DNA of 64,000 nucleotides from Sphingomicrobium flavum (GTDB taxonomy: Bacteria; Pseudomonadota; Alphaproteobacteria; Sphingomonadales; Sphingomonadaceae): assembly GCF_024721605.1 (NCBI RefSeq), contig NZ_CP102630.1:1178001-1242000 (forward strand), in the 5' to 3' direction. The notes under the pieces were generated by a model. That model made no database searches. It saw only the letters and a list, made by a program, of their open reading frames with translations, and had not been told where the DNA came from. Positions 1 through 64,000 of the stretch are shown one piece after another. Both the position numbers and the translations under genes were made by a program. The first letter of the stretch is position 1, and every line of letters starts with the position of its first letter.

Positions 1-1913
1 TCGAGGAAAGCCTCATCGGCCACCACCGCCGCAATTTCCGCGCCAAAGCCGCCGGTACGCAAATCCTCATGCACGATCAGGCAGCGATGCGTCTTGGCGA
101 CGCTTTCCAACACCATTTCCTTGTCCCACGGCAGCAGCGTGCGCAGATCAATGACATCCGCTCCTACATCTTTGGCCGCCGCCTCGCAGCGCGGCACCAT
201 GGCGCCCCAGCTGACGATGGTGATCTGGTCGCCTTCCATAGTCTTCTTGGCCTTGCCGAAGGGCAGCACATAGGAATCGCCCGGATAGGGACGGCGCGCC
301 CAGCTATCGTCCAGCATGGCGCGATGTTCAAAGAAGATGGTGGGATCGTTGGACCGTAGCGCCATGCGCAAGAGGCCCACCGCATCCTCGGCATTGCTCG
401 GCACCGCGACCTTCCAACCGGGATTGTGGACGAACTGCACTTCGTTGGTCTGGCTGTGCCAGGGATCGCCGCACTTGAAGAAGCCGCCCGGAATACGCAG
501 CACCATGGGCGCGGCAAAGCGATTATGCGTGCGCCAGCGAATGGTGCCGCAATCATTGATCTGCTCGGTCGCGGGCTCGGCATATTTGCGGAACTGGATT
601 TCGGGCACGGGCAGCAGCCCCGCCATCGCCATCCCCACAGCGCGGCCGATAATGCCTTCCTCGTTCAAGGACGTATCGAACACCCGGTCATGGCCATATT
701 TGTCCTGCAGGCCGAGCGTCACTGCATGGACACCGCCCTTGGGGCCGACATCCTCGCCAAAGACACTCATCTTCGGATTTGCGTCCAGTTCCTGGTCGAG
801 CACCTTGCGGATGGCAGTGACCATGTTGATGCGCTGGCTTTCGGGGCGCGGATCCTCATGGGTGCCATCGAGGCTCAACCCCGCCTGCCCGCCGACCTCG
901 GCATGTTCGCCTTCAAAATAGACGTTGGAGGTGACGTTGGCGGGATCGGAAATGCCGCGCGCCTCGGCCCGCTCGCGCGCTTTGTCGACCTCGCCCGCGA
1001 CCGATGCTTCGATCATGTCCCAGTCGAGATTATTGTTGAGTGCCTTCAGCTTGGGCAGCGGATCGCGCGCCCATTCGGCAGCGATCTCTTCCTTACTCTT
1101 GTAGGTCTGCGTGTCCTGCGCCGAATGACCTTCCAGCCGCGGCACGGTGAGGCGCAGCAGCGCAGGCCCATTGCGGCCGCGCACATGCGCGATCGCCTTG
1201 CCGATCAGGTCCGCCGCCTCTTCGGGCTCGGTCCCGTCACCGTTGAAGATTTCGAGATTCTTGAAGCTTGCCAGATTGGCGGCAATGTCCTGCCCCGGCG
1301 TCTGGTAGGTGGAGGGCACGGAGATGCCATAGCCATTATCTTCAACGTAAAAGAGCAAGGGCAGTTCCTGCGTCGTGGCAATGGTCAGCGCCGACCAGAA
1401 ACCGCCGGTCGAGCAGCTGGCATCGCCGCCCAGCACCACGGCAATCGCACCATCATCCTCTTCGCCCAGCACGCGGGCCTTGTAGGTGATCGACTGCGCC
1501 CAGCCGGCTGCCGGCGTATATTGCGCCCCCACCCCGCCGCACATGGGCAAGGCGTGGCAGCCGCCGGGATTGGGATAGTTGAAAACGACGCCGATATCGC
1601 GGCCATCCGAATAGCCGCCTTCGCGCCCCATTCCGCTGCCCAGCGCGTCAGCAAGATCGACGCCCAGCGCCAGCAGCATCGGGCGTGAGCGATAATAGCC
1701 GCAAGCCGCATCGCCGTCGCGCAAATGCAGGCCCAGAATGACCTGCGCCATATCATGCCCGCGCGCGGAGAATTGGTAGAGCACCTTCTTGGCGGGAACG
1801 AGTTCCTCTTCCTCCAGTCGATCCATCTCGCGGCTGGTCAGCACCAGACGCGCAACATCTTCCCAGCTAAAGGCGGGGTCCTTCGCTTGCGGCTTTTCAA
1901 GGACGCTAGCCAT
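1..1913 (-). CDS. Fused alpha/beta 2-oxoacid dehydrogenase E1 (3' end outside window)
   Basis: Thiamine-diphosphate-dependent E1 of a branched-chain-type 2-oxoacid dehydrogenase complex, which decarboxylates a 2-oxoacid and passes the acyl group to a lipoyl E2. Alpha and beta chains are one polypeptide. The alpha part (about residues 1-350) has a ThDP-binding segment with GGDAS near 161 and EDNGYG near 189, a variant of the usual GDG...NN motif. The beta part starts near 358 (INMVTAIRKV) and contains FGEDVG and a WHSQTNE segment near 483. About 637 residues are visible, and the frame runs off the left edge, probably missing some tens of residues. The start ATG at 1913 overlaps the end of the upstream aminotransferase by 8 nt, implying translational coupling. 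The substrate is not proven; phenylpyruvate or branched-chain 2-oxoacids are candidates from context. Confidence 0.9.
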   Translation of the reverse strand, partial: MASVLEKPQAKDPAFSWEDVARLVLTSREMDRLEEEELVPAKKVLYQFSARGHDMAQVILGLHLRDGDAACGYYRSRPMLLALGVDLADALGSGMGREGGYSDGRDIGVVFNYPNPGGCHALPMCGGVGAQYTPAAGWAQSITYKARVLGEEDDGAIAVVLGGDASCSTGGFWSALTIATTQELPLLFYVEDNGYGISVPSTYQTPGQDIAANLASFKNLEIFNGDGTEPEEAADLIGKAIAHVRGRNGPALLRLTVPRLEGHSAQDTQTYKSKEEIAAEWARDPLPKLKALNNNLDWDMIEASVAGEVDKARERAEARGISDPANVTSNVYFEGEHAEVGGQAGLSLDGTHEDPRPESQRINMVTAIRKVLDQELDANPKMSVFGEDVGPKGGVHAVTLGLQDKYGHDRVFDTSLNEEGIIGRAVGMAMAGLLPVPEIQFRKYAEPATEQINDCGTIRWRTHNRFAAPMVLRIPGGFFKCGDPWHSQTNEVQFVHNPGWKVAVPSNAEDAVGLLRMALRSNDPTIFFEHRAMLDDSWARRPYPGDSYVLPFGKAKKTMEGDQITIVSWGAMVPRCEAAAKDVGADVIDLRTLLPWDKEMVLESVAKTHRCLIVHEDLRTGGFGAEIAAVVADEAFL

Positions 1914-3096
1914 CCATCACCGCCTTGATCGCGCCGGTGAAGCTGTCGACCTGGTCATCGCTCATCCCGCACACGTTGAAGCGGCCATTGCCCGCGACAT
2001 AGATGGCATATTCATCGCGAAGCTGGTCGACCATGACAGGCGTGATGGGCAGGATGGAGAACATGCCCTTCTGCTCGCCAATGTAGGCAAGGCGCTCGTC
2101 GCTGGCGGCGATGCGCTGGCGAAGGCTGGCGATGCGACCGCGCATCTCGTCAAGCTCGGCGCGCCACATGGCGGTGAGCTCGTCATCGCTGAGCACGATC
2201 CGTACGAGTGCGGCGCCATGATCGGGTGGCATCGACCACATTTCGCGCGCGATCTGCTGCACATGCTTCATGACAAGCTCCGCCGCGTCAGCCGACGCCG
2301 CTTTGACGAACAGGCAGCCGACACGGTCGCGATAGACACCGAAATTCTTGTCGCAGCTCTGCGCCACGATCACTTCGGGGCAGGCGTCCATGATGATGCG
2401 CAGGCCCTCGGCATCCTCGTCCAGCCCGTCGCCCAGGCCTTGATAGGCAATATCCACGACCGGGGTGATAGCGCGATCGACCAGGATGGCCGCGACTTCG
2501 CGCCACTGGTTGGCGGTAAGGTTTGCGCCCGTCGGGTTGTGGCAGCAGCCGTGAAGCAAGGCGACGTCGCCTTCGCGCGCGGTCTTCAATGCGGCAACCA
2601 TATCGTCCCAGCACAGGCGCGTCTCGGCCTTGTCATAATAGCAATATTCGATGATCTCGAGGTCCGCGCCCTGGATCAGCGGCAGATGGTTCGACCAGGT
2701 CGGTGTGCCAACCAACACCCGCGCCGAAGGCCGCGCCGCTTCGACCAGTTTGAACGCCAGCGTCAGGGCACCGCAACCGCCGGGCGTCTGCAGTCCGATG
2801 ACATTGTCGCCCGGATCAGCGCCGAAAAGAATGGGCTTCAACAGCTCCGCGTAGAGCTTGTCGCCGCGCATGCCGAGATAGGACTTGCTGGTCTGCTCCT
2901 CATGCAGGCGCTGTTCGGCGATCTTCACCGCCTTCATCACAGGGGTCACGCCCTCGCTGGTTTTATAGACGCCTACACCGGCATCGATCTTGCCTTGCCG
3001 GTCATCGGCCTGGGCCTTGGCGATCAATTGCAGCAGTGCATCGGGTTCGATCGGCTTCAAGCCATCGAGCAACAGGGCCTTGGTATCGGTCAGCAT
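1906..3096 (-). CDS. Aromatic amino acid / aspartate aminotransferase (class I)
   Basis: PLP-dependent aminotransferase of the aspartate/tyrosine family, 396 residues, normal length. HNPTG lies near 186-190, the PLP-contacting Asp is in VVDIAYQG near 215, and the Schiff-base lysine is in SCDKNFG near 250, followed by the YRDRVG segment typical of this family. Start ATG 3096 (MLTDTK) was chosen because homology begins there; the open frame continues upstream through shadow sequence. It sits downstream of paaABCE on the same strand and overlaps the E1 gene by 8 nt. Context suggests that it converts phenylalanine or another aromatic amino acid to its 2-oxoacid. Substrate preference between Asp, Phe and Tyr cannot be read from the sequence alone. 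Confidence 0.93.
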   Translation of the reverse strand: MLTDTKALLLDGLKPIEPDALLQLIAKAQADDRQGKIDAGVGVYKTSEGVTPVMKAVKIAEQRLHEEQTSKSYLGMRGDKLYAELLKPILFGADPGDNVIGLQTPGGCGALTLAFKLVEAARPSARVLVGTPTWSNHLPLIQGADLEIIEYCYYDKAETRLCWDDMVAALKTAREGDVALLHGCCHNPTGANLTANQWREVAAILVDRAITPVVDIAYQGLGDGLDEDAEGLRIIMDACPEVIVAQSCDKNFGVYRDRVGCLFVKAASADAAELVMKHVQQIAREMWSMPPDHGAALVRIVLSDDELTAMWRAELDEMRGRIASLRQRIAASDERLAYIGEQKGMFSILPITPVMVDQLRDEYAIYVAGNGRFNVCGMSDDQVDSFTGAIKAVMDG

Positions 3097-3149
3097 GGGG
3101 CGTGGGCTAGCCGAAAATGCGGCAAAGCGCAAAGGGGCTTGCGCATGCT

Positions 3150-4226
3150 TTAGCTGTCGTAATCCACCTTCACGCCGTCCCCTTTCGGGACCGACTGGCA
3201 GGTCAGCACATAGCCTGCTGCAATTTCCTCGTCGGTCAGGCCGTAGCGGGCGCCCATTTCGACCTCGCCCTCGGTCACGCGAGCGCGGCAGGTGGCGCAC
3301 ACGCCCGCCTTGCAGGCGAAGGGTGCGGGCAGCCCTGCATCACGGGCGCTGTCGAGGATATTGTCGCCGTTGAATTCGACCTTGCGCGCGCGGCCATCCA
3401 GCGTGACCCACATCGATGTACCCGATGCCTGTTCCTTGGCCTGCTGCAATTGCGCGGCTTTGGCAGCCGAGGGGCGGCCCGCGGTGAAGCGTTCGATCTT
3501 GATCTTCTGCTGGTCGACGCCCGCCGCCTGCAACGCTGCTTCCGCCGCGTCCATCATCGGGCCGGGGCCGCAGATGAAAAAGGCTTCGATCGCCTTGGGA
3601 TCGCGCAACAGATCCTCGATCACTGCATCGCAAGTCTCGCGGTCGAGCATGCCGTTGAACAACTCCACATCGCCAGCTTCGTCGGACAGGAAATGGAATA
3701 GCTCGAACCGGCCCATATAGCGGTCCTTGAGGTCGCTCAGGCCATCGAGGAAGATGACGCTCGAACTGTCACGATTGCCATAGAACAGCGTGAAGCGCGC
3801 CTTGGGCTCGACCGACAAGGCGGTGCGAATGAGGCTCATGATCGGGGTGATGCCCGATCCGCCGGCAAAGGCGACATAGTGGCGCGGCGGCGCGTCGGGC
3901 GAAAAATCATAGGTGAAGCTGCCATGGGGCGGCAGCACCTCGACCATGTCGCCGGCTTTGAGATGATCGCCGACCCAATTGGAAAAGACCCCGCCCGCAA
4001 TGCGCTTGACGGTGACTTTCAGCTCACTCTCATGCGGCGCGACGCACAGCGAATAGTTGCGGCGCACATCTTCGCCGCCAATGTCGGCCTTTAGCGTCAG
4101 ATGCTGCCCCGCCCTGAAGCGGAACAGATCGGCCAGGTCGCCCGGCACGTCGAAGCGCAGCGAATTGGCATCCTCGGTTTCGGCAATGATGTCCGCGACC
4201 CTCAGCGCGTGGAAATGATCGCTCAT
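3150..4226 (-). CDS. paaE: Phenylacetyl-CoA epoxidase reductase subunit PaaE
   Basis: Reductase of the multicomponent phenylacetyl-CoA 1,2-epoxidase; it moves electrons from NAD(P)H through FAD and a [2Fe-2S] cluster to the PaaA diiron site. It has 358 residues: a FAD-binding part with RNYSL at 56-60, an NAD-binding part with GGSGITP at 122-128, CGPGPMM near 219-225, and a C-terminal plant-type ferredoxin domain with Cys305, Cys310, Cys313 and Cys343. The start ATG 4226 (MSDHFH) lies 1 nt beyond the paaC stop; an upstream start at 4241 would overlap paaC and lacks family similarity. It follows paaC directly, where paaD would normally sit. Confidence 0.96.
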   Translation of the reverse strand: MSDHFHALRVADIIAETEDANSLRFDVPGDLADLFRFRAGQHLTLKADIGGEDVRRNYSLCVAPHESELKVTVKRIAGGVFSNWVGDHLKAGDMVEVLPPHGSFTYDFSPDAPPRHYVAFAGGSGITPIMSLIRTALSVEPKARFTLFYGNRDSSSVIFLDGLSDLKDRYMGRFELFHFLSDEAGDVELFNGMLDRETCDAVIEDLLRDPKAIEAFFICGPGPMMDAAEAALQAAGVDQQKIKIERFTAGRPSAAKAAQLQQAKEQASGTSMWVTLDGRARKVEFNGDNILDSARDAGLPAPFACKAGVCATCRARVTEGEVEMGARYGLTDEEIAAGYVLTCQSVPKGDGVKVDYDS

Positions 4227-4227
4227 C

Positions 4228-5076
4228 CTACCACTCTGCATCCGGATAGGTTCGCGGCAGGAACTGCATCACCGCCAGCAAATGGCCCAGATGCTCGCTA
4301 TGATGGCCGCGCCGCCCGCCAAGGATGGCACGCTGGTCAGCGGGCACATCGAGCTTGGCCTTGCCCAGCACCTCGGCCAGCGCGGCGCGATAATCGGCCT
4401 CGAAGGCGCGCGGGTCGACCGCGATACCCTGTTCGATCAGCTTTTCGCGTTCGGCCGTCACGTCGAACAATTCGGGGATGAAGCGCCAATTCCAGTCGAG
4501 CCCGTCGACCATGCGGCGGGTGCTCTCTTCGGTGCCATCGCCAAGCCGCACCACCCAGTCGGCGGCAAGCTCGCGATGATAGGCCACTTCCTTGACGCTC
4601 TTGGCGGCGATTCCGGCAATCTGCTCGTCGGTGGAGGCGGTCAGGCGCTCGAGCAACATGTGCTGCCAGGTCGCGAAGATAAATTGCCGCGCCATGGTCT
4701 GCGCGAAATCGCCATTCGGCTGTTCGACCAACAGGCAATTCTTGAAATCGAGCACATCGCGGTGGAAGGCCAAGCCATCGGCATCCTTGCCCTCGATACA
4801 CTCGGCCGCAGCGCCCAGCCAATTGGTCGCCTGCCCGATCAGGTCCAGCCCCATATTGGCCAGGCTCAAATCCACTTCGACGGTGGGCGCATGGCCGCAC
4901 CATTCGCCCAGCCGCTGCCCCAGGATCAGCGCATCGTCGCCCAGTTCGAGCAAATAATCGATCGTCTCGGGCAGGCGGTCGCGGGTGACGGGCGCATCGA
5001 AGCTGCCCGCGGCCTCGCCATCCTTGGCCTTGGCGGTTTGTTCGGCGGCGGGGGAAATGGTCGGCGGGGAGCTCAT
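4228..5076 (-). CDS. paaC: Phenylacetyl-CoA epoxidase structural subunit PaaC
   Basis: Non-catalytic ferritin-like partner of PaaA in the phenylacetyl-CoA epoxidase core. It has 282 residues, slightly longer than usual because of a roughly 30-residue low-complexity N-terminus. After that it matches the family from DYLLELGDDALILGQRLGEW through the LDLIGQATNWLG and YHRELAADWVVRLGDGT segments to the MQFLPR terminus. The start ATG overlaps the paaB stop (ATGA type), so the two are probably translationally coupled. Fourth cistron region of paaABCE. Confidence 0.96.
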   Translation of the reverse strand: MSSPPTISPAAEQTAKAKDGEAAGSFDAPVTRDRLPETIDYLLELGDDALILGQRLGEWCGHAPTVEVDLSLANMGLDLIGQATNWLGAAAECIEGKDADGLAFHRDVLDFKNCLLVEQPNGDFAQTMARQFIFATWQHMLLERLTASTDEQIAGIAAKSVKEVAYHRELAADWVVRLGDGTEESTRRMVDGLDWNWRFIPELFDVTAEREKLIEQGIAVDPRAFEADYRAALAEVLGKAKLDVPADQRAILGGRRGHHSEHLGHLLAVMQFLPRTYPDAEW

Positions 5077-5363
5077 CAGATGTGCTTCACCTCGTCAGGA
5101 ATGTCGTAGAAAGTCGGGTGGCGGTAGATCTTGTCCTTGGCCGGTTCGAAAATCTGGCCGCTCTCATCAGGGTCGCTGGCGACGATGTCATCCGACTTCA
5201 CCACCCACAGGCTGACCCCTTCCATGCGGCGCGTATAGGTGTCGCGGGCATGGTGGAGTGCCATTTCCTCATCGGGAGCATGAATGGAGCCGGCATGGCG
5301 ATGGGCAAGACCGCCCTTGGCGCGCACAAAAACTTCCCAAAGGGGCCAGTCGTGGCCGGACAT
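5076..5363 (-). CDS. paaB: Phenylacetyl-CoA epoxidase subunit PaaB
   Basis: Small subunit of the phenylacetyl-CoA epoxidase, 95 residues, the normal size. It begins WPLWEVFVRAKGGLAHRHAG and contains the conserved EEMALHHARDTYTRR and LWVVKSDDI segments. PaaB is thought to bridge PaaAC units or assist electron transfer from PaaE. It overlaps paaC by one base. A 94-bp gap carrying an inverted-repeat element separates it from paaA, so PaaB could be made in a different ratio from PaaA if the hairpin affects transcript processing. Confidence 0.96.
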   Translation of the reverse strand: MSGHDWPLWEVFVRAKGGLAHRHAGSIHAPDEEMALHHARDTYTRRMEGVSLWVVKSDDIVASDPDESGQIFEPAKDKIYRHPTFYDIPDEVKHI

Positions 5364-5381
5364 GCGTGTCTCCCAAAAATG

Positions 5382-5451
5382 CCGCTCACCCTGAGCCTGT
5401 CGAAGGGTCTTTAGGGACGGGCGGAGGCTTCGACAAGCTCAGCCTGAGCGG
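5382..5451. repeat. Inverted-repeat element between paaA and paaB
   Basis: Two 24-nt arms, 5382-5405 and 5428-5451, are reverse complements at 21 of 24 positions around a 22-nt centre. The core CCTGTCGAAG / CTTCGACAAG pair is the dispersed palindromic repeat frequently seen in sphingomonad genomes (from general knowledge of the group; no search was run). It would form a stable RNA hairpin inside the paa transcript. Confidence 0.8.
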
Positions 5452-5457
5452 TTTGAA

Positions 5458-6450
5458 TTACGCCGCAGCTGCTGCCTTCTTCTTGGCTTCATGCGCATCG
5501 GCGGCCTCGCGCACCCAGGCATTCTTCTCCCAGGCATCGCGGCGCGCTTTCATGCGCTCCTTGGCGACCGGGCCTTCACCGCGCACGACGGCGTAAAATT
5601 CTTCCCAGTCGATTTCGCCGAAATCATAGCCGCCCTTGTCCTCGTTCCACACAAGGTCGGGATCAGGGACGGTGAGGCCGAGATATTCCGCCTGCGGCAC
5701 GGTGATATCGACGAATTTCTGCCGCAGCTCGTCATTGGTCTCGCGCTTGATGCGCCAGCGCATGCTGCGCTCGGTATTGGGCGAATTGTCATCGGGCGGG
5801 CCGAACATCATCAGGCTCGGCCACCACCAGCGATTGAGCGCGTCCTGCGCCATGCGCTTCTGGTCTTCGGTGCCATTGGCCAGCACGATCATCGCTTCAT
5901 AACCCTGGCGCTGGTGGAAGCTTTCTTCCTTGCAGACGCGGATCATGGCGCGGGCATAGGGCCCATAGCTGGTGCGCTGCAGCGGCACCTGGTTCATGAT
6001 CGCCGCGCCATCGACCAGCCAGCCGATCGCAGCGATATCCGCCCAGGTCAGCGTGGGATAGTTGAAGATGGTCGAATATTTGGCTTTGCCCGAATGCAAT
6101 GCCTCGACCATTTCCTCGCGCGCGGTGCCGAGCGTCTCGGCGGCGCAATAGAGGTAGAGGCCGTGCCCCGCTTCGTCCTGCACCTTGGCAAGCAGGATCG
6201 CCTTGCGGCGCAACGAGGGCGCGCGGCTTATCCAGTTTCCTTCGGGCAGCATGCCGACAATCTCGCTATGCGCATGCTGAGAAATCTGCCGCACCAGCGT
6301 CTTGCGATACGCCTCGGGCATCCAGTCCTTGGGCTCGATGAACTCGTCGGCGGCCACGCGGGCCTCGAAGGCCTCGACCAGCGCGGGATCCTCCGCCCCG
6401 TCGATCGGCATGATATTGGGCTTCTGCTTGTCGAGTTCGGTCGTATACAT
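5458..6450 (-). CDS. paaA: Phenylacetyl-CoA epoxidase catalytic subunit PaaA
   Basis: Diiron oxygenase subunit that epoxidises the ring of phenylacetyl-CoA. It has 330 residues. Diiron-site motifs are visible: a carboxylate in the AHSEIVG segment near 63, DEAGHG at 92-97 and [10 protein letters not shown] near 174-183. The start ATG 6450 (MYTTEL) was taken because similarity begins there; 12 further upstream codons are open but look unrelated. The C-terminus ends in an Ala/Lys-rich tail. First gene of the leftward paaABCE-aminotransferase-E1 series, 73 bp from a divergent gene, so the promoter should lie in 6451-6523. Confidence 0.97.
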
Positions 6451-6523
6451 GCCAAGTGAAATAGAGAGTTTCGAGGCGATTTTCAATCGGCACGAAGGTC
6501 CGTGTGAGGCGTATGGGGGACGA

Positions 6524-7675
6524 ATGGATCAGGCAGCCAAGTTTCGTGGGCCGGTGCTCAGGTGGAAAGAGTATGGAAGCCCGGCGGTGCTGTGCGAAGG
6601 CGAAATGCGCGTCACCGGCGACGGACCCGAGTATGACGCGCTCGGCCCGCTCCCGACCGGCCCCGTGTGGTGCGAGATCGCGCCCGACGCGCGGAACATG
6701 GTTTTCTTTCTCGAACCCCACGAGCCGCCCGACGATTTCGGGTTCGTCCGCGAGGGCAAGCTTATGCTGGTCTTCTACCTTCCCGATAGCCTCGGCAACT
6801 GGCGCGACGCGATGGCAAGGCTTGGCCACGAAGGCGGCGCGGTCGAGGTGATCGGCGGCTTTCGCGCGCTCGACCAGGTGCGCCTCGGCTCCGGATGGGG
6901 ACTGCCGGACCGACACCTGATGGCGCTGGGCGAGAGCGTCCGCTGCGAATTGTCAAAGGCGGCGACGGGCACGCGCGTTCAGGCAAGCTCGGTCCTCAAC
7001 CCGCGCCGCGGCGGCCCCCAGCCGCTGCCCGAGGAAATCCGCGTCGAACTCGACGTCATCGTCCCTCCGCCTTACGGCCACCACAATTTCATCCAAGAGC
7101 ACGAGCCCAAATCGGTCCTTCCCACCGACATCGACTGGCGTCACCAACGGCTCCATGCGGCCATGCCGGGCCGGGTCGACTGGGGACAGGAAGCGCAGCG
7201 CACCGGCCCGCTGGTGTCCTTCGGCGAGCATCGCGAGACGCTGGATGCCCCAAAGCAATTTCGCGTCAAACCCGCCATGCACCCCATGACCAGCCATCTG
7301 GGCGGTTACACGGCCAGGAACGAGACCGACGGCCCCGAACTCGTGCTGCCACTCAACTGGAAGACGATCGCCGCCTTGCTCGAGAAAACACCGTACGCCC
7401 GCCTCGCGATGGCCGGCGACGGCATCGGTCATCTCGACGGACAGAGCGGGCGCAGCGTCTACGAATGCGGCGGCTATCGGCGGCAGCAGATCGAGCGGGT
7501 CGAGATGACCCTCGACTGGGACGGCGAGTGGCTGCGCTTACGCGCTGACGGACTGCTGGCTCCCGGAGGCAACGATCTCGGCCCCGAGTTAAGGGTCGAA
7601 CTCGACATCCACGCGCACTGGCTCGCCGCCCACGGGCGCGTGCCCCGAGCCAAACCGACGGGAGACGCGACATGA
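6524..7675 (+). CDS. Hypothetical protein, unknown family
   Basis: A 383-residue soluble protein that I do not recognise; no signal peptide or membrane segment is visible. It is rich in Gly, Pro, His and charged residues with beta-prone stretches. Two similar segments, [15 protein letters not shown] near 193-207 and [15 protein letters not shown] about 175 residues later, suggest an internal duplication. Start ATG 6524 (MDQAAKF) was chosen because coding character begins there, although the frame is open much further upstream inside paaA. Its stop overlaps the start of a small zinc-ribbon gene (ATGA), so the two are one unit. It is divergent from paaA, but a link to phenylacetate metabolism is unproven. 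Confidence 0.75.
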
Positions 7676-7884
7676 TGCGCGATTGCCCCAAATGCGCCTC
7701 GAGCCAGATCGAGGAAGGCTACCAGCTCGACAAGGGCTATGGTGAAACCCATGTCGCGGGCTGGATCCGCGGGATGCCCGACAAAAAATGGTACGGCTAC
7801 AAGGTCGCCAAGGCCGACCGGCTGCCGATCACCCAATATCGCTGCAAGCGCTGCGGCTATCTGGAAAGCTATGCCAAGGGCTGA
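7672..7884 (+). CDS. Small zinc-ribbon protein
   Basis: A 70-residue protein with two CxxC pairs, CPKC at residues 5-8 and CKRC near 58-61, the arrangement of a treble-clef or zinc-ribbon fold closed across the whole chain. The middle holds a Trp/Tyr-rich stretch (WIRGMPDKKWYGYK). The start ATG overlaps the upstream stop by 4 nt, so it is co-translated with the unknown 383-residue protein and may be its partner. No catalytic motif is seen. Similar tiny ribbon proteins are often annotated as hypothetical. Confidence 0.8.
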   Translation: MMRDCPKCASSQIEEGYQLDKGYGETHVAGWIRGMPDKKWYGYKVAKADRLPITQYRCKRCGYLESYAKG

Positions 7885-7887
7885 GCG

Positions 7888-8415
7888 CTACTGATATTCG
7901 GCGATCACCTCTATCGTGCCTTCATAGGCTCCCGACGCGCCATCGGTCAGGACGATGCTTCCGCCAATCGCGAAGTCCGTGCCCTTATTGCCGCTATTGG
8001 GCAGGTTGATGATGCTGGGCGCCGTCGCCGTGAAGGCCAGCGTCGTGCCATCGGCGGCATTGGTCAGGTCGCCGACGTTGACATTGATCGTCACTGCGGC
8101 GCGGTTTGAACCCTTCACATTGTAGGTCGCCGGCTGGGCAAGACCGCTGCAGATCAGCGGCGCGGGGCAACCCAGTACCCCTGCCTGAGAGATGCTGACC
8201 GTCACATCGCCCGCCAATGCCGGCGCAGCAATGACGCCGAAGTCCAGATCCTGCACCTTGGTAAGCACCAGCGGCTTTAACACGGTCACCTTCACCTTGG
8301 CGCCCTGGCTCTTGGGCTGCGCGAACGCCGCCTGCGGCAACAAGGCGCACATCATGATCGCCGCCAGGAGGACGCGGACGCTGGGCAGCAATTGGAGGCT
8401 GATCCCGTTCATCAT
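7888..8415 (-). CDS. Secreted DUF4402-type protein
   Basis: A 175-residue exported protein. The N-terminus has a signal peptide (hydrophobic VLLAAIMMCALLPQAAFA, cleavage near residue 32). The mature part begins with alternating beta-strand sequence, LVLTKVQDLDFGVIAAP, followed by Gly/Ala/Thr-rich strands and two cysteines near 83 and 89 (CPAPLIC). This is the pattern of DUF4402 proteins, which resemble pilin or surface adhesin subunits and are common in sphingomonads. The role is unknown. Start ATG 8415 or 8412 are both possible. It converges with the zinc-ribbon gene with a 3-nt gap. Confidence 0.75.
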   Translation of the reverse strand: MMNGISLQLLPSVRVLLAAIMMCALLPQAAFAQPKSQGAKVKVTVLKPLVLTKVQDLDFGVIAAPALAGDVTVSISQAGVLGCPAPLICSGLAQPATYNVKGSNRAAVTINVNVGDLTNAADGTTLAFTATAPSIINLPNSGNKGTDFAIGGSIVLTDGASGAYEGTIEVIAEYQ

Positions 8416-8518
8416 GGATCATCTTTAGGTCCACTATGGTAAAAACGGGGTTAACCATGGAGGCTTGATTGGGCTGACCAGCCTTTCTAGGCCGGGTCGA
8501 TTGATGAGGAGCCTTTGC

Positions 8519-9298
8519 TTGACCTACCAGACCATTCGCCTCGACAGCGCCGACCATGTCGCCACCATCACGCTCAATCGGCCCGATCGGCTCAACAGTT
8601 TCACGCAGGAAATGCATCGCGAGCTGAAGGATGCGATCACCCGGCTCGGTGATGCGCGCGTCGTGGTGATCACTGGCGAAGGGCGCGGCTTTTGCGCCGG
8701 GCAGGATCTGAATGACCGAAATGTCGCGCCGGGAGAACGCGTGGATCTGGGCGAAACGGTGGAGGAATGCTGGAACCCGCTGATCCGCATGCTGGCCACC
8801 ATCGACCAGCCCGTCATTGCCAAAGTCAATGGCGTGGCGGCGGGCGCGGGCGCCAATATCGCCCTGGCCTGTGACCTCATCTTCGCGGCCAAATCGGCCA
8901 AGTTCATCCAGAGCTTTTCCGCCCTCGGCCTCATCCCGGACAGTGGCGGCAGCTGGCACCTGCCGCGGCTTGTCGGACAGCAGCGCGCCCTTGGGCTGGC
9001 GCTCACCGGCGAACCGCTGATGGCCGAGCAGGCGGCCGAGTGGGGTCTGATCTGGAAAGCCGTGGACGATGAAGCGCTCGACGCCGAGGTCGCTGCTACC
9101 GCCAGCAAACTCGCCTCCCTGCCCCCGCTCGGCCTTGCCGCCATCAAGAAGATGATCCGCACCAGCTGGAGCCGCAGCCTCGATGAAGAGCTGGACTTGC
9201 AGCGCGACGAAATGCGCCGCCTCGGTTTCACCGAAGATTATCGCGAAGGTGTCGCGGCCTTTCTCGAAAAACGATCCGCCACATTTTCAGGGAGATAG
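8519..9298 (+). CDS. paaG: 1,2-epoxyphenylacetyl-CoA isomerase PaaG (crotonase family)
   Basis: Crotonase-fold enzyme expected to convert ring-1,2-epoxyphenylacetyl-CoA to oxepin-CoA. It has 259 residues; the oxyanion-hole segments GFCAGQDLNDR and AAGAGANIALACD are present, and IPDSGGSWHLPRLVG followed by EWGLIWKAVDD is typical of PaaG rather than generic enoyl-CoA hydratases. The start is set as TTG 8519 because AGGAG at 8507-8511 gives ideal spacing and homology begins at LTYQTI; an ATG at 8504 lies 3 nt before that Shine-Dalgarno sequence. It is followed 2 nt later by an NTF2-like gene. Confidence 0.9.
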   Translation: MTYQTIRLDSADHVATITLNRPDRLNSFTQEMHRELKDAITRLGDARVVVITGEGRGFCAGQDLNDRNVAPGERVDLGETVEECWNPLIRMLATIDQPVIAKVNGVAAGAGANIALACDLIFAAKSAKFIQSFSALGLIPDSGGSWHLPRLVGQQRALGLALTGEPLMAEQAAEWGLIWKAVDDEALDAEVAATASKLASLPPLGLAAIKKMIRTSWSRSLDEELDLQRDEMRRLGFTEDYREGVAAFLEKRSATFSGR

Positions 9299-9300
9299 CG

Positions 9301-9741
9301 ATGTTGAGTTTCCTACTTTTGGCGCATGTCCTGCATCCTGTGCCGCAATCGTCTGCCGAGGTTGAAGCAGTGATCGACGCCGAACAAGACGCGCTTTTTG
9401 CCCGCGATTGCGAGGCGGTCACTTCCTTCTGGACGGAGGATTTGACCATGACCGTTGAAGATCAGCTGCGCGCGTCCAACCGAGATGAACTCATCGTCAT
9501 GTGCGAGGATATTATGGCCTCGCTCCCTCCAGCTGGCAGCGGCCCTTCGATGCGACCGCAAATCCTCTCTCGCACAATCGATATGATTTCGACGGACGTG
9601 GCCTACGAATTGACAATCAGACAAAGTCCTCGGGGCAGATCCAGCGTGGCAAAGCTACTGGTGCGGACGAATGGGGGTTGGAAGATCAAGCATTTGCATG
9701 AAGCGTTGGCGCCGACACCGCGAGCGACCCGGCCCGACTGA
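9301..9741 (+). CDS. NTF2-like (SnoaL/DUF4440-type) protein
   Basis: A 146-residue protein with an N-terminal hydrophobic stretch (MLSFLLLAHVLHPVP) that may act as a short signal sequence. The rest follows the cone-shaped NTF2-like pattern: helix AEVEAVIDAEQDALFARDCEAV, then FWTEDLTMTV, and C-terminal strands ending GGWKIKHLHE, as in DUF4440 and SnoaL-like proteins. Such folds bind small molecules or act as isomerases, and the specific ligand cannot be told. It starts 2 nt after paaG with AGGGAGA upstream, so it is probably co-transcribed, which hints at a role near phenylacetate degradation. Confidence 0.75.
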   Translation: MLSFLLLAHVLHPVPQSSAEVEAVIDAEQDALFARDCEAVTSFWTEDLTMTVEDQLRASNRDELIVMCEDIMASLPPAGSGPSMRPQILSRTIDMISTDVAYELTIRQSPRGRSSVAKLLVRTNGGWKIKHLHEALAPTPRATRPD

Positions 9742-9761
9742 CATATTACACTCTCAGCGCA

Positions 9762-10244
9762 TCACCGGGCGCTATTCATCGCCGCTTCGACGCGGTCTAG
9801 CGGCGCTGACAAGATGCCGTTCACCGCCCCTGCGACCAGCAGCGAGCCGGTCAGCCCGATCAGCACCACCGCGGCATAGTTGATGGCCTGCGCCACCATG
9901 CGTGAGCGTTCTTCATCGGAGACGATGCGCGGGGCCGTGCGCCGCTCCACCACCGCCATTCCGAAACATTTGCGCTGCGTTGGTCGATCATTGATGATGT
10001 CGAATACGGCCAATTCATCCTGCGTGCGCGCGCCGACCTTGCCGCCGTCCGACCACATGACTTGTGCTACGATGACATGACCGCCGCGGCGGATCTCGAT
10101 GAAATGGCCGCGCGGATAATTGTCGAGGCCCTTGAACATCACGCCGTGCGCCGAAAGATTCATGATCGTCAGATCGCGCCAGTGACCACCATCGCGCAAG
10201 CGCGCCGGAACCATTGCAGGGACCCTTTCTTCACGCACCTTCAT
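9762..10244 (-). CDS. PilZ-domain protein with C-terminal membrane segment
   Basis: A 160-residue protein. The N-terminal ~110 residues carry the PilZ signature: arginines in the first 20 residues (REERVPAMVPARLR) followed by NLSAHG at about 30-35, the c-di-GMP-binding R...(D/N)xSxxG arrangement. The C-terminus has one hydrophobic segment, NYAAVVLIGLTGSLLVAGAV, so the domain is probably tethered to the inner membrane. Start ATG 10244 is preferred over GTG 10247. No effector domain is visible. A degenerate PilZ that no longer binds nucleotide remains possible. Confidence 0.83.
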   Translation of the reverse strand: MKVREERVPAMVPARLRDGGHWRDLTIMNLSAHGVMFKGLDNYPRGHFIEIRRGGHVIVAQVMWSDGGKVGARTQDELAVFDIINDRPTQRKCFGMAVVERRTAPRIVSDEERSRMVAQAINYAAVVLIGLTGSLLVAGAVNGILSAPLDRVEAAMNSAR

Positions 10245-10414
10245 CACGGCCGTCTCCCGTCCATTCTCCCCACAGAAATTTGCCCCGCATCAGCGCTAGG
10301 ATGGATGGCTGAGCAGAAGCTTACCGCTCGCTCTGGAACGGAGCTTTCCGCTTGCCCATTGCGGAGCCCCCTCCTGCCCCGCTAGGGCAGGCCCGACACC
10401 CGTGGAGGACAAGC

Positions 10415-12436
10415 ATGAAGACGATCAATCTGCTCAACTATGCCCGTGGCGACTGGACGCCGGGGCAAGGCGATCTTCGCGATATCCCCAGCGCCATCGA
10501 CGGCAGCACCGTCGCGAGGACTGGCTCGGACGGGCTCGATTTCGCCGCCATGCTCGACCATGCCCGCACCGTCGGCGGCCCGGCGCTGCGCGCCATGACC
10601 TTTCACGAACGCGCCTGGATGCTGAAGACGCTGGGTCTCGCCATCATGGAGCGAAAGGAAGAGCTGTACGCGCTCAATCCCCATACCGGGGCGACGCGCA
10701 AGGATGGCTGGATCGACATCGATGGCGGCGCGCTGACGCTGCTGTCCTATTCCTCCAAGGGCCGCAAGGAATTGCCCGATGCCCATGTCCTGCTCGACGG
10801 CGCGCTCGAGCCTTTGGGCAAGAACGGCACCTTCATCGGCCAGCACATTCTTACCCCGCTCCAGGGCGCGGCGGTGCATATCAACGCCTTCAACTTTCCG
10901 GTGTGGGGGATGCTGGAGAAATTGGCGCCGACATTGCTCGCGGGCGTGCCCTGCATCGTCAAACCGGCGACGCAGACCAGCTTCCTCACCGAAGCCGCCT
11001 TCCGCATCCTGATCGAGACCGGTGCGCTGCCGGAAGGGGCGGTGCAATTGATCGTCGGCGGGGTCGGCGACCTGTTCGATCATTTGACCGGGCAGGATGT
11101 GGTGAGCTTCACCGGTTCGGCCTGGACCGCAGGCAAATTGAAGAACCACCCCACCGTATTGCGCGAAAGCGTCAAGTTCATCGCCGAGCAGGACAGCCTC
11201 AATGCCTCCATGCTGGGTGAGGATGCCGCGCCCGGAACGCCCGAATTCGACCTGTTTATCAAGGAAATCGTCACCGAGATGACGACCAAGGCCGGTCAGA
11301 AATGTACGGCCATCCGCCGCATCATGGTGCCTGCCGCCCAGGTCGATGTGGTGCAGGCCGCCATCAGCGAAAAGCTTGCCGCCATGCACAATGGCGATCC
11401 GCGCGAAAGGGAAACCACCTTGGGCTGCCTTGTCAGCACCAAGCAGCGCGACGATGTGCGCGAAAAGATTGCCGAACTGGTCGAAGGCGGCGCGCGCATC
11501 GTCCATGGCGATCCCGATGCCGCGGTCGGCCCGGAGGGCGGCGCCGCGCTCGGCCCCGTGCTGCTGCGCGCCGACGATCCCTGGGGCAGCGATGCGGTGC
11601 ATGATGTCGAAGCCTTCGGCCCCGTCGCCACCATCATGCCCTATAAGGATCTCGATGATGCCATCGCGCTCGCCAATCGCGGCATGGGCAGCCTGGCATT
11701 GTCGGTCTTCACCCATGACCCGGCGATTGCCGGCCGTTTCGTGCGCGGCGCGGCTGCCTTCCATGGCCGCATGCTGGTGATCAACCGCGACAATGCCGCG
11801 GAATCGACCGGCCACGGTTCCCCCCTACCCGTCCTCGTCCATGGCGGGCCCGGGCGCGCCGGGGGCAGTGAGGAAATGGGCGGCATTCGCGGGGTCAAAC
11901 ATTACATGCAGCGCACCGCCATCCAGTCGACGCCATCCATGATTGCCGCAATCAGCCAGCAATATATTCCGGGCGGGCCGAAGAAGGTCATCGACACCCA
12001 CCCCTTCAAGCTGAAGATGAGCGAGCTTTCGATCGGCGACACGCTGACCACCGACAGCCGCACCGTCACGATCGAGGATATCGAGCATTTCGCCCATTTC
12101 ACGGGCGACACCTTCTACGCCCATATGGATGAGGAAGCCGCCAAGGCCTCGCCCATCTTCGAAGGGCGCGTGGCACATGGCTATCTGATCCTGAGCTTTG
12201 CTGCCGGCCTGTTCGTCCATCCCGACCCCGGCCCCGTGCTGGCCAATACGGGCCTGGAAAATCTGCGCTTCCTGACCCCGCTTTATCCGAGTGACAGCAT
12301 GCGGGTGGAACTGACCGTTCGCTCCAAGTCGATCAAGTCGGATGAAACCGGCGTCGTCAAATGGGCGGTTGAGGTCTTCAACCAGAACGACGAACTCGTC
12401 GCGACTTATGACCTTCTGACCGAAAACACTCCGTGA
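10415..12436 (+). CDS. paaZ: Bifunctional ring-opening enzyme PaaZ
   Basis: Fusion of an aldehyde dehydrogenase and a MaoC-like hydratase that hydrolytically opens oxepin-CoA and oxidises the resulting semialdehyde in the phenylacetate pathway. It has 673 residues, as expected. The ALDH part has Glu258 (FIAEQDSLN) and catalytic Cys297 (GQKCTAIRR). The C-terminal hydratase has FTGDTFYAHMD with the Asp565/His570 pair. Start ATG 10415 has GGAGG six bases upstream; the frame is open for 21 further codons. It stands alone on the + strand and is separated from paaG by the PilZ gene. Confidence 0.96.
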   Translation: MKTINLLNYARGDWTPGQGDLRDIPSAIDGSTVARTGSDGLDFAAMLDHARTVGGPALRAMTFHERAWMLKTLGLAIMERKEELYALNPHTGATRKDGWIDIDGGALTLLSYSSKGRKELPDAHVLLDGALEPLGKNGTFIGQHILTPLQGAAVHINAFNFPVWGMLEKLAPTLLAGVPCIVKPATQTSFLTEAAFRILIETGALPEGAVQLIVGGVGDLFDHLTGQDVVSFTGSAWTAGKLKNHPTVLRESVKFIAEQDSLNASMLGEDAAPGTPEFDLFIKEIVTEMTTKAGQKCTAIRRIMVPAAQVDVVQAAISEKLAAMHNGDPRERETTLGCLVSTKQRDDVREKIAELVEGGARIVHGDPDAAVGPEGGAALGPVLLRADDPWGSDAVHDVEAFGPVATIMPYKDLDDAIALANRGMGSLALSVFTHDPAIAGRFVRGAAAFHGRMLVINRDNAAESTGHGSPLPVLVHGGPGRAGGSEEMGGIRGVKHYMQRTAIQSTPSMIAAISQQYIPGGPKKVIDTHPFKLKMSELSIGDTLTTDSRTVTIEDIEHFAHFTGDTFYAHMDEEAAKASPIFEGRVAHGYLILSFAAGLFVHPDPGPVLANTGLENLRFLTPLYPSDSMRVELTVRSKSIKSDETGVVKWAVEVFNQNDELVATYDLLTENTP

Positions 12437-12504
12437 GGGCGGAACGATTGACGCAAGCCCTTAGTTTTATTGGTGAATTACAACAGATAAAGGGAGTGCG
12501 TAAT

Positions 12505-12936
12505 ATGCAGATCGACCAGCTCATGACCAAAGACATCAAGACTGTCAGCCCGACCGACAGCGTCCAGCAGGCGGCCAGCTTCATGCTCAATGCCGATACC
12601 GGCTCGATCCCGGTGTGCGAGGGCGACAAGCTCGTCGGCATGATCACTGACCGCGACATTGCCGTGCGCGGCGTCGCCAGCGGCAAGGGCGGCGACTGCC
12701 CGGTCAGCGAACTGATGACCCAAAATGTCGAATGTGCCCGCGATACCGATGACAGCCTCGCCGTTGCGCAGATGATGGCCGACAAGCAGGTCCGCCGCAT
12801 GCCGGTGCTCAACCAGTCCGACCAGCTTGTCGGCATGGTAAGCCTGGGTGACCTCGCCCGTCAGACCAGCGGCGCGGCAGCCGATACCGCGCTGGAAGGC
12901 GTGAGCGCGCAAGGAAGCCTGCACCAGCAAGGCTAA
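12505..12936 (+). CDS. CBS-pair domain protein
   Basis: A 143-residue stand-alone protein of two CBS motifs. The first is residues 6-60 (LMTKDIKTVSPTDSVQQAA ... GMITDRDIAVRG) and the second is about 70-125 (LMTQNVECARDTDDSLAVA ... VGMVSLGDLAR). CBS pairs bind adenine nucleotides and act as energy sensors or regulators of partner proteins. Start ATG 12505 has AGGGAG at 12491-12496; the open frame begins earlier and overlaps the paaZ end but lacks similarity there. It is followed by a bidirectional terminator. Confidence 0.92.
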   Translation: MQIDQLMTKDIKTVSPTDSVQQAASFMLNADTGSIPVCEGDKLVGMITDRDIAVRGVASGKGGDCPVSELMTQNVECARDTDDSLAVAQMMADKQVRRMPVLNQSDQLVGMVSLGDLARQTSGAAADTALEGVSAQGSLHQQG

Positions 12937-12954
12937 GCCTGCCTCAATATCAAT

Positions 12955-12994
12955 GAAAAAGGGCCCGGAGGATCTCGCCTCCGGGCCCTTTTCT
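12955..12994. terminator. Bidirectional intrinsic terminator
   Basis: A near-perfect GC-rich hairpin (12961-12988; GGGCCCGGAGG paired with CCTCCGGGCCC) is flanked by A-run on the left and TTTTCTT on the right. It can terminate the CBS-protein gene on + and the atp genes on -. Confidence 0.92.
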
Positions 12995-13013
12995 TGTTCG
13001 GTTGTGCCAGCGC

Positions 13014-13517
13014 TTAAAGCTTGGCGATCGCCTCGTCGACCAGTGCAGCATCGGTCGATGCGTCATTCTTTTCGGCGATGATCTTGGCAGCCGCGGCAGT
13101 AGCAGCGTTGGCGGTCAAAGCCTTGATCTCGTCAATCGCGCTACGCTGTTCGGCAGCGATCTTGGCTTCCGCCATCGCCTTCTTGCGTGCGACCAGCGCC
13201 TTGGCATCTTCCGCTGCCTTCTTGACGATGGCGTCCGCATCCTGCTCGGCGCGGGCGACGATCGCTTCGGCATCCTTCTGGGCGGCCTTGGCTTTCGCCT
13301 CATATTCCGCCTTGAGGGCCTCGGCTTCCTCGCGAAGCTTCTTGGCTTCGTCGAGCTGCGCCTTGATCTCCTCGATCTTGACGTCGAGCGCCTTGCCGAT
13401 CGCGGCAGGCACCCTCTTCCAGATCATCACACCGATGACGACCATCATCGACAAAGCGACCCAGACGGCGCCGTCCGTGAAGTAGCTGTCACCAGCGGCC
13501 AGCAGCAGTTCAACCAT
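13014..13517 (-). CDS. atpF: F0 ATP synthase subunit b
   Basis: Membrane-anchored peripheral stalk subunit of the F1F0 ATP synthase, 167 residues. One N-terminal transmembrane helix (about residues 14-32, ALSMMVVIGVMIWKRVPAAI) is followed by a long charged coiled coil with the family segment AKKLREEAEALKAEYEAKAK. Start ATG 13517 (MVELLL) is used; the start overlaps the b' stop by 8 nt. Last gene of the F0 operon, followed by the terminator at 12955-12994. F1 genes are not in the window, as is usual in alphaproteobacteria. Confidence 0.95.
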   Translation of the reverse strand: MVELLLAAGDSYFTDGAVWVALSMMVVIGVMIWKRVPAAIGKALDVKIEEIKAQLDEAKKLREEAEALKAEYEAKAKAAQKDAEAIVARAEQDADAIVKKAAEDAKALVARKKAMAEAKIAAEQRSAIDEIKALTANAATAAAAKIIAEKNDASTDAALVDEAIAKL

Positions 13518-14004
13518 TGGCCAGCTCCTTGGCGACGACGGCCTTGGCCGTCTTGGCATCTACGCTGACCTTGGACACCTTGGCAACCAGGTCGCTGACC
13601 GCCTCGGCGGCAACGCCTTCGATTTCGGCCATGGCGGCAGCGCGTGCCTCGGCCAGCGAAGTTGCAGCTTCGTCCAGCGTCTTGGAGATGCTGGTGTCGG
13701 CCTTCTTCAGGCTGGCTTCGGTCTTCTTGGCAGCAGCGGCCTTGGCGTCAGTGGCCAGGCGGCTGGCTTCGGCGCGGCTGGCGTCCATCGCTTCGCGATA
13801 GCCGTCTTCCAGCGCGTCGGCCTGGGCCTGTGCAGCCTCGGCTTGCTTGAGGTCGGCCGCGATCTGTCCATCGCGTGCTTCCACCGTCGACATGACCTTC
13901 GGCAGCATGCCGTAGCCGATGACGATGATGGACAGCCCGAAGAAGATCGCGAGCCAGAAAAGCTGCGAGGCGTAGATTTCGCCTATTTGGGCAATCTGCG
14001 GCAT
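13510..14004 (-). CDS. atpF': F0 ATP synthase subunit b'
   Basis: Second, divergent b-type stalk subunit typical of alphaproteobacteria and phototrophs; b and b' form a heterodimer. It has 164 residues, with an N-terminal membrane helix (QLFWLAIFFGLSIIVIGYG, about 14-32), MLPKVMSTVEAR just after it as in other b' chains, then an Ala/Lys/Glu-rich coiled coil. Assignment to b' rather than b rests on position (immediately after subunit c) and the LPKV motif. It overlaps atpF by 8 nt. Confidence 0.93.
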   Translation of the reverse strand: MPQIAQIGEIYASQLFWLAIFFGLSIIVIGYGMLPKVMSTVEARDGQIAADLKQAEAAQAQADALEDGYREAMDASRAEASRLATDAKAAAAKKTEASLKKADTSISKTLDEAATSLAEARAAAMAEIEGVAAEAVSDLVAKVSKVSVDAKTAKAVVAKELANG

Positions 14005-14034
14005 GGCCGACCCCTAATCCTTAGTCGTGTGAAA

Positions 14035-14262
14035 TCAGACGACGAAGAGCAGGATCATCGCAACGACGAACGCCAGCAGGCCGAGAAGTTCGGTCACGGC
14101 GAAGCCGATGAGCAGGCGGCCCTGCTGGCCGTCAGCGGCCGCCGGGTTGCGCAGTGCGCTCGAAAGGAAGGAACCCCAGATGTTACCCACACCGAGGGCA
14201 GCCATGCCAACACCGATAGCGGCGAGACCGGCACCGATAAGCTTTGCGGCTTCTGCGTCCAT
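14035..14262 (-). CDS. atpE: F0 ATP synthase subunit c
   Basis: Rotor ring proteolipid, 75 residues, two transmembrane helices joined by the polar RNP loop at 38-40. The ion-binding carboxylate is Glu58 in FAVTELLGLL. Helix 1 has the glycine-rich packing pattern GAGLAAIGVGMAALGVG. Nothing points to sodium coupling: the segment around Glu58 (AVTELL) lacks the extra Gln/Ser/Thr ligand set typical of Na+ rings, although this is only a reading of motifs. Start ATG 14262 is preceded by CTGGGAG. It lies between atpB and the b' gene. Confidence 0.96.
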   Translation of the reverse strand: MDAEAAKLIGAGLAAIGVGMAALGVGNIWGSFLSSALRNPAAADGQQGRLLIGFAVTELLGLLAFVVAMILLFVV

Positions 14263-14290
14263 GATAAAAACTCCCAGTTGAAAAATTGAA

Positions 14291-15076
14291 TTAGTGAAGG
14301 TTGATCGCGTCGTTGAGATAGGAAGACGCGAGCAGGGCGAAAACATAGGCCTGGATGAAGGCGATCAGCACTTCCAATAGGCTGATCCCGATCATCAGGA
14401 TAAAGCTGGGCACCGAGACGAAGGCCGCGGTGGCCGCACCGGCAGCGCCGGCATTGATGACGAAGCCGGCCAGCACTTTGAGCAGCACGTGGCCCGCGGT
14501 CATGGCGACGAACAGTCGCACCGCCAGGCTGAACGGGCGCACCAGGAAGCTGATCAGTTCGATCACGAAGATGATCGGGATCATCACCAGCGGGGTGCCG
14601 TGCGGCACGAACAGGCCGAAGAACTTGATGCCATGGGTGCCGAAGCCAACCACTAGCACGATCAGGAAGGTCGCCATGGCGAGGATCGCGGTCACCGTCA
14701 GGTGGCTCGTCACGGTAAAGGCGTGGATGCCCACCAGTGCGGTCGGCAGCATGCCCAGCATGTTGGCGAACAGGATGAACATGAAGAGCGAGAAGATGTA
14801 GGGCACATATTTCTTTCCCTTCTCGCCGATATTGCTGTCCACCATGTCGCTGATGAAGCCGGTGACGCCCTCGACCGCCATCTGCCAGCGACCGGGGATC
14901 AGCTCGCGCTTCATCCCGCCCAGCATGAACAGCCACAGCACGAGCAGCGTCAGCGCCATCCACAGCGCACTGTTCGTGAAGGGAATGGCATAGCCTGCGA
15001 TCTCCCACTGTTCACCGAACAGGGGGGTCACCTCGAACTGGTACATCGGATCGATTTTGCCCGATTCTTCAGCCAC
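14291..15076 (-). CDS. atpB: F0 ATP synthase subunit a
   Basis: Stator channel subunit that conducts protons at the c-ring, 261 residues with about six hydrophobic segments. The essential arginine lies in SLAVRLFVAMTAGHVLLKV near residue 190. The usual RLFANMLAGH is here RLFVAMTAGH, so the normally conserved Asn is Ala. The C-terminal helix (LEVLIAFIQAYVFALLASSY) is typical. It precedes atpE with a 28-nt gap in the order atpI-atpB-atpE-b'-b. Confidence 0.96.
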   Translation of the reverse strand: MAEESGKIDPMYQFEVTPLFGEQWEIAGYAIPFTNSALWMALTLLVLWLFMLGGMKRELIPGRWQMAVEGVTGFISDMVDSNIGEKGKKYVPYIFSLFMFILFANMLGMLPTALVGIHAFTVTSHLTVTAILAMATFLIVLVVGFGTHGIKFFGLFVPHGTPLVMIPIIFVIELISFLVRPFSLAVRLFVAMTAGHVLLKVLAGFVINAGAAGAATAAFVSVPSFILMIGISLLEVLIAFIQAYVFALLASSYLNDAINLH

Positions 15077-15115
15077 TATCTGTCGTCCCGCGCTAAAAAA
15101 CTCGTGTCCGGCCAG

Positions 15116-15430
15116 CTATTTGCTGGCCACCTTGATGATACTGTAAAAGCCGCCGATGATCCCGAGGACCAGACCGACGACCAACAATATCCCGTCGGTG
15201 CCGAAGATGCGGTCCGCCGCATAGCCGATCACCGTGCCGCCTATCAGGCCACCCATCAGCAGCGAGAAGACCCGATTGCCCAGCCGTTCGTTCTTGTCCG
15301 GCTTGGCCATCTTCGAGCCCGTCCGCTCGGCCTCCTTGGCCTGTGCTCGTCGAAGTCGCTCTTCAAGCGAATCGATCCGCGCATCCTCGGGGGTCCTGAT
15401 CGGCGCCTTCGGGGTCTCTTTCTCGTCCAT
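15116..15430 (-). CDS. atpI: AtpI/AtpZ-type F0 assembly protein
   Basis: A 104-residue protein at the head of the F0 operon. It has a charged N-terminal ~45 residues (EERLRRAQAKEAERT) followed by two transmembrane helices with glycine motifs, FSLLMGGLIGGTVIGYAADR and LLVVGLVLGIIGGFYSI, the AtpI/AtpZ pattern. These proteins aid c-ring assembly or Mg2+/Ca2+ supply to the synthase. Upstream, a TTGACA reads toward the operon (15547 to 15542) with a poor -10 box (TAAAGG at a 17-nt spacing), so a promoter there is only tentative. Confidence 0.88.
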   Translation of the reverse strand: MDEKETPKAPIRTPEDARIDSLEERLRRAQAKEAERTGSKMAKPDKNERLGNRVFSLLMGGLIGGTVIGYAADRIFGTDGILLVVGLVLGIIGGFYSIIKVASK

Positions 15431-15583
15431 TTCCGCCTCCTCTTACAGACTGCGCCAACCCCTTGGAAAGGCTGGCGCGAGCGGTATGGCAAAGGAACAA
15501 ACCCGCCTAGACGCCGCCCCTTTATGAAGGGGGGGTCAGAGTGTCAACCGTTGTGGTCGAGCCTTTCGCGCGCGAAACGCTTT

Positions 15584-15973
15584 TTAGCCGGCGGGCGTAA
15601 TGGCGATAGAGGCATTGGCAGGGGCGTTGCAATAATCTGGCAGGACGACCGGGCTGCCCGCGAGGCGCTGCTGCCAGCCTTGCGGCGTCCGGTAATAGCC
15701 ACCGGCCTGGGTGCGCGCCATGAGATTGCACCCGGCGGCGATGCCCACTTCCTCGGGCGCGACACGGCGCCGTTCGGCCAGTTCGCCATACAGCGCGCGG
15801 CGGCGGATATTGAGGTCGCGCACCGCGCGGCTGAGCGCAACGCCCGGTTCCTCGACGAAATCGAGATAGCCGTCATAGCGCTCCCCTACCCGCCCCTCGG
15901 CCAGCGCTTCCCCCACCGTCTGGGCGGGCGCAGCAGGCTGCGCGATCATCATGCTGAGGAAAGTGACGATCAT
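15584..15973 (-). CDS. ydbL: YdbL-type periplasmic protein (DUF1318)
   Basis: A 129-residue exported protein; the N-terminus has a short hydrophobic signal (MIVTFLSMMIAQPAAPAQ). The body matches YdbL/DUF1318: ALAEGRVGERYDGYL, a helix ending RRRALYGELAERRRV, and AAGCNLMARTQAGGYY. In E. coli, YdbL is reported to modulate assembly of YnbE on the YdbH bridge. The C-terminus is extended by about 25 residues with a further Cys (DYCNAP), which could pair with the Cys in AAGCN. The start overlaps the ynbE stop (ATGA). Confidence 0.87.
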   Translation of the reverse strand: MIVTFLSMMIAQPAAPAQTVGEALAEGRVGERYDGYLDFVEEPGVALSRAVRDLNIRRRALYGELAERRRVAPEEVGIAAGCNLMARTQAGGYYRTPQGWQQRLAGSPVVLPDYCNAPANASIAITPAG

Positions 15974-16197
15974 TGCGGCTGCCCGCCCGGCTCGTCCGGC
16001 ACCTGGTCAGGCGCGGTGGGGAAGGTGTCGGGATTGTCGGTGATCAGCTCGTCCACATCGCGATCGAGCCGAACCAGCACTTCCTGCTCCACCTTGACGT
16101 TGAGGTTGATGTCGATCGGCTTGTCGGGCGCATCGACCGTAATGCACCCTCCCAGCGGCAGCGCCACCAGCCCGGCCAGGGCGATTTTCTTGATCAT
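15970..16197 (-). CDS. ynbE: YnbE-type outer-membrane lipoprotein
   Basis: A 75-residue lipoprotein with lipobox LPLGGC (Cys18). The mature part contains PIDINLNVKVEQEVLVRLDRD, matching the short beta-strand that YnbE contributes to the end of YdbH, then VDELITDNPDTFP and a Pro-rich tail. YnbE multimers are thought to dock YdbH to the outer membrane. It overlaps ydbH upstream and ydbL downstream by 4 nt each, so the three are made together. Confidence 0.9.
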   Translation of the reverse strand: MIKKIALAGLVALPLGGCITVDAPDKPIDINLNVKVEQEVLVRLDRDVDELITDNPDTFPTAPDQVPDEPGGQPQ

Positions 16198-19100
16198 GGC
16201 AATTCCTCCTTGCGGGCATCGGGGATGCTCTCGGTTTCAGGGGTCTCGGGTGCTTCTTCCGTATCGCGTTCCTCGCGGATCCGGCGCGTCTCGATATAGG
16301 CGCCGGGAATATCCTCCAGCCGCCCGGGAAGGACATCGGCAATCAGCGTCTGCGAATCATCGAAGCTTTGCAGCGTCGCGATGATGGCGCGGAACGGGCC
16401 AGTGATGTTGACTTCCATGTTGATGGGAATGTCGCTCACCTGGCGAACGATCTTGGCCGCCGTGGTCTCGCCCAGCCGCACGCCATCGATATCCATGCGG
16501 GTGGCGAATTCGCCATCCAGGTCGCCGTCCAGCCGCACGATCATCTTGTCGTAGCCGATGGAGCGGATGACGCTCATCGCGAGGCGCGGGCCCAGGCTGA
16601 GACCCGAAAAATCGCCGACATATTCGATCGTCCCACCACCATCGCGTGCATCGAGCCGCCCGCCGACGATCCGCCCGCCCTCATCATCGAAGATGGTCGG
16701 GATGACGCCGTCGAAGATACCCGTCAGCTTGATCGTCTCATCAAATTCGAGCCGCTCGACGAACAATTTGGAGTTGAAGCCGACCAGTTCGAAGGTCAGC
16801 CGCTTGTCGCTTTCCGACCCGAAGTTGAGCACGGTCGGCTGCAATATGAGTTGTCCACCCATGAAGGGCCATTCGCCGCGCTCAATCTTCACCAATTGGC
16901 CCGGAAGCAGCTGGTAGGTGGCAACACCGGTCGCCACCGGGATACCGGGGTTCAGCAAATCGACCGTCAGGCGCTGGCCCGGCGGCGTGGTGAGGTTGAG
17001 CAGGTCGGAGAAATTGATCTGCGTATTGAAGTTGGTGACCGGGCCAAAGGGCGCGGCGAAATCGGCGCTGACGATATTGAAGGTGCCGGTCGATTCCACC
17101 CCTGCATCGCTCCAGGCGATCCGGCCATTGCCGTTGAGATTGCCCACCACCAGCGCAACGACACCTTGCGTCAGCGGGGTGATTTCCTCGGGCTGCAAGT
17201 CCTCGTCGAACCGGATGCCAGGCACGCTCAGCAGCGCCTCGCCTGCGCTGCGATCGAGGTCGTGTCGGATCGCTACATCCATGATCTTGGCGCCGCTATA
17301 GGGATGCAGGAGGTCGCCCGATGCCTCGATCACGCTGTCGATCAGCGTCATCTGGAACTGTTCGGAAATGAGCGGGTAGAAACGCACCGGATCGCTGCGG
17401 TCGCTGACTGTCATCTCGCCGTTGAGGAACAGTTCGCCATCGACCACCTGCCAGATGCCGACCACTTCGGACATCAGGATGGGAATATCGCCGATGACGG
17501 CCGCGCCGTTGCCGATGGTGCCATTGACCCCGCGTCCGGAGAAGGTGCCGACCACTTCCTCGGCCTCGATCACAACCGGCGATCCGGCGTCCCCCATCGT
17601 CACATCGACGCCCCCAAGCTGGAAATATTCCCCGCCGACCAATTCGCCTGACGCCGCATTGAGCGCGAAGGGATTGCCCCCCAGCGTGCCGCGCAGCGCG
17701 ACATTACTGGTGGTCAGCCCGATCTCCGCACCGCTCGAGGACCCACGCACGATGGCGCCATTCTTGCCGCACAGGCTGAGCCGCACATTATCGAGTTGCA
17801 GCCCGCTCGCCGTCACACGGCGTGCCGCGACGGGCGTGCATCCTTCGGCGATGACGAAGCTGCCATCGGGATTGATGCGCCCACGAATAGGTAACTCGGC
17901 GCCTTCGACCCGCCCGCCCGAGAAGGGCCCGGACAGGCGCGCGCGCCCGTCGAAGGTCAGGCTGCCATTGCGTCGCTGGGCGAAGCGCAGTGCATCCACG
18001 TCGATGCTGGCATTGCCGGCGCGATATTCGGATGTCTCGATCCGGCCCGACAGGCCCTCGGGGCCCGGCGGATCGTCGAGTGTCAGTTGCATCTGCGGCA
18101 GATCGCCGCCCGACAAGGTGAGCGGACCCGTCATCCGCACTGCGCCATCCTCATAGAGCAGCACGCCATCGAGGCTCAGCCGCGCGCCTGCGTCAGCCAG
18201 CGCTTCGAAGCGGGTCAGCCGTGCCTCCAGCCCATCCTCATCCTGTTCGACCCGGTAGGCCATCTCGCCGCCAAAGGCGCTAAGGTTGCGCCGCAACGCC
18301 CGCGCGAGCCGGTCGCCGATGGGCTCGAGCGGTGTCTTGCGCAACCCGTTCACCGCATCGACCATGTCGTTGAGCAAGGCCGCATCGATCGAAGCATCGC
18401 GCGCGCTGGCAGTCCCTTCGACCAGATAGGTGCCCGCGTCGATATCGACGCGATAGCTGCCCTTGGCGTCCATCCGTTCGACCGTGGCGAGGCGGGCGCG
18501 GCTGGTTTCGCCCAGCAGGCGATACTGGCCGCGCAAATCATCGAACGGCCCGTCGAAGGTCAGGCGGGCGCGCAGATCGCCAATTCCAACGCCGCCGACA
18601 TCGAGCCGCTGCGCCGACAGAAGCGCGTTGCTGTCAAACAGCTTGTCTAAGCTCTCGGCCAGCGTGATGTCGAGATCGGCCTCGGGCTGCGCGAGTGTCA
18701 ACGCATCGCCGCAATTGAAACCGGCAGCGGTCAGCGGACCCTCCAAGGCGATGCGCCGCGCCTTCACTCCCACTGCGCTGTTGAGCCGCGGGGCCTCGAA
18801 GGCGCAGCTGCCAAAGTCGAGCCTGGGACTGGCCGCAGCCACCCGCCCGGCGAAACCGCCGCTCAGATTGCCCGATCCGGCCGCCGCGATCCCGACCGGC
18901 CCATAGGGCGTCGTCAGTGCAAGCTGGCTGTCGGCAATGTCGAGACTGAGATCGGGCAGGCTGAATGGCTTGCCGCTGGATTCGGGCAGCAGCCTGTCGA
19001 TCTGGCCGAAGGAAAAGCTGCCATCGGCCAGCAGGCGTGCGCGGGCCCGCACTCCACGTGCGGTCACGCGGTAGACGCTGACCTTGCCCAGCAGGCTGAC

Positions 19101-19397
19101 GCGGGTCTTGAGCTCCACATAATCAGCGGTGAGATCGGGATTGTCAGGATCGCCAATGACGAGGTCGCGGATCCGCTGGGTGCGCAGCCCCACGCGTTCG
19201 AGCGTGTAGCTACCTTCCACCCCCTTGGCTTCCAGCTGGTCGCGTACGACATCATCGACGATGGCGGTGCGCTGGGTCCACGCCACCAGCGCGGCCACAA
19301 GTACCAGCAACAGGATGACGAGCGCGGTGCGTTTGGCCGCACGGCGTTTGCGGCCTCGTACCCGGGCCGGTGCTGCTCCATTCACACTCATCTCCAC
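16194..19397 (-). CDS. ydbH: AsmA-like intermembrane bridge protein YdbH
   Basis: A 1067-residue protein of the AsmA-like clan that spans the periplasm and, in E. coli, works redundantly with TamB and YhdP in phospholipid transport to the outer membrane. A basic N-terminus (RGRKRRAAKRT) precedes a single transmembrane helix at about 24-41 (ALVILLLVLVAALVAW). The rest is long repetitive beta-rich sequence forming a lipid-binding groove. The C-terminal DctA-YdbH region contains ISFSDLLNL-like strands and ends near RLEDIPGAYIETRR. Start GTG 19397 has GGGG about 8 nt upstream; ATG 19391 is an alternative. First gene of ydbH-ynbE-ydbL. Confidence 0.9.
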   Translation of the reverse strand: MEMSVNGAAPARVRGRKRRAAKRTALVILLLVLVAALVAWTQRTAIVDDVVRDQLEAKGVEGSYTLERVGLRTQRIRDLVIGDPDNPDLTADYVELKTRVSLLGKVSVYRVTARGVRARARLLADGSFSFGQIDRLLPESSGKPFSLPDLSLDIADSQLALTTPYGPVGIAAAGSGNLSGGFAGRVAAASPRLDFGSCAFEAPRLNSAVGVKARRIALEGPLTAAGFNCGDALTLAQPEADLDITLAESLDKLFDSNALLSAQRLDVGGVGIGDLRARLTFDGPFDDLRGQYRLLGETSRARLATVERMDAKGSYRVDIDAGTYLVEGTASARDASIDAALLNDMVDAVNGLRKTPLEPIGDRLARALRRNLSAFGGEMAYRVEQDEDGLEARLTRFEALADAGARLSLDGVLLYEDGAVRMTGPLTLSGGDLPQMQLTLDDPPGPEGLSGRIETSEYRAGNASIDVDALRFAQRRNGSLTFDGRARLSGPFSGGRVEGAELPIRGRINPDGSFVIAEGCTPVAARRVTASGLQLDNVRLSLCGKNGAIVRGSSSGAEIGLTTSNVALRGTLGGNPFALNAASGELVGGEYFQLGGVDVTMGDAGSPVVIEAEEVVGTFSGRGVNGTIGNGAAVIGDIPILMSEVVGIWQVVDGELFLNGEMTVSDRSDPVRFYPLISEQFQMTLIDSVIEASGDLLHPYSGAKIMDVAIRHDLDRSAGEALLSVPGIRFDEDLQPEEITPLTQGVVALVVGNLNGNGRIAWSDAGVESTGTFNIVSADFAAPFGPVTNFNTQINFSDLLNLTTPPGQRLTVDLLNPGIPVATGVATYQLLPGQLVKIERGEWPFMGGQLILQPTVLNFGSESDKRLTFELVGFNSKLFVERLEFDETIKLTGIFDGVIPTIFDDEGGRIVGGRLDARDGGGTIEYVGDFSGLSLGPRLAMSVIRSIGYDKMIVRLDGDLDGEFATRMDIDGVRLGETTAAKIVRQVSDIPINMEVNITGPFRAIIATLQSFDDSQTLIADVLPGRLEDIPGAYIETRRIREERDTEEAPETPETESIPDARKEELP

Positions 19398-19470
19398 TGC
19401 AAAGCCCCATCGACCATTCCGTTCCCGAACCGAGCTTGATTGCGTGACGTCCCGCCTCTAAGCCACTGCC

Positions 19471-20145
19471 ATGGCGGACAACCCCAACAAGGGACATCGC
19501 GCCCGGTTGCGGACCAGGCTGTTTGAGGGCGGAGAAAAGGCCCTGCACGATCATGAACTGGTCGAATATCTGCTCGCGCTTGCCATTCCGCGCCGCGATA
19601 CCAAGGGCCAGGCCAAGGAATTGCTCGCCAAGTTCGGCGATATCGGGCGCCTCCTCAACGCCGATGCCGATACGCTGCGCCGCGAGGGGCTGTCCGAAGG
19701 CGTCATCGGCGCGCTCAAGATTGCAGAGGCCAGTGCCCGCCGCCTGCTTGAAACCCGCATCGAGGGCCGCCCGCTCCTCAACAATTTCCAGGCATTGGGC
19801 GATTATCTGCAAGCCACCATGGCCCACCGCGCGGTTGAGGAAGTGCGCGTGCTCTTCCTCAATGCCAAGAATATGCTGATTGCCAATGAAGCAATGTGGT
19901 CGGGTTCGGTCGATGAAAGCGCGGTCCATATCCGTGAGGTTATCGCTCGCGCCATTTCGCTGGGTGCCACCGGCATCATCTTGGCACATAATCATCCCTC
20001 GGGCGATCCGACCCCTAGCGCGCAGGACATCCGCCTCACCCGCGAGTTGACCGAGGCCGCGCGACACATGAAGATCACGGTCCACGACCATGTTATCGTC
20101 GCCGGGCGCGGGCGCACCTCGCTGCGCGCCGAAGGGCTCATCTGA
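19471..20145 (+). CDS. radC: RadC family protein (JAB/MPN domain)
   Basis: A 224-residue protein. The N-terminal helix-hairpin-helix-like region (HDHELVEYLLALAIPRRDTK) is followed by the RadC domain with the JAMM metal motif HNHPSGDPTPSAQD near 172-185 and an upstream Glu (EVIARAI). The historic DNA-repair label is doubtful in this family and the true role is unknown. It is divergent from ydbH (73-bp gap) and upstream of purB with a 65-bp gap. Confidence 0.93.
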   Translation: MADNPNKGHRARLRTRLFEGGEKALHDHELVEYLLALAIPRRDTKGQAKELLAKFGDIGRLLNADADTLRREGLSEGVIGALKIAEASARRLLETRIEGRPLLNNFQALGDYLQATMAHRAVEEVRVLFLNAKNMLIANEAMWSGSVDESAVHIREVIARAISLGATGIILAHNHPSGDPTPSAQDIRLTRELTEAARHMKITVHDHVIVAGRGRTSLRAEGLI

Positions 20146-20210
20146 TTGCCCCTTGGCGGCAGCGCTGCTAGGCGCGCGGCCAAGCCCACTCCAGCCGTTT
20201 GAGGATTCGC

Positions 20211-21536
20211 ATGGTCCCCCGTTATGCCCGCCCCGAAATGACCGCCATCTGGGAAGCCGAAAACCGCTTCTTCATCTGGTGGCAGATCGAAGTTTTCGCC
20301 GCCGAGGCGATGGGCAAGGTGGGCATGATCCCCGCCGAGGACGCCGCCACCATCCGCAAGGCCTATGATGACGGCGCGGTCACCAGGGACAGCGTCGATG
20401 TCGCTGCGATCGACGAGATCGAAAAGGTCACCAAGCATGACGTCATCGCCTTCCTGACCTGGGCTGGCGAGAAATTGGGCCCCGAACGGCGCTGGCTCCA
20501 CCAGGGCATGACCAGCAGCGACGTGCTCGATACCAGCCTCGCGGTCCAGCTCAGCCAGGCCGCCGACATCCTGATCGCCGACCTGGAAAAACTGCTGGAA
20601 GTGCTCAAGCGCCGGGCGATGGAGCATAAGCTGACCCCCACCATTGGGCGCAGCCATGGCATCCATGCCGAACCCGTCACGTTCGGCCTGAAGATGGCGC
20701 AGGCCTATGCCGAATTCGACCGCAACCTCGCTCGCCTCAAGGCCGCGCGCGAGGAGATCGCCACCTGCGCCATTTCGGGCGCGGTCGGCACCTTTGCCAA
20801 TATCGACCCTGCCATCGAAGCCCATGTCGCCAAGGAGTTGGGCCTCACACCCGAACCGACCTCGACTCAGGTCATCCCGCGCGATCGTCACGCGATGTTC
20901 TTCGCCGTATTGGGTGTTATCGCCTCGTCGATCGAGCGCCTGGCGGTTGAAGTCCGTCACCTCCAGCGCACCGAAGTGCTGGAAGCGGAAGAATATTTTT
21001 CGCCGGGCCAAAAGGGCTCGAGCGCCATGCCGCACAAGCGCAACCCCATCCTGACCGAAAATCTCACTGGTCTTGCCCGCATGGTCCGCTCGGCCGTGGT
21101 CCCCGCGATGGAAAATGTCGCGCTCTGGCATGAACGCGATATCTCGCATTCCTCGGTCGAACGCTTCATCGGTCCCGATGCAACGATCACGCTCGATTTC
21201 GCCTTGGCGCGCCTTACCGGCGTCATGGACAAACTGCTCGTCTATCCCGAGCGCATGCAGAAGAATATGGACCGCATGGGCGGGCTCATCCACTCGCAGC
21301 GCGTTCTCCTCGCCCTCACCCAAGCCGGCCTGTCGCGCGAGGACGCTTATGCCATCGTCCAGCGCAACGCGATGCAGGTGTGGCAGTCCGACGGCGAAAA
21401 GCAGCTGTTGGACCTGCTGAAGGCCGACCCCGATGTCACCGCCAAGATCGCTCCCGAGAAGCTCGAGGAAAGTTTTGACCTTGGCTATCATCTGAAACGC
21501 GTCGACGAGATTTTCGCACGCGTCTTCGGCGATTGA
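20211..21536 (+). CDS. purB: Adenylosuccinate lyase
   Basis: Purine biosynthesis lyase acting on SAICAR and adenylosuccinate, 441 residues. Family marks are GMTSSDVLDTS near 101-111, the catalytic histidine in IGRSHGIHAEP near 149-155, and the fumarase/aspartase-superfamily signature GSSAMPHKRNP near 271-281, whose serine is the catalytic base. Start ATG 20211 (MVPRYARPEM) has GAGG ten bases upstream. Its stop overlaps the TTG start of the heme oxygenase gene (TTGA), which ties a housekeeping gene to a photoreceptor operon. Confidence 0.97.
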   Translation: MVPRYARPEMTAIWEAENRFFIWWQIEVFAAEAMGKVGMIPAEDAATIRKAYDDGAVTRDSVDVAAIDEIEKVTKHDVIAFLTWAGEKLGPERRWLHQGMTSSDVLDTSLAVQLSQAADILIADLEKLLEVLKRRAMEHKLTPTIGRSHGIHAEPVTFGLKMAQAYAEFDRNLARLKAAREEIATCAISGAVGTFANIDPAIEAHVAKELGLTPEPTSTQVIPRDRHAMFFAVLGVIASSIERLAVEVRHLQRTEVLEAEEYFSPGQKGSSAMPHKRNPILTENLTGLARMVRSAVVPAMENVALWHERDISHSSVERFIGPDATITLDFALARLTGVMDKLLVYPERMQKNMDRMGGLIHSQRVLLALTQAGLSREDAYAIVQRNAMQVWQSDGEKQLLDLLKADPDVTAKIAPEKLEESFDLGYHLKRVDEIFARVFGD

Positions 21537-22057
21537 GCGCGCGCTTTTTCCTGAAGGAACAGACCGCCGAGGCGCATGAGCGTCTCGACGCGCATTTCGG
21601 CAATTACGACCTGTCGAACCCGGGCGAATATGCTGCCTTCCTGACGGCCCATGCCGCCGCCTTGCTGACGGTCGAGCAGGCGCTGGACGATGCCGATGCC
21701 GCTAGCCTCGTCCCCGAATGGCCGCAGATGCGCCGCTCACCCTATATCCGTGCGGATCTGGAGAAGCTGGGCGCCGACGTCCCGCCCCTTCCCGCCTTCC
21801 CTGCACTGCGAGGCGATGCGGACATCCTCGGCGCGCTCTACGTCCTCGAAGGTTCGCGCCTTGGCGGCAAATTGCTGCGCCAATCGGTGGGAGAACGCCT
21901 GCCTGCCGCCTACCTGCAACATCTCGCCCCCACGCCCTGGCCCGAATTCGTTGCGCTGATTGAACGAAAGCTCTATTCGCCCGTTGAACGCGAACAGGCG
22001 GCCGTTGCCGCCAATCGGGTATTTGCGGCATTTCTTGATGCCGCCATGGTGGCGTAA
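21533..22057 (+). CDS. bphO: Bacteriophytochrome-associated heme oxygenase BphO
   Basis: A 174-residue heme oxygenase that would cleave heme to biliverdin, the chromophore of the adjacent phytochrome. The proximal heme ligand is the His in LKEQTAEAHERLD near residue 15; ALYVLEGSRLGGKLL near 102-116 matches the distal helix with its GxxxG-like kink. The start must precede that His, so the TTG at 21533 (overlapping the purB stop as TTGA) is chosen even though no clear Shine-Dalgarno is seen; translation probably depends on purB read-through coupling. 12 nt separate it from bphP. Confidence 0.9.
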   Translation: MSARFFLKEQTAEAHERLDAHFGNYDLSNPGEYAAFLTAHAAALLTVEQALDDADAASLVPEWPQMRRSPYIRADLEKLGADVPPLPAFPALRGDADILGALYVLEGSRLGGKLLRQSVGERLPAAYLQHLAPTPWPEFVALIERKLYSPVEREQAAVAANRVFAAFLDAAMVA

Positions 22058-22069
22058 ACAGGGAGGCTC

Positions 22070-24673
22070 ATGAACAAGGCCGAAGACTTTGGCACGGTGG
22101 ACCTCACCAATTGCGACCGCGAACCCATTCATTTGCTGGGCGCGATCCAGCCGATCGGGTTTCTTGTTGCCCTCTCAACCGACTGGATGATCTGCCGCTG
22201 CTCGGCCAATATTGGCAGCTTCCTGCCCTTTAGCAGTGATGAGTTGATCGGCGAGACGGCGTCGAAGATTTTCAGCGACGAGGCGATCCACACCCTGCGC
22301 AACCGCTTGGCCCTGCTGCGCAGCGACGATGCGATGGAACGCGTCTTTGCCATGCACCTGTCCGAAGCCAGCAAACAGAAATTCGATGTCGCAATCCATG
22401 CGATGGGCGGCACCATCATCGTGGAATGCGAACCGGCGGCGGGTGATGGCGGCGGCGATGCCACGGGCACCGTACGCTCGATGATGTCGCGGCTCGATGA
22501 CACGCCCGACCTCGCCACCTTCTTCCGCGAAGGCGCGCGCCAGGTGCGCGCTCTGACCGGCTTCGACCGCGTCATGGTCTATCAGTTTGATGATGACGGA
22601 TCAGGCGAAGTCGTCGCCGAAGCCGCCAAAAGCGGTATCGGCAGCTTCCTTGGTCTCCATTATCCGGCGAGCGACATTCCCAAGCAGGCGCGCGAACTTT
22701 ACAAGCGCTCGCTGCTGCGCGTCATCACGGACGTCAACAGCACGCCGGTGCCCATCGTCCCGCCGCGCGACACGGATGGCAATCCCCTCGACCTGTCACT
22801 CTCGGTGCTGCGTTCGGTCTCGCCCATCCACATTGAATATCTCAAGAATATGGGTGTCGGCGCATCCATGTCGATCTCGCTCATCGTCGATAATGAGCTT
22901 TGGGGCCTGATCGCCTGCCACCATTACAGCCCGCGCTGCCCCAGCTTCGAGCGGCGCTCGGTGGCTGAGCTGTTCTCGCAGCTTTTCTCGATGCGCATCG
23001 AATCGCGCGAACGGCAGGAACTGGTCGATTATGAGCGCCGCGCGCGCGATCTGTCGGACAAGCTTTTGGGCGCAGTCGCTTCCGACGAAAGCCTGCTGAA
23101 AGATCCCGACTGGCTGTCGGACATCATCAACAAGGTCATCCCCGCCGACGGCGTTGGCGTGTGGATCAACGGCAATTACGCCTTTTCCGGCCAGACGCCC
23201 GATACAGAACAATTTGCCCGCATCGTGCGCACGCTGAATACCGCGGCGGCAGGCAAGGTATTTGCCACCGACCATATCGAAAGCATTCTGCCCTCGGCCA
23301 AGGACCATGCTTCGGTGGCGAGTGGCCTGCTCGCCATCCCGATCAGCCGCTCACCTCGCGATTATGTCGTGCTGTTCCGTGGTGAGCGTGTTCGCGCGGT
23401 GCGCTGGGCAGGCGATCCCAACAAGCCGGCCCAGCATGGCCCCAACGGCCCGCGCCTCACGCCGCGCGAAAGCTTCGCCGAATGGAAGCAGATGGTCCAA
23501 GGCCATAGCGAACCATGGGAAGACAGCGAAACGCGGGTCGCCGAAACACTCCGTGCCACGCTCATTGAAGTCGTGCTGCGCATGTCGGACGAAGCCAATG
23601 CCGAACGCAAGGCCGCCTCCGATCGTCAGGAATTGCTGATCGCCGAGCTCAATCACCGCGTTCGCAACATCCTCTCGCTCATTCGCGGCCTGATCCGTCA
23701 GTCCAAGCCCGCCGACGGCACCAGCATCGAGGATTTCGTCCAATTAATTGATGGGCGCGTCCACGCTTTGGCGCGCGCGCACAACCAGATTACCGACCAG
23801 GTGTGGGGCCCGGCACGTTTCCGCCAGCTCATTGATGCCGAGGTCGCCGCCTTCCTCGACAAGCAAAAGGATCGGGTCGAATGTCATGGCGATCCCGTGC
23901 TGCTGAAACCCCAAGCCTATTCGACCATGGCGCTGGTGATCCATGAACTGGTCACCAACAGCGCCAAATATGGCAGCCTTTCGGATAGCGGCCGGGTCGA
24001 TATCAGCTGGCAGATCGACAATTCGGGCAATCTCAATATCGAGTGGGTGGAAAGCGGCGGCCCGCCCGTCAGCACTCCCGGGCGCAAAGGCTTCGGCACC
24101 ACCATCATCAGCCATAGCGTGCCCTACGATCTTGGCGGCCAGACCGAGCTCGATTATCACCCCCAGGGGCTGCGCGCGCACTTCACCATCCCTGCCAAAC
24201 ATGTCGCCAAGCCGGAAGACGAACGGGCCGAGCCACAGCGGGCGCCAATTTCCTCTTCGCGCCCTGGCAAGCGTGATCATGAGGTCAATCGCAGCCTCCT
24301 CAAGGGGCAGAATGTCCTGCTGGTCGAAGACAGCCTGATCATCGCGCTCGATGCCGAGGATATCGTTAGCAAGTTGGGTGCGGAAAAGGTGCAGACCGCC
24401 GCCAATGTCGAGCAGGCGCTGGCCCTGATCGACGACCACCAGTTCGAATTCGCCATGCTCGACATCAATCTTGGCGACCGCAACAGCTTCGCCATCGCCA
24501 ATGTCCTCGATGACAAGGCGATCAATTTCGTTTTTGCCACCGGTTATGGCGAACAGGCCACCATCCCCGAACGCCACAAATCGCGCATGGTGCTGCAAAA
24601 GCCCTATACGCTAGAGACTGTCGAGCGTCGGCTGACCGAATATTTCTCGCCTAGCGGGGCGAATAATCGGTAG
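22070..24673 (+). CDS. bphP: Bacteriophytochrome histidine kinase with C-terminal receiver domain
   Basis: Red/far-red photoreceptor, 867 residues. The PAS domain has biliverdin-attaching Cys15 (LTNCDREPIHLLGAIQPIG); the GAF domain has PASDIP at 199-204; the PHY domain has the tongue motif PRESF at 465-469. The kinase is the HWE/HisKA_2 type: phospho-acceptor His529 (AELNHRVRN), N-box with Asn630 (ELVTNSAKYG) and WVESGGP near 659-665. A receiver domain follows from about 748 with Glu753/Asp754, phospho-acceptor Asp798 and Lys844. The PAS-GAF-PHY-HWE-REC layout resembles the Agrobacterium Agp2 class. GGGAGG precedes the ATG. Its last 23 nt overlap the end of the convergent gene. Confidence 0.96.
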   Translation: MNKAEDFGTVDLTNCDREPIHLLGAIQPIGFLVALSTDWMICRCSANIGSFLPFSSDELIGETASKIFSDEAIHTLRNRLALLRSDDAMERVFAMHLSEASKQKFDVAIHAMGGTIIVECEPAAGDGGGDATGTVRSMMSRLDDTPDLATFFREGARQVRALTGFDRVMVYQFDDDGSGEVVAEAAKSGIGSFLGLHYPASDIPKQARELYKRSLLRVITDVNSTPVPIVPPRDTDGNPLDLSLSVLRSVSPIHIEYLKNMGVGASMSISLIVDNELWGLIACHHYSPRCPSFERRSVAELFSQLFSMRIESRERQELVDYERRARDLSDKLLGAVASDESLLKDPDWLSDIINKVIPADGVGVWINGNYAFSGQTPDTEQFARIVRTLNTAAAGKVFATDHIESILPSAKDHASVASGLLAIPISRSPRDYVVLFRGERVRAVRWAGDPNKPAQHGPNGPRLTPRESFAEWKQMVQGHSEPWEDSETRVAETLRATLIEVVLRMSDEANAERKAASDRQELLIAELNHRVRNILSLIRGLIRQSKPADGTSIEDFVQLIDGRVHALARAHNQITDQVWGPARFRQLIDAEVAAFLDKQKDRVECHGDPVLLKPQAYSTMALVIHELVTNSAKYGSLSDSGRVDISWQIDNSGNLNIEWVESGGPPVSTPGRKGFGTTIISHSVPYDLGGQTELDYHPQGLRAHFTIPAKHVAKPEDERAEPQRAPISSSRPGKRDHEVNRSLLKGQNVLLVEDSLIIALDAEDIVSKLGAEKVQTAANVEQALALIDDHQFEFAMLDINLGDRNSFAIANVLDDKAINFVFATGYGEQATIPERHKSRMVLQKPYTLETVERRLTEYFSPSGANNR

Positions 24674-25544
24674 CGCCGGTCAGGCTCTTATAGACCGCTT
24701 CAATGAACTTGGTCGGTGAGATGAATCCGTCCGTGGCCACCGCATAGCCATCGGTCAGCCCCATCGTCTGGATATGATCGAGCGGATGGCCCTCGTCGAT
24801 TGCCGCCTTCACGCCGCCGCGAATGGCGACCAGCATGTCATGATAGGTCTTGAGATCGGCCTGCGTTGCGACCGGGCCATGGCCGGGAATGATCACCGTT
24901 TCGCTATTGCTATGGTCCAGCACCCGCTTGGCAGTGGCGATCACGCCATCGATCGATCCGCCCGCGGCCAGATCGACATAGGGCCAGGTCGCATCCTTGA
25001 AATAGGTGTCGCCCATATGAACGACATTGGCCTTCTTCCAATGAATGATGCTGTCGCCATCGGTATGGGCGTTGTGAACATGCATCACATGGATCTCATC
25101 GCCATTCCAATGCAGTGTTACCCCGTCCGAAAAGGTGATGACGGGCAATCCGCCTTCGCCGTCGCCATCTTCCAGCGCCTCGACCAGCCGCGCGCGGACA
25201 TTGTCATGCGCCATGATGAGCGCGCCGGCATTGCCAAGATTCTCGTTCCCGCCAGTATGATCGCCATGATAATGGGTGTTGAATACGAAGCGGATTTCCT
25301 CGTCGGACAGGGTCCCTACAGCCGCCACGATCTTGTCGGTCAGCCCGGCAAACTGGTCATCGACCAGGATGGTGCCATCCTCGCCATAGCTGACCCCGAT
25401 ATTGCCGCCCGCGCCAAACAGCACGGCCACGCCCGGCGCGACCTCTTCCACCTTCACCTCGACGTTGGCGAAACGGTCCTGCGCTGCCGATACGGGCGCG
25501 GTAAGGGCGAGGCTGGCAGCAGCGGCGAGAAGAAGGTGGCGCAT
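24651..25544 (-). CDS. Secreted metallo-beta-lactamase-fold hydrolase
   Basis: A 297-residue periplasmic MBL-fold enzyme with a signal peptide (MRHLLLAAAASLALTAPVSAA). Zinc ligands are visible in HYHGDHTGG near 92-100, in the HVHNAHTDGD region near 155-164, in MGDTYF near 177 and in IPGHGP near 225. It belongs to the general MBL hydrolase group near quinoprotein-relay and glyoxalase-like proteins; nothing marks it as a true beta-lactamase, and the substrate is unknown. Start ATG 25544 has AGGGGA upstream; longer open frame 5' of it is not convincing. The 3' end overlaps bphP by 23 nt on the opposite strand. Confidence 0.88.
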   Translation of the reverse strand: MRHLLLAAAASLALTAPVSAAQDRFANVEVKVEEVAPGVAVLFGAGGNIGVSYGEDGTILVDDQFAGLTDKIVAAVGTLSDEEIRFVFNTHYHGDHTGGNENLGNAGALIMAHDNVRARLVEALEDGDGEGGLPVITFSDGVTLHWNGDEIHVMHVHNAHTDGDSIIHWKKANVVHMGDTYFKDATWPYVDLAAGGSIDGVIATAKRVLDHSNSETVIIPGHGPVATQADLKTYHDMLVAIRGGVKAAIDEGHPLDHIQTMGLTDGYAVATDGFISPTKFIEAVYKSLTGATDYSPR

Positions 25545-25602
25545 GAAAAATCCCCTGAGGTGATGACAGGGGCGCAACGATAGCAGGCAAAGGCCGGTTC
25601 CC

Positions 25603-26730
25603 CTAGCCCTCGAACAGCCCCTTGATGCGGGTGAAGAAGCCTTGGCTCTGCGGGCATTCATCGCCCGTCTCCGTCTCGCGGAACTTGGCCAGCAAATCTT
25701 TCTGCTCCTTGGACAATTTGGTCGGCGTTTCAACGAGGATCCGGGCCACCATGTCACCGCGGCCCTTATTCTGCAGGATGCTCATCCCCGCGCCGCGCTT
25801 GCGAATGGTCTCGCCAGACTGGGTGCCGGCAGGAATCTTGATGTCGATCTTTTCGCCATCGACGCCCGGCACATGTATTTCGCCGCCCAATGCTGCGGTG
25901 GTGAAGCTGACCGGGCAATCGGCGACCAGGGTCGTGCCTTCGCGCGCAAAAATGGGATGCCGCTTCATATGGACGAACAGATAAAGGTCGCCATTGGGCG
26001 CGCCGCGCACCCCCGCCTCGCCTTCGCCAGCCACGCGGATGCGGGTGCCTTCATCGACCCCGGCGGGGATGTTCACATTGATCTTGCGCTTGGAAAGCGT
26101 GCGCCCCTCGCCATCGCATTTGGGGCAGGGATCGGACACAGTCTGGCCCGAACCCATGCAGGTCGCGCAGGTCTTCTCGACAAGGAAAAACCCTTGCTGC
26201 GCCCGCACACGACCCGCGCCGCCGCAACTGTTGCAGGTTTCAGGCCTGGAGGTGCCGCGAGAGCCATTGCCCTCGCACGGCTCGCAGGGTGCCAGCGCAC
26301 TGACGGTAATGGTCTTTTCAGCGCCGGCAAAGGCTTCTTCAAGGGTCAGTTCCAGATCATAGCGAAGGTCAGACCCGCGCCCGACATGCTGGCTGCGCCC
26401 GCGGCCGCGTTCCTGGCCGCCCATAAAATCGCCGAAAATGGAGGAAAAGATGTCGGAGAAATCGGCATCGCTGCTGCCGAACGGCCCTTGACCGCCGCCG
26501 CCATTTTCAAACGCCGCCTTGCCGAAGCGGTCATAGGCTGCGCGCTTTTGCGGATCCTTGAGGACCTCATAAGCCTCGCTGACCGCCTTGAACTTGGCTT
26601 CGTTCTCCTTGCAGCCGCCATGCCGATCAGGGTGATATTCCTTGGCCAGCTTACGATAGGCAGATTTGATCGCCGCTGCATCCGCACCGCGCGCCACGCC
26701 CAACGTCTCGTAAAAGTCGGTCTCGGCCAT
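25603..26730 (-). CDS. dnaJ: Chaperone DnaJ
   Basis: Hsp40 co-chaperone of DnaK, 375 residues. The J-domain has HPD at 33-35, then a Gly/Phe-rich linker (about 75-110), a zinc-finger domain with four CxxCxGxG repeats (CEPCEGNG, CNSCGGAG, CATCMGSG, CPKCDGEG) and the C-terminal substrate domains. Start ATG 26730 is used; a TTG just before it is in frame. It lies downstream of dnaK with a 70-nt gap that contains a stem-loop. Confidence 0.97.
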   Translation of the reverse strand: MAETDFYETLGVARGADAAAIKSAYRKLAKEYHPDRHGGCKENEAKFKAVSEAYEVLKDPQKRAAYDRFGKAAFENGGGGQGPFGSSDADFSDIFSSIFGDFMGGQERGRGRSQHVGRGSDLRYDLELTLEEAFAGAEKTITVSALAPCEPCEGNGSRGTSRPETCNSCGGAGRVRAQQGFFLVEKTCATCMGSGQTVSDPCPKCDGEGRTLSKRKINVNIPAGVDEGTRIRVAGEGEAGVRGAPNGDLYLFVHMKRHPIFAREGTTLVADCPVSFTTAALGGEIHVPGVDGEKIDIKIPAGTQSGETIRKRGAGMSILQNKGRGDMVARILVETPTKLSKEQKDLLAKFRETETGDECPQSQGFFTRIKGLFEG

Positions 26731-26754
26731 CAATCAGGTCCCGCGCACCAATGA

Positions 26755-26792
26755 CAAGCGGCACCGACGCCCGGTGGGGTCGATGCCGCTTG
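26755..26792. other. Stem-loop in the dnaK-dnaJ gap
   Basis: Arms 26755-26768 and 26779-26792 match as reverse complements at 13 of 14 positions around a 10-nt loop. No U-tract follows, so this is more likely an attenuator or RNA-processing/stability hairpin than a full terminator. Confidence 0.65.
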
Positions 26793-26800
26793 CATAAGTG

Positions 26801-28738
<1,938 letters not shown>

Positions 28739-28807
28739 AAATATCCCTCTCTCAAATCCTGTTCGGCCCTTTTGCCCCGGGCCGGCAAATCTTGTTGTTG
28801 CAGGGCG

Positions 28808-28835
28808 ATATAGGTGTGGCGAAAAGTGCATCAAG
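28808..28835 (-). promoter_or_regulatory. Probable RpoH (sigma-32) heat-shock promoter of dnaK
   Basis: On the minus strand CTTG (28835-28832) and CCTATAT (28814-28808) are separated by exactly 17 nt, close to the alphaproteobacterial RpoH consensus CTTG-N17/18-CYTATnT. This would place the transcription start about 60 nt upstream of the dnaK ATG. Confidence 0.8.
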
Positions 28836-28849
28836 GGTTGGGGTCGCAC

Positions 28850-28884
28850 AAAAAAAGGGCCCCGCAATCGCCTGCGGAGCCCCA
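28850..28884 (-). terminator. Intrinsic terminator after fabG
   Basis: On the minus strand a GC hairpin (GGGCTCCGCA paired with TGCGGGGCCC, one G-U) is followed by a run of seven Ts. It ends the fabG transcript immediately upstream of the dnaK promoter, insulating the heat-shock gene. Confidence 0.9.
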
Positions 28885-28906
28885 ATTTTCCGATCTGGCC
28901 TGCGCC

Positions 28907-29644
28907 TTAGGGCATCGCCATGCCGCCATTCACGTGCAGCGTCTGGCCGGTCATGTAACCGGCCTCGTCGCTCGCAAGGTAAGCTACTGCCGCGCCGATA
29001 TCATCGCCGCTGCCCATCTCGCCCATCGGGATCCTGGACAGGATCGTGTCGCGCTGCTTGTCATCCAAGGCATCGGTCATGGCCGAGGCCATGAAGCCCG
29101 GCGCCACGCAATTGACGGTGATACCGCGGCTCGCCACTTCCTGCGCCAGCGCCTTGGACATGCCGACCATGCCGGCCTTGGAGGCGACATAGTTCATCTG
29201 CCCCGGATTGCCGGTCTGGCCGACGACCGAGCTGATATTGATGATGCGGCCCGACCGCGCGCGCATCATCGGCTTCACCGCGGCGCGCATCAGGCGGAAG
29301 CTGGCTTCAAGATTGACCTTGATGACCTCGCTCCATTCGTCGTCCTTCATCCGCATCGCCAGATTGTCGCGGGTAATCCCGGCATTGTTGACGAGGATGT
29401 CGAGCTTGCCCAGCGCTTCCACCGCGCGCGGGACCAGCTGGTCGACTTCCTCGGCGTCCGACAGGTTGGCGACCAGCGCCACATGATCCCCGCCAAGCTC
29501 GGCAGCGAAGGCCTTCAGCTTCTCCTCGTTGGAGCCCGACAGCGCGAGCCGCGCCCCCTGCCCCGCCAGCGCCTTGGCAATCGATGACCCAAGGCCACCC
29601 GAAGCGCCCGTTACCAGCGCCGTCTTTCCTTCCAGTGAAAACAT
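28907..29644 (-). CDS. fabG: 3-oxoacyl-[acyl-carrier-protein] reductase
   Basis: NADPH-dependent ketoreductase of type II fatty acid synthesis, SDR fold, 245 residues. NADP-binding GASGGLGS lies at 13-20, NNAG at 86-89, and the catalytic Ser139, Tyr152 and Lys156 (YVASK) are present; the C-terminus VNGGMAM is typical. ATG 29644 is preferred because GGGAG lies six bases upstream; ATG 29647 directly precedes it. It is downstream of fabD, separated by a repeat element. Confidence 0.94.
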   Translation of the reverse strand: MFSLEGKTALVTGASGGLGSSIAKALAGQGARLALSGSNEEKLKAFAAELGGDHVALVANLSDAEEVDQLVPRAVEALGKLDILVNNAGITRDNLAMRMKDDEWSEVIKVNLEASFRLMRAAVKPMMRARSGRIINISSVVGQTGNPGQMNYVASKAGMVGMSKALAQEVASRGITVNCVAPGFMASAMTDALDDKQRDTILSRIPMGEMGSGDDIGAAVAYLASDEAGYMTGQTLHVNGGMAMP

Positions 29645-29660
29645 CATCGTCTCCCAAATT

Positions 29661-29749
29661 CGTCATCCCGGACTTGATCCGGGATCTGCCTTTTCTTCAA
29701 CCGCACTGCCCCAAAATAGGCAGATCCCGGCTCGGTGGCCGGGATGACG
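29661..29749. repeat. Composite inverted-repeat element between fabD and fabG
   Basis: Arms 29661-29690 and 29719-29749 are inverted copies sharing 11 outer and 12 inner bases, differing in a 7-8 nt centre. Each arm is itself a palindrome (CCCGGACTTGATCCGGG and CCCGGCTCGGTGGCCGGG). CGTCATCCCGG is the end sequence of a dispersed repeat well known in alphaproteobacterial genomes (general knowledge, not searched). Confidence 0.8.
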
Positions 29750-29754
29750 GCTCG

Positions 29755-30678
29755 CTACATTTCTTTCGCGAAGGCTTCGATATCGTCCATCGTCACGATG
29801 CTGACGGTTTCGGCATCGGGGGCGATCTTCTTGACCATCGGCCCCAAGACCTTGCCGCCCAGTTCGACAAATTGCGTGACGCCCGCATCGGCCATGGCGG
29901 CCACGCATTCGCGCCAGCGCACGCGGCCCGTCACCTGTTCGACCAGCTGAGCGCGGATTGCGTCCACGTCATCGCCGGCCGCGGCGGTCACGTTAGCAAA
30001 CAAGGGCACGCACGGCTCGTTAATGCTGGCACCGGACAGAGCTTCGGCCATGCGGTCGGCGGCAGGCTGCATCAGGCTGCAATGGAAGGGCGCGCTGACG
30101 GGCAGCTTGATTGCCCGCTTGGCGCCCATCTCCTTGGCGCGTTCGACCACCCGGTCGATCGCCACCAGATGGCCCGACAGCACCACTTGGCCCGGATCAT
30201 TATCATTGGCGACTTCGCACACATCACCCTCGGCGCAGGCTGCGGCGATTTCTTCGGCCTTGGCGATATCGACGCCCAGAAGCGCCGCCATCGAACCGAC
30301 GCCCACCGGCACCGCAGCCTGCATGGCATCGCCGCGAATGCGCAGCAGCCTGGCGGTTTCGGCCAGCGCGAAGGTCCCGGCCCCGCACAGCGCCGAATAT
30401 TCGCCAAGGCTGTGCCCGGCGACGGACTGGCCCTTGTCGGCAAGGTCGATGCCCATCGTACGCAGGACCGCGATGCTGTTCGCCATGATGGCGGGCTGGG
30501 CATTGGCGGTCATGGTCAGCTGGTCATCGGGCCCTTCGGCCATCAGCTTGAAAAGATGCTGGCCGAGCGCCTCGTCGACCTCGCCAAAGACGTCGCGGGC
30601 GGCTTGGCTGGCCCCGGCGAGCTCCACGCCCATGCCGACCTTCTGGCTACCCTGCCCCGGAAAAATAAAAGCGCGCAT
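29755..30678 (-). CDS. fabD: Malonyl-CoA:ACP transacylase
   Basis: Transfers malonyl from CoA to acyl carrier protein in fatty acid synthesis, 307 residues. FPGQGSQ lies at 6-12, catalytic Ser90 in GHSLGEYSA, Arg115 in LRIRGDAMQ, and His199 in APFHCSLM. Full length and motif-complete. GGGAG precedes the ATG. It lies downstream of a stem-loop and upstream of the repeat and fabG; acpP and fabF are not in the window. Confidence 0.96.
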
Positions 30679-30693
30679 AGTTGCTCCCTGTCG

Positions 30694-30724
30694 TTGGGGC
30701 GCGGGCTAAACCCACGCGCCCCAA
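30694..30724. other. Stem-loop between the SDR gene and fabD
   Basis: TTGGGGCGCG (30694-30703) and CGCGCCCCAA (30715-30724) form a perfect 10-bp stem around an 11-nt loop. There is no U-tract on either side, so it may be a weak or Rho-linked terminator ending the oxygenase-SDR transcript before fabD. Confidence 0.6.
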
Positions 30725-30736
30725 TAGGCAAGCGCG

Positions 30737-31501
30737 CTAGCGCATCGTCATCCCGCCATCGACCATATATTCGCTCCCCGTGACATAGGATGCATCGTCC
30801 GACAGCAGGAAGCAGCTGACGGCTGCGGCTTCGTCCGCCGTGCCCATCCGCGCCAGCGGTACGGTGGTTTTGATCCGCTCGAAGAAGGCGGCCATATCAT
30901 CATTGGTGAGATTGCTTTCCTCGGCATAACGCTCGCCAAAAGCCGTTGCGATGGGGCCGGGCGCGACCGCATTCACACGCACATTGCGAGGTGCCATGTC
31001 CCGCGCCCAGTTGCGCGCCATGGCAGCGTTGCAGGCCTTGGTCGCAGCGTAGACGGAGCCTGCCGGCATGCCCAGATGCGGTGCCACCGAACTGGTCATC
31101 AGGATCGAACCGCCATCCTTCACCAGCCCCGCCAACTCGTTCATCTGCAGCACGGGCCCGCGCACATTGACGCTCATCATCTGGTCGAATTCTTCAGCGC
31201 TGGTCTCGCCCACCGGCGTCTGCCCGCCATAGCCCGCATTGAGATAGATGGCGTCAAGTTCGCCAAATTCGTCCTTCATGATCCGGGCCAGTTCCTTTGC
31301 GGCCGCGGGATCACCGGCATCGTTGACCAGCAGCACCGCATCGTCCGGCAGATGCTGGCGCGCGCGATCAAGGCTCTTCTCGCTCGTGCCCGTCACCGCC
31401 ACTTTACCGCTCTCCTTGGCGATCCGTGCTGCAGTCGCCAGCCCGATCCCGTTGGTACCACCCGTGATGAGCACCTTCTTGCCTTCAAAACGGTTGCTCA
31501 T
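30737..31501 (-). CDS. SDR family oxidoreductase
   Basis: Classical short-chain dehydrogenase/reductase, 254 residues. Cofactor motif GGTNGIG at 14-20, NAG at 88-90, catalytic Ser near 137, Tyr151 and Lys155 (YAATK). VTGTSEKS at the second strand suggests NADP preference, although this is inference. Start ATG 31501 has AGGAGA eight bases upstream, inside the preceding Rieske gene; the ATGA overlap couples the pair. The shared operon suggests it oxidises or reduces the product of that oxygenase, but the substrate is unknown. Confidence 0.88.
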   Translation of the reverse strand: MSNRFEGKKVLITGGTNGIGLATAARIAKESGKVAVTGTSEKSLDRARQHLPDDAVLLVNDAGDPAAAKELARIMKDEFGELDAIYLNAGYGGQTPVGETSAEEFDQMMSVNVRGPVLQMNELAGLVKDGGSILMTSSVAPHLGMPAGSVYAATKACNAAMARNWARDMAPRNVRVNAVAPGPIATAFGERYAEESNLTNDDMAAFFERIKTTVPLARMGTADEAAAVSCFLLSDDASYVTGSEYMVDGGMTMR

Positions 31502-32661
31502 ATTCTTTCTCCTTTGAATCGGGGTTCCGGCAGGCGCGCCTGCGGCAATTCTTTGCGTAGCCTCGTGGCGAAACTGCGCAGGCACACTTCACTCCGGCCC
31601 AGCGGCCCCGGCTCATAGGCCCCACTCTCCATCCCCGCCTGCACCCGCTCGATCAGCACCGTATCCTCGGCGTTGACCTGCCGGTTGATCCGCCAATTGA
31701 GATAGCGCGCCGCGCGCATCTCGCGCCGATCATCGCTCAGCGCATAGCTGATTTCGCGGATGACCGTTTCGGTCGCGCTGACCGGCAGGAACTGCATGAA
31801 ATCAACTTGGTCGGGATAGATGTCGAAGGCGACATTGGGGAAAAGCTTGAAATAGAGCCATTTCTGCTGATGCGTCTCGGGCAGGTGATCGACCCTTGGC
31901 AGGAAGGCCTGGTAGGCCCGCTCCGACAGGTTGGCGGAAGGTGTATCGCGCAGATCGCCCTCCATCTTGTCGACATGCTCCATCGCCTCGATCCGATAGC
32001 TCTTGCCGAACAGGCGGGTCAGGCCCGGATGGCCGACCGGGATATGGAGATGGTCGCTATAATTATCGGCAATCGTCTTCCAGTTGAGGCGGCGCGGGCG
32101 CAGCGTCAGCCGCCCGATCGGCCGCAATTCCTCAAAGCGATAGGGCGCGATTTCCTCATCGTAGGGCGCGATCATTTCGGCAACCGATGGCGCGCCCTCG
32201 TCAAGCGTGATGAAATAGAAGCCGCGCCATTGCTCCAGCGCCACCGGCTTCAACGCCCATTCCGACAGGTCAAGATTGGGATAATCCTCGCGGCTCGGCA
32301 CGCCCACCAGCGCCCCCTCGCGATTATAGCTCCAGGCGTGATAGGGGCAGGTCAGCAGCTTATTGCAGCCCCCTTTCCCATCGACTAGGCGACTGCCGCG
32401 ATGGCGACAGACATTATGGAAGGCGCGCACCTCACCATCGCTGCCGCGAATGACGATGACGCTTTCGCCCAGATAATCGATGCGGCGCCAGTCGCCCGGA
32501 TCGGGAATCTCATTGTCATGGCACACGACCTGCGGCGCCGCGCGCAGGAAAGCCGCCTTTTCGCTCTCGAAAAAGCCTTCATCCCAATAGAGCCAGCCCG
32601 GCAGGCTGAGATCGTCGAGCGGGTCGTGGTTCGTCACCACGTCTGAGAGTCGCGTTGCCAT
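31498..32661 (-). CDS. Rieske non-heme iron aromatic-ring oxygenase, alpha subunit
   Basis: Terminal oxygenase of a ring-hydroxylating or demethylating system, 387 residues. The Rieske [2Fe-2S] motif is Cys85-x-His87 (VCRHRGSRL) and Cys105-x2-His108 (CPYHAW). The mononuclear iron site is DNYSDHLHIPVGH with His206 and His211. No reductase or beta subunit is adjacent, so electrons must come from elsewhere. It overlaps the SDR gene by 4 nt. The substrate is unknown; carnitine-, phenoxybenzoate- and choline-type relatives all share this layout. Confidence 0.92.
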   Translation of the reverse strand: MATRLSDVVTNHDPLDDLSLPGWLYWDEGFFESEKAAFLRAAPQVVCHDNEIPDPGDWRRIDYLGESVIVIRGSDGEVRAFHNVCRHRGSRLVDGKGGCNKLLTCPYHAWSYNREGALVGVPSREDYPNLDLSEWALKPVALEQWRGFYFITLDEGAPSVAEMIAPYDEEIAPYRFEELRPIGRLTLRPRRLNWKTIADNYSDHLHIPVGHPGLTRLFGKSYRIEAMEHVDKMEGDLRDTPSANLSERAYQAFLPRVDHLPETHQQKWLYFKLFPNVAFDIYPDQVDFMQFLPVSATETVIREISYALSDDRREMRAARYLNWRINRQVNAEDTVLIERVQAGMESGAYEPGPLGRSEVCLRSFATRLRKELPQARLPEPRFKGERI

Positions 32662-32821
32662 GTCCTAGGGCTTGCCATTTCGAAGCATTTGCGGCAATGG
32701 CCGCCGCGCAGGACCGGACGGAAGCGATTCCGCCCGTTGTCTTGCATGAATGACTAGACGACAGCCGGAGGGGCGTTTGCATGGTGCGGCGTCAGCGATC
32801 GGCCAAAATGAGAGAAGCAAT

Positions 32822-33175
32822 ATGGCTCTTTACGAGCATATCTTCCTCGCGCGTCAGGACCTTGCCCAGGCACAGGTCGACGCGATGACGGAAGAAGCGA
32901 CCAAGATCATCGCCGACAATGGCGGTAAAGTGGTCGAAACCGAAGCCTGGGGCCTCAAGTCCCTCGCCTACAAGATCCAGAAGAACCGCAAGGCACATTT
33001 CGTGATGATGCGCCTCGACACGCCGCCTGCGGCGCTCGAGGAACTGGAACGCCAGACCCGCATCAACGAAGATATCGTGCGCTACATGACCATCAAAGTC
33101 GACGCCCATGAAGAAGGCCCGTCGGCAATGATGCGCAAGGACCGCGAACGCCGCGGCAAGAAGGAGCGCAGCTAA
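32822..33175 (+). CDS. rpsF: 30S ribosomal protein S6
   Basis: Small-subunit protein that binds S18 on 16S rRNA, 117 residues. It begins [12 protein letters not shown] and contains [20 protein letters not shown] and [13 protein letters not shown], typical of S6. The basic C-terminal tail ([13 protein letters not shown]) is usual in alphaproteobacteria. Start ATG 32822 is set by homology; the frame extends upstream without similarity. Head of rpsF-rpsR-rplI, with a 160-bp upstream region shared with the divergent Rieske gene. Confidence 0.97.
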
Positions 33176-33399
33176 TGGCCCGCCCGTTTTTCCGTCGCCG
33201 CAAGTCGTGCCCCTTCTCGGGCAATGACGCGCCCGTCATCGACTATAAGGACGTCCGCCTGCTCCAGGGTTATATCTCCGAGCGTGGCAAGATCGTGCCT
33301 TCCCGCATCACCGCAGTTTCGGCCAAGAAGCAGCGCGAACTCGCCAAGGCGATCAAGCGCGCGCGTCACATCGGCCTGCTGCCCTACATCGTCAAGTAA
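33175..33399 (+). CDS. rpsR: 30S ribosomal protein S18
   Basis: A 74-residue S18 with the family core [20 protein letters not shown] and [11 protein letters not shown]. The N-terminus carries a single cysteine ([10 protein letters not shown]), the form without the second zinc cysteine. The start shares a base with the rpsF stop (TAATG), giving coupled synthesis of the S6:S18 pair. Confidence 0.97.
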
Positions 33400-33411
33400 G
33401 GAGAAATCGAC

Positions 33412-34119
33412 ATGGATGTGATCCTGCTTGAACGCGTCGAGAAGCTCGGCACCATCGGCGACATCGTCACCGTCAAGAACGGCTATGCCCGCAATTACCT
33501 GCTGCCGAACAAGAAGGCCCTTCGCGCCAACGAAGCGAACAAGGCCGTGTTCGAAGCCAATCGCGAGCGCCTTGAAAAGGAAAATGCCGAAAAGCGCACC
33601 GGCGCCGAAGCCGAAGGCAAGAAGATGGAGGGCACCACCCTCATCCTCATCCGCCAGGCTTCCAACACCGGCCAGCTTTACGGTTCGGTCGCGACCCGCG
33701 ACGTCGTTGCCGGCATGGCTGACGAAGGTCACAAGATCGAGAAGAGCCAGGTTCAGCTTGGCCGCCCGATCAAGACCATCGGCATGCATGACGTGACCAT
33801 TGCGTTGCACCCGGAAGTTCTCATCACGGTCAAGGCCAACGTGGCCCGTTCGCCGGAAGAAGCCGAACTGCAGGCCCAGGGCGTCGACATCATCCAGCAG
33901 ATGCTGGACGATGAAGAAGAAGCGATCCTGGAAGCTGCCGGCGGCGAAGAGCCCGTTCTCGAGCCCGGTCAGGTCGTCACCGAAGACGGTGATGTCGAGC
34001 CGGCCGAAGGCGCCGCTGAAGACAAGGTCGAAGTCGTGGCCGCTGCCGAGGAAACCGAAGAGGTTGCCGAGGAAGCTGCTCCTGACGAAGCTTCGGAAGA
34101 AGACGCCAAGGACGCCTGA
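33412..34119 (+). CDS. rplI: 50S ribosomal protein L9 with long acidic tail
   Basis: Large-subunit protein L9, 235 residues against about 150 in most bacteria. The N-domain (MDVILLERVEKLGTIGDIV, NGYARNYLLP) and central helix are normal, and the C-domain ends near 150. About 85 extra residues rich in Glu, Asp and Ala follow, with almost no basic residues. TAAGGAG precedes the ATG. Extended L9 tails occur in sphingomonads (general knowledge), but their role is unclear. The operon terminator follows at 34148. Confidence 0.96.
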   Translation: MDVILLERVEKLGTIGDIVTVKNGYARNYLLPNKKALRANEANKAVFEANRERLEKENAEKRTGAEAEGKKMEGTTLILIRQASNTGQLYGSVATRDVVAGMADEGHKIEKSQVQLGRPIKTIGMHDVTIALHPEVLITVKANVARSPEEAELQAQGVDIIQQMLDDEEEAILEAAGGEEPVLEPGQVVTEDGDVEPAEGAAEDKVEVVAAAEETEEVAEEAAPDEASEEDAKDA

Positions 34120-34147
34120 GGCTTTCTTCGCTGACGAAAAGCAAACA

Positions 34148-34176
34148 GGCCGTCCGGGCAACCGGGCGGCCTTTTT
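34148..34176 (+). terminator. Intrinsic terminator of rpsF-rpsR-rplI
   Basis: Stem GGCCGTCCGG / CCGGGCGGCC (one wobble) with loop GCAA, followed by TTTTT at 34172-34176. Confidence 0.92.
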
Positions 34177-34182
34177 CTTGGC

Positions 34183-34944
34183 TCAGGCGGCGTGGCCCTG
34201 CGCCGATGGCAGTTGGGCGGATTGGCCCTTCAACAGCCGCTCGCGCAGATCGATCGTGGCAGCGGCAGGCGTAACGCCCAATTCGCGTCCCAGCCTTTCG
34301 ACATAATCGCGATAATGCAGCTCGACCTTGGCGCTGTGGCCGGCCTGATATTCGGCCACCATCGCGTAGCGCACGAAATCCTCGTTCAAAGGATCGATCC
34401 GCAGCAGCCGGCGGATTAGCGGCACCATCTCCGCCCCGCGCCGGTCGACCAATGCGCTGGTCACCTTTTTCGCCGCCTCGAGGATCACCGCATCCTCGAT
34501 GCGCGATCGCTCGCGCACCAGCCAGTCGTCATATTCTTCGCTAATGCCGTCCAGATCCTCGAACGGTCGCCAGTCGCTATCGTCGCCGCCACGCGGATCG
34601 AGCCCCACCACCTGGACCTTGCTGCGGTCGAGCCGGACCACTTGGCGCTCGGCGATGATCGGGCAGTCGTCGGGGTCGGTTGCCTTGCGAATGTCCAGGA
34701 GCGCCTGGCGAAGGCTCCCCCGCGCCTGCGTTTCCTGTCGGTCGCCCCATAACATTCCCATCAGCCGCTCACGCGGCACCGGCTCGCCCTCACGTCCGAT
34801 CAGATAGGCAATGATGGCACGGGCCTTGCGGCTATAAGGGGTGTGGTCAGCGCCGGTCCGGGTGTCGATCAGGCGGAAGCAACCAATGAGTTCAGCCCGC
34901 CAGCGAGCCTCGCCATCCTCTTTCGCCGTATCGAGCAAGCTCAT
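34183..34944 (-). CDS. SARP-like regulator (winged helix plus BTAD)
   Basis: A 253-residue protein with an OmpR-type winged-helix segment (about 15-110: KARAIIAYLIGREGEPVPRE, LMGMLWGDRQ, SLRQALLDIRKA) and a bacterial transcriptional activator domain of helical repeats (about 130-250: ERSRIEDAVILEAAKK, RLLRIDPLNEDFVRYAM, YRDYVERLGRELGVTP). This is the SARP/AfsR core without ATPase or enzymatic domains. Such regulators are best known in actinobacteria; in proteobacteria the targets are mostly uncharacterised. It converges on rplI and no clear operon partner lies upstream. Confidence 0.87.
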   Translation of the reverse strand: MSLLDTAKEDGEARWRAELIGCFRLIDTRTGADHTPYSRKARAIIAYLIGREGEPVPRERLMGMLWGDRQETQARGSLRQALLDIRKATDPDDCPIIAERQVVRLDRSKVQVVGLDPRGGDDSDWRPFEDLDGISEEYDDWLVRERSRIEDAVILEAAKKVTSALVDRRGAEMVPLIRRLLRIDPLNEDFVRYAMVAEYQAGHSAKVELHYRDYVERLGRELGVTPAAATIDLRERLLKGQSAQLPSAQGHAA

Positions 34945-35075
34945 CTTCCCGTTCCTGTCTGGCGGCCCCGGCAGGAGCCCTACGCGTCACGGGGCCCAGC
35001 ATAGGTATCCGCCGCCACGATGCTGCACCGCTTCGACGAATGGGCTTGTCCTTACGGCGATCATGTATGCAAGAC

Positions 35076-35111
35076 GGGCCGGAAGCGGGGTCTCACATCC
35101 GCTTCCGGCCC
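35076..35111 (-). terminator. Probable terminator hairpin after the UrcA gene
   Basis: A perfect 13-bp stem (35076-35088 with 35099-35111, GGGCCGGAAGCGG) with a 10-nt loop lies just past the UrcA stop. The following minus-strand tract, GTCTTGC, is only weakly T-rich, so confidence is moderate. Confidence 0.6.
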
Positions 35112-35139
35112 GCTCGCGCGCGCCATCCCGGCAAGGTCG

Positions 35140-35499
35140 TTACCGGGTGCGAATGGTCATGCTGCTGGAAGCAGCGACGGCATGGCCCGCTGCACTCGCG
35201 AGCTGCAGGTCTTCGAGTTGCTGGAAGCCATCGGCCTTGGCCGCGCTGTAACAGGCCTTTTCCTCGACGATGGTTTCGAGCGACTGGCGGGTGCTGCTGA
35301 AGCACATCTGCCGCGCGGCATGGACAATGCGCTGCTTGAGCGCCTTGGTGCCCGCCGCCTTGGTCAGGTCCAGATCGCCGTGAAATATCAACGCACTCGG
35401 CAGGTCGGCCTCGGCAATGATTGTCACATCGTCCTGCGCGGCAGCGGCCGGCGCAGCCATGAGGGCGGCGGCACCGATCAGGGGGAACAGGGTCTTCAT
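35140..35499 (-). CDS. UrcA family secreted protein
   Basis: A 119-residue protein with a signal peptide (MKTLFPLIGAAALMAAPAAAA). The mature part has the UrcA pattern: a strand with HGDLDLTKAAGTKALKQRI, AARQMCF, and a second Cys in EEKACYSAAK, presumably a disulfide. UrcA-type proteins are common in sphingomonads and caulobacters with no established function. AAGGAG lies upstream of the ATG. A probable terminator hairpin follows. Confidence 0.82.
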   Translation of the reverse strand: MKTLFPLIGAAALMAAPAAAAQDDVTIIAEADLPSALIFHGDLDLTKAAGTKALKQRIVHAARQMCFSSTRQSLETIVEEKACYSAAKADGFQQLEDLQLASAAGHAVAASSSMTIRTR

Positions 35500-35652
35500 C
35501 TCGCATCTCCTTGGTCATGTTCTGGCCGGCACGTCGGGGTGCGTCCGGTCCTCACAGGACTAGGCGTGATGCGTCAGCCGCATGCGCAAAGGCACGTCGC
35601 CAGACCGTCAATTGCCCATCAGAAATGCGCGCAAATAAGCGTCAAAGCCGCG

Positions 35653-36309
35653 TCAGGCGGAAAAGCCGATCTTCTTCAGGAAGGCTTCCTCGCGCGCGAT
35701 CGATCCCGCCAGTGAGGGCCGCGCGAGGGCGAAGGCGAGCCACGCGCAGAGGCGGGGATATTTGTCCGCGTCCACCGGGCATCCGGCGTGCGACAAATTG
35801 ACGAACGGGCTGGCCAGCGCCAGGTCGGCCAGCGACAAAGTGTCATCGACCAGCCAGTGACCGGGCTCGGGCACCGCGTCTTCGAGATAATCGCAGATCT
35901 TGGGCATATCGACCGTCTCTCCTTCCTCAGCGATGGCGGGATTGCCTTCGCGCTTGAGGAAAGCAGGCGCCACCACGCGGTTGAAGAAGATCTTGCCTCC
36001 GGCTGGGGTCAGCACCGTATCGGCATATTCTTCCCACCAGATGCAGCGCCCGCGCGCCTGTGGGTCGGCCGGAATCATCGCGGGCTCGGGATATTTGGCT
36101 TCCAGATAATGGATGATGGCGCTGCTGTCGGCCAGGCCGAAGCCATCATCGTCCATCGCCGGCATCTTGCCGAGCGGGCTGGCGGCGCGATAGGCCGGAT
36201 CGGCATCCTGATACCCCACCGGCTTGAGCTTAAAATCAAGCCCCTTTTCCGATATCACCGCTACCAGCTTTCGCACGAAAGGCGACATGGTCGAACCGTA
36301 GATTATCAT
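35653..36309 (-). CDS. Glutathione S-transferase family protein
   Basis: A 218-residue cytosolic GST. The thioredoxin-like N-domain (MIIYGSTMSPFVRKLVAVI) has Ser9 at the likely catalytic position, the cis-Pro in GKMPAMDDDG near 48-50 and DSSAIIHYLEAKYP near 62-75 for glutathione binding. The C-domain is all-helical with the N-capping segment LSLADLALASPF. Start ATG 36309 has GAGGAG upstream. The substrate is unknown. It lies just downstream of the DUF6456 gene (25-nt gap). Confidence 0.91.
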   Translation of the reverse strand: MIIYGSTMSPFVRKLVAVISEKGLDFKLKPVGYQDADPAYRAASPLGKMPAMDDDGFGLADSSAIIHYLEAKYPEPAMIPADPQARGRCIWWEEYADTVLTPAGGKIFFNRVVAPAFLKREGNPAIAEEGETVDMPKICDYLEDAVPEPGHWLVDDTLSLADLALASPFVNLSHAGCPVDADKYPRLCAWLAFALARPSLAGSIAREEAFLKKIGFSA

Positions 36310-36334
36310 TGGCGGGTACTCCTCGGCATGGGGG

Positions 36335-36832
36335 TCATCTGATCCGGTAGTAATCTGCAACCCGATTAAGCGCCAGTGTCAGCACCAATTTGCCCGCCCG
36401 CACCGGCCAACCCAGCGCCGTTTCCGCCTCGCGCATTCCCTCGCCCGCGCACACGATGCGCCACAAAATGTCCTTCAGACCCGGCCCCGCCATGTCGCAG
36501 GCCTCCATGAAGCGCCGCTTGGCATCGATTGCCATGTCCGAAAGATCGGCCACGCCGCCACTGCCCCCGCGCCCGCGCGCAACCGGCGCGGCGTCCCACG
36601 CCATCGTCACCCGCGCCGACAATTGGCTCTTCTCCCAGTCGCTGCGCAGTCGCTCGCCCGCATCGAATTGCCGCACCGTCAGATGCCCGCGTGACAGGAG
36701 CCAGCCCAGCGGGCTTTCCAGCCTGTTCACGGTGACGCTGCGCCCGCGCGATCGTCTCTTGCCGCCCACCGTCTCTCCCTGGATCTGGCGCTCTTCCAGC
36801 ATCCGCACGCCCGTCGCCCTGCGCTCCACCAT
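36335..36832 (-). CDS. DUF6456 domain protein
   Basis: A 165-residue basic protein. The core matches DUF6456: VNRLESPLGWLLSRG, then QFDAGERLRSDW, and a C-terminal helix-turn-helix-like stretch (MREAETALGWPVRAGKLVLTLALNRVADYY). These alphaproteobacterial proteins are thought to be DNA-binding, but no function is established. Start ATG 36832 has AGGGAGA six bases upstream. It is divergent from an XRE regulator across 95 bp, so the two may share control. Confidence 0.85.
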   Translation of the reverse strand: MVERRATGVRMLEERQIQGETVGGKRRSRGRSVTVNRLESPLGWLLSRGHLTVRQFDAGERLRSDWEKSQLSARVTMAWDAAPVARGRGGSGGVADLSDMAIDAKRRFMEACDMAGPGLKDILWRIVCAGEGMREAETALGWPVRAGKLVLTLALNRVADYYRIR

Positions 36833-36927
36833 AATCTCTCCCTTGGTTCGATTCGAAAAAGGGCTTGCCATGGGCGACTATCTGTAGGACAGAAGAAAAA
36901 TACCTATTTGGTTCATAGGAGGCAGAT

Positions 36928-37491
36928 TTGATCAGCCGTATCCGCGAAGTTCGCAAGGCCAAGGGCATGACGCTTGACGATGTGGCAAACAAATGTTCGC
37001 CGCCGACGACGCCGCAGACGGTGGGTCGTCTCGAAACCGGCACGCGCACCCTTTCGGTCGACTGGATCAATCGCATTGCGGGCGCGCTGGGCGTCGATGC
37101 GGCGGAACTGGTGGATCATGCCGACCGCACCGATGTGAAGGTCGCCGCCATCCTGTCGGGCGCCAACGCCCATGCCCCCAAGCGCGCGGGCATCGTGGTG
37201 CCCCCCACCCCGGCGGACAACCTCATCGCGGTCAAGGTCGATGCCGGTATTGGCGATTATCGCGGCGGCGATGAAATCTGGTGCTGCACCCTGGGGCCCG
37301 ACGATTTCGCCAGGGCCCTCAACAAAGACGTCCTCGTCCCCCGCCCCGCCGGCCGCTTCATCTTCGGCCGCCTGATCGACATGGGCGATGGCCAGCTCCT
37401 GATCCTCCCCCCCGGCGCCAGCGCACGGCAGAGCGTGGTCAAGGACCCGCCTTGGATCGCCGCTGCGGAAACGCTGGTGCGGGCGCTTTAG
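36928..37491 (+). CDS. XRE-family transcriptional regulator
   Basis: A 187-residue regulator. The N-terminal helix-turn-helix covers residues 1-62 (IREVRKAKGMTLDDVANKC ... VGRLETGTRTLSVDWINRIAGALGV). The C-terminal ~115 residues form a Pro/Gly-rich beta domain (NLIAVKVDAGIGDYRGGDEIW ... LIDMGDGQLLILP) reminiscent of the LexA/S24 fold, without a clear Ser-Lys dyad. The start is TTG 36928, five bases after a perfect AGGAGG, so translation may be deliberately moderate. CCTAT at 36903-36907 could pair with ATAGG at 36915-36919, partly hiding that ribosome binding site. Confidence 0.85.
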   Translation: MISRIREVRKAKGMTLDDVANKCSPPTTPQTVGRLETGTRTLSVDWINRIAGALGVDAAELVDHADRTDVKVAAILSGANAHAPKRAGIVVPPTPADNLIAVKVDAGIGDYRGGDEIWCCTLGPDDFARALNKDVLVPRPAGRFIFGRLIDMGDGQLLILPPGASARQSVVKDPPWIAAAETLVRAL

Positions 37492-37498
37492 CGAGCGC

Positions 37499-38014
37499 CT
37501 AGTTCCAGCCGCGCACATCCTCCAGCGTATCGAGCGTTTCGCGCCCCTCGCGCTTGCCAATGGTGTTGAGCGTTCCATCGGCCTCCAGCACGACCGCAGC
37601 GACTTCGTCCAGCCGCCCGAACCCGCCATCGCGCACCACCTGCAGCAAATCGCCGCGCGTCACCCGCTCTTCACGCAGCGCCTGCTCATCCACCACGCCA
37701 TTCTTGAGCAGGACGCGCGGACAGGCGCGCACCAACCCCTGGAAGGCATCGGAGCGGACCGACAGCCAGCTCACCACCACTTGCATCACCAACAGGAAAG
37801 CCAGCGCTGCCACCCCCTGCGCCAGCGACAGGCTGGTCCCGGTCAGGATATTGGCCAGCACCGAGCCGATGGCCACCGTCACCACGAAATCGAAGGCGTT
37901 GAGCTTGGACAGGCTGCGCTTGCCGCCAAGCCGAAGGAACAGCACCAACAAGACATAAGACGCCAGCCCAAGGGTGACGACGCGGATGAGATTTTGGGGA
38001 TCGGCGAAATACAT
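37499..38014 (-). CDS. DUF421 (YetF-like) membrane protein
   Basis: A 171-residue protein with two to three transmembrane helices in the first 85 residues (VVTLGLASYVLLVLFLRLGG; FVVTVAIGSVLANIL; VAALAFLLVMQVVVSWL) and a soluble C-domain starting LVRACPRVLLKNGVVDEQALRE, the YetF/DUF421 pattern. Members are widespread and their function is unresolved. It converges with the XRE gene (7-nt gap) and lies 35 nt downstream of tRNA-Val on the same strand. Confidence 0.88.
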   Translation of the reverse strand: MYFADPQNLIRVVTLGLASYVLLVLFLRLGGKRSLSKLNAFDFVVTVAIGSVLANILTGTSLSLAQGVAALAFLLVMQVVVSWLSVRSDAFQGLVRACPRVLLKNGVVDEQALREERVTRGDLLQVVRDGGFGRLDEVAAVVLEADGTLNTIGKREGRETLDTLEDVRGWN

Positions 38015-38049
38015 GCCAGCCTAACGGGCCAATGGCGCCGAAAGTGCCA

Positions 38050-38125
38050 TGGTGGGCGGTGACGGGCTCGAACCGCCGACCCTCTCGGTGTAAACGAGAT
38101 GCTCTACCAACTGAGCTAACCGCCC
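38050..38125 (-). tRNA. tRNA-Val (anticodon UAC)
   Basis: Complete 76-nt cloverleaf on the minus strand: acceptor GGGCGGT/ACCGCCC, D-arm GCTC...GAGC, anticodon stem TCTCG/CGAGA with loop TTTACAC (anticodon TAC), T-arm GGCGG TTCGAAC CCGTC, discriminator A. The 3' CCA is encoded. Confidence 0.97.
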
Positions 38126-38179
38126 TTGACGCGGCCAGCCCTTAAGCAGCTTTTGCGCGCCGCTTCAATCCTTCTTGGC

Positions 38180-38710
38180 CTAGTGGTGCGTCTCGCGCTC
38201 GTGCGGCAGGCGATCGGCATGGGGCGGCTCGGCCTGGGTGATGAGCGCCAGCACCAGCCCGCTGGTCATCGCATAAATGAAGGCCCCCTGCAGCGACCCT
38301 GCGCCGATTTCGGTCTGCCACATCTGGAACAATGCGCCGCCGACCGCCAGAAAAAGACCAAGCCAGACGAAGATCATCAACCCCAGCCCGATGATGGCGA
38401 AGCGTTTGGACGCGTTCCAGGCGCTGACGGTGCCGTTATAGGACATGCCCATGCGCACCGCGCCGCTCAACGCCAGAAGGCCCGCGGTGATTTCCAGGAA
38501 GATGATCGATCCCAGCGCCAGCCAGATCAGCGTCGGATTGGTGATCGCGGGGATGATGCTGTCGGGATAGACGACATGATCGGCGCGCGAGAGGACATAG
38601 GCCACCGCATCGTAGGCGGGCCGGATATTGGCCAGGTTCTGCAACCCGTAGAAAATGGCCTGCAGCCCAGCCGCCACGACCAGCAGCATCTTCATCAACC
38701 GAATGCGCAT
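38180..38710 (-). CDS. DUF2165 small membrane protein
   Basis: A 176-residue integral membrane protein with about four helices (MKMLLVVAAGLQAIFYGLQN; LIWLALGSIIFLEITAGLLA; FAIIGLGLMIFVWLGLFLAV; AFIYAMTSGLVLALI). The NLANIRPAYDAVAYVLS and MWQTEIGAGSLQGAF segments match the DUF2165 family, which has no known role. The C-terminus is His-rich (HADRLPHERETHH). AGGGGG lies upstream of the ATG. It stands alone just beyond tRNA-Val. Confidence 0.87.
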   Translation of the reverse strand: MRIRLMKMLLVVAAGLQAIFYGLQNLANIRPAYDAVAYVLSRADHVVYPDSIIPAITNPTLIWLALGSIIFLEITAGLLALSGAVRMGMSYNGTVSAWNASKRFAIIGLGLMIFVWLGLFLAVGGALFQMWQTEIGAGSLQGAFIYAMTSGLVLALITQAEPPHADRLPHERETHH

Positions 38711-38900
38711 GGAAACCCCCTCCCCCTTGCGAAGCAGGACGATAAACCATCCGATCCGGATTCACAAAAGCGAATGACCCAAACGCATAACCGCTTGTCA
38801 ATAGTTACTGCAAAGCAACAATCGCCGCATTCGCCTGCTTTTCAAAGGGTGAGCCCATGCGCCGGACGACGCTTATCGGCCGAACGCAGCAGGCAAGCGC

Positions 38901-39782
38901 TTATGCCGCGATCTTGCCGTCGAGCGCGCCGAAATAGCGCCGCATCGCCACGCTCGCCTGCGGTGCCAGTTCGATGAACACCCGCCGCCCGTCATGCGGA
39001 TCGGCGCGGCGCAGGAAGATGCCTTCATCGGTCATCGTCTTCATCCATCGCAGCGCCGTAGTCGCCGGCACCGCGGCCGCGATGCAGAGTGAGGAAACCG
39101 GCACCCGATGCTGCGCGATTTCGGCCGCCAGCAGGTCGAGCAGCATGTCCCAGGCGGGATCGGCAAACAATTCGGCCTTGAAGAATTCCTCGCGCATGCG
39201 GCGCGCGCGAATGGCGCCGCGCACCATTTCGGCGCTGACATCGGGAATGTCGCCGCCCGGCGGGGGTGCCGAAAGGCCCAGCGCCGGGGACGGTGCATCG
39301 GTCATCCGCGCCAGCGTCGCGGCGATCCGCGCCACTTCTTCCGACAACTGGCGCAACCGTTCGCCATCGCCGCCGCGCGTCACGTCATGCACGCTGGCGC
39401 TACCCCGCGCCGCCATCAGCGCGAGCGCCACCATGCGGTCATGACGATCGGGCGCAATCGCCAATTCGACATCGGGCGATTCCACCTTGGCCGCCAGCAT
39501 ATCGAGCAGCTCGATCGGCGCCACGATGGTGGCCGGGCGCGCCGCCACTGCAGCATTGAAGCTTTCGACCCATCCGGCCAGCCGCTCGGGATCGCGCTCG
39601 CGCAGCTCAATCCAGACGGGACCGGCGAGCAGTTCGGCATCGACCTCATCGAAGCGGTAGACCGGTCCCAGCGCATGGCCCGCCTCACGGATGAATTGCG
39701 CAGCCTCCCGCCCCGTGCGGTCGTCGTCGGCAATCAGTTGGATAGGGCGCGTGCCCGACTGGACATAAGAAAGCTCGTTCAT
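38901..39782 (-). CDS. Winged-helix regulator with receiver-like N-terminal domain
   Basis: A 293-residue protein. Residues 15-120 alternate strands and helices (IQLIADDDRTGREAAQFIRE; VWIELRERDP; ATIVAPIELLDMLAAKV) like a response-receiver fold, but phosphorylation residues cannot be assigned. The C-terminal ~85 residues form a MarR-like winged helix (VPVSSLCIAAAVPATTALRW, MTDEGIFLRRADPHDGRRVF). Start ATG 39782 (MNELSY) is chosen because upstream frame looks non-coding. Targets are unknown, and the 160 bp upstream is shared with a divergent small gene. Confidence 0.78.
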   Translation of the reverse strand: MNELSYVQSGTRPIQLIADDDRTGREAAQFIREAGHALGPVYRFDEVDAELLAGPVWIELRERDPERLAGWVESFNAAVAARPATIVAPIELLDMLAAKVESPDVELAIAPDRHDRMVALALMAARGSASVHDVTRGGDGERLRQLSEEVARIAATLARMTDAPSPALGLSAPPPGGDIPDVSAEMVRGAIRARRMREEFFKAELFADPAWDMLLDLLAAEIAQHRVPVSSLCIAAAVPATTALRWMKTMTDEGIFLRRADPHDGRRVFIELAPQASVAMRRYFGALDGKIAA

Positions 39783-39944
39783 GGACCATTTCCATTTCGG
39801 GGCGACCGACCACGCAAAAGCGGGGCCGCCTGTTAAACCGAGCCCCTTATCCCTAGGCATATCGGATCGGTTTGCCCAGTGGCTCCATCCAGAACGGATC
39901 AAGTCACAACTTCGCAGAGACCACACGCGCCCATATGCGCGGCG

Positions 39945-40220
39945 ATGAATATGCCCGACATGAACATGAACCGCGCGGTCGAGCGCGCCCGTTGGCTGGC
40001 CCGGCTGGAAGACGCGTTGGAAGAATGCGACCGGCTGTCGCAACAATTGGTCGATCAGCCCTCGACCAGTGCGCAAGCCATCCATATCAGGAAGCAGATT
40101 GCTGCGGCGCGGTCCAGGCTCGAACAGGTCCGCCGCGCCCGTCCCGCGGCCAAGCCGCTGAGCGATCCCGCCCCCCTCCACGAAGAGCTGGCGACCTGGC
40201 GTGGCAACCGCGATGGCTAG
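39945..40220 (+). CDS. Small helical hypothetical protein
   Basis: A 91-residue protein with no recognised family, predicted mostly helical and charged: ERARWLARLEDALEECDRLS and IHIRKQIAAARSRLEQVRRA look like a two-helix coiled coil. Start ATG 39945 is a guess; the frame is open from 39879. Its stop codon shares the palindrome CTAG with the stop of convergent cysQ. It may be a small regulator or partner of the divergent winged-helix protein, but nothing proves expression. Confidence 0.5.
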   Translation: MNMPDMNMNRAVERARWLARLEDALEECDRLSQQLVDQPSTSAQAIHIRKQIAAARSRLEQVRRARPAAKPLSDPAPLHEELATWRGNRDG

Positions 40221-41029
40221 GCGGTCAGGAAATCGTCCAGAATGGAGGTAATGGCCGGCGCCTCCCAGCCTGCTGTCGCCAGGAAGCCCGGATTGAAATA
40301 GGCCTTCTTGCCATATTGGAGCGGCTGGCCATCAGGCCCGTCGCAGCGCCCGCCGGCCGCCAGCAGGATGGCATGCCCCGCCGCCGTATCCCACTCGGAC
40401 GTCGGACCGACACGCGGATAGACGTCCGCCTCGCCATTCGCGAGGATGCCGAATTTCAGGCTCGATCCCACGCCCACCTGTTCGGCGATGATGCCGGGAA
40501 AAGCGCGCTCCAGATAATCGGCCGCGCCCTGCGTAAAATGCGATTTGCTAGCCAAAGCAACCAGCGCATCGCCGCGCGGCCGCGTGCGCACGATGCGGGC
40601 GCCCTCGCCATCGATCAGCATTGCCTCACCGCCAGCGCTCGCCAGCCATAACCGCTCGCTCGCCGGGGCGAAGATGACGCCAAGGCTGGGCACGCCCGCC
40701 TCGATCAGCCCGATGTTGACCGTGTAGTCGGGCCCGCCAGCAATGAAGCTCTTGGTCCCGTCGAGCGGATCGACCAGGAAGAAGGTGTCGTCATGCGCCG
40801 GGATATGGCCCTTGGCGACCTGCTCCTCCGCCACCACCGGCACGCCCGGCGCCAGTCGCCGCAACACATCCAGCACCACCGCCTCGGCGGCATGGTCGGC
40901 CTCGGTCACGGGCGAGGCATCGACCTTTTTCTCCGCCGTAAAGCCCGCCTGCACGACGGCAAGGATGGCAGCGCCCGCCTCGCGCGCTGCCTCTCCCAAT
41001 TGTTCGGCTAATTTCTGGTTGGCGATCAA
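40217..41029 (-). CDS. cysQ: 3'(2'),5'-bisphosphate nucleotidase CysQ
   Basis: Inositol-monophosphatase-fold enzyme that hydrolyses PAP to AMP in sulfur assimilation, 270 residues. Metal-binding motifs are Glu in VVAEEQ near 67-68, DPLDGTKSFI near 88-97 and WDTAAGHAIL near 214-223. The start is TTG 41029, overlapping the SDR stop (TTGA). Being translationally coupled to a leucine-degradation operon is odd for a sulfur gene. An inositol monophosphatase activity is the main alternative. Confidence 0.9.
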   Translation of the reverse strand: MIANQKLAEQLGEAAREAGAAILAVVQAGFTAEKKVDASPVTEADHAAEAVVLDVLRRLAPGVPVVAEEQVAKGHIPAHDDTFFLVDPLDGTKSFIAGGPDYTVNIGLIEAGVPSLGVIFAPASERLWLASAGGEAMLIDGEGARIVRTRPRGDALVALASKSHFTQGAADYLERAFPGIIAEQVGVGSSLKFGILANGEADVYPRVGPTSEWDTAAGHAILLAAGGRCDGPDGQPLQYGKKAYFNPGFLATAGWEAPAITSILDDFLTA

Positions 41030-41805
41030 CGCGGCGCCATGCGGATGCCGCCATCAAGGCGGATGCTCTCCGCATTGAGATAGGGCGTCGCGCAGATGAA
41101 GGCGGCCAGTTCGGCATATTCCTCGGCCTTGCCCAGACGCTTGGGGAAAGGCACCTGCGCCCCCAGCGCGTCCTGCACCTTTTCGGGCATCATCGCCACC
41201 ATCGGCGTCTTGAACACGCCCGGCAGGATGGTGTTCACCCGCACCCCGTCATTCATCAGGTCACGCGCGATCGGCAGCGCCATGGCCAGCACGCCGCCCT
41301 TGGAGGCCGAATAGGCCGCCTGACCGATCTGCCCGTCTTCAGCGGCAACCGACGCCGTATTGATGATGCAGCCACGCTCGCCATCGGCCAGCGGCTCCAG
41401 CCCCACCATGCCCTGCGCCGAATAAGCGATGCAGCGGAAGCTACCGATAAGGTTGATGTTGATGGCCAGCTCGAACTGGATCATCGGGTAGAGCAGCCGC
41501 TCGCCCGTTTCCTTGTTGACGCCCACCGTCTTGGCGGCATTGGCGACGCCAGCGCAATTGACCAGGATCCGCTCCTGCCCATGTGCCTCGCGCGCCTTGG
41601 CAAAGCCTGCCTTGACGCTGTCATCGCTGGTGACGTCGACTTCGCAGAACACACCGCCAATATCCTCGGCGACCTTCGCGCCCGCATCGGCATTGCGATC
41701 GAAAATCGCCACCTTCGCGCCCTGCGAGGACAGCTTGCGCGCCGTCGCTTCACCAAGACCCGACGCGCCGCCCGTGACCACTGCTGCTACACCATCAACA
41801 TTCAT
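41026..41805 (-). CDS. SDR, 3-hydroxyacyl-CoA dehydrogenase type II-like
   Basis: A 259-residue short-chain dehydrogenase: TGGASGLGEATA at 11-22, IFDRNAD at the second strand (Asp indicating NAD), NCAG near 88, catalytic Ser in NTASVAAEDGQIGQ, and Tyr/Lys in YSASKGG. The layout and the PFPKRLGKAEEYA segment resemble mammalian HSD17B10 and bacterial 3-hydroxy-2-methylbutyryl-CoA dehydrogenases, which fits isoleucine or fatty acid beta-oxidation. It overlaps mccA upstream and cysQ downstream by 4 nt each. Confidence 0.9.
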   Translation of the reverse strand: MNVDGVAAVVTGGASGLGEATARKLSSQGAKVAIFDRNADAGAKVAEDIGGVFCEVDVTSDDSVKAGFAKAREAHGQERILVNCAGVANAAKTVGVNKETGERLLYPMIQFELAININLIGSFRCIAYSAQGMVGLEPLADGERGCIINTASVAAEDGQIGQAAYSASKGGVLAMALPIARDLMNDGVRVNTILPGVFKTPMVAMMPEKVQDALGAQVPFPKRLGKAEEYAELAAFICATPYLNAESIRLDGGIRMAPR

Positions 41806-43658
41806 TCCGATTTCTCCACTTTTGCCAGCAGCGCATCGACCTGGACCTGCTGTCCCTCGCTTGCGCTCAATTGCGTAACCACCCCGTCAAAGGGCGCGGT
41901 CAGCCCATGTTCCATCTTCATCGCTTCGAGGGTCAGCAGCCGCTGCCCCTTCTCGACCGTATCGCCCTCGGCCACCTCGACGCTCGTCACCTTGCCCGGC
42001 ATCGGCGCGATAATGGCGCCGTCGCCAGCGGCGGCGCCGGCAGAGCCCCGCTTCGCCAACGCAAATTCCAGCGTTTCGCCCGCCGCGAAGAGCACCACCC
42101 GTTCACCATCGTCCAAGCCCGATGCCGGCAGCGTGTGCTGCACGTCGCCAAGATCGATCGTGCGGGACTCTCCCTTGTGCGTCAGCGCCACCGATGTCCG
42201 CGGGGCGCTGTTCATGCGGAACCCGGCCAGAGGCTGCGGCTCGGGATCGGCAACCGCGATCATCGCCGCGGTATTCCAATGCTCGTCCCCCGGCTCGCCA
42301 GGGATGAGTGTGTCACCATGATCGGCGATAAAGCTGGTGTCGAGCCTGGCGTCGACAAAATCGGGGCTGGTCGCGGCGCGCAGCAAGAAGGCCGCATTTG
42401 TCCGGACCGGCCACACCTCCAGATTGGCCAACATCCCCGCCAGCCCCTCGATCGCGGCCTCGCGCGTGTCGCCATGATAGATCAGCTTGGCAATCATCGG
42501 ATCGTAATGGGGGCTGACCTCGTCGCCCTCTTCGACGCCCGTCTCCACGCGCCCGTCCTCGCCCAGATCGAAATGCTCGAGCCGCCCGGTCGATGGCAAA
42601 AACCCCGTCGCGGGATCCTCGGCATAAAGCCGTGCCTCAATCGCATGGCCGCTGATGCTGAGCTCGTCCTGCGCCAGCGGCACCTTCTCGCCCGCCGCCG
42701 CGCGCAATTGCCATTCGACAAGGTCGACGCCCGTAATCTCCTCGGTCACCGGATGTTCGACCTGCAGGCGGGTATTCATTTCCATGAACCAGATACGATC
42801 GGCGCGCAGGCCTTCGGAGGCATCGGCGATGAATTCCACCGTGCCTGCGCCCTCATAATTCACGGCCTGCCCCGCGCGCACCGCGGCCATGCACACCGCC
42901 TCGCGCGTTTCGGAGTCCATGCCGGGTGCCGGCGCTTCCTCGATCACCTTCTGGTGGCGGCGCTGGAGCGAGCAGTCGCGCTCGAACAGATGCACCACAT
43001 TGCCATGGCTGTCGCCGAACAATTGCACCTCGATATGGCGCGGGCTTTCGATCCATTTTTCAAGAATCACGACATCATTGCCAAAGCTCGCCTTGGCCTC
43101 GCGCTGGCAGCTTTCCAGCGCATCCTCGAAATGCTTGGGATCCTCGACCTTGCGCATGCCCTTGCCGCCGCCGCCCGCAACCGCCTTGATCAGCACCGGA
43201 TAGCCGATGGCGTCGGCTTCCTTGGCCAGCCGCTCCGCACTCTGGTCATCGCCCATATAGCCCGGCGTCACCGGCACCCCGGCATCGGCCATCAATTTCT
43301 TGGCCGCATCCTTGAGGCCCATGGCGCGAATGCTCTGGGGCTTCGGCCCCACCCAGATGAGGCCCGCATCGATCACCGCCTGCGCGAAATCCGCATTTTC
43401 CGAAAGGAAGCCATAGCCCGGATGGATCGCCTCGGCGCCCGTCTCCTTGGCCGCCGCAATGATCTTCTCCCCGCGCAGATAGCTTTCCGCACTCGCCGCC
43501 GGCCCGATGCACACTGCCTCGTGTGCCATCCGCACATGCAGCGCCTTGGCATCCGCCTCGGAATAGACCGCCACGGTGGAAATCCCCATGGCATGGGCCG
43601 TGCGCATGACCCGGCACGCAATCTCGCCGCGATTGGCAATCAGGAGCTTTTCAAACAT
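41802..43658 (-). CDS. mccA: Methylcrotonyl-CoA carboxylase alpha (biotin) subunit
   Basis: Biotin-dependent acyl-CoA carboxylase alpha chain, 618 residues. The biotin carboxylase part begins FEKLLIANRGEIACR, with ATP-grasp loop GGGGKGM near 167-173, ERDCSLQRRHQKVIEEAP and FMEMNTRLQVEHPVTE. The C-terminal biotinyl domain has EAMKMEH with Lys581 as the attachment site. Pairing with mccB and isovaleryl-CoA dehydrogenase supports 3-methylcrotonyl-CoA as substrate; propionyl- or geranyl-CoA is less likely. It overlaps the SDR gene by 4 nt. Confidence 0.94.
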   Translation of the reverse strand: MFEKLLIANRGEIACRVMRTAHAMGISTVAVYSEADAKALHVRMAHEAVCIGPAASAESYLRGEKIIAAAKETGAEAIHPGYGFLSENADFAQAVIDAGLIWVGPKPQSIRAMGLKDAAKKLMADAGVPVTPGYMGDDQSAERLAKEADAIGYPVLIKAVAGGGGKGMRKVEDPKHFEDALESCQREAKASFGNDVVILEKWIESPRHIEVQLFGDSHGNVVHLFERDCSLQRRHQKVIEEAPAPGMDSETREAVCMAAVRAGQAVNYEGAGTVEFIADASEGLRADRIWFMEMNTRLQVEHPVTEEITGVDLVEWQLRAAAGEKVPLAQDELSISGHAIEARLYAEDPATGFLPSTGRLEHFDLGEDGRVETGVEEGDEVSPHYDPMIAKLIYHGDTREAAIEGLAGMLANLEVWPVRTNAAFLLRAATSPDFVDARLDTSFIADHGDTLIPGEPGDEHWNTAAMIAVADPEPQPLAGFRMNSAPRTSVALTHKGESRTIDLGDVQHTLPASGLDDGERVVLFAAGETLEFALAKRGSAGAAAGDGAIIAPMPGKVTSVEVAEGDTVEKGQRLLTLEAMKMEHGLTAPFDGVVTQLSASEGQQVQVDALLAKVEKSE

Positions 43659-43702
43659 GGCGCCCGACTTAGAGGCGCGGGCGAGCGCGGTCTAGGGGGC
43701 GA

Positions 43703-43948
43703 TCATCCCCGCTTGCGCCAAATCGCCCAGCTGATCGCAGCACCTGCGCAGAAGAAGACTGCGCCCAGCGCAGCGAAAGCCGCGAAATAGTCCTCGGTCG
43801 GCCAGCAGCCATAATCGAAGCTCTGCCCGCATGCGCGGCCGCCATAGGCCTGGAAGGCGAGGTAGAAGAGATACCCCGCCGGCAGGAAGAAGAGCAGCCC
43901 CGTCGCAATGGCGGCGAAAGTCATGTTCGATTTATGGCGATGGGGCAT
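43703..43948 (-). CDS. Small membrane protein inside the leucine operon
   Basis: An 81-residue protein (from ATG 43948) with two transmembrane helices (FAAIATGLLFFLPAGYLFYLAF and AFAALGAVFFCAGAAISWAIW), a short loop carrying two cysteines (RACGQSFDYGCWPTE), and a basic C-terminus WRKRG. No known family. It starts 3 nt after mccB and ends 44 nt before mccA. Starting at the internal ATG 43924 would give a shorter form without the basic MPHRHKSN leader. Confidence 0.7.
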   Translation of the reverse strand: MPHRHKSNMTFAAIATGLLFFLPAGYLFYLAFQAYGGRACGQSFDYGCWPTEDYFAAFAALGAVFFCAGAAISWAIWRKRG

Positions 43949-43951
43949 CAC

Positions 43952-45556
43952 CTACATCCTGAACACGCCGAATTTCGGCTGGTCGGGCACCGGCGCATTG
44001 AGACAGGCCGCAAAGGCCAAGCCAAGCACGTCCCTCGTCTGCGCAGGATCGATGATGCCGTCGTCCCACAGCCGCGCGGTGGCATGCCAGGGATTGCCCT
44101 GCGCTTCATAATCCTCGCGGATCGGCTGCTTGAAGGCTTCGGCCTCCTCCGGCGTCCAGCTGTCCGCATCGCGGTGAACCGTCGCCAGCACGCTCGCCGC
44201 CTGCTCGCCGCCCATCACGGAAATGCGGCTGTTGGGCCAGGTGAAGAGGAAGTTGGGGCTATAGGCGCGCCCCGCCATGCCATAATTGCCCGCGCCAAAG
44301 CTGCCGCCGATCAGCACGGTGATCTTGGGCACCTGCGCGGTCGCCACCGCCGTCACCAGCTTGGCACCATGCTTGGCGATCCCCTCGGCCTCATATTTGC
44401 CGCCGACCATGAAGCCCGAGATATTCTGGAGGAAGAGCAACGCGATCTTGCGATGCGCCGCCAGCTCGATGAAGTGCGCCCCCTTGCGCGCGCTCTCGCT
44501 GAACAGCACGCCATTATTGGCCAGAATCGCCACCGGCAGCCCGTGGATATGCGCAAAACCGCACACTAGTGATGGCCCGTACAGCGCCTTGAACTCGTTA
44601 AACTCGCTGCCATCGACCAGCCGCGCAATCACCTCATGCACATCATAGGGCGCGCGCACATCTTCGGGGATGATCGAATAGAGCTCTTCGGGATCATATT
44701 TGGGCGGCCGCGGCTCGCGATAATTAAGATCCGCATTGTCCGCACCCATCGGAATGGTGGACAGGATATCGCGCACGATGGTCAGCGCATGCTCGTCATT
44801 TTCGGCGAGGTGATCGACCACGCCCGATTTGCGCGCGTGAAGGTCACCCCCGCCCAGATCCTCGGCCGAAATCTCTTCGCCCGTCGCTGCTTTCACGAGC
44901 GGCGGCCCGGCCAGGAAGATGGTGCCCTGTTCCTTCACGATGACGCTCTCGTCGCTCATCGCCGGCACATAGGCGCCGCCCGCCGTGCAGCTACCCATCA
45001 CGCAGGCCACCTGGGCAATGCCCTTGGCGCTCAAATTGGCCTGATTATAGAAAATCCGCCCGAAATGATCGCGGTCCGGAAAGACCTCGGCCTGGTGCGG
45101 CAAGTTCGCCCCGCCGCTGTCCACCAGATAGACGCAAGGCAGCCGGTTCTGCTCGGCAATCTCCTGTGCGCGCAGATGCTTCTTCACCGTCATCGGATAA
45201 TAGGTGCCACCTTTGACGGTGGCATCGTTGCACACGATCATCGCCTGCCGCCCCGACACGCGCCCGATCCCCGCAATCATCCCGGCGCCCGGCACCTCGC
45301 CTTCATACATGTCGCAGGCCGCCAGCTGGCCGATTTCAAGGAAAGGCGATCCGGGATCGAGCAACCGCTCCACCCGCTCGCGCGGCAGCAGCTTTCCGCG
45401 GCTCACATGCCGCTCGCGGCTGCGCTCGCTCCCGCCCTTGGCCGCCTCGGCGACATCGTCGCGAAGCTTCTGCGCCAAAGCGCGGTTATGCTTGGCCCGG
45501 GCCGTGGCTTCGGGCGAGGAAAGGTCGATCTTGCTGTCCAGCGTCGGTGCACTCAT
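43952..45556 (-). CDS. mccB: Methylcrotonyl-CoA carboxylase beta subunit
   Basis: Carboxyltransferase subunit, 534 residues, of the enzyme carboxylating 3-methylcrotonyl-CoA in leucine degradation. It begins with the usual long N-terminal helix ([35 protein letters not shown]). The oxyanion-hole glycine motifs are [16 protein letters not shown] (N-half) and [16 protein letters not shown] (C-half). It ends QPKFGVFRM, as MCC beta chains do. Start ATG 45556 has AGGTGA upstream. Confidence 0.95.
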
Positions 45557-45593
45557 GGGCAATCACCTAGCGCCCCGACCGATGAATGCAAAG

Positions 45594-46421
45594 CTACTGC
45601 GTGTTCGCGTCCGCCCGCGCCAGCAGATAATCGACCAGCGCTTCGCGTTCTGCCTCGGTCAGCTGGCTGAAGCGGAATTTGCCCATCACACTCATCAGAC
45701 CAAGGTCGGGCCGCGAGATGCCGGTCCCGTCCGTCAGCAGCCGTTCAAGCTTGCCGCGTTCGATGCTTCCGGCAATGTCGAGGTTGGGCGAAAATCCCTC
45801 AAACCCTTCCAATTGCGCGCCATGACATTCGGTGCAGCTGGTCGTGGCGATATAGCGCCCCTTCGCAGTGGCATTGCCCAGAGACAGCGGCCCGCCGCTT
45901 TCGCGCGCATGCATCACTTCAGCAGGTGCTTTTTTGATGACATCAAGACTGGCGATCCGTTTCATGCTCGCAGGGTCGAATGCGGGCTGCGCTTCGCCGC
46001 CCGGCGGGAAACTGCGTACATAAGCGACCAGCGCCTCATAATCGGCTGGCGAGAGATTGGAGTACATGGCCGATGGCATGATCGACCAAAGAGCGCGCCC
46101 ATCGCGCGCCACACCGCCGCGCAGCGCTTTTTCCAGCTCGATCTCGCTATAGTCCGGCAGCAGAAGCGACAGATTGGGAGCGTCGAAAGTAACGCCCACC
46201 CCCGTCTGCCCACCTTGCAGTTCAGCGCCATGGCAGCCCCGGCAGCCCATCATCGAGGCAACGCGCTCGCCATGCGCAAGCTTGCCCGCTTCATCGGCAT
46301 AATCTGCGCCATCGAAGGAAAGCGAATCCTCCTCCACTACGGGCACCTCGCCAGACTTGCTGGTTTCTTGAGCACACGCACACAGGCTGGCACTGACCAA
46401 GAGCGCGACACATTTTTTCAT
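45594..46421 (-). CDS. Diheme c-type cytochrome lipoprotein
   Basis: A 275-residue lipoprotein (lipobox ASLCAC). Two heme-attachment motifs, CRGCH near 59-63 and CTECH near 196-200, mark two cytochrome c domains with likely axial Met in SIMPSAMYSNLS and VMGKFRF. It resembles periplasmic diheme cytochromes that take electrons from dehydrogenases. It sits between mccB and isovaleryl-CoA dehydrogenase on the same strand, an unusual place, since that enzyme normally passes electrons to ETF. Confidence 0.9.
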   Translation of the reverse strand: MKKCVALLVSASLCACAQETSKSGEVPVVEEDSLSFDGADYADEAGKLAHGERVASMMGCRGCHGAELQGGQTGVGVTFDAPNLSLLLPDYSEIELEKALRGGVARDGRALWSIMPSAMYSNLSPADYEALVAYVRSFPPGGEAQPAFDPASMKRIASLDVIKKAPAEVMHARESGGPLSLGNATAKGRYIATTSCTECHGAQLEGFEGFSPNLDIAGSIERGKLERLLTDGTGISRPDLGLMSVMGKFRFSQLTEAEREALVDYLLARADANTQ

Positions 46422-46461
46422 GCTGCCCCTCCCCCAAATAGAGCAACAATCTTAACTCACA

Positions 46462-47649
46462 TTAAGTCGAATGCATAGGGCTAGCGCCTCGGCCCCCTGC
46501 CCCCACCAATTCGCGCCCAATCAGCATGCGGCGGATTTCGTTGGTGCCTGCACCAATGTCGAGCAGCTTGGCATCGCGCATATAGCGCTCGACCGGCCAG
46601 TCCTTGGTATAGCCTGCGCCGCCCAGCGCCTGCACCGCTTCGCCGGCAACCTTGAAGGCGCTTTCGCTCGCCAGCAGGATCGCGCCTGCCGCATCGAAGC
46701 GCGTCGTCTTGCCGGCATCGCAATTCTTGGCGACCGTATAGACATAGGCGCGCGCGGAATTCAGCGCGACATACATGTCCGCCACTTTGGCCTGGATCAG
46801 CTGGAAATTGCCGATCGACTGGCCGAACTGCTTGCGCTCGCGTACATAGGGCAGCACCACATCGAGGCAGGCCTGCATGATGCCAAGCTGGATGCCCGAC
46901 AGCACCGTGCGCTCATAATCCAGCCCGCTCATCAGCACGCCGACGCCGCCATTGAGCGGGCCCATCACGCGATCTTCCGGGATGATGCAATCGTCGAACA
47001 CCAGCTCCGCCGTGGGCGAGCCGCGCATGCCGACCTTGTCGATCTTCTGGCCGATGGAGAAGCCCGCATCGCCCTTCTCGATCAGGAACGTCGTGATGCC
47101 GCGCGATCCTTCGCCCGTCTTGGCATAGACGACCAGCGTGTCCGCATGGGTTGCATTGGTGATCCAGAATTTGGTGCCGTTGAGCTTGTAACCGCCATCG
47201 ACCTTTTCGGCCTTCAGCTTCATGCTCACCACATCGCTGCCAGCGCCCGCTTCGCTCATCGCCAGGCTGCCGACATGTTCGCCCGAAATCAGGCCGGGCA
47301 GATATTTGGCCTTCTGCTCGGGCGATGCCCATTTGGCGATCTGGTTGATGCACAAATTGGTATGCGCCCCATAGCTGAGGCCGACCGAGGCCGATGCCCG
47401 CGCAATTTCTTCCTGCGCCACCACATGTTCCAGATAGCCAAGCCCCAGCCCGCCATCTTCCTCGCTGACCGTGATACCGTGCAGCCCCAGCTCGCCCATT
47501 TGCGGCCACAGCTCGACTGGGAAGCGATCTTCCTCGTCGATCGACGCTGCGATCGGCTCGATCTTGTCCATGGCAAAGCGGCGCGTGGTATCGCGGATCG
47601 TGTCCGCCATTTCCCCAAGCTGAAAGTCGAGGCCGGGCATGTCGTTCAT
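46462..47649 (-). CDS. ivd: Isovaleryl-CoA dehydrogenase
   Basis: FAD acyl-CoA dehydrogenase of leucine degradation, 395 residues. SEAGAGSD near 132-139 and WITN near 162-165 contact FAD. The catalytic base is Glu246 in SGLDYERTVL, the position used by isovaleryl-CoA dehydrogenases, whereas the C-terminal site used by medium-chain enzymes reads LLDIGAGTNEI (no Glu). First gene of the ivd-cytochrome-mccB-small ORF-mccA-SDR-cysQ run, so the promoter should lie just upstream of 47649. Confidence 0.95.
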   Translation of the reverse strand: MNDMPGLDFQLGEMADTIRDTTRRFAMDKIEPIAASIDEEDRFPVELWPQMGELGLHGITVSEEDGGLGLGYLEHVVAQEEIARASASVGLSYGAHTNLCINQIAKWASPEQKAKYLPGLISGEHVGSLAMSEAGAGSDVVSMKLKAEKVDGGYKLNGTKFWITNATHADTLVVYAKTGEGSRGITTFLIEKGDAGFSIGQKIDKVGMRGSPTAELVFDDCIIPEDRVMGPLNGGVGVLMSGLDYERTVLSGIQLGIMQACLDVVLPYVRERKQFGQSIGNFQLIQAKVADMYVALNSARAYVYTVAKNCDAGKTTRFDAAGAILLASESAFKVAGEAVQALGGAGYTKDWPVERYMRDAKLLDIGAGTNEIRRMLIGRELVGAGGRGASPMHST

Positions 47650-47712
47650 GTGCGCAAATCTCCTGTTCGCGCCGCGCCTAGCACCGCCATGGCGCGGGCG
47701 ACAAGAGGATGA

Positions 47713-48144
47713 TCAGCCTTCGGGCTTGGGCTCGGGCGGCGGCAGCTGGCTTGCCGGGATCAATTGCCCGCGATGGCAGGTGTAGCAGGTCACCCTGTTC
47801 TGGCTCATGTCGGTCAGGCTGGACCGGTCCTCGCCCGGGAGGTCGGGATGCTGGTTGAGCATGTGGGTGAGCTTCATCATTTCGCGTGCGCGGCGCTTTG
47901 CGGGCTTGGCATCGGAAGCGAAGTCATAGGTGGATAGCGGCTGCCCTTCTTCGCCGACATGGCAATAGGTGCAGCGCACGCCCAGCGATTGCGCAAAATG
48001 TTTCATCAGCTCGAAGCGTGCGCCGCGCTCCATGTCGGCGGGCAGGATATTGCCCGCTTCCTGGTGGGCCGCCTCGCCCGGATGCGCGGCGACCGCCACA
48101 CCAAGGCCCGACAGGCCAAGCGCCAACAACATATATGCCTTCAT
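47713..48144 (-). CDS. Diheme cytochrome c related to reaction-centre cytochrome subunit
   Basis: A 143-residue exported protein with a signal peptide (MKAYMLLALGLSGLGVAVAA). Heme motifs are CTYCH near 58-62 and CYTCH near 119-123; an ERGARFELMKHFAQSLGV helix and the MMKLTHMLN segment match the photosynthetic reaction-centre cytochrome c-like family, although no photosynthesis genes are in the window. GGGGAG lies six bases before ATG 48144; ATG 48150 is too close to it. It is divergent from the thiolase gene and upstream of ivd on the same strand. Confidence 0.88.
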   Translation of the reverse strand: MKAYMLLALGLSGLGVAVAAHPGEAAHQEAGNILPADMERGARFELMKHFAQSLGVRCTYCHVGEEGQPLSTYDFASDAKPAKRRAREMMKLTHMLNQHPDLPGEDRSSLTDMSQNRVTCYTCHRGQLIPASQLPPPEPKPEG

Positions 48145-48276
48145 GACCATCTCCCCAAATTGGCCCGTGACTGGTCGAGCCTAGGCCCCTGCCCGCCGCG
48201 CCGCAACCATGTCGGCAATTGAACCTTTGCGCGGCAGGCCTTATGTGCGCTGCAACAAAGCAAAACGGGAGCCACC

Positions 48277-49461
48277 ATGACCGAAAATCCGACCGTCATC
48301 CTTTCCTACGCCCGCACCCCCATGGGCTCGATGCAGGGCGCGCTGGCCGATGCCTCCGCGACCGAGCTGGGCGCCACTGCGGTCAAGGCCGCAGTCGAAC
48401 GCGCCGGCGTCGATGGCGGCGAGATCGACCGCATCTATATGGGCTGCGTGCTGCCTGCCGGGCTCGGCCAGGCACCCGCGCGCCAGGCCGCGCTGAAGGC
48501 GGGCCTTCCCAAGTCGGTCCAGGCGACTACGGTCAACAAGGTCTGCGGCAGCGGCATGCAGACGGTCATCCAGGCCGATGAAGCGATCCGAGCAGGCAAT
48601 GCCACCACCATTATCGCGGGCGGCATGGAGAGCATGACCAACGCTCCCTACCTTCTCAAGAAGCACCGTTCGGGCGCACGCATCGGCCATGACACCGCCT
48701 ATGACCACATGTTCCTCGACGGGCTGGAAGATGCCTATGAAGAAGGTCGCGCCATGGGCACTTTCGCGCAGGAAACAGCTGACGATTACCAGCTGACCCG
48801 CGAGCAGATGGACGATTATTCGATCGAGAGCCTGGCCCGCGCGAACCGCGCCATCGCCGAGGGCGATTTCGCCGATGAGGTCGTGCCCGTCACCATCTCC
48901 ACCCGCGCCGGCGATGTGGTGGTCGACAAGGATGAGGCCCCTGGCCGCGGCAAGCCCGACAAGATCCCGACGCTACGCCCCGCTTTCCGCAAGGACGGCA
49001 CCATCACTGCAGCCACCAGCTCCTCCATCTCGGATGGCGCTGCCGCCATCGTGGTCACCAGCAAAGCCGCCGCCGACGCCGCGGGCAAGACCCCGGTCGC
49101 GACCATCGTCGCCACCGCCGCCCATGCGCAGGAGCCGAGCGAATTCACCATCGCCCCCGTCGGCGCCATCAACAAGGTGCTCGAAAAGGCCGGCTGGAGC
49201 GTCGACGATGTCGACCTGTGGGAAGTCAACGAAGCCTTTGCCTGCGTCGCCATGTTCGCGATGCGCGACATCGGCATCCCGCATGACAAGATCAACGTGA
49301 ATGGCGGCGGCACCGCTCTTGGCCACCCCATCGGCGCCAGCGGCACGCGCATCCTCGTCACCCTCCTGAACGCGCTCAAGAAGCGTGGCCTCAAGAAGGG
49401 CGTGGCAAGCCTGTGCATCGGCGGCGGCGAAGCCACCGCGGTCGCGGTCGAATTGGCCTGA
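48277..49461 (+). CDS. Acetyl-CoA C-acetyltransferase (thiolase)
   Basis: Degradative/biosynthetic thiolase, 394 residues. Catalytic Cys90 in NKVCGSGMQ, His350 in GHPIGASG and Cys380 in CIGGGE are all present. Length and the KPDKIPTLRPAFRKDGTITAATSSSISDGAAA segments, read in parts, match AtoB/PhaA-type acetoacetyl-CoA thiolases. Close to the leucine operon, it could cleave acetoacetyl-CoA released from HMG-CoA. CGGGAG precedes the ATG, and a strong terminator follows. Confidence 0.94.
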   Translation: MTENPTVILSYARTPMGSMQGALADASATELGATAVKAAVERAGVDGGEIDRIYMGCVLPAGLGQAPARQAALKAGLPKSVQATTVNKVCGSGMQTVIQADEAIRAGNATTIIAGGMESMTNAPYLLKKHRSGARIGHDTAYDHMFLDGLEDAYEEGRAMGTFAQETADDYQLTREQMDDYSIESLARANRAIAEGDFADEVVPVTISTRAGDVVVDKDEAPGRGKPDKIPTLRPAFRKDGTITAATSSSISDGAAAIVVTSKAAADAAGKTPVATIVATAAHAQEPSEFTIAPVGAINKVLEKAGWSVDDVDLWEVNEAFACVAMFAMRDIGIPHDKINVNGGGTALGHPIGASGTRILVTLLNALKKRGLKKGVASLCIGGGEATAVAVELA

Positions 49462-49481
49462 TCGCCACTTTTTCGATAAAA

Positions 49482-49515
49482 GGCCCCCGATTCAACCATG
49501 ATCGGGGGCCTTTTT
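49482..49515 (+). terminator. Intrinsic terminator after the thiolase gene
   Basis: Perfect 10-bp stem GGCCCCCGAT / ATCGGGGGCC, 9-nt loop, then TTTTT at 49511-49515. Confidence 0.94.
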
Positions 49516-49516
49516 C

Positions 49517-49927
49517 ATGCGCATCTTCATTCCAGCCATCGCCATTTGCTCGCTCGCGGCCTGCGCCAGCGAAGAACCGGTCGAGCCCATCGAAAATGCG
49601 GAAGTCACCGAGCCTGCCACGAGGGATGACATGTCGCCCGCCGGCATGACCTTCGAGGTCGAGGGCGAACCGGGCGTCGACCGCACCGCATTCGGCACGG
49701 ATGGCACCTTCACCGACTATTTCGAAGGCGAACTCCACCGCACCGGCACCTATGAAATGCGCGACGATGGCACGCTCTGCTTCACCTATATGGGCGGTGA
49801 TAATGTCATGCCCGAAGAAGTGACCGAATGCTGGACCATGGACGGACCGCCCGATGAAGAGGGCTGGGCCAATTCGACCCGCATCTCCGACGGCCTCACC
49901 ATCCGCGCCCGCCCGATCCAAAAGTGA
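49517..49927 (+). CDS. Small lipoprotein, family copy 1
   Basis: A 136-residue lipoprotein (MRIFIPAIAICSLAAC, lipidated Cys16). An acidic linker is followed by a domain containing DDGTLCF...TECW, in which the two cysteines probably pair. The same signature recurs in the proteins at 51699 and 52290, so the three are paralogues. Function unknown. The ATG lies 2 nt after the U-tract of the thiolase terminator and has no Shine-Dalgarno, so it would need read-through, an upstream start inside the hairpin, or a leaderless transcript. Confidence 0.78.
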   Translation: MRIFIPAIAICSLAACASEEPVEPIENAEVTEPATRDDMSPAGMTFEVEGEPGVDRTAFGTDGTFTDYFEGELHRTGTYEMRDDGTLCFTYMGGDNVMPEEVTECWTMDGPPDEEGWANSTRISDGLTIRARPIQK

Positions 49928-49934
49928 AGCCGCC

Positions 49935-50594
49935 TCAGGTGCTCAGCATGCCGCGCTTGCCGAGCATGATGAACAGCATCGCCAGCCAGATGCTCAGCGT
50001 TCCGGCAAAAAAGCCCAGCATGGTGAAGGGCGCGACGAGGCCAAGATGCGCCAGCGCCGCCCAGCCGCCGAAGATGAGGAAGCTGGCATAGAAGCTGTAG
50101 GCGCCCGTCTCCATCGTCGCCGCCTTGTCGAGCTCGTCGGAACGGATCTTGGCCAAGATGCTCAACAGCGTGAGCGCGCCAACCGCGAGCCCTAGCCCGA
50201 TCAGCGCAGTCTGCGCCGACAGGAAGCCCGCCACGCCCGACAAGGCCAGAATGACCGGCATGGATGCAAGCAGGATCATCCCGATCGCGCTCCATAACAG
50301 GTCGCGTTGCTGATAGCGCAGCTCCGCCTCGTCTTCGACGTTGAGCAGCTTCGCCCCCGCCTTGGGCATCGCTGCGCCCAACGCGACGAACAGACCCATC
50401 AGGCCCAGAACCAGGCCAACGCCCAGCGCCAACAGATGATCGATATGATCGAAAATTTCGATCCGCGCCCTGACCAGCCTGAGCGTAGCCATCATGCCAA
50501 GCGCGCCCATCCCGGCACCGATCACCAACTGGACGATGAACTTGAGGGTCTTGCCCTTCGCTTCGTCCCGCTCGTTCAGCACATCATTCATCAT
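49935..50594 (-). CDS. Integral membrane protein coupled to an XRE regulator
   Basis: A protein of about 219 residues with six hydrophobic segments (for example FIVQLVIGAGMGALGMMATL, LLALGVGLVLGLMGLFVALG, LLWSAIGMILLASMPVILAL, TALIGLGLAVGALTLLSIL, SFYASFLIFGGWAALAHLGL, FFAGTLSIWLAMLFIML). Family not recognised beyond the common HTH-plus-membrane-protein pair arrangement. The start (ATG 50594 or 50591) lies inside the end of the regulator gene, so the two are coupled. It may be the membrane effector whose level the regulator controls. Confidence 0.8.
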   Translation of the reverse strand: MMNDVLNERDEAKGKTLKFIVQLVIGAGMGALGMMATLRLVRARIEIFDHIDHLLALGVGLVLGLMGLFVALGAAMPKAGAKLLNVEDEAELRYQQRDLLWSAIGMILLASMPVILALSGVAGFLSAQTALIGLGLAVGALTLLSILAKIRSDELDKAATMETGAYSFYASFLIFGGWAALAHLGLVAPFTMLGFFAGTLSIWLAMLFIMLGKRGMLST

Positions 50595-50793
50595 CCGGCT
50601 CCCAATCGTCGATAAACAGATCCTGCACCGGCACCGCGAACAACTTCGACATGCGCAGCGCCAGCGGGAGGCTCGGGTCATATTTGTCCGTTTCGACCGC
50701 GTTGATCGTCTGGCGCGATACGCCCAGCCGCCGGGCAAGCTCGCCCTGGCTCCAGCCGGCCTGTTCCCGCCAGATCTTGACCCGATTCTCCAT
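50584..50793 (-). CDS. Minimal XRE-family repressor
   Basis: A 69-residue protein that is almost entirely one helix-turn-helix: VKIWREQAGWSQGELARRLG, then VSRQTINAVETDKYDPSLPL, a layout typical of small autorepressors (YozG-like). The acidic tail WEPDDE ends over the start of the membrane-protein gene. Start ATG 50793 has AAGG upstream. A perfect 35-bp palindrome begins 17 bp upstream of its start and is the obvious candidate operator. Confidence 0.9.
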   Translation of the reverse strand: MENRVKIWREQAGWSQGELARRLGVSRQTINAVETDKYDPSLPLALRMSKLFAVPVQDLFIDDWEPDDE

Positions 50794-50809
50794 CTTGCCT
50801 TCACACCTA

Positions 50810-50844
50810 TGTAAAGAGCTCTTGACAGTCAAGAGCTCTTTACA
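50810..50844. promoter_or_regulatory. Perfect 35-bp palindrome, probable operator
   Basis: TGTAAAGAGCTCTTGAC (50810-50826) and its exact reverse complement (50828-50844) flank a single A. It holds a TTGACA box on + and TTGACT on -, so it overlaps likely -35 elements of both divergent genes. Each 17-nt arm contains an inner AAGAGCTCTT-type palindrome, allowing two dimer sites. Confidence 0.85.
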
Positions 50845-50881
50845 CCCATCGCAACTTTTGGGTTATGAAAGGGTTGGCAGG

Positions 50882-51637
50882 ATGATGACCTCCACGCCCA
50901 AAACCGCCCGCCTCTACCGCATGGTGAAGCCCAAACATGTCTGCCCGTTCGGGTTGCAGGCGCTCCACCTTTTGAAGTCGCGCGGATACCGGGTCGAAGA
51001 TATCCACCTCACGACCGCTGAAGCGACCGAGGCATTCAAGGCCGAACATGGCGTCAAGACCACGCCGCAAATCTTCATCGGGGACCAGCGCATCGGGGGA
51101 TATACCGACCTGCGCACCCATTTCGGCCTCGCCAACCCCGATCCGGACAAGAAGACCTACCGCCCCGTCATCGCTTTGTTCGGGCTGGCTGCGCTGATGG
51201 CCTTCGCGCTGGCCAGCGGCGTAGTGCTGAACGGGCGCCCGTTCGAACAACGCTTCCTCGAACTTTTCATCCCCATCGCCATGTGCATGCTGGCGCTCCT
51301 GAAGCTGCAGGACGTTCGCAGCTTCGCGCGCATGTTCCTGGGCTACGACCTGCTGGCGCGGCGCTGGGTGCCCTATGCCACCCTCTATCCCTTCCTTGAG
51401 GCGACTGCGGGCGTGTTGATGCTGGGCAAACTCCTGCCCTGGCTGTCGGTACCGACCGCATTGTTCATCGGCACCATCGGAGCGGCCAGCGTCATCTACG
51501 CCGTGTATATCCAGAAGCGCGAGCTCAAATGCGCCTGTGTGGGCGGCAACAATAATGTGCCGCTGGGCTTCATCAGCCTGACGGAAAATCTGATGATGAT
51601 CGGCATGGCGTTGTGGATGGGCCGGCACTTGATCTAA
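50882..51637 (+). CDS. Glutaredoxin-MauE/DoxX-like fusion membrane protein
   Basis: A 251-residue protein. Residues 8-80 are a glutaredoxin domain with a monothiol CPFG site (Cys21), TTPQIFIGD with the cis-Pro near 62, and GGYTDL. The rest is a four-helix MauE/DoxX-like membrane domain (VIALFGLAALMAFALASGVV; FIPIAMCMLALLK; TLYPFLEATAGVLML; LFIGTIGAASVIYAVYI) with a cysteine pair CACVGG near 220 as in MauE redox partners. GAAAGGG lies eight bases before ATG 50882. It is divergent from the small XRE repressor across the palindrome. Confidence 0.86.
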   Translation: MMTSTPKTARLYRMVKPKHVCPFGLQALHLLKSRGYRVEDIHLTTAEATEAFKAEHGVKTTPQIFIGDQRIGGYTDLRTHFGLANPDPDKKTYRPVIALFGLAALMAFALASGVVLNGRPFEQRFLELFIPIAMCMLALLKLQDVRSFARMFLGYDLLARRWVPYATLYPFLEATAGVLMLGKLLPWLSVPTALFIGTIGAASVIYAVYIQKRELKCACVGGNNNVPLGFISLTENLMMIGMALWMGRHLI

Positions 51638-51698
51638 TTGATTCGCTGGCGTTAACCATTTCTGCTATGCCGCTGCCTTCACAAGAGGGAAGCACATC

Positions 51699-52124
51699 AT
51701 GAAAAAGCTCATTTTACTCACCAGCTGCGCCGCGCTTTGGGCCTGTGCCGACAATGCCGCCGAAGAGGAAACCGTCGCTGAAGAAAATGCCGTTGCGGTC
51801 GACGAAACCGCCATGGCCGAAGACAGCGCGCCCGAACCGATCAGCTACAGCTGGGCCGGCGAAAATGGTGAAGCGATGGTCATGTCGATTGATGCCGAGG
51901 GCAATTATATCATCGAAGCCGACGGCGAACATCTGGACCATGGCACCGTCAGCACGAATGACGCGGGCAAAGCCTGCTTCACCAGCGAGATGGACCAGCC
52001 GGCCAGTTGCTGGACACAGACCGATCTGGAAGTGGGCGGTTCGCAGGAGACCACTTCTGACGATGGCATGACCGTGACGGTCACGCGCACCGAATATGTC
52101 GAACTGGCGATGCCGGGCGCCTGA
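51699..52124 (+). CDS. Small lipoprotein, family copy 2
   Basis: A 141-residue lipoprotein (MKKLILLTSCAALWAC, lipobox ALWAC). A Glu/Ala-rich linker is followed by a domain with DAGKACFTSEMDQPASCW and the C-terminal VTRTEYVELAMPG, paralogous to the product at 52290 (FTRAEYRQLAFEAPG) and more distantly to that at 49517. Function unknown. GAGGGA precedes the ATG. It is downstream of the glutaredoxin-MauE gene and ends in its own terminator. Confidence 0.8.
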   Translation: MKKLILLTSCAALWACADNAAEEETVAEENAVAVDETAMAEDSAPEPISYSWAGENGEAMVMSIDAEGNYIIEADGEHLDHGTVSTNDAGKACFTSEMDQPASCWTQTDLEVGGSQETTSDDGMTVTVTRTEYVELAMPGA

Positions 52125-52147
52125 TCGGCAGAAGTCTTGTTAAACGA

Positions 52148-52175
52148 GGGGCTTCGGGCGACCGGGGCCCCTTTT
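52148..52175 (+). terminator. Intrinsic terminator after lipoprotein copy 2
   Basis: GGGGC / GCCCC outer stem with inner CGG/CCG around a GCGA loop, then TTTT at 52172-52175. Confidence 0.85.
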
Positions 52176-52289
52176 CGTTAACCATAGACTGTCCCGTCGC
52201 GGGATGGCCACGGAACGCCGCGCCAGCGCTTCTCGTTTTGCTCCCGAACCAACAATTGCGCCGCCCCACCCGGCCAAGGGAGAATGAAT

Positions 52290-52748
52290 ATGCGTATTCT
52301 GATCAGCGGGCTTGCCGCCCTGGCGCTGGCCGCCTGCAGCGAAGGCGGGCTTGACGGCGAAGAAGATGGCGTTGCCGAAATCAAGGTCGCCGAAGACAAT
52401 GTCGCCATCGGTGATGAGCCGATCACCAGCGACCCGCGCTTTGCCGACACCGCCTGGGAGTGGAAGGCCAATGATGGCACCCCGCTCTACACCGTGCTCT
52501 ATGCCTCGGGCATCTACCACACCGCCGGCAGCGACGTGCTGCGCGACGAAGGACGCTGGACCGTGCGCGACGATCATCTCTGCTTCGACAGCGAAATGCT
52601 GAAGGACGAGCCCGGCTGTTTTTCGGCTGACGCCTATCGCCCGCTCGATCTCGGCCAGGTCTGGTTGACCGATAACCATGAAGGCGAAGCGGTTCGCTTC
52701 ACCCGCGCCGAATATCGCCAGCTCGCCTTCGAGGCGCCCGGCACCTGA
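52290..52748 (+). CDS. Small lipoprotein, family copy 3
   Basis: A 152-residue lipoprotein (MRILISGLAALALAAC). After an acidic linker the domain has WEWKANDGTPLYTVLYASG, DDHLCFDSEM...PGCF, and FTRAEYRQLAFEAPG, the fullest version of the signature shared with the copies at 49517 and 51699. Function unknown; the YxxxG and W-rich start suggest a small beta-barrel lipocalin-like or META-like domain, but this is only inference. ATG 52290 is preferred over 52284 because AGGGAG is then well spaced. Confidence 0.8.
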   Translation: MRILISGLAALALAACSEGGLDGEEDGVAEIKVAEDNVAIGDEPITSDPRFADTAWEWKANDGTPLYTVLYASGIYHTAGSDVLRDEGRWTVRDDHLCFDSEMLKDEPGCFSADAYRPLDLGQVWLTDNHEGEAVRFTRAEYRQLAFEAPGT

Positions 52749-53225
52749 TTATTCGAAGCGTTCGTCCTGATCGACGCCCCACAGCGCCGATTGCTGGATC
52801 CAGCCCACCTTGTCGCCAATAGAGATGCGGCATAGCGACCCATCGCATTCGGAAAGGCGGCCCACCACGCCCGGTTCGGCCCGGTATCTTACCGGGCTGG
52901 ACCGGTCGTCGTCGAGATGGATGTCAACCGGCTCCTCGCCCGTCACCATGCCGGTGCGCCGGTCGGCCAGCAGCGATACCGCCATCCAGCCCTCGGTGCC
53001 GTCCATGTCCTCGATCTTGCGCCAATTGTCATAGCGCTGCGTGACCCTGACCGGCATGTCGCGGCGCTGGTAGACCCAGATGCCGGGATAGGTCTTGCCG
53101 GGGCCGGTGCGCATCATGGCCTTGCCGCTGGCGATCGATGCCCAATAGGGCACCGCCCGGTCCTGCGCCGATGCCGGCATGGTCAGCGCCATGCCCACCG
53201 CAGCAATGACCGCCAGCGCGCGCAT
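52749..53225 (-). CDS. Secreted SH3-domain protein
   Basis: A 158-residue exported protein: signal MRALAVIAAVGMALTMPASA, then a bacterial SH3 domain starting WASIASGKAMMRTGPGKTYPGIW, followed by VRVTQRYDNWRKIEDMDGTEGW and a second half with Cys-x-Gly-x-Leu-Cys (ECDGSLC) and DKVGWIQQS. It may bind peptidoglycan or another envelope ligand. It is translationally coupled to the upstream nitronate monooxygenase-like gene (TGATG overlap) and converges directly with lipoprotein copy 3. Confidence 0.86.
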   Translation of the reverse strand: MRALAVIAAVGMALTMPASAQDRAVPYWASIASGKAMMRTGPGKTYPGIWVYQRRDMPVRVTQRYDNWRKIEDMDGTEGWMAVSLLADRRTGMVTGEEPVDIHLDDDRSSPVRYRAEPGVVGRLSECDGSLCRISIGDKVGWIQQSALWGVDQDERFE

Positions 53226-54631
53226 CAGGCGCCCGTCAGGATGCGATCGACCAGCTGCTTCACACTCGGCACGAACCCGTTGGAATAAAAGGGATCGGAC
53301 TTGAAGCGATAGGCGGCATGGCCCGCAAACATCAAATTCTCGTCCACCGGCCCGCCATGGGCGATGTCCTGCAGCGTCTTCTGAATGCAGAAGCTGCGCG
53401 GATCGGCCAGGCGACCGGTCGTATTTTTCTCATTGTCCGCCCAGCTCGAAAAGCTGCACTGCGACAGGCAGCCCATGCAATCGGCCTGGTCCTTGCGGAT
53501 CCATTTCATTTCTTCGGGCGTGACGAAGACCAGCGTATCTTCGGGCGTCTTCATCGCTTCGGTAAAGCCGGCGCCATACCATTCGCGCGCATGCTGCAAA
53601 TCGCCCTTGGTGACCCAGAAATTCTTGCGCGTGCCGACACCGACATCCAGCACGAAGCGATGGTCGCCCATCTCTTCCTTGGTAAAGGCGATCTGGCGCT
53701 CGGACCGCGCTTCCAGGTTGCGCAGGAACGGATTGCGCACCGCCGAGGAATAGAAACCCGTCGGCGAGAATTTGTGAAGGAGGACATCGCCCTCATCCAG
53801 CGTCATCAGCCGCGCCTTCCATTCGGGCGGGATCGGGCTTTCCTGCGTCAAGAGCGGGCGCGTGCCGAACTGGAAGGCGATGCCGCCCAATTCCTCATTG
53901 TCGATCCAGTCATTCCACTCATCCAGCCGCCAGACACCGCCGGCCATGATGATGGGCACCTCTTCGGACACGCCTTCGGCACGCATCATCTGACGAAGTT
54001 CGGCCACGCGCGGATAGGGATCCTGCGGCTTTTTGGGGTCCTCGGCATTGGACAGCCCATTATGCCCGCCGGCCAACCAAGGATCTTCATAGACCACCGC
54101 GGCAAGCCCGTCGGCAAATTTGGAATAAGCCCGCTTCCACAGCGCGCGAAAGGCGCGGCCCGAGGAAATGATGGGCAGATATTTGACCTTATATTCGGCC
54201 GCGATCTCGGACAATTTGTAAGGCATGCCCGCGCCGCAGGTGACGCCGTCGATCAGCCCCTTGCAGCGTTCCAGCACCCCGTGCAGGACGCGCGGCGCAC
54301 CGCCCATTTCCCACAGCACGTTGATGTTGATCGCGCCCTTGCCATTGGCCATTTCATAGGCCTTCTGGACCTGTGCGGTGGCGCCGTCGATGGCATATTG
54401 GATCAGCTCTTCATGGCGTCCGCGGCGGGTCATTTCTTCATAGACCTGCGGAATGATGCGCCCTTCGGCGTCATAGCTGTCGGCATTGACGGCACTGACC
54501 GTGCCGATGCCCCCAGCCGCAGCCCAGGCCCCCGACGATGCGTGATTGGTCGCCGAAACGCCCTTGCCACCCTCAACCAACGGCCAGACTTCCTTGCCGT
54601 TATACTGGATGGGCTTCAAACCCTTGAACAA
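53225..54631 (-). CDS. Nitronate monooxygenase-like flavoenzyme with C-terminal cysteine cluster
   Basis: A 468-residue TIM-barrel FMN oxidoreductase of the 2-nitropropane dioxygenase/FabK group. Family marks are VSATNHASSGAWAAAGGIGT near 25-44, PIISSGRAF near 152-160, DPWLAGGHNG near 182-191 and IIMAGGVWR near 223-231. It is about 100 residues longer than usual. The extension holds Cys385-x2-Cys388-x3-Cys392 (CMGCLSQC) and Cys415 (SFC), an arrangement that could bind an iron-sulfur cluster. Start TTG 54631 has AGGAG six bases upstream. Substrate unknown. Confidence 0.88.
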   Translation of the reverse strand: MFKGLKPIQYNGKEVWPLVEGGKGVSATNHASSGAWAAAGGIGTVSAVNADSYDAEGRIIPQVYEEMTRRGRHEELIQYAIDGATAQVQKAYEMANGKGAININVLWEMGGAPRVLHGVLERCKGLIDGVTCGAGMPYKLSEIAAEYKVKYLPIISSGRAFRALWKRAYSKFADGLAAVVYEDPWLAGGHNGLSNAEDPKKPQDPYPRVAELRQMMRAEGVSEEVPIIMAGGVWRLDEWNDWIDNEELGGIAFQFGTRPLLTQESPIPPEWKARLMTLDEGDVLLHKFSPTGFYSSAVRNPFLRNLEARSERQIAFTKEEMGDHRFVLDVGVGTRKNFWVTKGDLQHAREWYGAGFTEAMKTPEDTLVFVTPEEMKWIRKDQADCMGCLSQCSFSSWADNEKNTTGRLADPRSFCIQKTLQDIAHGGPVDENLMFAGHAAYRFKSDPFYSNGFVPSVKQLVDRILTGA

Positions 54632-54674
54632 GACACTCTCCTGAAGACTTGGTGCCCGCTATAGGCGGGCCATC

Positions 54675-55532
54675 CTATTGGGGCAATTGCTGAAGCGCAT
54701 AATCGAGACCGATATCCACCGCCTCGCTGCCCATGGTGATGCGGCTGGTGGAAATATAGTCGACGCCCGTCTCGGCCTTGGCGCGGATGGTCTCCAGCGT
54801 GATCCCGCCCGAGGCTTCCAACGGCACTCGTCCGGCCACCATCGCCACTGCTTCGCGCAGCACGTCAGGCGACATATTGTCGAGCAGCAGCCGGTCCGCG
54901 CCCGCAGCCAATGCGGGCTCGATCTGGTCGATCCGGTCGACTTCCACCTGCACCTGAAGCCCATGACTGCCCGCCTTGGCGCGCGCCACCGTGGCAGCGA
55001 TATCTCCGCCATTCACCGCGATATGATTATCCTTGATCAGCAGGCCGTCGTCCATGCGCATACGATGGTTGGTCGCTCCGCCCATCTTGCTGGCATATTT
55101 GCTCAGGGCCCTCAGCCCCGGAATGGTCTTGCGCGTATCGAGCACTTTCGCGCCCGTCCCCTCGACCGCCTCGGCATAGCGCCGCGCCATGGTGGCGATC
55201 CCGCACAAGACCTGCAGCGTGTTGAGTGCCGACCGCTCGGCGGCCAGCAAAGACCGTGCATTGCCCGAAATGCGCATCAAATCGGTCCCAGCCCGCACAT
55301 GGTCGCCATCAGCCACCAGCTTTTCCACCTGCACATCACGGTCGAGCGCGGTGAAAAAGGCTGCGGCGACATCGATGCCGGCAATGACGATATCCTCGCG
55401 CGTGTCCATCACCGCTTCGAAGCGCGCATCGGCGTCGATGGTCGACATGGACGTGACATCGCCGTCCCGGCCCAGATCCTCGGCCAGCACGCTTCTCACA
55501 TAATCCTTGAGGTCGAAATTCTCGATTTGCAT
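54675..55532 (-). CDS. nadC: Nicotinate-nucleotide pyrophosphorylase (carboxylating)
   Basis: Quinolinate phosphoribosyltransferase of NAD biosynthesis, 285 residues. AEDLGRDGDVTS near 17-28, DTRKTIPGLRAL near 136-147 and KYASKMGGATNHR near 149-161 contain the basic substrate-binding residues; LLIKDNHI near 167-174 and LEASGGI near 243-249 complete the barrel. Start ATG 55532 is chosen; a TTG one codon earlier is open. It lies upstream of the flavoenzyme gene (43-nt gap). nadA and nadB are not in the window. Confidence 0.95.
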   Translation of the reverse strand: MQIENFDLKDYVRSVLAEDLGRDGDVTSMSTIDADARFEAVMDTREDIVIAGIDVAAAFFTALDRDVQVEKLVADGDHVRAGTDLMRISGNARSLLAAERSALNTLQVLCGIATMARRYAEAVEGTGAKVLDTRKTIPGLRALSKYASKMGGATNHRMRMDDGLLIKDNHIAVNGGDIAATVARAKAGSHGLQVQVEVDRIDQIEPALAAGADRLLLDNMSPDVLREAVAMVAGRVPLEASGGITLETIRAKAETGVDYISTSRITMGSEAVDIGLDYALQQLPQ

Positions 55533-55586
55533 CAACAGCCCCTTTGTCCCCGCTCCTAATCGGCAGCCCCAGGGCTGGCAATGGCC

Positions 55587-56459
55587 TCAGCCGTCCTCAA
55601 GCGTCTGCGCCAGATCACCCATCAGGCTGGCGACACTTGCTTCGCTGACCTGCCAATGCGCCTCGTCATGCTCGCGCACATAATGATGCTGGCGCCGCTC
55701 GACATAATGGTCGCCGTCCCATCCCATCACCGTGATGGCGCAGGCGGTGCGATTGGCATGGATGATGTTGAAGCTGGGCGGCTCGGTGCGGATGCGTGTG
55801 GAGAAAGCCGTCCCCGCCTGGATCGCCAGCGCGGTGCCGTCGCCATTGGGCAGGTCCAGCGTGCGGTGGACGCTGCTGGTATGGTTGTGCCCGGTCAGCA
55901 CCAGGTCGATGCCGACATCGTCGGTCGCATTGACCGCCGCCATCTGGTTCTGGATCGCATCGCCGGGCTTGGCCCCGCGCGGCAATTCCCAGAGCGGATG
56001 GTGGCAGACCAGGATACGCAGCGCATCATTGGCCGCCTGCGCGAAGCGCTCGCGCATCAACGCGATCTGGTCGTCCGAAATCTTGCCATTCTTGATTACC
56101 AGCCCGCGCGCCGTATTCAGCCCCAAAATCGCCAGCCCCGGCCGTTCGATCCACGGATTGCGCTCCTCACCCATATGCTTGTCCCACCGCGCATGGGGCT
56201 TCAAAAATCGCTGCACCAGGTCGGTCGAAGGCACGTCATGATTGCCGGGCACCACCAGCACTTCGTGGCCATGCCCCTCAATCTTGTCGAGCCAGGCCTT
56301 GGCCTGCTCGAATTCCTCGGGGTCGGCCCATTGCGTGACGTCGCCCGCGCAGATGACCAGATCCGCCTCGGTCTGCTTGATGGTCTGCTCGACAGCCTCG
56401 ACCACCGGCTGGTCGTGAATGCCGAAATGAATGTCGGAAAGATGGATCAGTCTGTGCAT
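55587..56459 (-). CDS. Calcineurin-like metallophosphoesterase
   Basis: A 290-residue cytosolic phosphoesterase with all metal motifs: HLSDIHFG near 6-13, CAGDVTQW near 37-44, VPGNHDVPS near 70-78, LVCHHPLW near 151-158 and LVLTGHNHTSSVH near 187-199. It resembles the 3',5'-cyclic-nucleotide phosphodiesterase (CpdA) group, but the substrate cannot be fixed. Start ATG 56459 (MHRLIHL) fits the first motif. It is divergent from the kinase-fold gene at 56510. Confidence 0.91.
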   Translation of the reverse strand: MHRLIHLSDIHFGIHDQPVVEAVEQTIKQTEADLVICAGDVTQWADPEEFEQAKAWLDKIEGHGHEVLVVPGNHDVPSTDLVQRFLKPHARWDKHMGEERNPWIERPGLAILGLNTARGLVIKNGKISDDQIALMRERFAQAANDALRILVCHHPLWELPRGAKPGDAIQNQMAAVNATDDVGIDLVLTGHNHTSSVHRTLDLPNGDGTALAIQAGTAFSTRIRTEPPSFNIIHANRTACAITVMGWDGDHYVERRQHHYVREHDEAHWQVSEASVASLMGDLAQTLEDG

Positions 56460-56509
56460 GGGGCGCCAACGCATGACAGGCCCGATCGTTCAGGCTATCG
56501 CTGCTCTCC

Positions 56510-57577
56510 ATGGACAGGACACAGGCCAATAGCGGCACCCGCACCGTCTCCGAACGGCTGCGCTTCGATGAAGCCGCCCTCACCCGCTGGATGCAGGATC
56601 ATGTCGAGGGCTTTTGCGGGCCGGTGAAGGTCAGCCAGTTCAAGGGCGGCCAGTCCAACCCCACCTACAAGGTCGAAACGCCGGGCGGCAATTATGTCCT
56701 CCGCCGCAAACCGCCGGGCAAGCTCCTCCCCGGTGCCCATGCGGTGGAACGCGAATATCGCGTCATGACCGCGCTCGGCGCACAAGGCTTCCCCGCCCCC
56801 AAAACCCACGGCCTGTGCGAAGATGACAGCATTATCGGCACGCCCTTCTTTCTGATGGACATGGTCGATGGCCGCATCGTCTGGGAAGCCAGCTTCCCGG
56901 ACATGAACCGCGACCAGCGCGCCGCCCATTTCGACGCAATGAACGCCACCATCGCCCAGCTCCACAGCTATGATCCCGACGCCATTGGGCTTGGCGATTA
57001 TGGCAAGGGCAAGGATTATGTCGCCCGCCAGGTCGCGCGCTGGTCGGGCCAATATGAGCAGGATGTGGAAGCCGGCAGGATCGACGCGATGGACCGGCTG
57101 GTCGCCTGGCTCAAAGGCCATTTGCCCACCGGCGAACAGCAGGTGCGCATCACCCATGGCGATTTTCGCTGCGACAATATGATCTTCGCCGCCGATGCGC
57201 CCAACGTGCTGGCTGTGCTCGACTGGGAACTTTCGACGCTGGGTGATCCCGCCGCCGATTTCACCTACCACCTGATGATGTACCGCATGCCTGCGGGCAT
57301 CTTCACCGGCCTGAAGGGCCTCGACCTCGCCGATCTCGGTATTCCGAGCGAAGAAGAGTATGTCGAGCGCTATTGCGAGCGCACCGGCCGCAACGGCCTG
57401 CCGCAGAAGGATTATCTGGTCGTCTTCAACCTGTTCCGCCTCGCCGCCATCCTGCACGGCATCAAGGGCCGGCTGGCGCGCGGCAATGCGTCGAGCGCCC
57501 ATGCCGCTCAGATGGTCAAAGGCCTCGAACCGCTAGCCGAGCTAGCATGGTCCGAGGCCCAGAACGCCAAACTATAA
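56510..57577 (+). CDS. Aminoglycoside-phosphotransferase-fold kinase (ACAD10-like)
   Basis: A 355-residue protein of the APH/choline kinase fold. Nucleotide loop FKGGQSNPTYKVETPGG near 45-61, Lys in YVLRRKPPG, catalytic HGDFRCDNMIF near 219-229 and DWELSTLGDP near 240-249. It matches the phosphotransferase domain fused to acyl-CoA dehydrogenase in ACAD10 and ACAD11, which phosphorylates 4-hydroxyacyl-CoAs. No acyl-CoA dehydrogenase is adjacent here. It converges with the M3 peptidase gene. Confidence 0.9.
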   Translation: MDRTQANSGTRTVSERLRFDEAALTRWMQDHVEGFCGPVKVSQFKGGQSNPTYKVETPGGNYVLRRKPPGKLLPGAHAVEREYRVMTALGAQGFPAPKTHGLCEDDSIIGTPFFLMDMVDGRIVWEASFPDMNRDQRAAHFDAMNATIAQLHSYDPDAIGLGDYGKGKDYVARQVARWSGQYEQDVEAGRIDAMDRLVAWLKGHLPTGEQQVRITHGDFRCDNMIFAADAPNVLAVLDWELSTLGDPAADFTYHLMMYRMPAGIFTGLKGLDLADLGIPSEEEYVERYCERTGRNGLPQKDYLVVFNLFRLAAILHGIKGRLARGNASSAHAAQMVKGLEPLAELAWSEAQNAKL

Positions 57578-57583
57578 AAAGGT

Positions 57584-59755
57584 TTATTCGCCCGTCGGGA
57601 AGCCCCGACGCTCGAGCAGCGCCTTCACTTCGGGATCGCGCCCGCGGAACTTGCGATAGGCTTCGGCGCGGTCTGTGGCATTGCCCGTCGACAGCACATG
57701 GATGCGGAAGGCATCGGCAATCTTGCGGTCATAGACGTCGCCCGTCGACTCGAAATAGGCCCAGGTATCCGCGTCCATCGTTTCCGACCACAGATAGCTG
57801 TAATAGCCCGCCGAATAGGCGTCCGAGCTGAACAGGTGGTTGAACTGCGGCAGGCGGTGACGCATCACCGTTTCTTCGGGCATGTTGAGGCTGGCCAGCG
57901 TCTCGCGCTCGAACGCATCGACATCCACATCGCCCTCGGGATCGACATGCAGCGCCATGTCGACCAGCGCCGAAGACAGATATTGCACCGTCGCATAGCC
58001 TTCACCGAAGGTGGAGGATGCGGCAATCTTGTCGAGCAAAGCCTGCGGCATCGGTTCGCCGGTTTCATAATGCACCGCGAAACGCTCCAGGATGGGCTTG
58101 GACAGCAGCCAATTCTCGTTCACCTGGCTGGGATATTCCACAAAGTCGCGCTGCGCTCCGCCCAGCGAGGGATAGCCCACATCGACCAGCATGTAGTGAA
58201 TGGCATGGCCGAATTCGTGCCACAGCGTCTGCGCATCATCCAGGCTGATCAGCACGGGCTCGCCCGGTGCCGGCTTGTTGAAATTGTTATTGTTGGTGAA
58301 CAGCCCCGGCGCATTGCCGTCGAGGTCGGTCTCGAAGCGGAAGGTGTTCATCCACGCGCCCGACCGTTTGCCCTCACGGGCATAGGTGTCGAAATAGAAC
58401 AGGCCGATGAGATCGCCCGTCTTGGCATGCGTCACCTGGAAGGTGCGGATGTCGGGGTGATAGACCGGCACCGCGCCGGTATTTTCGGTGAGCTTCAGGT
58501 CATAAAGCTGTTCGGCCGACCAGAACATGCCCTCGACCATATTGTTCAATTCGAAATAGGGCTTCAGCTCGTCGGCGCTGAGGTCATATTTCGCCGCCCG
58601 CAGCTTTTCTAGATAATAGAGATAGTCCCACGGCTCGATCTTGCTGAGGCCGTCCGCCTTGGCGAAGGGCATCATTTCCTCGACTTCCTGGTCGACGCGC
58701 GCAACCGCGGCGGGCCACACGCGCATCATCAGGTCCATCGCGCGTTCGGGCGAACCCGCCATCGTGTCCTGCATGCGCCACACGGCATGGCTGTCATAGC
58801 CCAACAGGTCGGCACGCTCGGCGCGCAACTTGACGATGCGGGCGATGATCTCATTGGTGTCATTGGCATCGCCATTGTCACCGCGACCCACAAAGTCGCG
58901 CCACACTTCCTCGCGCAGCGCACGATCGGTCCCGCCGGTCAGCACCGGATCGACCATCGAACGCGTATTTTTGATGGCATAGACGCCCTCGCCCAGGCCA
59001 TTGGCCTCGGCCAGCGCGCGCGCTGCGCTCTTCACATCGCCGGGCACACCGCCCATGCGGGCTTCGGGCACGGCGGTGTAAAGGCTTTCATCGGCCAGCA
59101 CGCGCTTGGAAAATTCGCTGAACAACCCAGCCAGTTCCTGATTGTAGGCCGACAGCTTTTCCTTGCCCGCCGCATCCAGCAGCGCGCCATTGCGCACATC
59201 GCTTTCATACTGGCGCACCAACACCCGCATCTGCTGGGCATCGAGCCCGAGCTGATTGCGGCGCTCGTAAAGCGACTTGATGCGCGCGAACAATTTGGGG
59301 TTGAGCGTCACCTGGTCATAGACCGCCGACAGCTTCGGGCTCCATTTGGCGTCGAGCGCCTGCACCTCGGGCGTGCTCAGGTTGCTCTGATACAGCCCGC
59401 CAATGGTGTTGACCCGGCTCAATTTCTTGCCCGACAATTCCAGCGGCACGATGGTGTTTTCGAAAGTCGCCGGGGCCGGATTGTTCACGATGGCGTCGAT
59501 CTCGGCCAAATATTCGGCGATGGCGATCGGATAAGCCTCGTCGACCATCGAGACTTCATAATCCTGCCACTGCGGCACGCCGCCAAAGGGGCCGGTCCAT
59601 TCGGCCAGCAGCGGATTGACGGCTACTTCAGCCTGCTGGGCATCCGCCTGGGCTACTGCAATATCGCTCGCCGCTGCAATGGCCGCATCTTCGCCAATCG
59701 TCCCGCAGGCGGAAAGGCCAAGGATCGACCCGGTCGCAAGAAGAAGTGTTTTCAT
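57584..59755 (-). CDS. M3-family peptidyl-dipeptidase lipoprotein
   Basis: Zinc metallopeptidase of the Dcp/oligopeptidase A family, 723 residues. The lipobox GLSAC (Cys17) places it on the periplasmic face of a membrane. The active site is TLWHEFGHAIHYML near 505-518 with a downstream Glu in RDFVEYPSQVNENW. The long N-terminal helical half (about 60-400) is as in Dcp. It would clip dipeptides from peptide C-termini. ATG 59755 starts MKTLLLATG. It stands alone between the kinase-fold and Nudix genes. Confidence 0.94.
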   Translation of the reverse strand: MKTLLLATGSILGLSACGTIGEDAAIAAASDIAVAQADAQQAEVAVNPLLAEWTGPFGGVPQWQDYEVSMVDEAYPIAIAEYLAEIDAIVNNPAPATFENTIVPLELSGKKLSRVNTIGGLYQSNLSTPEVQALDAKWSPKLSAVYDQVTLNPKLFARIKSLYERRNQLGLDAQQMRVLVRQYESDVRNGALLDAAGKEKLSAYNQELAGLFSEFSKRVLADESLYTAVPEARMGGVPGDVKSAARALAEANGLGEGVYAIKNTRSMVDPVLTGGTDRALREEVWRDFVGRGDNGDANDTNEIIARIVKLRAERADLLGYDSHAVWRMQDTMAGSPERAMDLMMRVWPAAVARVDQEVEEMMPFAKADGLSKIEPWDYLYYLEKLRAAKYDLSADELKPYFELNNMVEGMFWSAEQLYDLKLTENTGAVPVYHPDIRTFQVTHAKTGDLIGLFYFDTYAREGKRSGAWMNTFRFETDLDGNAPGLFTNNNNFNKPAPGEPVLISLDDAQTLWHEFGHAIHYMLVDVGYPSLGGAQRDFVEYPSQVNENWLLSKPILERFAVHYETGEPMPQALLDKIAASSTFGEGYATVQYLSSALVDMALHVDPEGDVDVDAFERETLASLNMPEETVMRHRLPQFNHLFSSDAYSAGYYSYLWSETMDADTWAYFESTGDVYDRKIADAFRIHVLSTGNATDRAEAYRKFRGRDPEVKALLERRGFPTGE

Positions 59756-59836
59756 GAAATTATCCCCATTTCTGAATCCGTTACCGCCATTAGCGGCTGG
59801 TCATTGCCCATGGCATGTAAGTTCGATGAACGGTGG

Positions 59837-60325
59837 TCACAACCAGCGGACCAGTCGCACGTCGATCCCCAGCCCTTCCTGTCTCTTTTGCGCAACAAAA
59901 TCGGCGATCCGCTCGGGCGGCACGCGGTGGACGATGATGTCCTCGCTGTCGGTTCCTCCGCCCTCGCCCACCTTCACGCAGTCATACGCGCGCACAAGGT
60001 GGAAGCTTTCGCCCATCACGCCCGAAGAAGAATAGAATTCCCCTAGCCGCTCGATGCGCCCGGGCCGATAGCCGGTTTCTTCCTCCAGCTCGCGCGCTGC
60101 CGCTTCCTCGACGCTGTCATTCTTGCCGTCATCATCGCCGATCAGCCCCGCCGGCAATTCGATGCAATTCTTCCCCACCGGCACCCGATATTGTTCGACC
60201 AGCAGCACCTCGCCATCCACCTCGGCGATGATCACCACCGCGCTCATGCCCGAGGTGCGGCGGACGAACTCCCAGCCATCCTCCTCGACCATCTCGAGAT
60301 ATTTGCCCCGCCAGCGACTGGTCAT
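59837..60325 (-). CDS. Nudix hydrolase (ADP-ribose pyrophosphatase-like)
   Basis: A 162-residue Nudix protein. Nudix box: ELPAGLIGDDDGKNDSVEEA followed by AARELEEETGY near 57-85, with the catalytic REL-EE core intact and a few extra residues between the glycine and first glutamate. LVEQYRVPVGKNCIELPAG, read in parts, is typical of ADP-sugar pyrophosphatases. The start overlaps the upstream TPM-gene stop by 4 nt (ATGA), so it closes a lemA-TPM-TPM-nudix operon. Confidence 0.91.
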   Translation of the reverse strand: MTSRWRGKYLEMVEEDGWEFVRRTSGMSAVVIIAEVDGEVLLVEQYRVPVGKNCIELPAGLIGDDDGKNDSVEEAAARELEEETGYRPGRIERLGEFYSSSGVMGESFHLVRAYDCVKVGEGGGTDSEDIIVHRVPPERIADFVAQKRQEGLGIDVRLVRWL

Positions 60326-60993
60326 AGCTCGATCAATTTGTCCGGAATTTCGTTGGTATCTTCGGACGTCTTGGGGAAATGTTCGGCCAGCACCTCACCA
60401 ATATCCTCGATCGCATCGCAAATGCCGTCGCTGATCCGCCCCTCCTTCACCGGCCCCAGCAGCGAAATCATCGCCTCGGCCCAGGTGTCGGGCTCCACCA
60501 CCTCGGTGATCGCATCGTCATGGACGATTTCGGCGCGATGTTCGGCCATGGACAGATAAATCAGGATGCCGGTCCGACCCACCGTGCGCCGCTCCGCGCC
60601 CGCCTTGTAGATCGCAATGGCGCGCCGCCGCACCCGCCTGGTTTTGGTCGACCCCGGCGTCAGCGCCATACGAAGCGGCATCCACCGCATTGCGAACAAG
60701 ACCACAAGGAAGGCCAGCAGCGCGAAGAAGAGCTGGATCGTCAGCAACGCCCGCTGGCTCGCTTCGTCCCAGCCGCCGAACAACCGCACATCGAGCCATT
60801 CCAGCGTCTGCGGCCAGATCGCCGTGGCACCGAGCCACAGGAAGACCGCCAGCACCGCATGATGCAGCGCGACGTCATGATAGGCATCGCTCTTGGGCGC
60901 AGTGACCGCAATGATTTCGCCGTCCGATTTCTCCTCGGCCAGCGCGATCGCGGCACTGACGCGCTTATGATCTTCTGCCGTCAGATCGACCAT
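60322..60993 (-). CDS. TPM-domain membrane protein
   Basis: A 223-residue protein with a soluble N-part (RVSAAIALAEEKSDGEIIAV), two membrane helices (about 45-60, HAVLAVFLWLGATAIW, and 85-105, IQLFFALLAFLVVLFAM), then a TPM-like part (RAIAIYKAGAERRTVGRTGI, IYLSMAEHRAEIVHDDAI). It pairs with the larger TPM protein encoded upstream, whose stop overlaps its start (TGATG). Start ATG 60993 has six Gs upstream; ATG 60999 is possible. The function of TPM pairs is unsettled. Confidence 0.86.
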   Translation of the reverse strand: MVDLTAEDHKRVSAAIALAEEKSDGEIIAVTAPKSDAYHDVALHHAVLAVFLWLGATAIWPQTLEWLDVRLFGGWDEASQRALLTIQLFFALLAFLVVLFAMRWMPLRMALTPGSTKTRRVRRRAIAIYKAGAERRTVGRTGILIYLSMAEHRAEIVHDDAITEVVEPDTWAEAMISLLGPVKEGRISDGICDAIEDIGEVLAEHFPKTSEDTNEIPDKLIEL

Positions 60994-61901
60994 CACCATC
61001 CCCCCGATGCGCCGCCGCCCCCGAAGGAACCGCCACCAAGCCCGCCGCCGAAGCCGCCCCCGCCACCAAAGCCGCCTCCACCGCCGCCAAAGCCACCGCC
61101 CCAGCCGCCACGGCCACGGCCACGCCCCCCGCGCGAGGAGGATGCAATCGCATCCAGCCCCCACAAGAGCACCGCCAAATCGCCGCTATCCATGCTCTTG
61201 CGCCGACGCTTGCCACCCTTCTTGCCGCGATAGCGCCGGCCGCCCGACGAACGCGCGATGCCAAGGACGATGAACAGCACCAGCATGATGATGAACATGG
61301 CGCTTCCGCCGGCCACAGCCGCTGCGCCCTCCATGTCGGGTTGCGGTTGACGCGCCAGCTCATCCGTCCGCCGCTGCGCTTCCTCGGGGCTCAGCGCCAA
61401 CGCCTCGAACATGCCGTCCACGCCAGCGTTAATGCCATCGGCAAATCGCCCATCCCTGAAGGCCGGCGTCATCTGGTTGCGGATGATCCGCCCGGCAATG
61501 ATATCGGGCAGGAAAACGCGCGCGCCATAGCCCGTATCGATCCGCATCTCGCGCTCTTCACGCGCCACGGTCAGCAGGACGCCATTATCCTCCTCGGCAT
61601 CGCCCACGCCCCATTCGCGCCCCAGCCGATAGCCAAAATCCTCGATCGTCCGGCCCTGCAGATTCTGGAAGGTCGCGATATAGATCGGCCGCCCCGTCGC
61701 GTCGAAATTGCTCTGCAACCGCTGGTTGAGCGCCAATTCCTCGGCATCGGTCAGGAACTCACCCTGATCGAGGATGAAGCTGTTCACCGGCGGCGGCGGG
61801 AAATCCTGCGCCGTCGCCGGCAGAGCCAGTAACGCCATCGCGAGGAGCGCCAGCAACGCGGCGATCCATCTGCGAGCGATGGGAACGGCGATCGCCCTCA
61901 C
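60993..61901 (-). CDS. TPM-domain protein, YgcG family, glycine-rich tail
   Basis: A 302-residue exported membrane protein: N-terminal signal (ALLALLAMALLALPATAQ), TPM domain at about 45-170 (VNSFILDQGEFLTDAEELAL; GYRLGREWGVGDAEEDNGVL; RIDTGYGARVFLPDIIAGRI), a transmembrane helix near 195-217, a basic stretch, and a C-terminal tail of Gly/Phe repeats ending GGASGGW. Start GTG 61901 directly follows the lemA stop (TAAGTG). LemA-TPM pairing recurs in many genomes with envelope roles proposed but not proven. Confidence 0.9.
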   Translation of the reverse strand: MRAIAVPIARRWIAALLALLAMALLALPATAQDFPPPPVNSFILDQGEFLTDAEELALNQRLQSNFDATGRPIYIATFQNLQGRTIEDFGYRLGREWGVGDAEEDNGVLLTVAREEREMRIDTGYGARVFLPDIIAGRIIRNQMTPAFRDGRFADGINAGVDGMFEALALSPEEAQRRTDELARQPQPDMEGAAAVAGGSAMFIIMLVLFIVLGIARSSGGRRYRGKKGGKRRRKSMDSGDLAVLLWGLDAIASSSRGGRGRGRGGWGGGFGGGGGGFGGGGGFGGGLGGGSFGGGGASGGW

Positions 61902-62495
61902 TTATTCGCCAAAGTCGACGCTCGGCGCCTCGTCCGCGCCGGCGGCGGCTTCGAACGCGACCTTGGGTTCGGCGCCATAGAAAATCTTGGCGCCGACCGC
62001 GTCGGGGAAGGTGCGGATGGTGGTGTTATAGCCCTGCACCGCCTCATTATAGTCGCGGCGCGCCACCAGGATCGAGTTTTCGGTCCCTTCAAGCTGCACC
62101 ATCAGGTCGGCATAGCGGCCCTGGCTCTGCAGCTGCGGGTAGTTTTCGTTGACGAAGGTGCCGAGCAGGCTGCGCGCACCCGACATCTGCGCCTGCGCCT
62201 CGCTATAGGCACGCACCGCTTCGGGATCGTCCAGCTGGTCGGGCGACAGCTGTACGCTGGTTGCCCGTGCCCGCGCTTCGGTGATGCTGGTCAGCGTCTC
62301 GTCTTCCTGGTCAGCGGCCGCCTTCACGGTCTCGACCAGATTATCGATGAGGTCATTGCGGCGCTGATATTCGGCCTGCAAATTGCCGAACGCCGCATTG
62401 ACCTGCTCTTCGGCCGTGGGCACGCTGTTGAGGCCGCAACCGGCAAGGCTGAACGCCGCCACCGGCGCGATCAGGGCGAGACGAAATCGTGACAT
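61902..62495 (-). CDS. lemA: LemA family lipoprotein
   Basis: A 197-residue LemA protein. Lipobox SLAGC gives a lipid anchor in place of the usual transmembrane N-terminus. The helical core is typical: VNAAFGNLQAEYQRRNDLID, NLVETVKAAADQE, LMVQLEGTENSILVARRDYN and YNTTIRTFPDAVGAKIF. GAGGGG lies before ATG 62495. First gene of lemA-TPM-TPM-nudix, divergent from mscL with 127 bp between. Confidence 0.94.
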   Translation of the reverse strand: MSRFRLALIAPVAAFSLAGCGLNSVPTAEEQVNAAFGNLQAEYQRRNDLIDNLVETVKAAADQEDETLTSITEARARATSVQLSPDQLDDPEAVRAYSEAQAQMSGARSLLGTFVNENYPQLQSQGRYADLMVQLEGTENSILVARRDYNEAVQGYNTTIRTFPDAVGAKIFYGAEPKVAFEAAAGADEAPSVDFGE

Positions 62496-62622
62496 GGCAG
62501 AACCCCTCTTCAAAAGCGTAACTGTATTACCCGTGTAAGTAGGGTTTTACCGCCCCCCTTTCAATGTCGGAAAAAAGACATATGGTGACCGGTTCCAAGG
62601 GGGAACAGGATAGGGGGACTCC

Positions 62623-63054
62623 ATGCTCAAGGAATTCAAGGAATTCATCGCCAAGGGCAATGTCATTGATCTGGCCGTCGCGGTCATCATCGGCGGTGCC
62701 TTCGCGCTCATCACGTCCAGCCTGACCGACGATGTCATCATGCCGATCGTCGGCGCGATTTTCGGCGGCGCCGATTTCAGCAACTATTTCACGCTGCTGG
62801 GCGATCTGCCTGAAGGCTTTGCCGGCAATCCCAACAGCTACACCGACCTGAAGGAAGCGGGCGCCGCGGTGGTCGGCTGGGGTCAGTTCATCACGGTCGT
62901 GATCAACTTCCTCATCCTGGCGTTCATCATCTTCATCATGGTCAAACAGGTGAACCGGGTGATCGCAAAGAAGGAAGATGAGCCCGCCGAAACCGGTCCG
63001 AGCGAGACCGACCTGCTCAAGGATATCCTTGCCGAACTGAAGAAGAATAACTGA
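62623..63054 (+). CDS. mscL: Large-conductance mechanosensitive channel MscL
   Basis: Homopentameric tension-gated channel, 143 residues. N-terminal amphipathic helix MLKEFKEFIAKGNVIDLAVA, pore helix TM1 (LAVAVIIGGAFALITSSLTD), periplasmic loop 45-85, TM2 (FITVVINFLILAFIIFIMVK) and C-terminal helical bundle LLKDILAELKK. All elements are normal. AGGGGG precedes the ATG. Followed by a bidirectional terminator. Confidence 0.97.
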   Translation: MLKEFKEFIAKGNVIDLAVAVIIGGAFALITSSLTDDVIMPIVGAIFGGADFSNYFTLLGDLPEGFAGNPNSYTDLKEAGAAVVGWGQFITVVINFLILAFIIFIMVKQVNRVIAKKEDEPAETGPSETDLLKDILAELKKNN

Positions 63055-63073
63055 TCGTCTGATCTGGCAGGAA

Positions 63074-63104
63074 AAGGCGCGGGAGGCAGCTCCCGCGCCT
63101 TCTT
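63074..63104. terminator. Bidirectional intrinsic terminator
   Basis: Perfect stem GGCGCGGGAG (63076-63085) / CTCCCGCGCC (63090-63099) with loop GCAG, flanked by AAAA and TTCTTT. It can end mscL on + and the amidohydrolase on -. Confidence 0.92.
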
Positions 63105-63110
63105 TCTTGC

Positions 63111-64000
63111 CTATTTCGGCATGCCCGAAAAGCCTGCTGCTTCGCGCAGCGCATCGCCGTCCATGACATAGCCGTCGCTGATGACCGTCACGACGCGGCG
63201 CAGCGCGCCCAGATCCTGGCTCACATCGCCATCGACCAGAATCATGTCGGCTTCCTTGCCGACCGCGATCGAACCGGTACGATTGTCGATCCCCACCAGC
63301 CGCGCCGGGTTGATCGTCGCGGTCTGCAGCGCGGCCTCCTTGCTCATCCCCGCAATCTCGTAAATCTCGATCTCGCGCACCAGCTCGAGGCCATAGCCGT
63401 CTGTGCCAGCGACAATGGGAATGTCATTTTCATGCAGCTTGGCGATCAGGTCGAGCATCTTCTGGTAGCTCTTCTGCATGTCCTCGCGCGTCACATTTCC
63501 GAACAGCGGATAACCACCCTGGTTGAGGCTGCGCTCAAAGACCGCTGGCATCGTGCCCGAATAGGGCTGGTAAGCGGGCGCCAGCTGCGCATCGGTATAG
63601 GTGAAGCTGCCTTCGAAGATCATGATCGTGGGATCGACCCAGGTGCCGCGCTCCTTCAACAGGTCGATGAAGCTTGTCATCACTGGCCCATCCAGGTCGA
63701 CATCCTTGGCATATTGCGCGGGCCCTTCGAAGCGCGCCGCCGTATTGGAAATATCCACCACCGATTGCGGCATCGCTTCCATCATGATGAAGTTGAGATG
63801 AGTGACCTCGTCATAGCCCGCCTTGACTGCTTCGGATGGCCGCATCGTGGCGGGCACGTGGCCCAGCACGTTGAGCCCCAGTCTCTTGGCCTCGGCCGCT
63901 GCCGGCGCGATCCAATCGGGGTTCATCGAGGTATAGAATTTCACCCCCCACAGGCCATTTTCCGCAGCCTTGCGCACCGCTGCAATCGCTTCTGCCTCGC
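63111..64000 (-). CDS. Amidohydrolase-superfamily protein (5' end outside window)
   Basis: C-terminal ~296 residues of a metal-dependent hydrolase; the frame is open to the right edge (EAEAIAAVRKAAENG continues inward), so the start and the first metal-binding HxH are beyond the window. Visible marks are LGHVP and EVTHLNFIM (metal histidines), IVAGTDGYG (catalytic Asp) and the terminal IAVGKEADMILVDGD typical of imidazolonepropionase-like/prolidase-like amidohydrolases. The substrate is unknown; related enzymes hydrolyse peptides or cyclic amides. Confidence 0.88.
   Translation of the reverse strand, partial: EAEAIAAVRKAAENGLWGVKFYTSMNPDWIAPAAAEAKRLGLNVLGHVPATMRPSEAVKAGYDEVTHLNFIMMEAMPQSVVDISNTAARFEGPAQYAKDVDLDGPVMTSFIDLLKERGTWVDPTIMIFEGSFTYTDAQLAPAYQPYSGTMPAVFERSLNQGGYPLFGNVTREDMQKSYQKMLDLIAKLHENDIPIVAGTDGYGLELVREIEIYEIAGMSKEAALQTATINPARLVGIDNRTGSIAVGKEADMILVDGDVSQDLGALRRVVTVISDGYVMDGDALREAAGFSGMPK

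Follow-up and report, generated by a model that had tools for sequence, protein, structure and literature searches.

How does Sphingomicrobium flavum make its monounsaturated lipids? Its genome (2.34 Mb, one contig) encodes FabZ and FabF (TIGR01750 and TIGR03150, respectively, both over their cut-offs) and FabI (best PDB match at E 1e-122). FabA was not found in it, nor was FabB at E ≤ 1e-140, the sole FabB match being FabF, with 41% identity. Two FA_desaturase matches are present, one of them weak and with an internal stop, so that unsaturated fatty acids (UFA) could here also come from a desaturase. The match with the internal stop, at 391762-392370 of the genome, is possibly decayed; its longest open frame, taken alone, has no Pfam match. 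We approached the question through one gene, here called X, of the window, meaning the whole stretch of 64,000 nucleotides that was analyzed. X, now filed as a nitronate monooxygenase, is a likely answer to the missing gene for monounsaturated lipids: most likely, it does in S. flavum and in many of its relatives what FabA does in Escherichia coli.

The open reading frame assigned to X in a preliminary description of the window is present as proposed (Table 1), and the genome holds a single match for the gene. A homolog 80% identical to X carries the annotation nitronate monooxygenase, and X matches PF03060, the Pfam family of that name, at 39.1 bits (gathering score 28). However, PF03060 also contains FabK-type enzymes (PMC4029986), and thus this match does not decide the function. 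In the NCBIfam scan of X, every model scored below its cut-off. Between positions 52500 and 56700, one promoter-like site was observed versus 1.0 expected, and five terminator-like sites versus 2.4 expected (SD 1.8), all of them on the plus strand, inside minus-strand genes; repeats in this region are short and scattered only.

Table 1. Gene X, its predicted parts, and the adjoining gene (positions in the window)
Feature	Position	Strand	Description or basis
Gene X (ORF)	53225-54631	minus	468 aa, TTG start; probable long-form FabX/UfaA-type FMN/[4Fe-4S] enzyme (from sequence and model)
AGGAGAG, likely ribosome-binding site of the X TTG start	54642-54636	minus	Sequence
X residues 1-300: NMO/FabK-type TIM barrel including FMN-binding residues	53732-54631	minus	Pfam, model, residue mapping
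X His190 codon, equivalent of FabX catalytic His182	54062-54064	minus	H in 49/49 covering rows
X residues ~312-380: insertion without FabX/UfaA counterpart, fold not recognized	53492-53698	minus	Model, searches, profile-profile
X Cys385, Cys388, Cys392, Cys415: predicted [4Fe-4S] ligands	53387-53479	minus	Alignments
X residues 384-468: Fe-S subdomain (predicted)	53228-53482	minus	Profile, profile-profile
SH3_4-domain gene overlapping the X stop codon	52749-53225	minus	Pfam, neighborhoods

The structure prediction called for in the preliminary description gave a confident AlphaFold model (pLDDT 91.3, pTM 0.89, zero residues under 50), whose nearest relative by fold is FabX. Foldseek placed FabX entries at ranks 1-5 (best E 3.5e-22), and VIA-align superposed the model on FabX with a Z of 39.0 and an rmsd of 2.8 over 355/366 residues. 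Searches of PDB sequences had the same outcome, with Helicobacter pylori FabX on top both with the single sequence and with a profile; the profile of a 44-row alignment (A1) reached FabX at E 8.6e-32 and the best FabK at 2.7e-5. Entries named nitronate monooxygenase, nitroalkane oxidase, or 2-nitropropane dioxygenase scored Z 24.7 to 29.9, below FabX. The nitronate monooxygenase-like function first suggested for X is therefore unsupported, FabX being nearest by profile and by fold. The same ranking bears on a second possibility, that X is a FabK-like trans-2-enoyl-ACP/CoA reductase with nothing but its ancestry in common with FabX, whose cluster would feed electrons in for the reduction of enoyl thioesters. 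FabK belongs to the same superfamily and its NCBIfam model matches X weakly (TIGR03151, 36.2 bits, not reaching the cut-off of 453.1), and in Fusobacterium the inhibition of FabK is offset in part when FabX is overexpressed (PMC11091888). But the best FabK superposes on the X model with a Z of 31.1, behind FabX, as it does in the profile search; this reading is further weakened by the clear FabI encoded in the genome, and a second enoyl reductase would not be expected to exclude both FabA and FabB, as X does (see below). We regard it as quite improbable.

For residue comparisons we used an alignment of 50 rows, comprising the window protein and 49 homologs 43-79% identical to it. It covers 50 of the 110 genomes of the class that bear X, namely the best 30 (S. 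flavum included) and 20 further picks that are more divergent or come from small genomes. The FMN contacts N99, E175, Q240, and T243 of FabX, its catalytic H182 with the partner S273, and its ACP-binding R160 all map to X residues present in every row (49/49 for R160). In X, the FMN residues and the His-Ser pair correspond to N104, E182, H190, Q254, T257, and S289, each found in every row that covers it. At the position of R164, the key ACP residue of FabX, 43/49 rows have K or R, and K152 is replaced by R in 47/49. Two other ACP contacts of FabX are not kept in the X family: T130 became Y or F, and I156 mostly A. These residues also speak to the possibility that X is a pure trans-2/cis-3 enoyl-ACP isomerase acting on FabZ products in a role like that of FabM, with flavin and cluster serving a structural or redox-gating role. 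Such an enzyme would explain equally well the exclusion of FabA and the shared chromosomal block described below, and isomerization is one half of the FabX chemistry (PMC8626469). Yet every row keeps the side chains that contact FMN in FabX, together with the catalytic His and its partner Ser, which goes beyond what an isomerase should need, and we consider this alternative unlikely.

The four C-terminal cysteines pointed out earlier, Cys385, Cys388, Cys392, and Cys415, are all there with the spacing CX2CX3C-X22-C, and in the alignment they occupy all 50 rows and are hence not there by chance. For comparison, the positions of Cys123 and Cys132 hold a cysteine in 3 and 47 rows, respectively. 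They are likewise invariant in A1. In FabX, the [4Fe-4S] ligands are C300, C304, C308, and C320 (PMC8626469). The same four cysteines are found in all of six FabX/UfaA-like proteins that we compared (from Fusobacterium, Neisseria, Cupriavidus, Variovorax, Parabacteroides, and Pseudanabaena, 33-41% identical to the first of them), with CI at the fourth. X departs from the H. pylori spacing, with gaps of 2, 3, and 22 residues and ~70 extra residues where FabX has gaps of 3, 3, and 11 and no insertion. However, the gaps also vary among the six proteins (3 or 5 for the first, 7 to 12 for the third), so we did not treat spacing as defining. A profile-profile alignment of the X family with the six proteins, run twice, gave E 4.1e-41 over 361 columns and reaches the C-terminus; in it the cysteine columns line up, all four of them, save for a gap of one residue between the first and the second. 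In this region F435-A436-G437 of X aligns with F339-T340-G341 of FabX, which contact FMN (PMC8626469). In the PDB-sequence profile search, the cluster region of X by itself scored only 2.8 bits; what supports its homology to FabX is the fold together with the profile-profile alignment. The extension is thus very probably a [4Fe-4S] site; the preliminary description had considered an iron-sulfur cluster possible on the basis of these cysteines. It had also suggested that the cluster feeds electrons in, whereas the cluster of FabX stores an electron temporarily next to FMN (PMC8626469). Its suggestion that the extension changes the reaction is consistent with our results, the reaction of X being probably not nitronate oxidation. 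The extension is no novelty in itself, as FabX/UfaA proteins of the same superfamily already have it.

What is peculiar to X is the insertion of ~70 residues, which sits between barrel and cluster and is modeled as beta-beta-alpha-beta-beta-alpha. Folded alone it reached a pLDDT of 80.6. Searches against the PDB returned nothing at E ≤ 0.001 (the lowest E was 0.19), and a consistent family was not found in Pfam; weak matches, or their absence, do not prove that the fold is new.

The distribution of X is closely linked to that of FabA and FabB. Among 190 alphaproteobacterial genomes, 110 have X only, 64 FabA only, none both, and 16 neither (Fisher p 8e-36, with relatedness not corrected for). 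FabB, searched with an alphaproteobacterial query at E ≤ 1e-140, is present in 61/64 FabA genomes and in 0/110 X genomes. The copies of X in this sample are mostly full length, at 44-79% identity, and include those of genomes of 0.6-0.9 Mb. Before counting, we set the threshold for FabA at 220 bits, which comprises 60 genomes over the NCBI cut-off and four at 221-237 bits (G173, G054, G048, and G084); one genome with a 58-bit FabA fragment (G036, profile positions 2-48) was placed under neither. For X, 111 genomes matched, of which one weak match was dropped (G174, 33% over 69 residues, E 2.7e-4), and fragments split across contigs were counted as one genome. Most of the 16 genomes with neither gene are below 2 Mb and some are incomplete; 14 of them also have no PF00487 match. 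We observed the same pattern in 249 genomes across the phylum, where X (80 genomes), a more distant barrel match (45), and FabA (100) show zero overlap and 24 genomes have none of the three. The more distant group was defined by a barrel-only match (E 1e-28 to 1e-37), without regard to cysteines. Three genomes with weak matches (G391, G344, and G322) are in neither gene group; G322 has FabA. Among the 80 X genomes, 63 are labeled as the same phylum but another class. These copies, in genomes of families f157, f176, and f197, are never accompanied by FabA.

PF00487, the desaturase family, is matched in 48/64 FabA genomes and in 43/110 X genomes, and is absent from 67/110 of the latter. Among near-complete X genomes (95% completeness or more, whatever the contamination), 44/80 have no PF00487 match. 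These counts cover FabA, FabB, and PF00487 desaturases among the UFA routes, others being FabM, FabN, FabQ, FabZ variants, and acyl-ACP desaturases. Together with the absence of FabA and FabB from the S. flavum genome, this makes the source of monounsaturated lipids a gap in annotation.

On a third alternative reading, X would be a flavin enzyme that oxidizes nitronates or another small molecule and has no connection with lipids, and its exclusion of FabA would reflect nothing but old lineage splits. We placed both genes on an RpoB tree that comprises 120 of the 190 genomes (55/64 with FabA, 60/110 with X, 5/16 with neither), a tree of one gene obtained by a quick search, with tips chosen by trait. 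The X/FabA states require at least 20 changes on it, a number probably inflated by the use of one gene and a quick search. In seven supported independent pairs, none changed in the same direction and about six in opposite directions (median sign-test p 0.031). A model of correlated evolution was favored over independence with a likelihood ratio of 107, and none of 2000 independent simulations reached the low number of exceptions seen in the data (genomes with both genes plus those with neither, at most 5); four of the 2000 also had zero genomes with both genes, but more that lacked both. As the tips were chosen by trait, these correlated-evolution figures are indicative. The mutual exclusion of X and FabA is complete in the samples searched and survives the RpoB-tree tests. 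Since it survives them, includes FabB, and goes with a shared block of genes, a lipid-unrelated oxidase is very improbable despite the PF03060 match and the annotation of the close homolog; on fold ranking and distribution, we rejected nitronate monooxygenase as the function of X.

The shared block emerged from 20 of the 64 fabA neighborhoods and 20 of the 110 X neighborhoods, picked by the length of their contigs before inspecting their genes. Homologs of irr (14/20 fabA and 12/20 X neighborhoods), rubrerythrin (rbr; 11/20 and 10/20), an SH3 gene (12/20 and 11/20), and a D-2-hydroxyacid dehydrogenase (GDH; 10/20 and 10/20) occur beside both. In many genomes the block takes the form fabI-fabB-fabA/irr/rbr/SH3/GDH or X/irr/rbr/SH3/GDH. 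One representative of each block gene was assigned, to IrrA (over the NCBIfam cut-off), 2-Hacid_dh and SH3_4 (over the Pfam cut-offs), and Rubrerythrin. The complete arrangement irr > rbr > < SH3 GDH > occurs in 4/20 fabA neighborhoods (three of them with fabI, fabB, and fabA all adjoining) and in 8/20 X neighborhoods. It has the same relative orientation beside either gene, with fabA reading away from irr and X towards it. The block is absent (no irr, no GDH) from 6/20 X and 1/20 fabA neighborhoods, and two loci (L319 and L322) show other arrangements. The simplest account of these counts, made around fabA and X as the sole anchor genes, would be a swap of fabA-fabB and X at one site, in one direction or the other.

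In the window itself, the preliminary description had noted an SH3 gene coupled to X. The two genes do overlap by one base (TGATG), but the coupling is not conserved. We inspected two sets of loci: the best 80 listed, with 4-kb flanks (77 of them titled as Sphingomonadales and one as an unplaced alphaproteobacterial MAG), and 29 from the class sample, with 1.5-kb flanks. An SH3 homolog lies within 4 kb of X in 55 of the best 80 loci listed, and follows X immediately and in the same orientation in 9 of these 80 and in 0/29 of the class sample, so we rejected it as a functional partner of X. nadC, directly upstream in 1 of the best 80 and in 0/29, was rejected as well. No irr, rbr, or GDH homolog was found in the 64-kb window, where the SH3 gene is the sole member of the block; it most plausibly belongs to an old neighborhood, as a probable remnant of the irr/rbr/SH3/GDH block. 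As to the loci, two of the listed copies of X, in records titled Arthrobacter sp. TPD3018 (L070) and Microvirga sp. SRT01 (L111), are 81% and 78% identical to that of the window, which suggests misnamed assemblies.

Four other genes of the window, all on the plus strand, drew attention. Three of them (49517-49927, 51699-52124, and 52284-52748) encode small secreted or lipoprotein-like proteins without a Pfam match, which share a layout of a signal-like start with a Cys, an acidic linker, and a paired-cysteine core, and look like divergent paralogs. The gene at 50651-51637 encodes a glutaredoxin domain fused to a MauE-like membrane domain; its listed ATG may precede the true start.

We conclude that X is very likely a long-form UFA-synthesis enzyme of the FabX/UfaA type and a counterpart of FabA-FabB, with its activity, substrate, and electron acceptor assigned by analogy. 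This reading draws on the predicted fold, the cofactor residues, the conservation of the cysteines, the homology of the cluster subdomain, the exclusion of FabA and FabB, and the shared block; the actual cluster, the substrate and product, the acceptor of the electrons, and what the insertion does are inferences. By analogy with FabX, whose substrate in H. pylori is decanoyl-ACP, X would act on a medium-chain saturated acyl-ACP. His190 and FMN would remove hydrogens from C2-C3, and the trans-2 product would be isomerized to cis-3-enoyl-ACP. One electron may be parked on the putative [4Fe-4S] cluster of Cys385/388/392/415 while the flavin is reoxidized. Elongation of the cis intermediate by FabF would then yield long-chain monounsaturated acids, and in genomes without FabA and FabB, X would take over the work of both. 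The electron acceptor is O2 in FabX; UfaA reportedly functions under anaerobic conditions, its acceptor being unknown (PMC11300592), and thus oxygen need not be the acceptor of X either.

UFA synthesis by proteins of the NMO superfamily in species without FabA is already known, from FabX and UfaA. Homologs of FabX above 50% identity were reported in 31 genera of 7 phyla (PMC8626469), a cut-off that the X family, 20-26% identical to FabX, would miss, and a Ralstonia relative was suggested to act in UFA synthesis (PMC4549310). Among the papers that a literature search listed, judged by titles and abstract openings and not including the original 2011 UfaA and 2016 FabX papers, we found no assignment of the alphaproteobacterial X family to UFA synthesis. 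We therefore describe X as a new, long-form variant of the FabX/UfaA kind, with a surprising spread. The flavin/iron-sulfur dehydrogenation route has been placed mostly in microaerophilic and anaerobic bacteria (PMC8626469); if our reading is true, much of a bacterial class would use it too, which would matter for questions of oxygen, iron, and drug targets. A bolder version, which we put forward tentatively and hold to be possible rather than probable, is that a large part of the Alphaproteobacteria and at least one other class make UFA with an unrecognized long-form FMN/[4Fe-4S] "backtracking" enzyme, that this enzyme was swapped several times with fabA-fabB at one site, and that the extra domain links it to an electron acceptor that is not free oxygen, which would let aerobes use it without steady release of superoxide.

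Among known systems, X most resembles H. pylori FabX (PDB 7E1Q; PMC8626469), with which it shares the NMO TIM barrel, the FMN contacts, the catalytic His, the C-terminal four-cysteine subdomain, and a genome without FabA and FabB. It differs from FabX in length (468 versus 363 residues), in cysteine spacing (CX2CX3CX22C versus CX3CX3CX11C), in the insertion of ~70 residues before the cluster, and in single positions, K23 standing where FabX has the FMN-contacting M24, and Y138 where its ACP site has T130. UfaA of Neisseria gonorrhoeae (NGO1024), which supports UFA synthesis without FabA and is reported to be essential for anaerobic UFA synthesis (PMC4549310, PMC11300592), belongs to the same superfamily and also has four C-terminal cysteines; unlike X, it spaces them as CX5CX3CX12C, and its identity to X is ~30%, over the barrel only. 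(We took a Neisseria sequence, L277, to be UfaA; its record carries no annotation.) FabK (PDB 4IQL, 2Z6I) has the barrel, FMN, and catalytic His of X, but catalyzes what would be the opposite reaction, and its NAD(P)H-binding motif is replaced in FabX by the Fe-S domain (PMC8626469). Bacterial nitronate monooxygenases (PDB 2GJL, 4Q4K, 5LSM) share the PF03060 fold, although with lower structural similarity to X than FabX has, and the cluster was reported to be absent from all other characterized members of the family (PMC8626469). Finally, X resembles FabA-FabB of the classical anaerobic pathway in its probable function and, in many genomes, in its chromosomal block. The FabA and FabB proteins are unrelated to X, and their chemistry is one of dehydration and isomerization.
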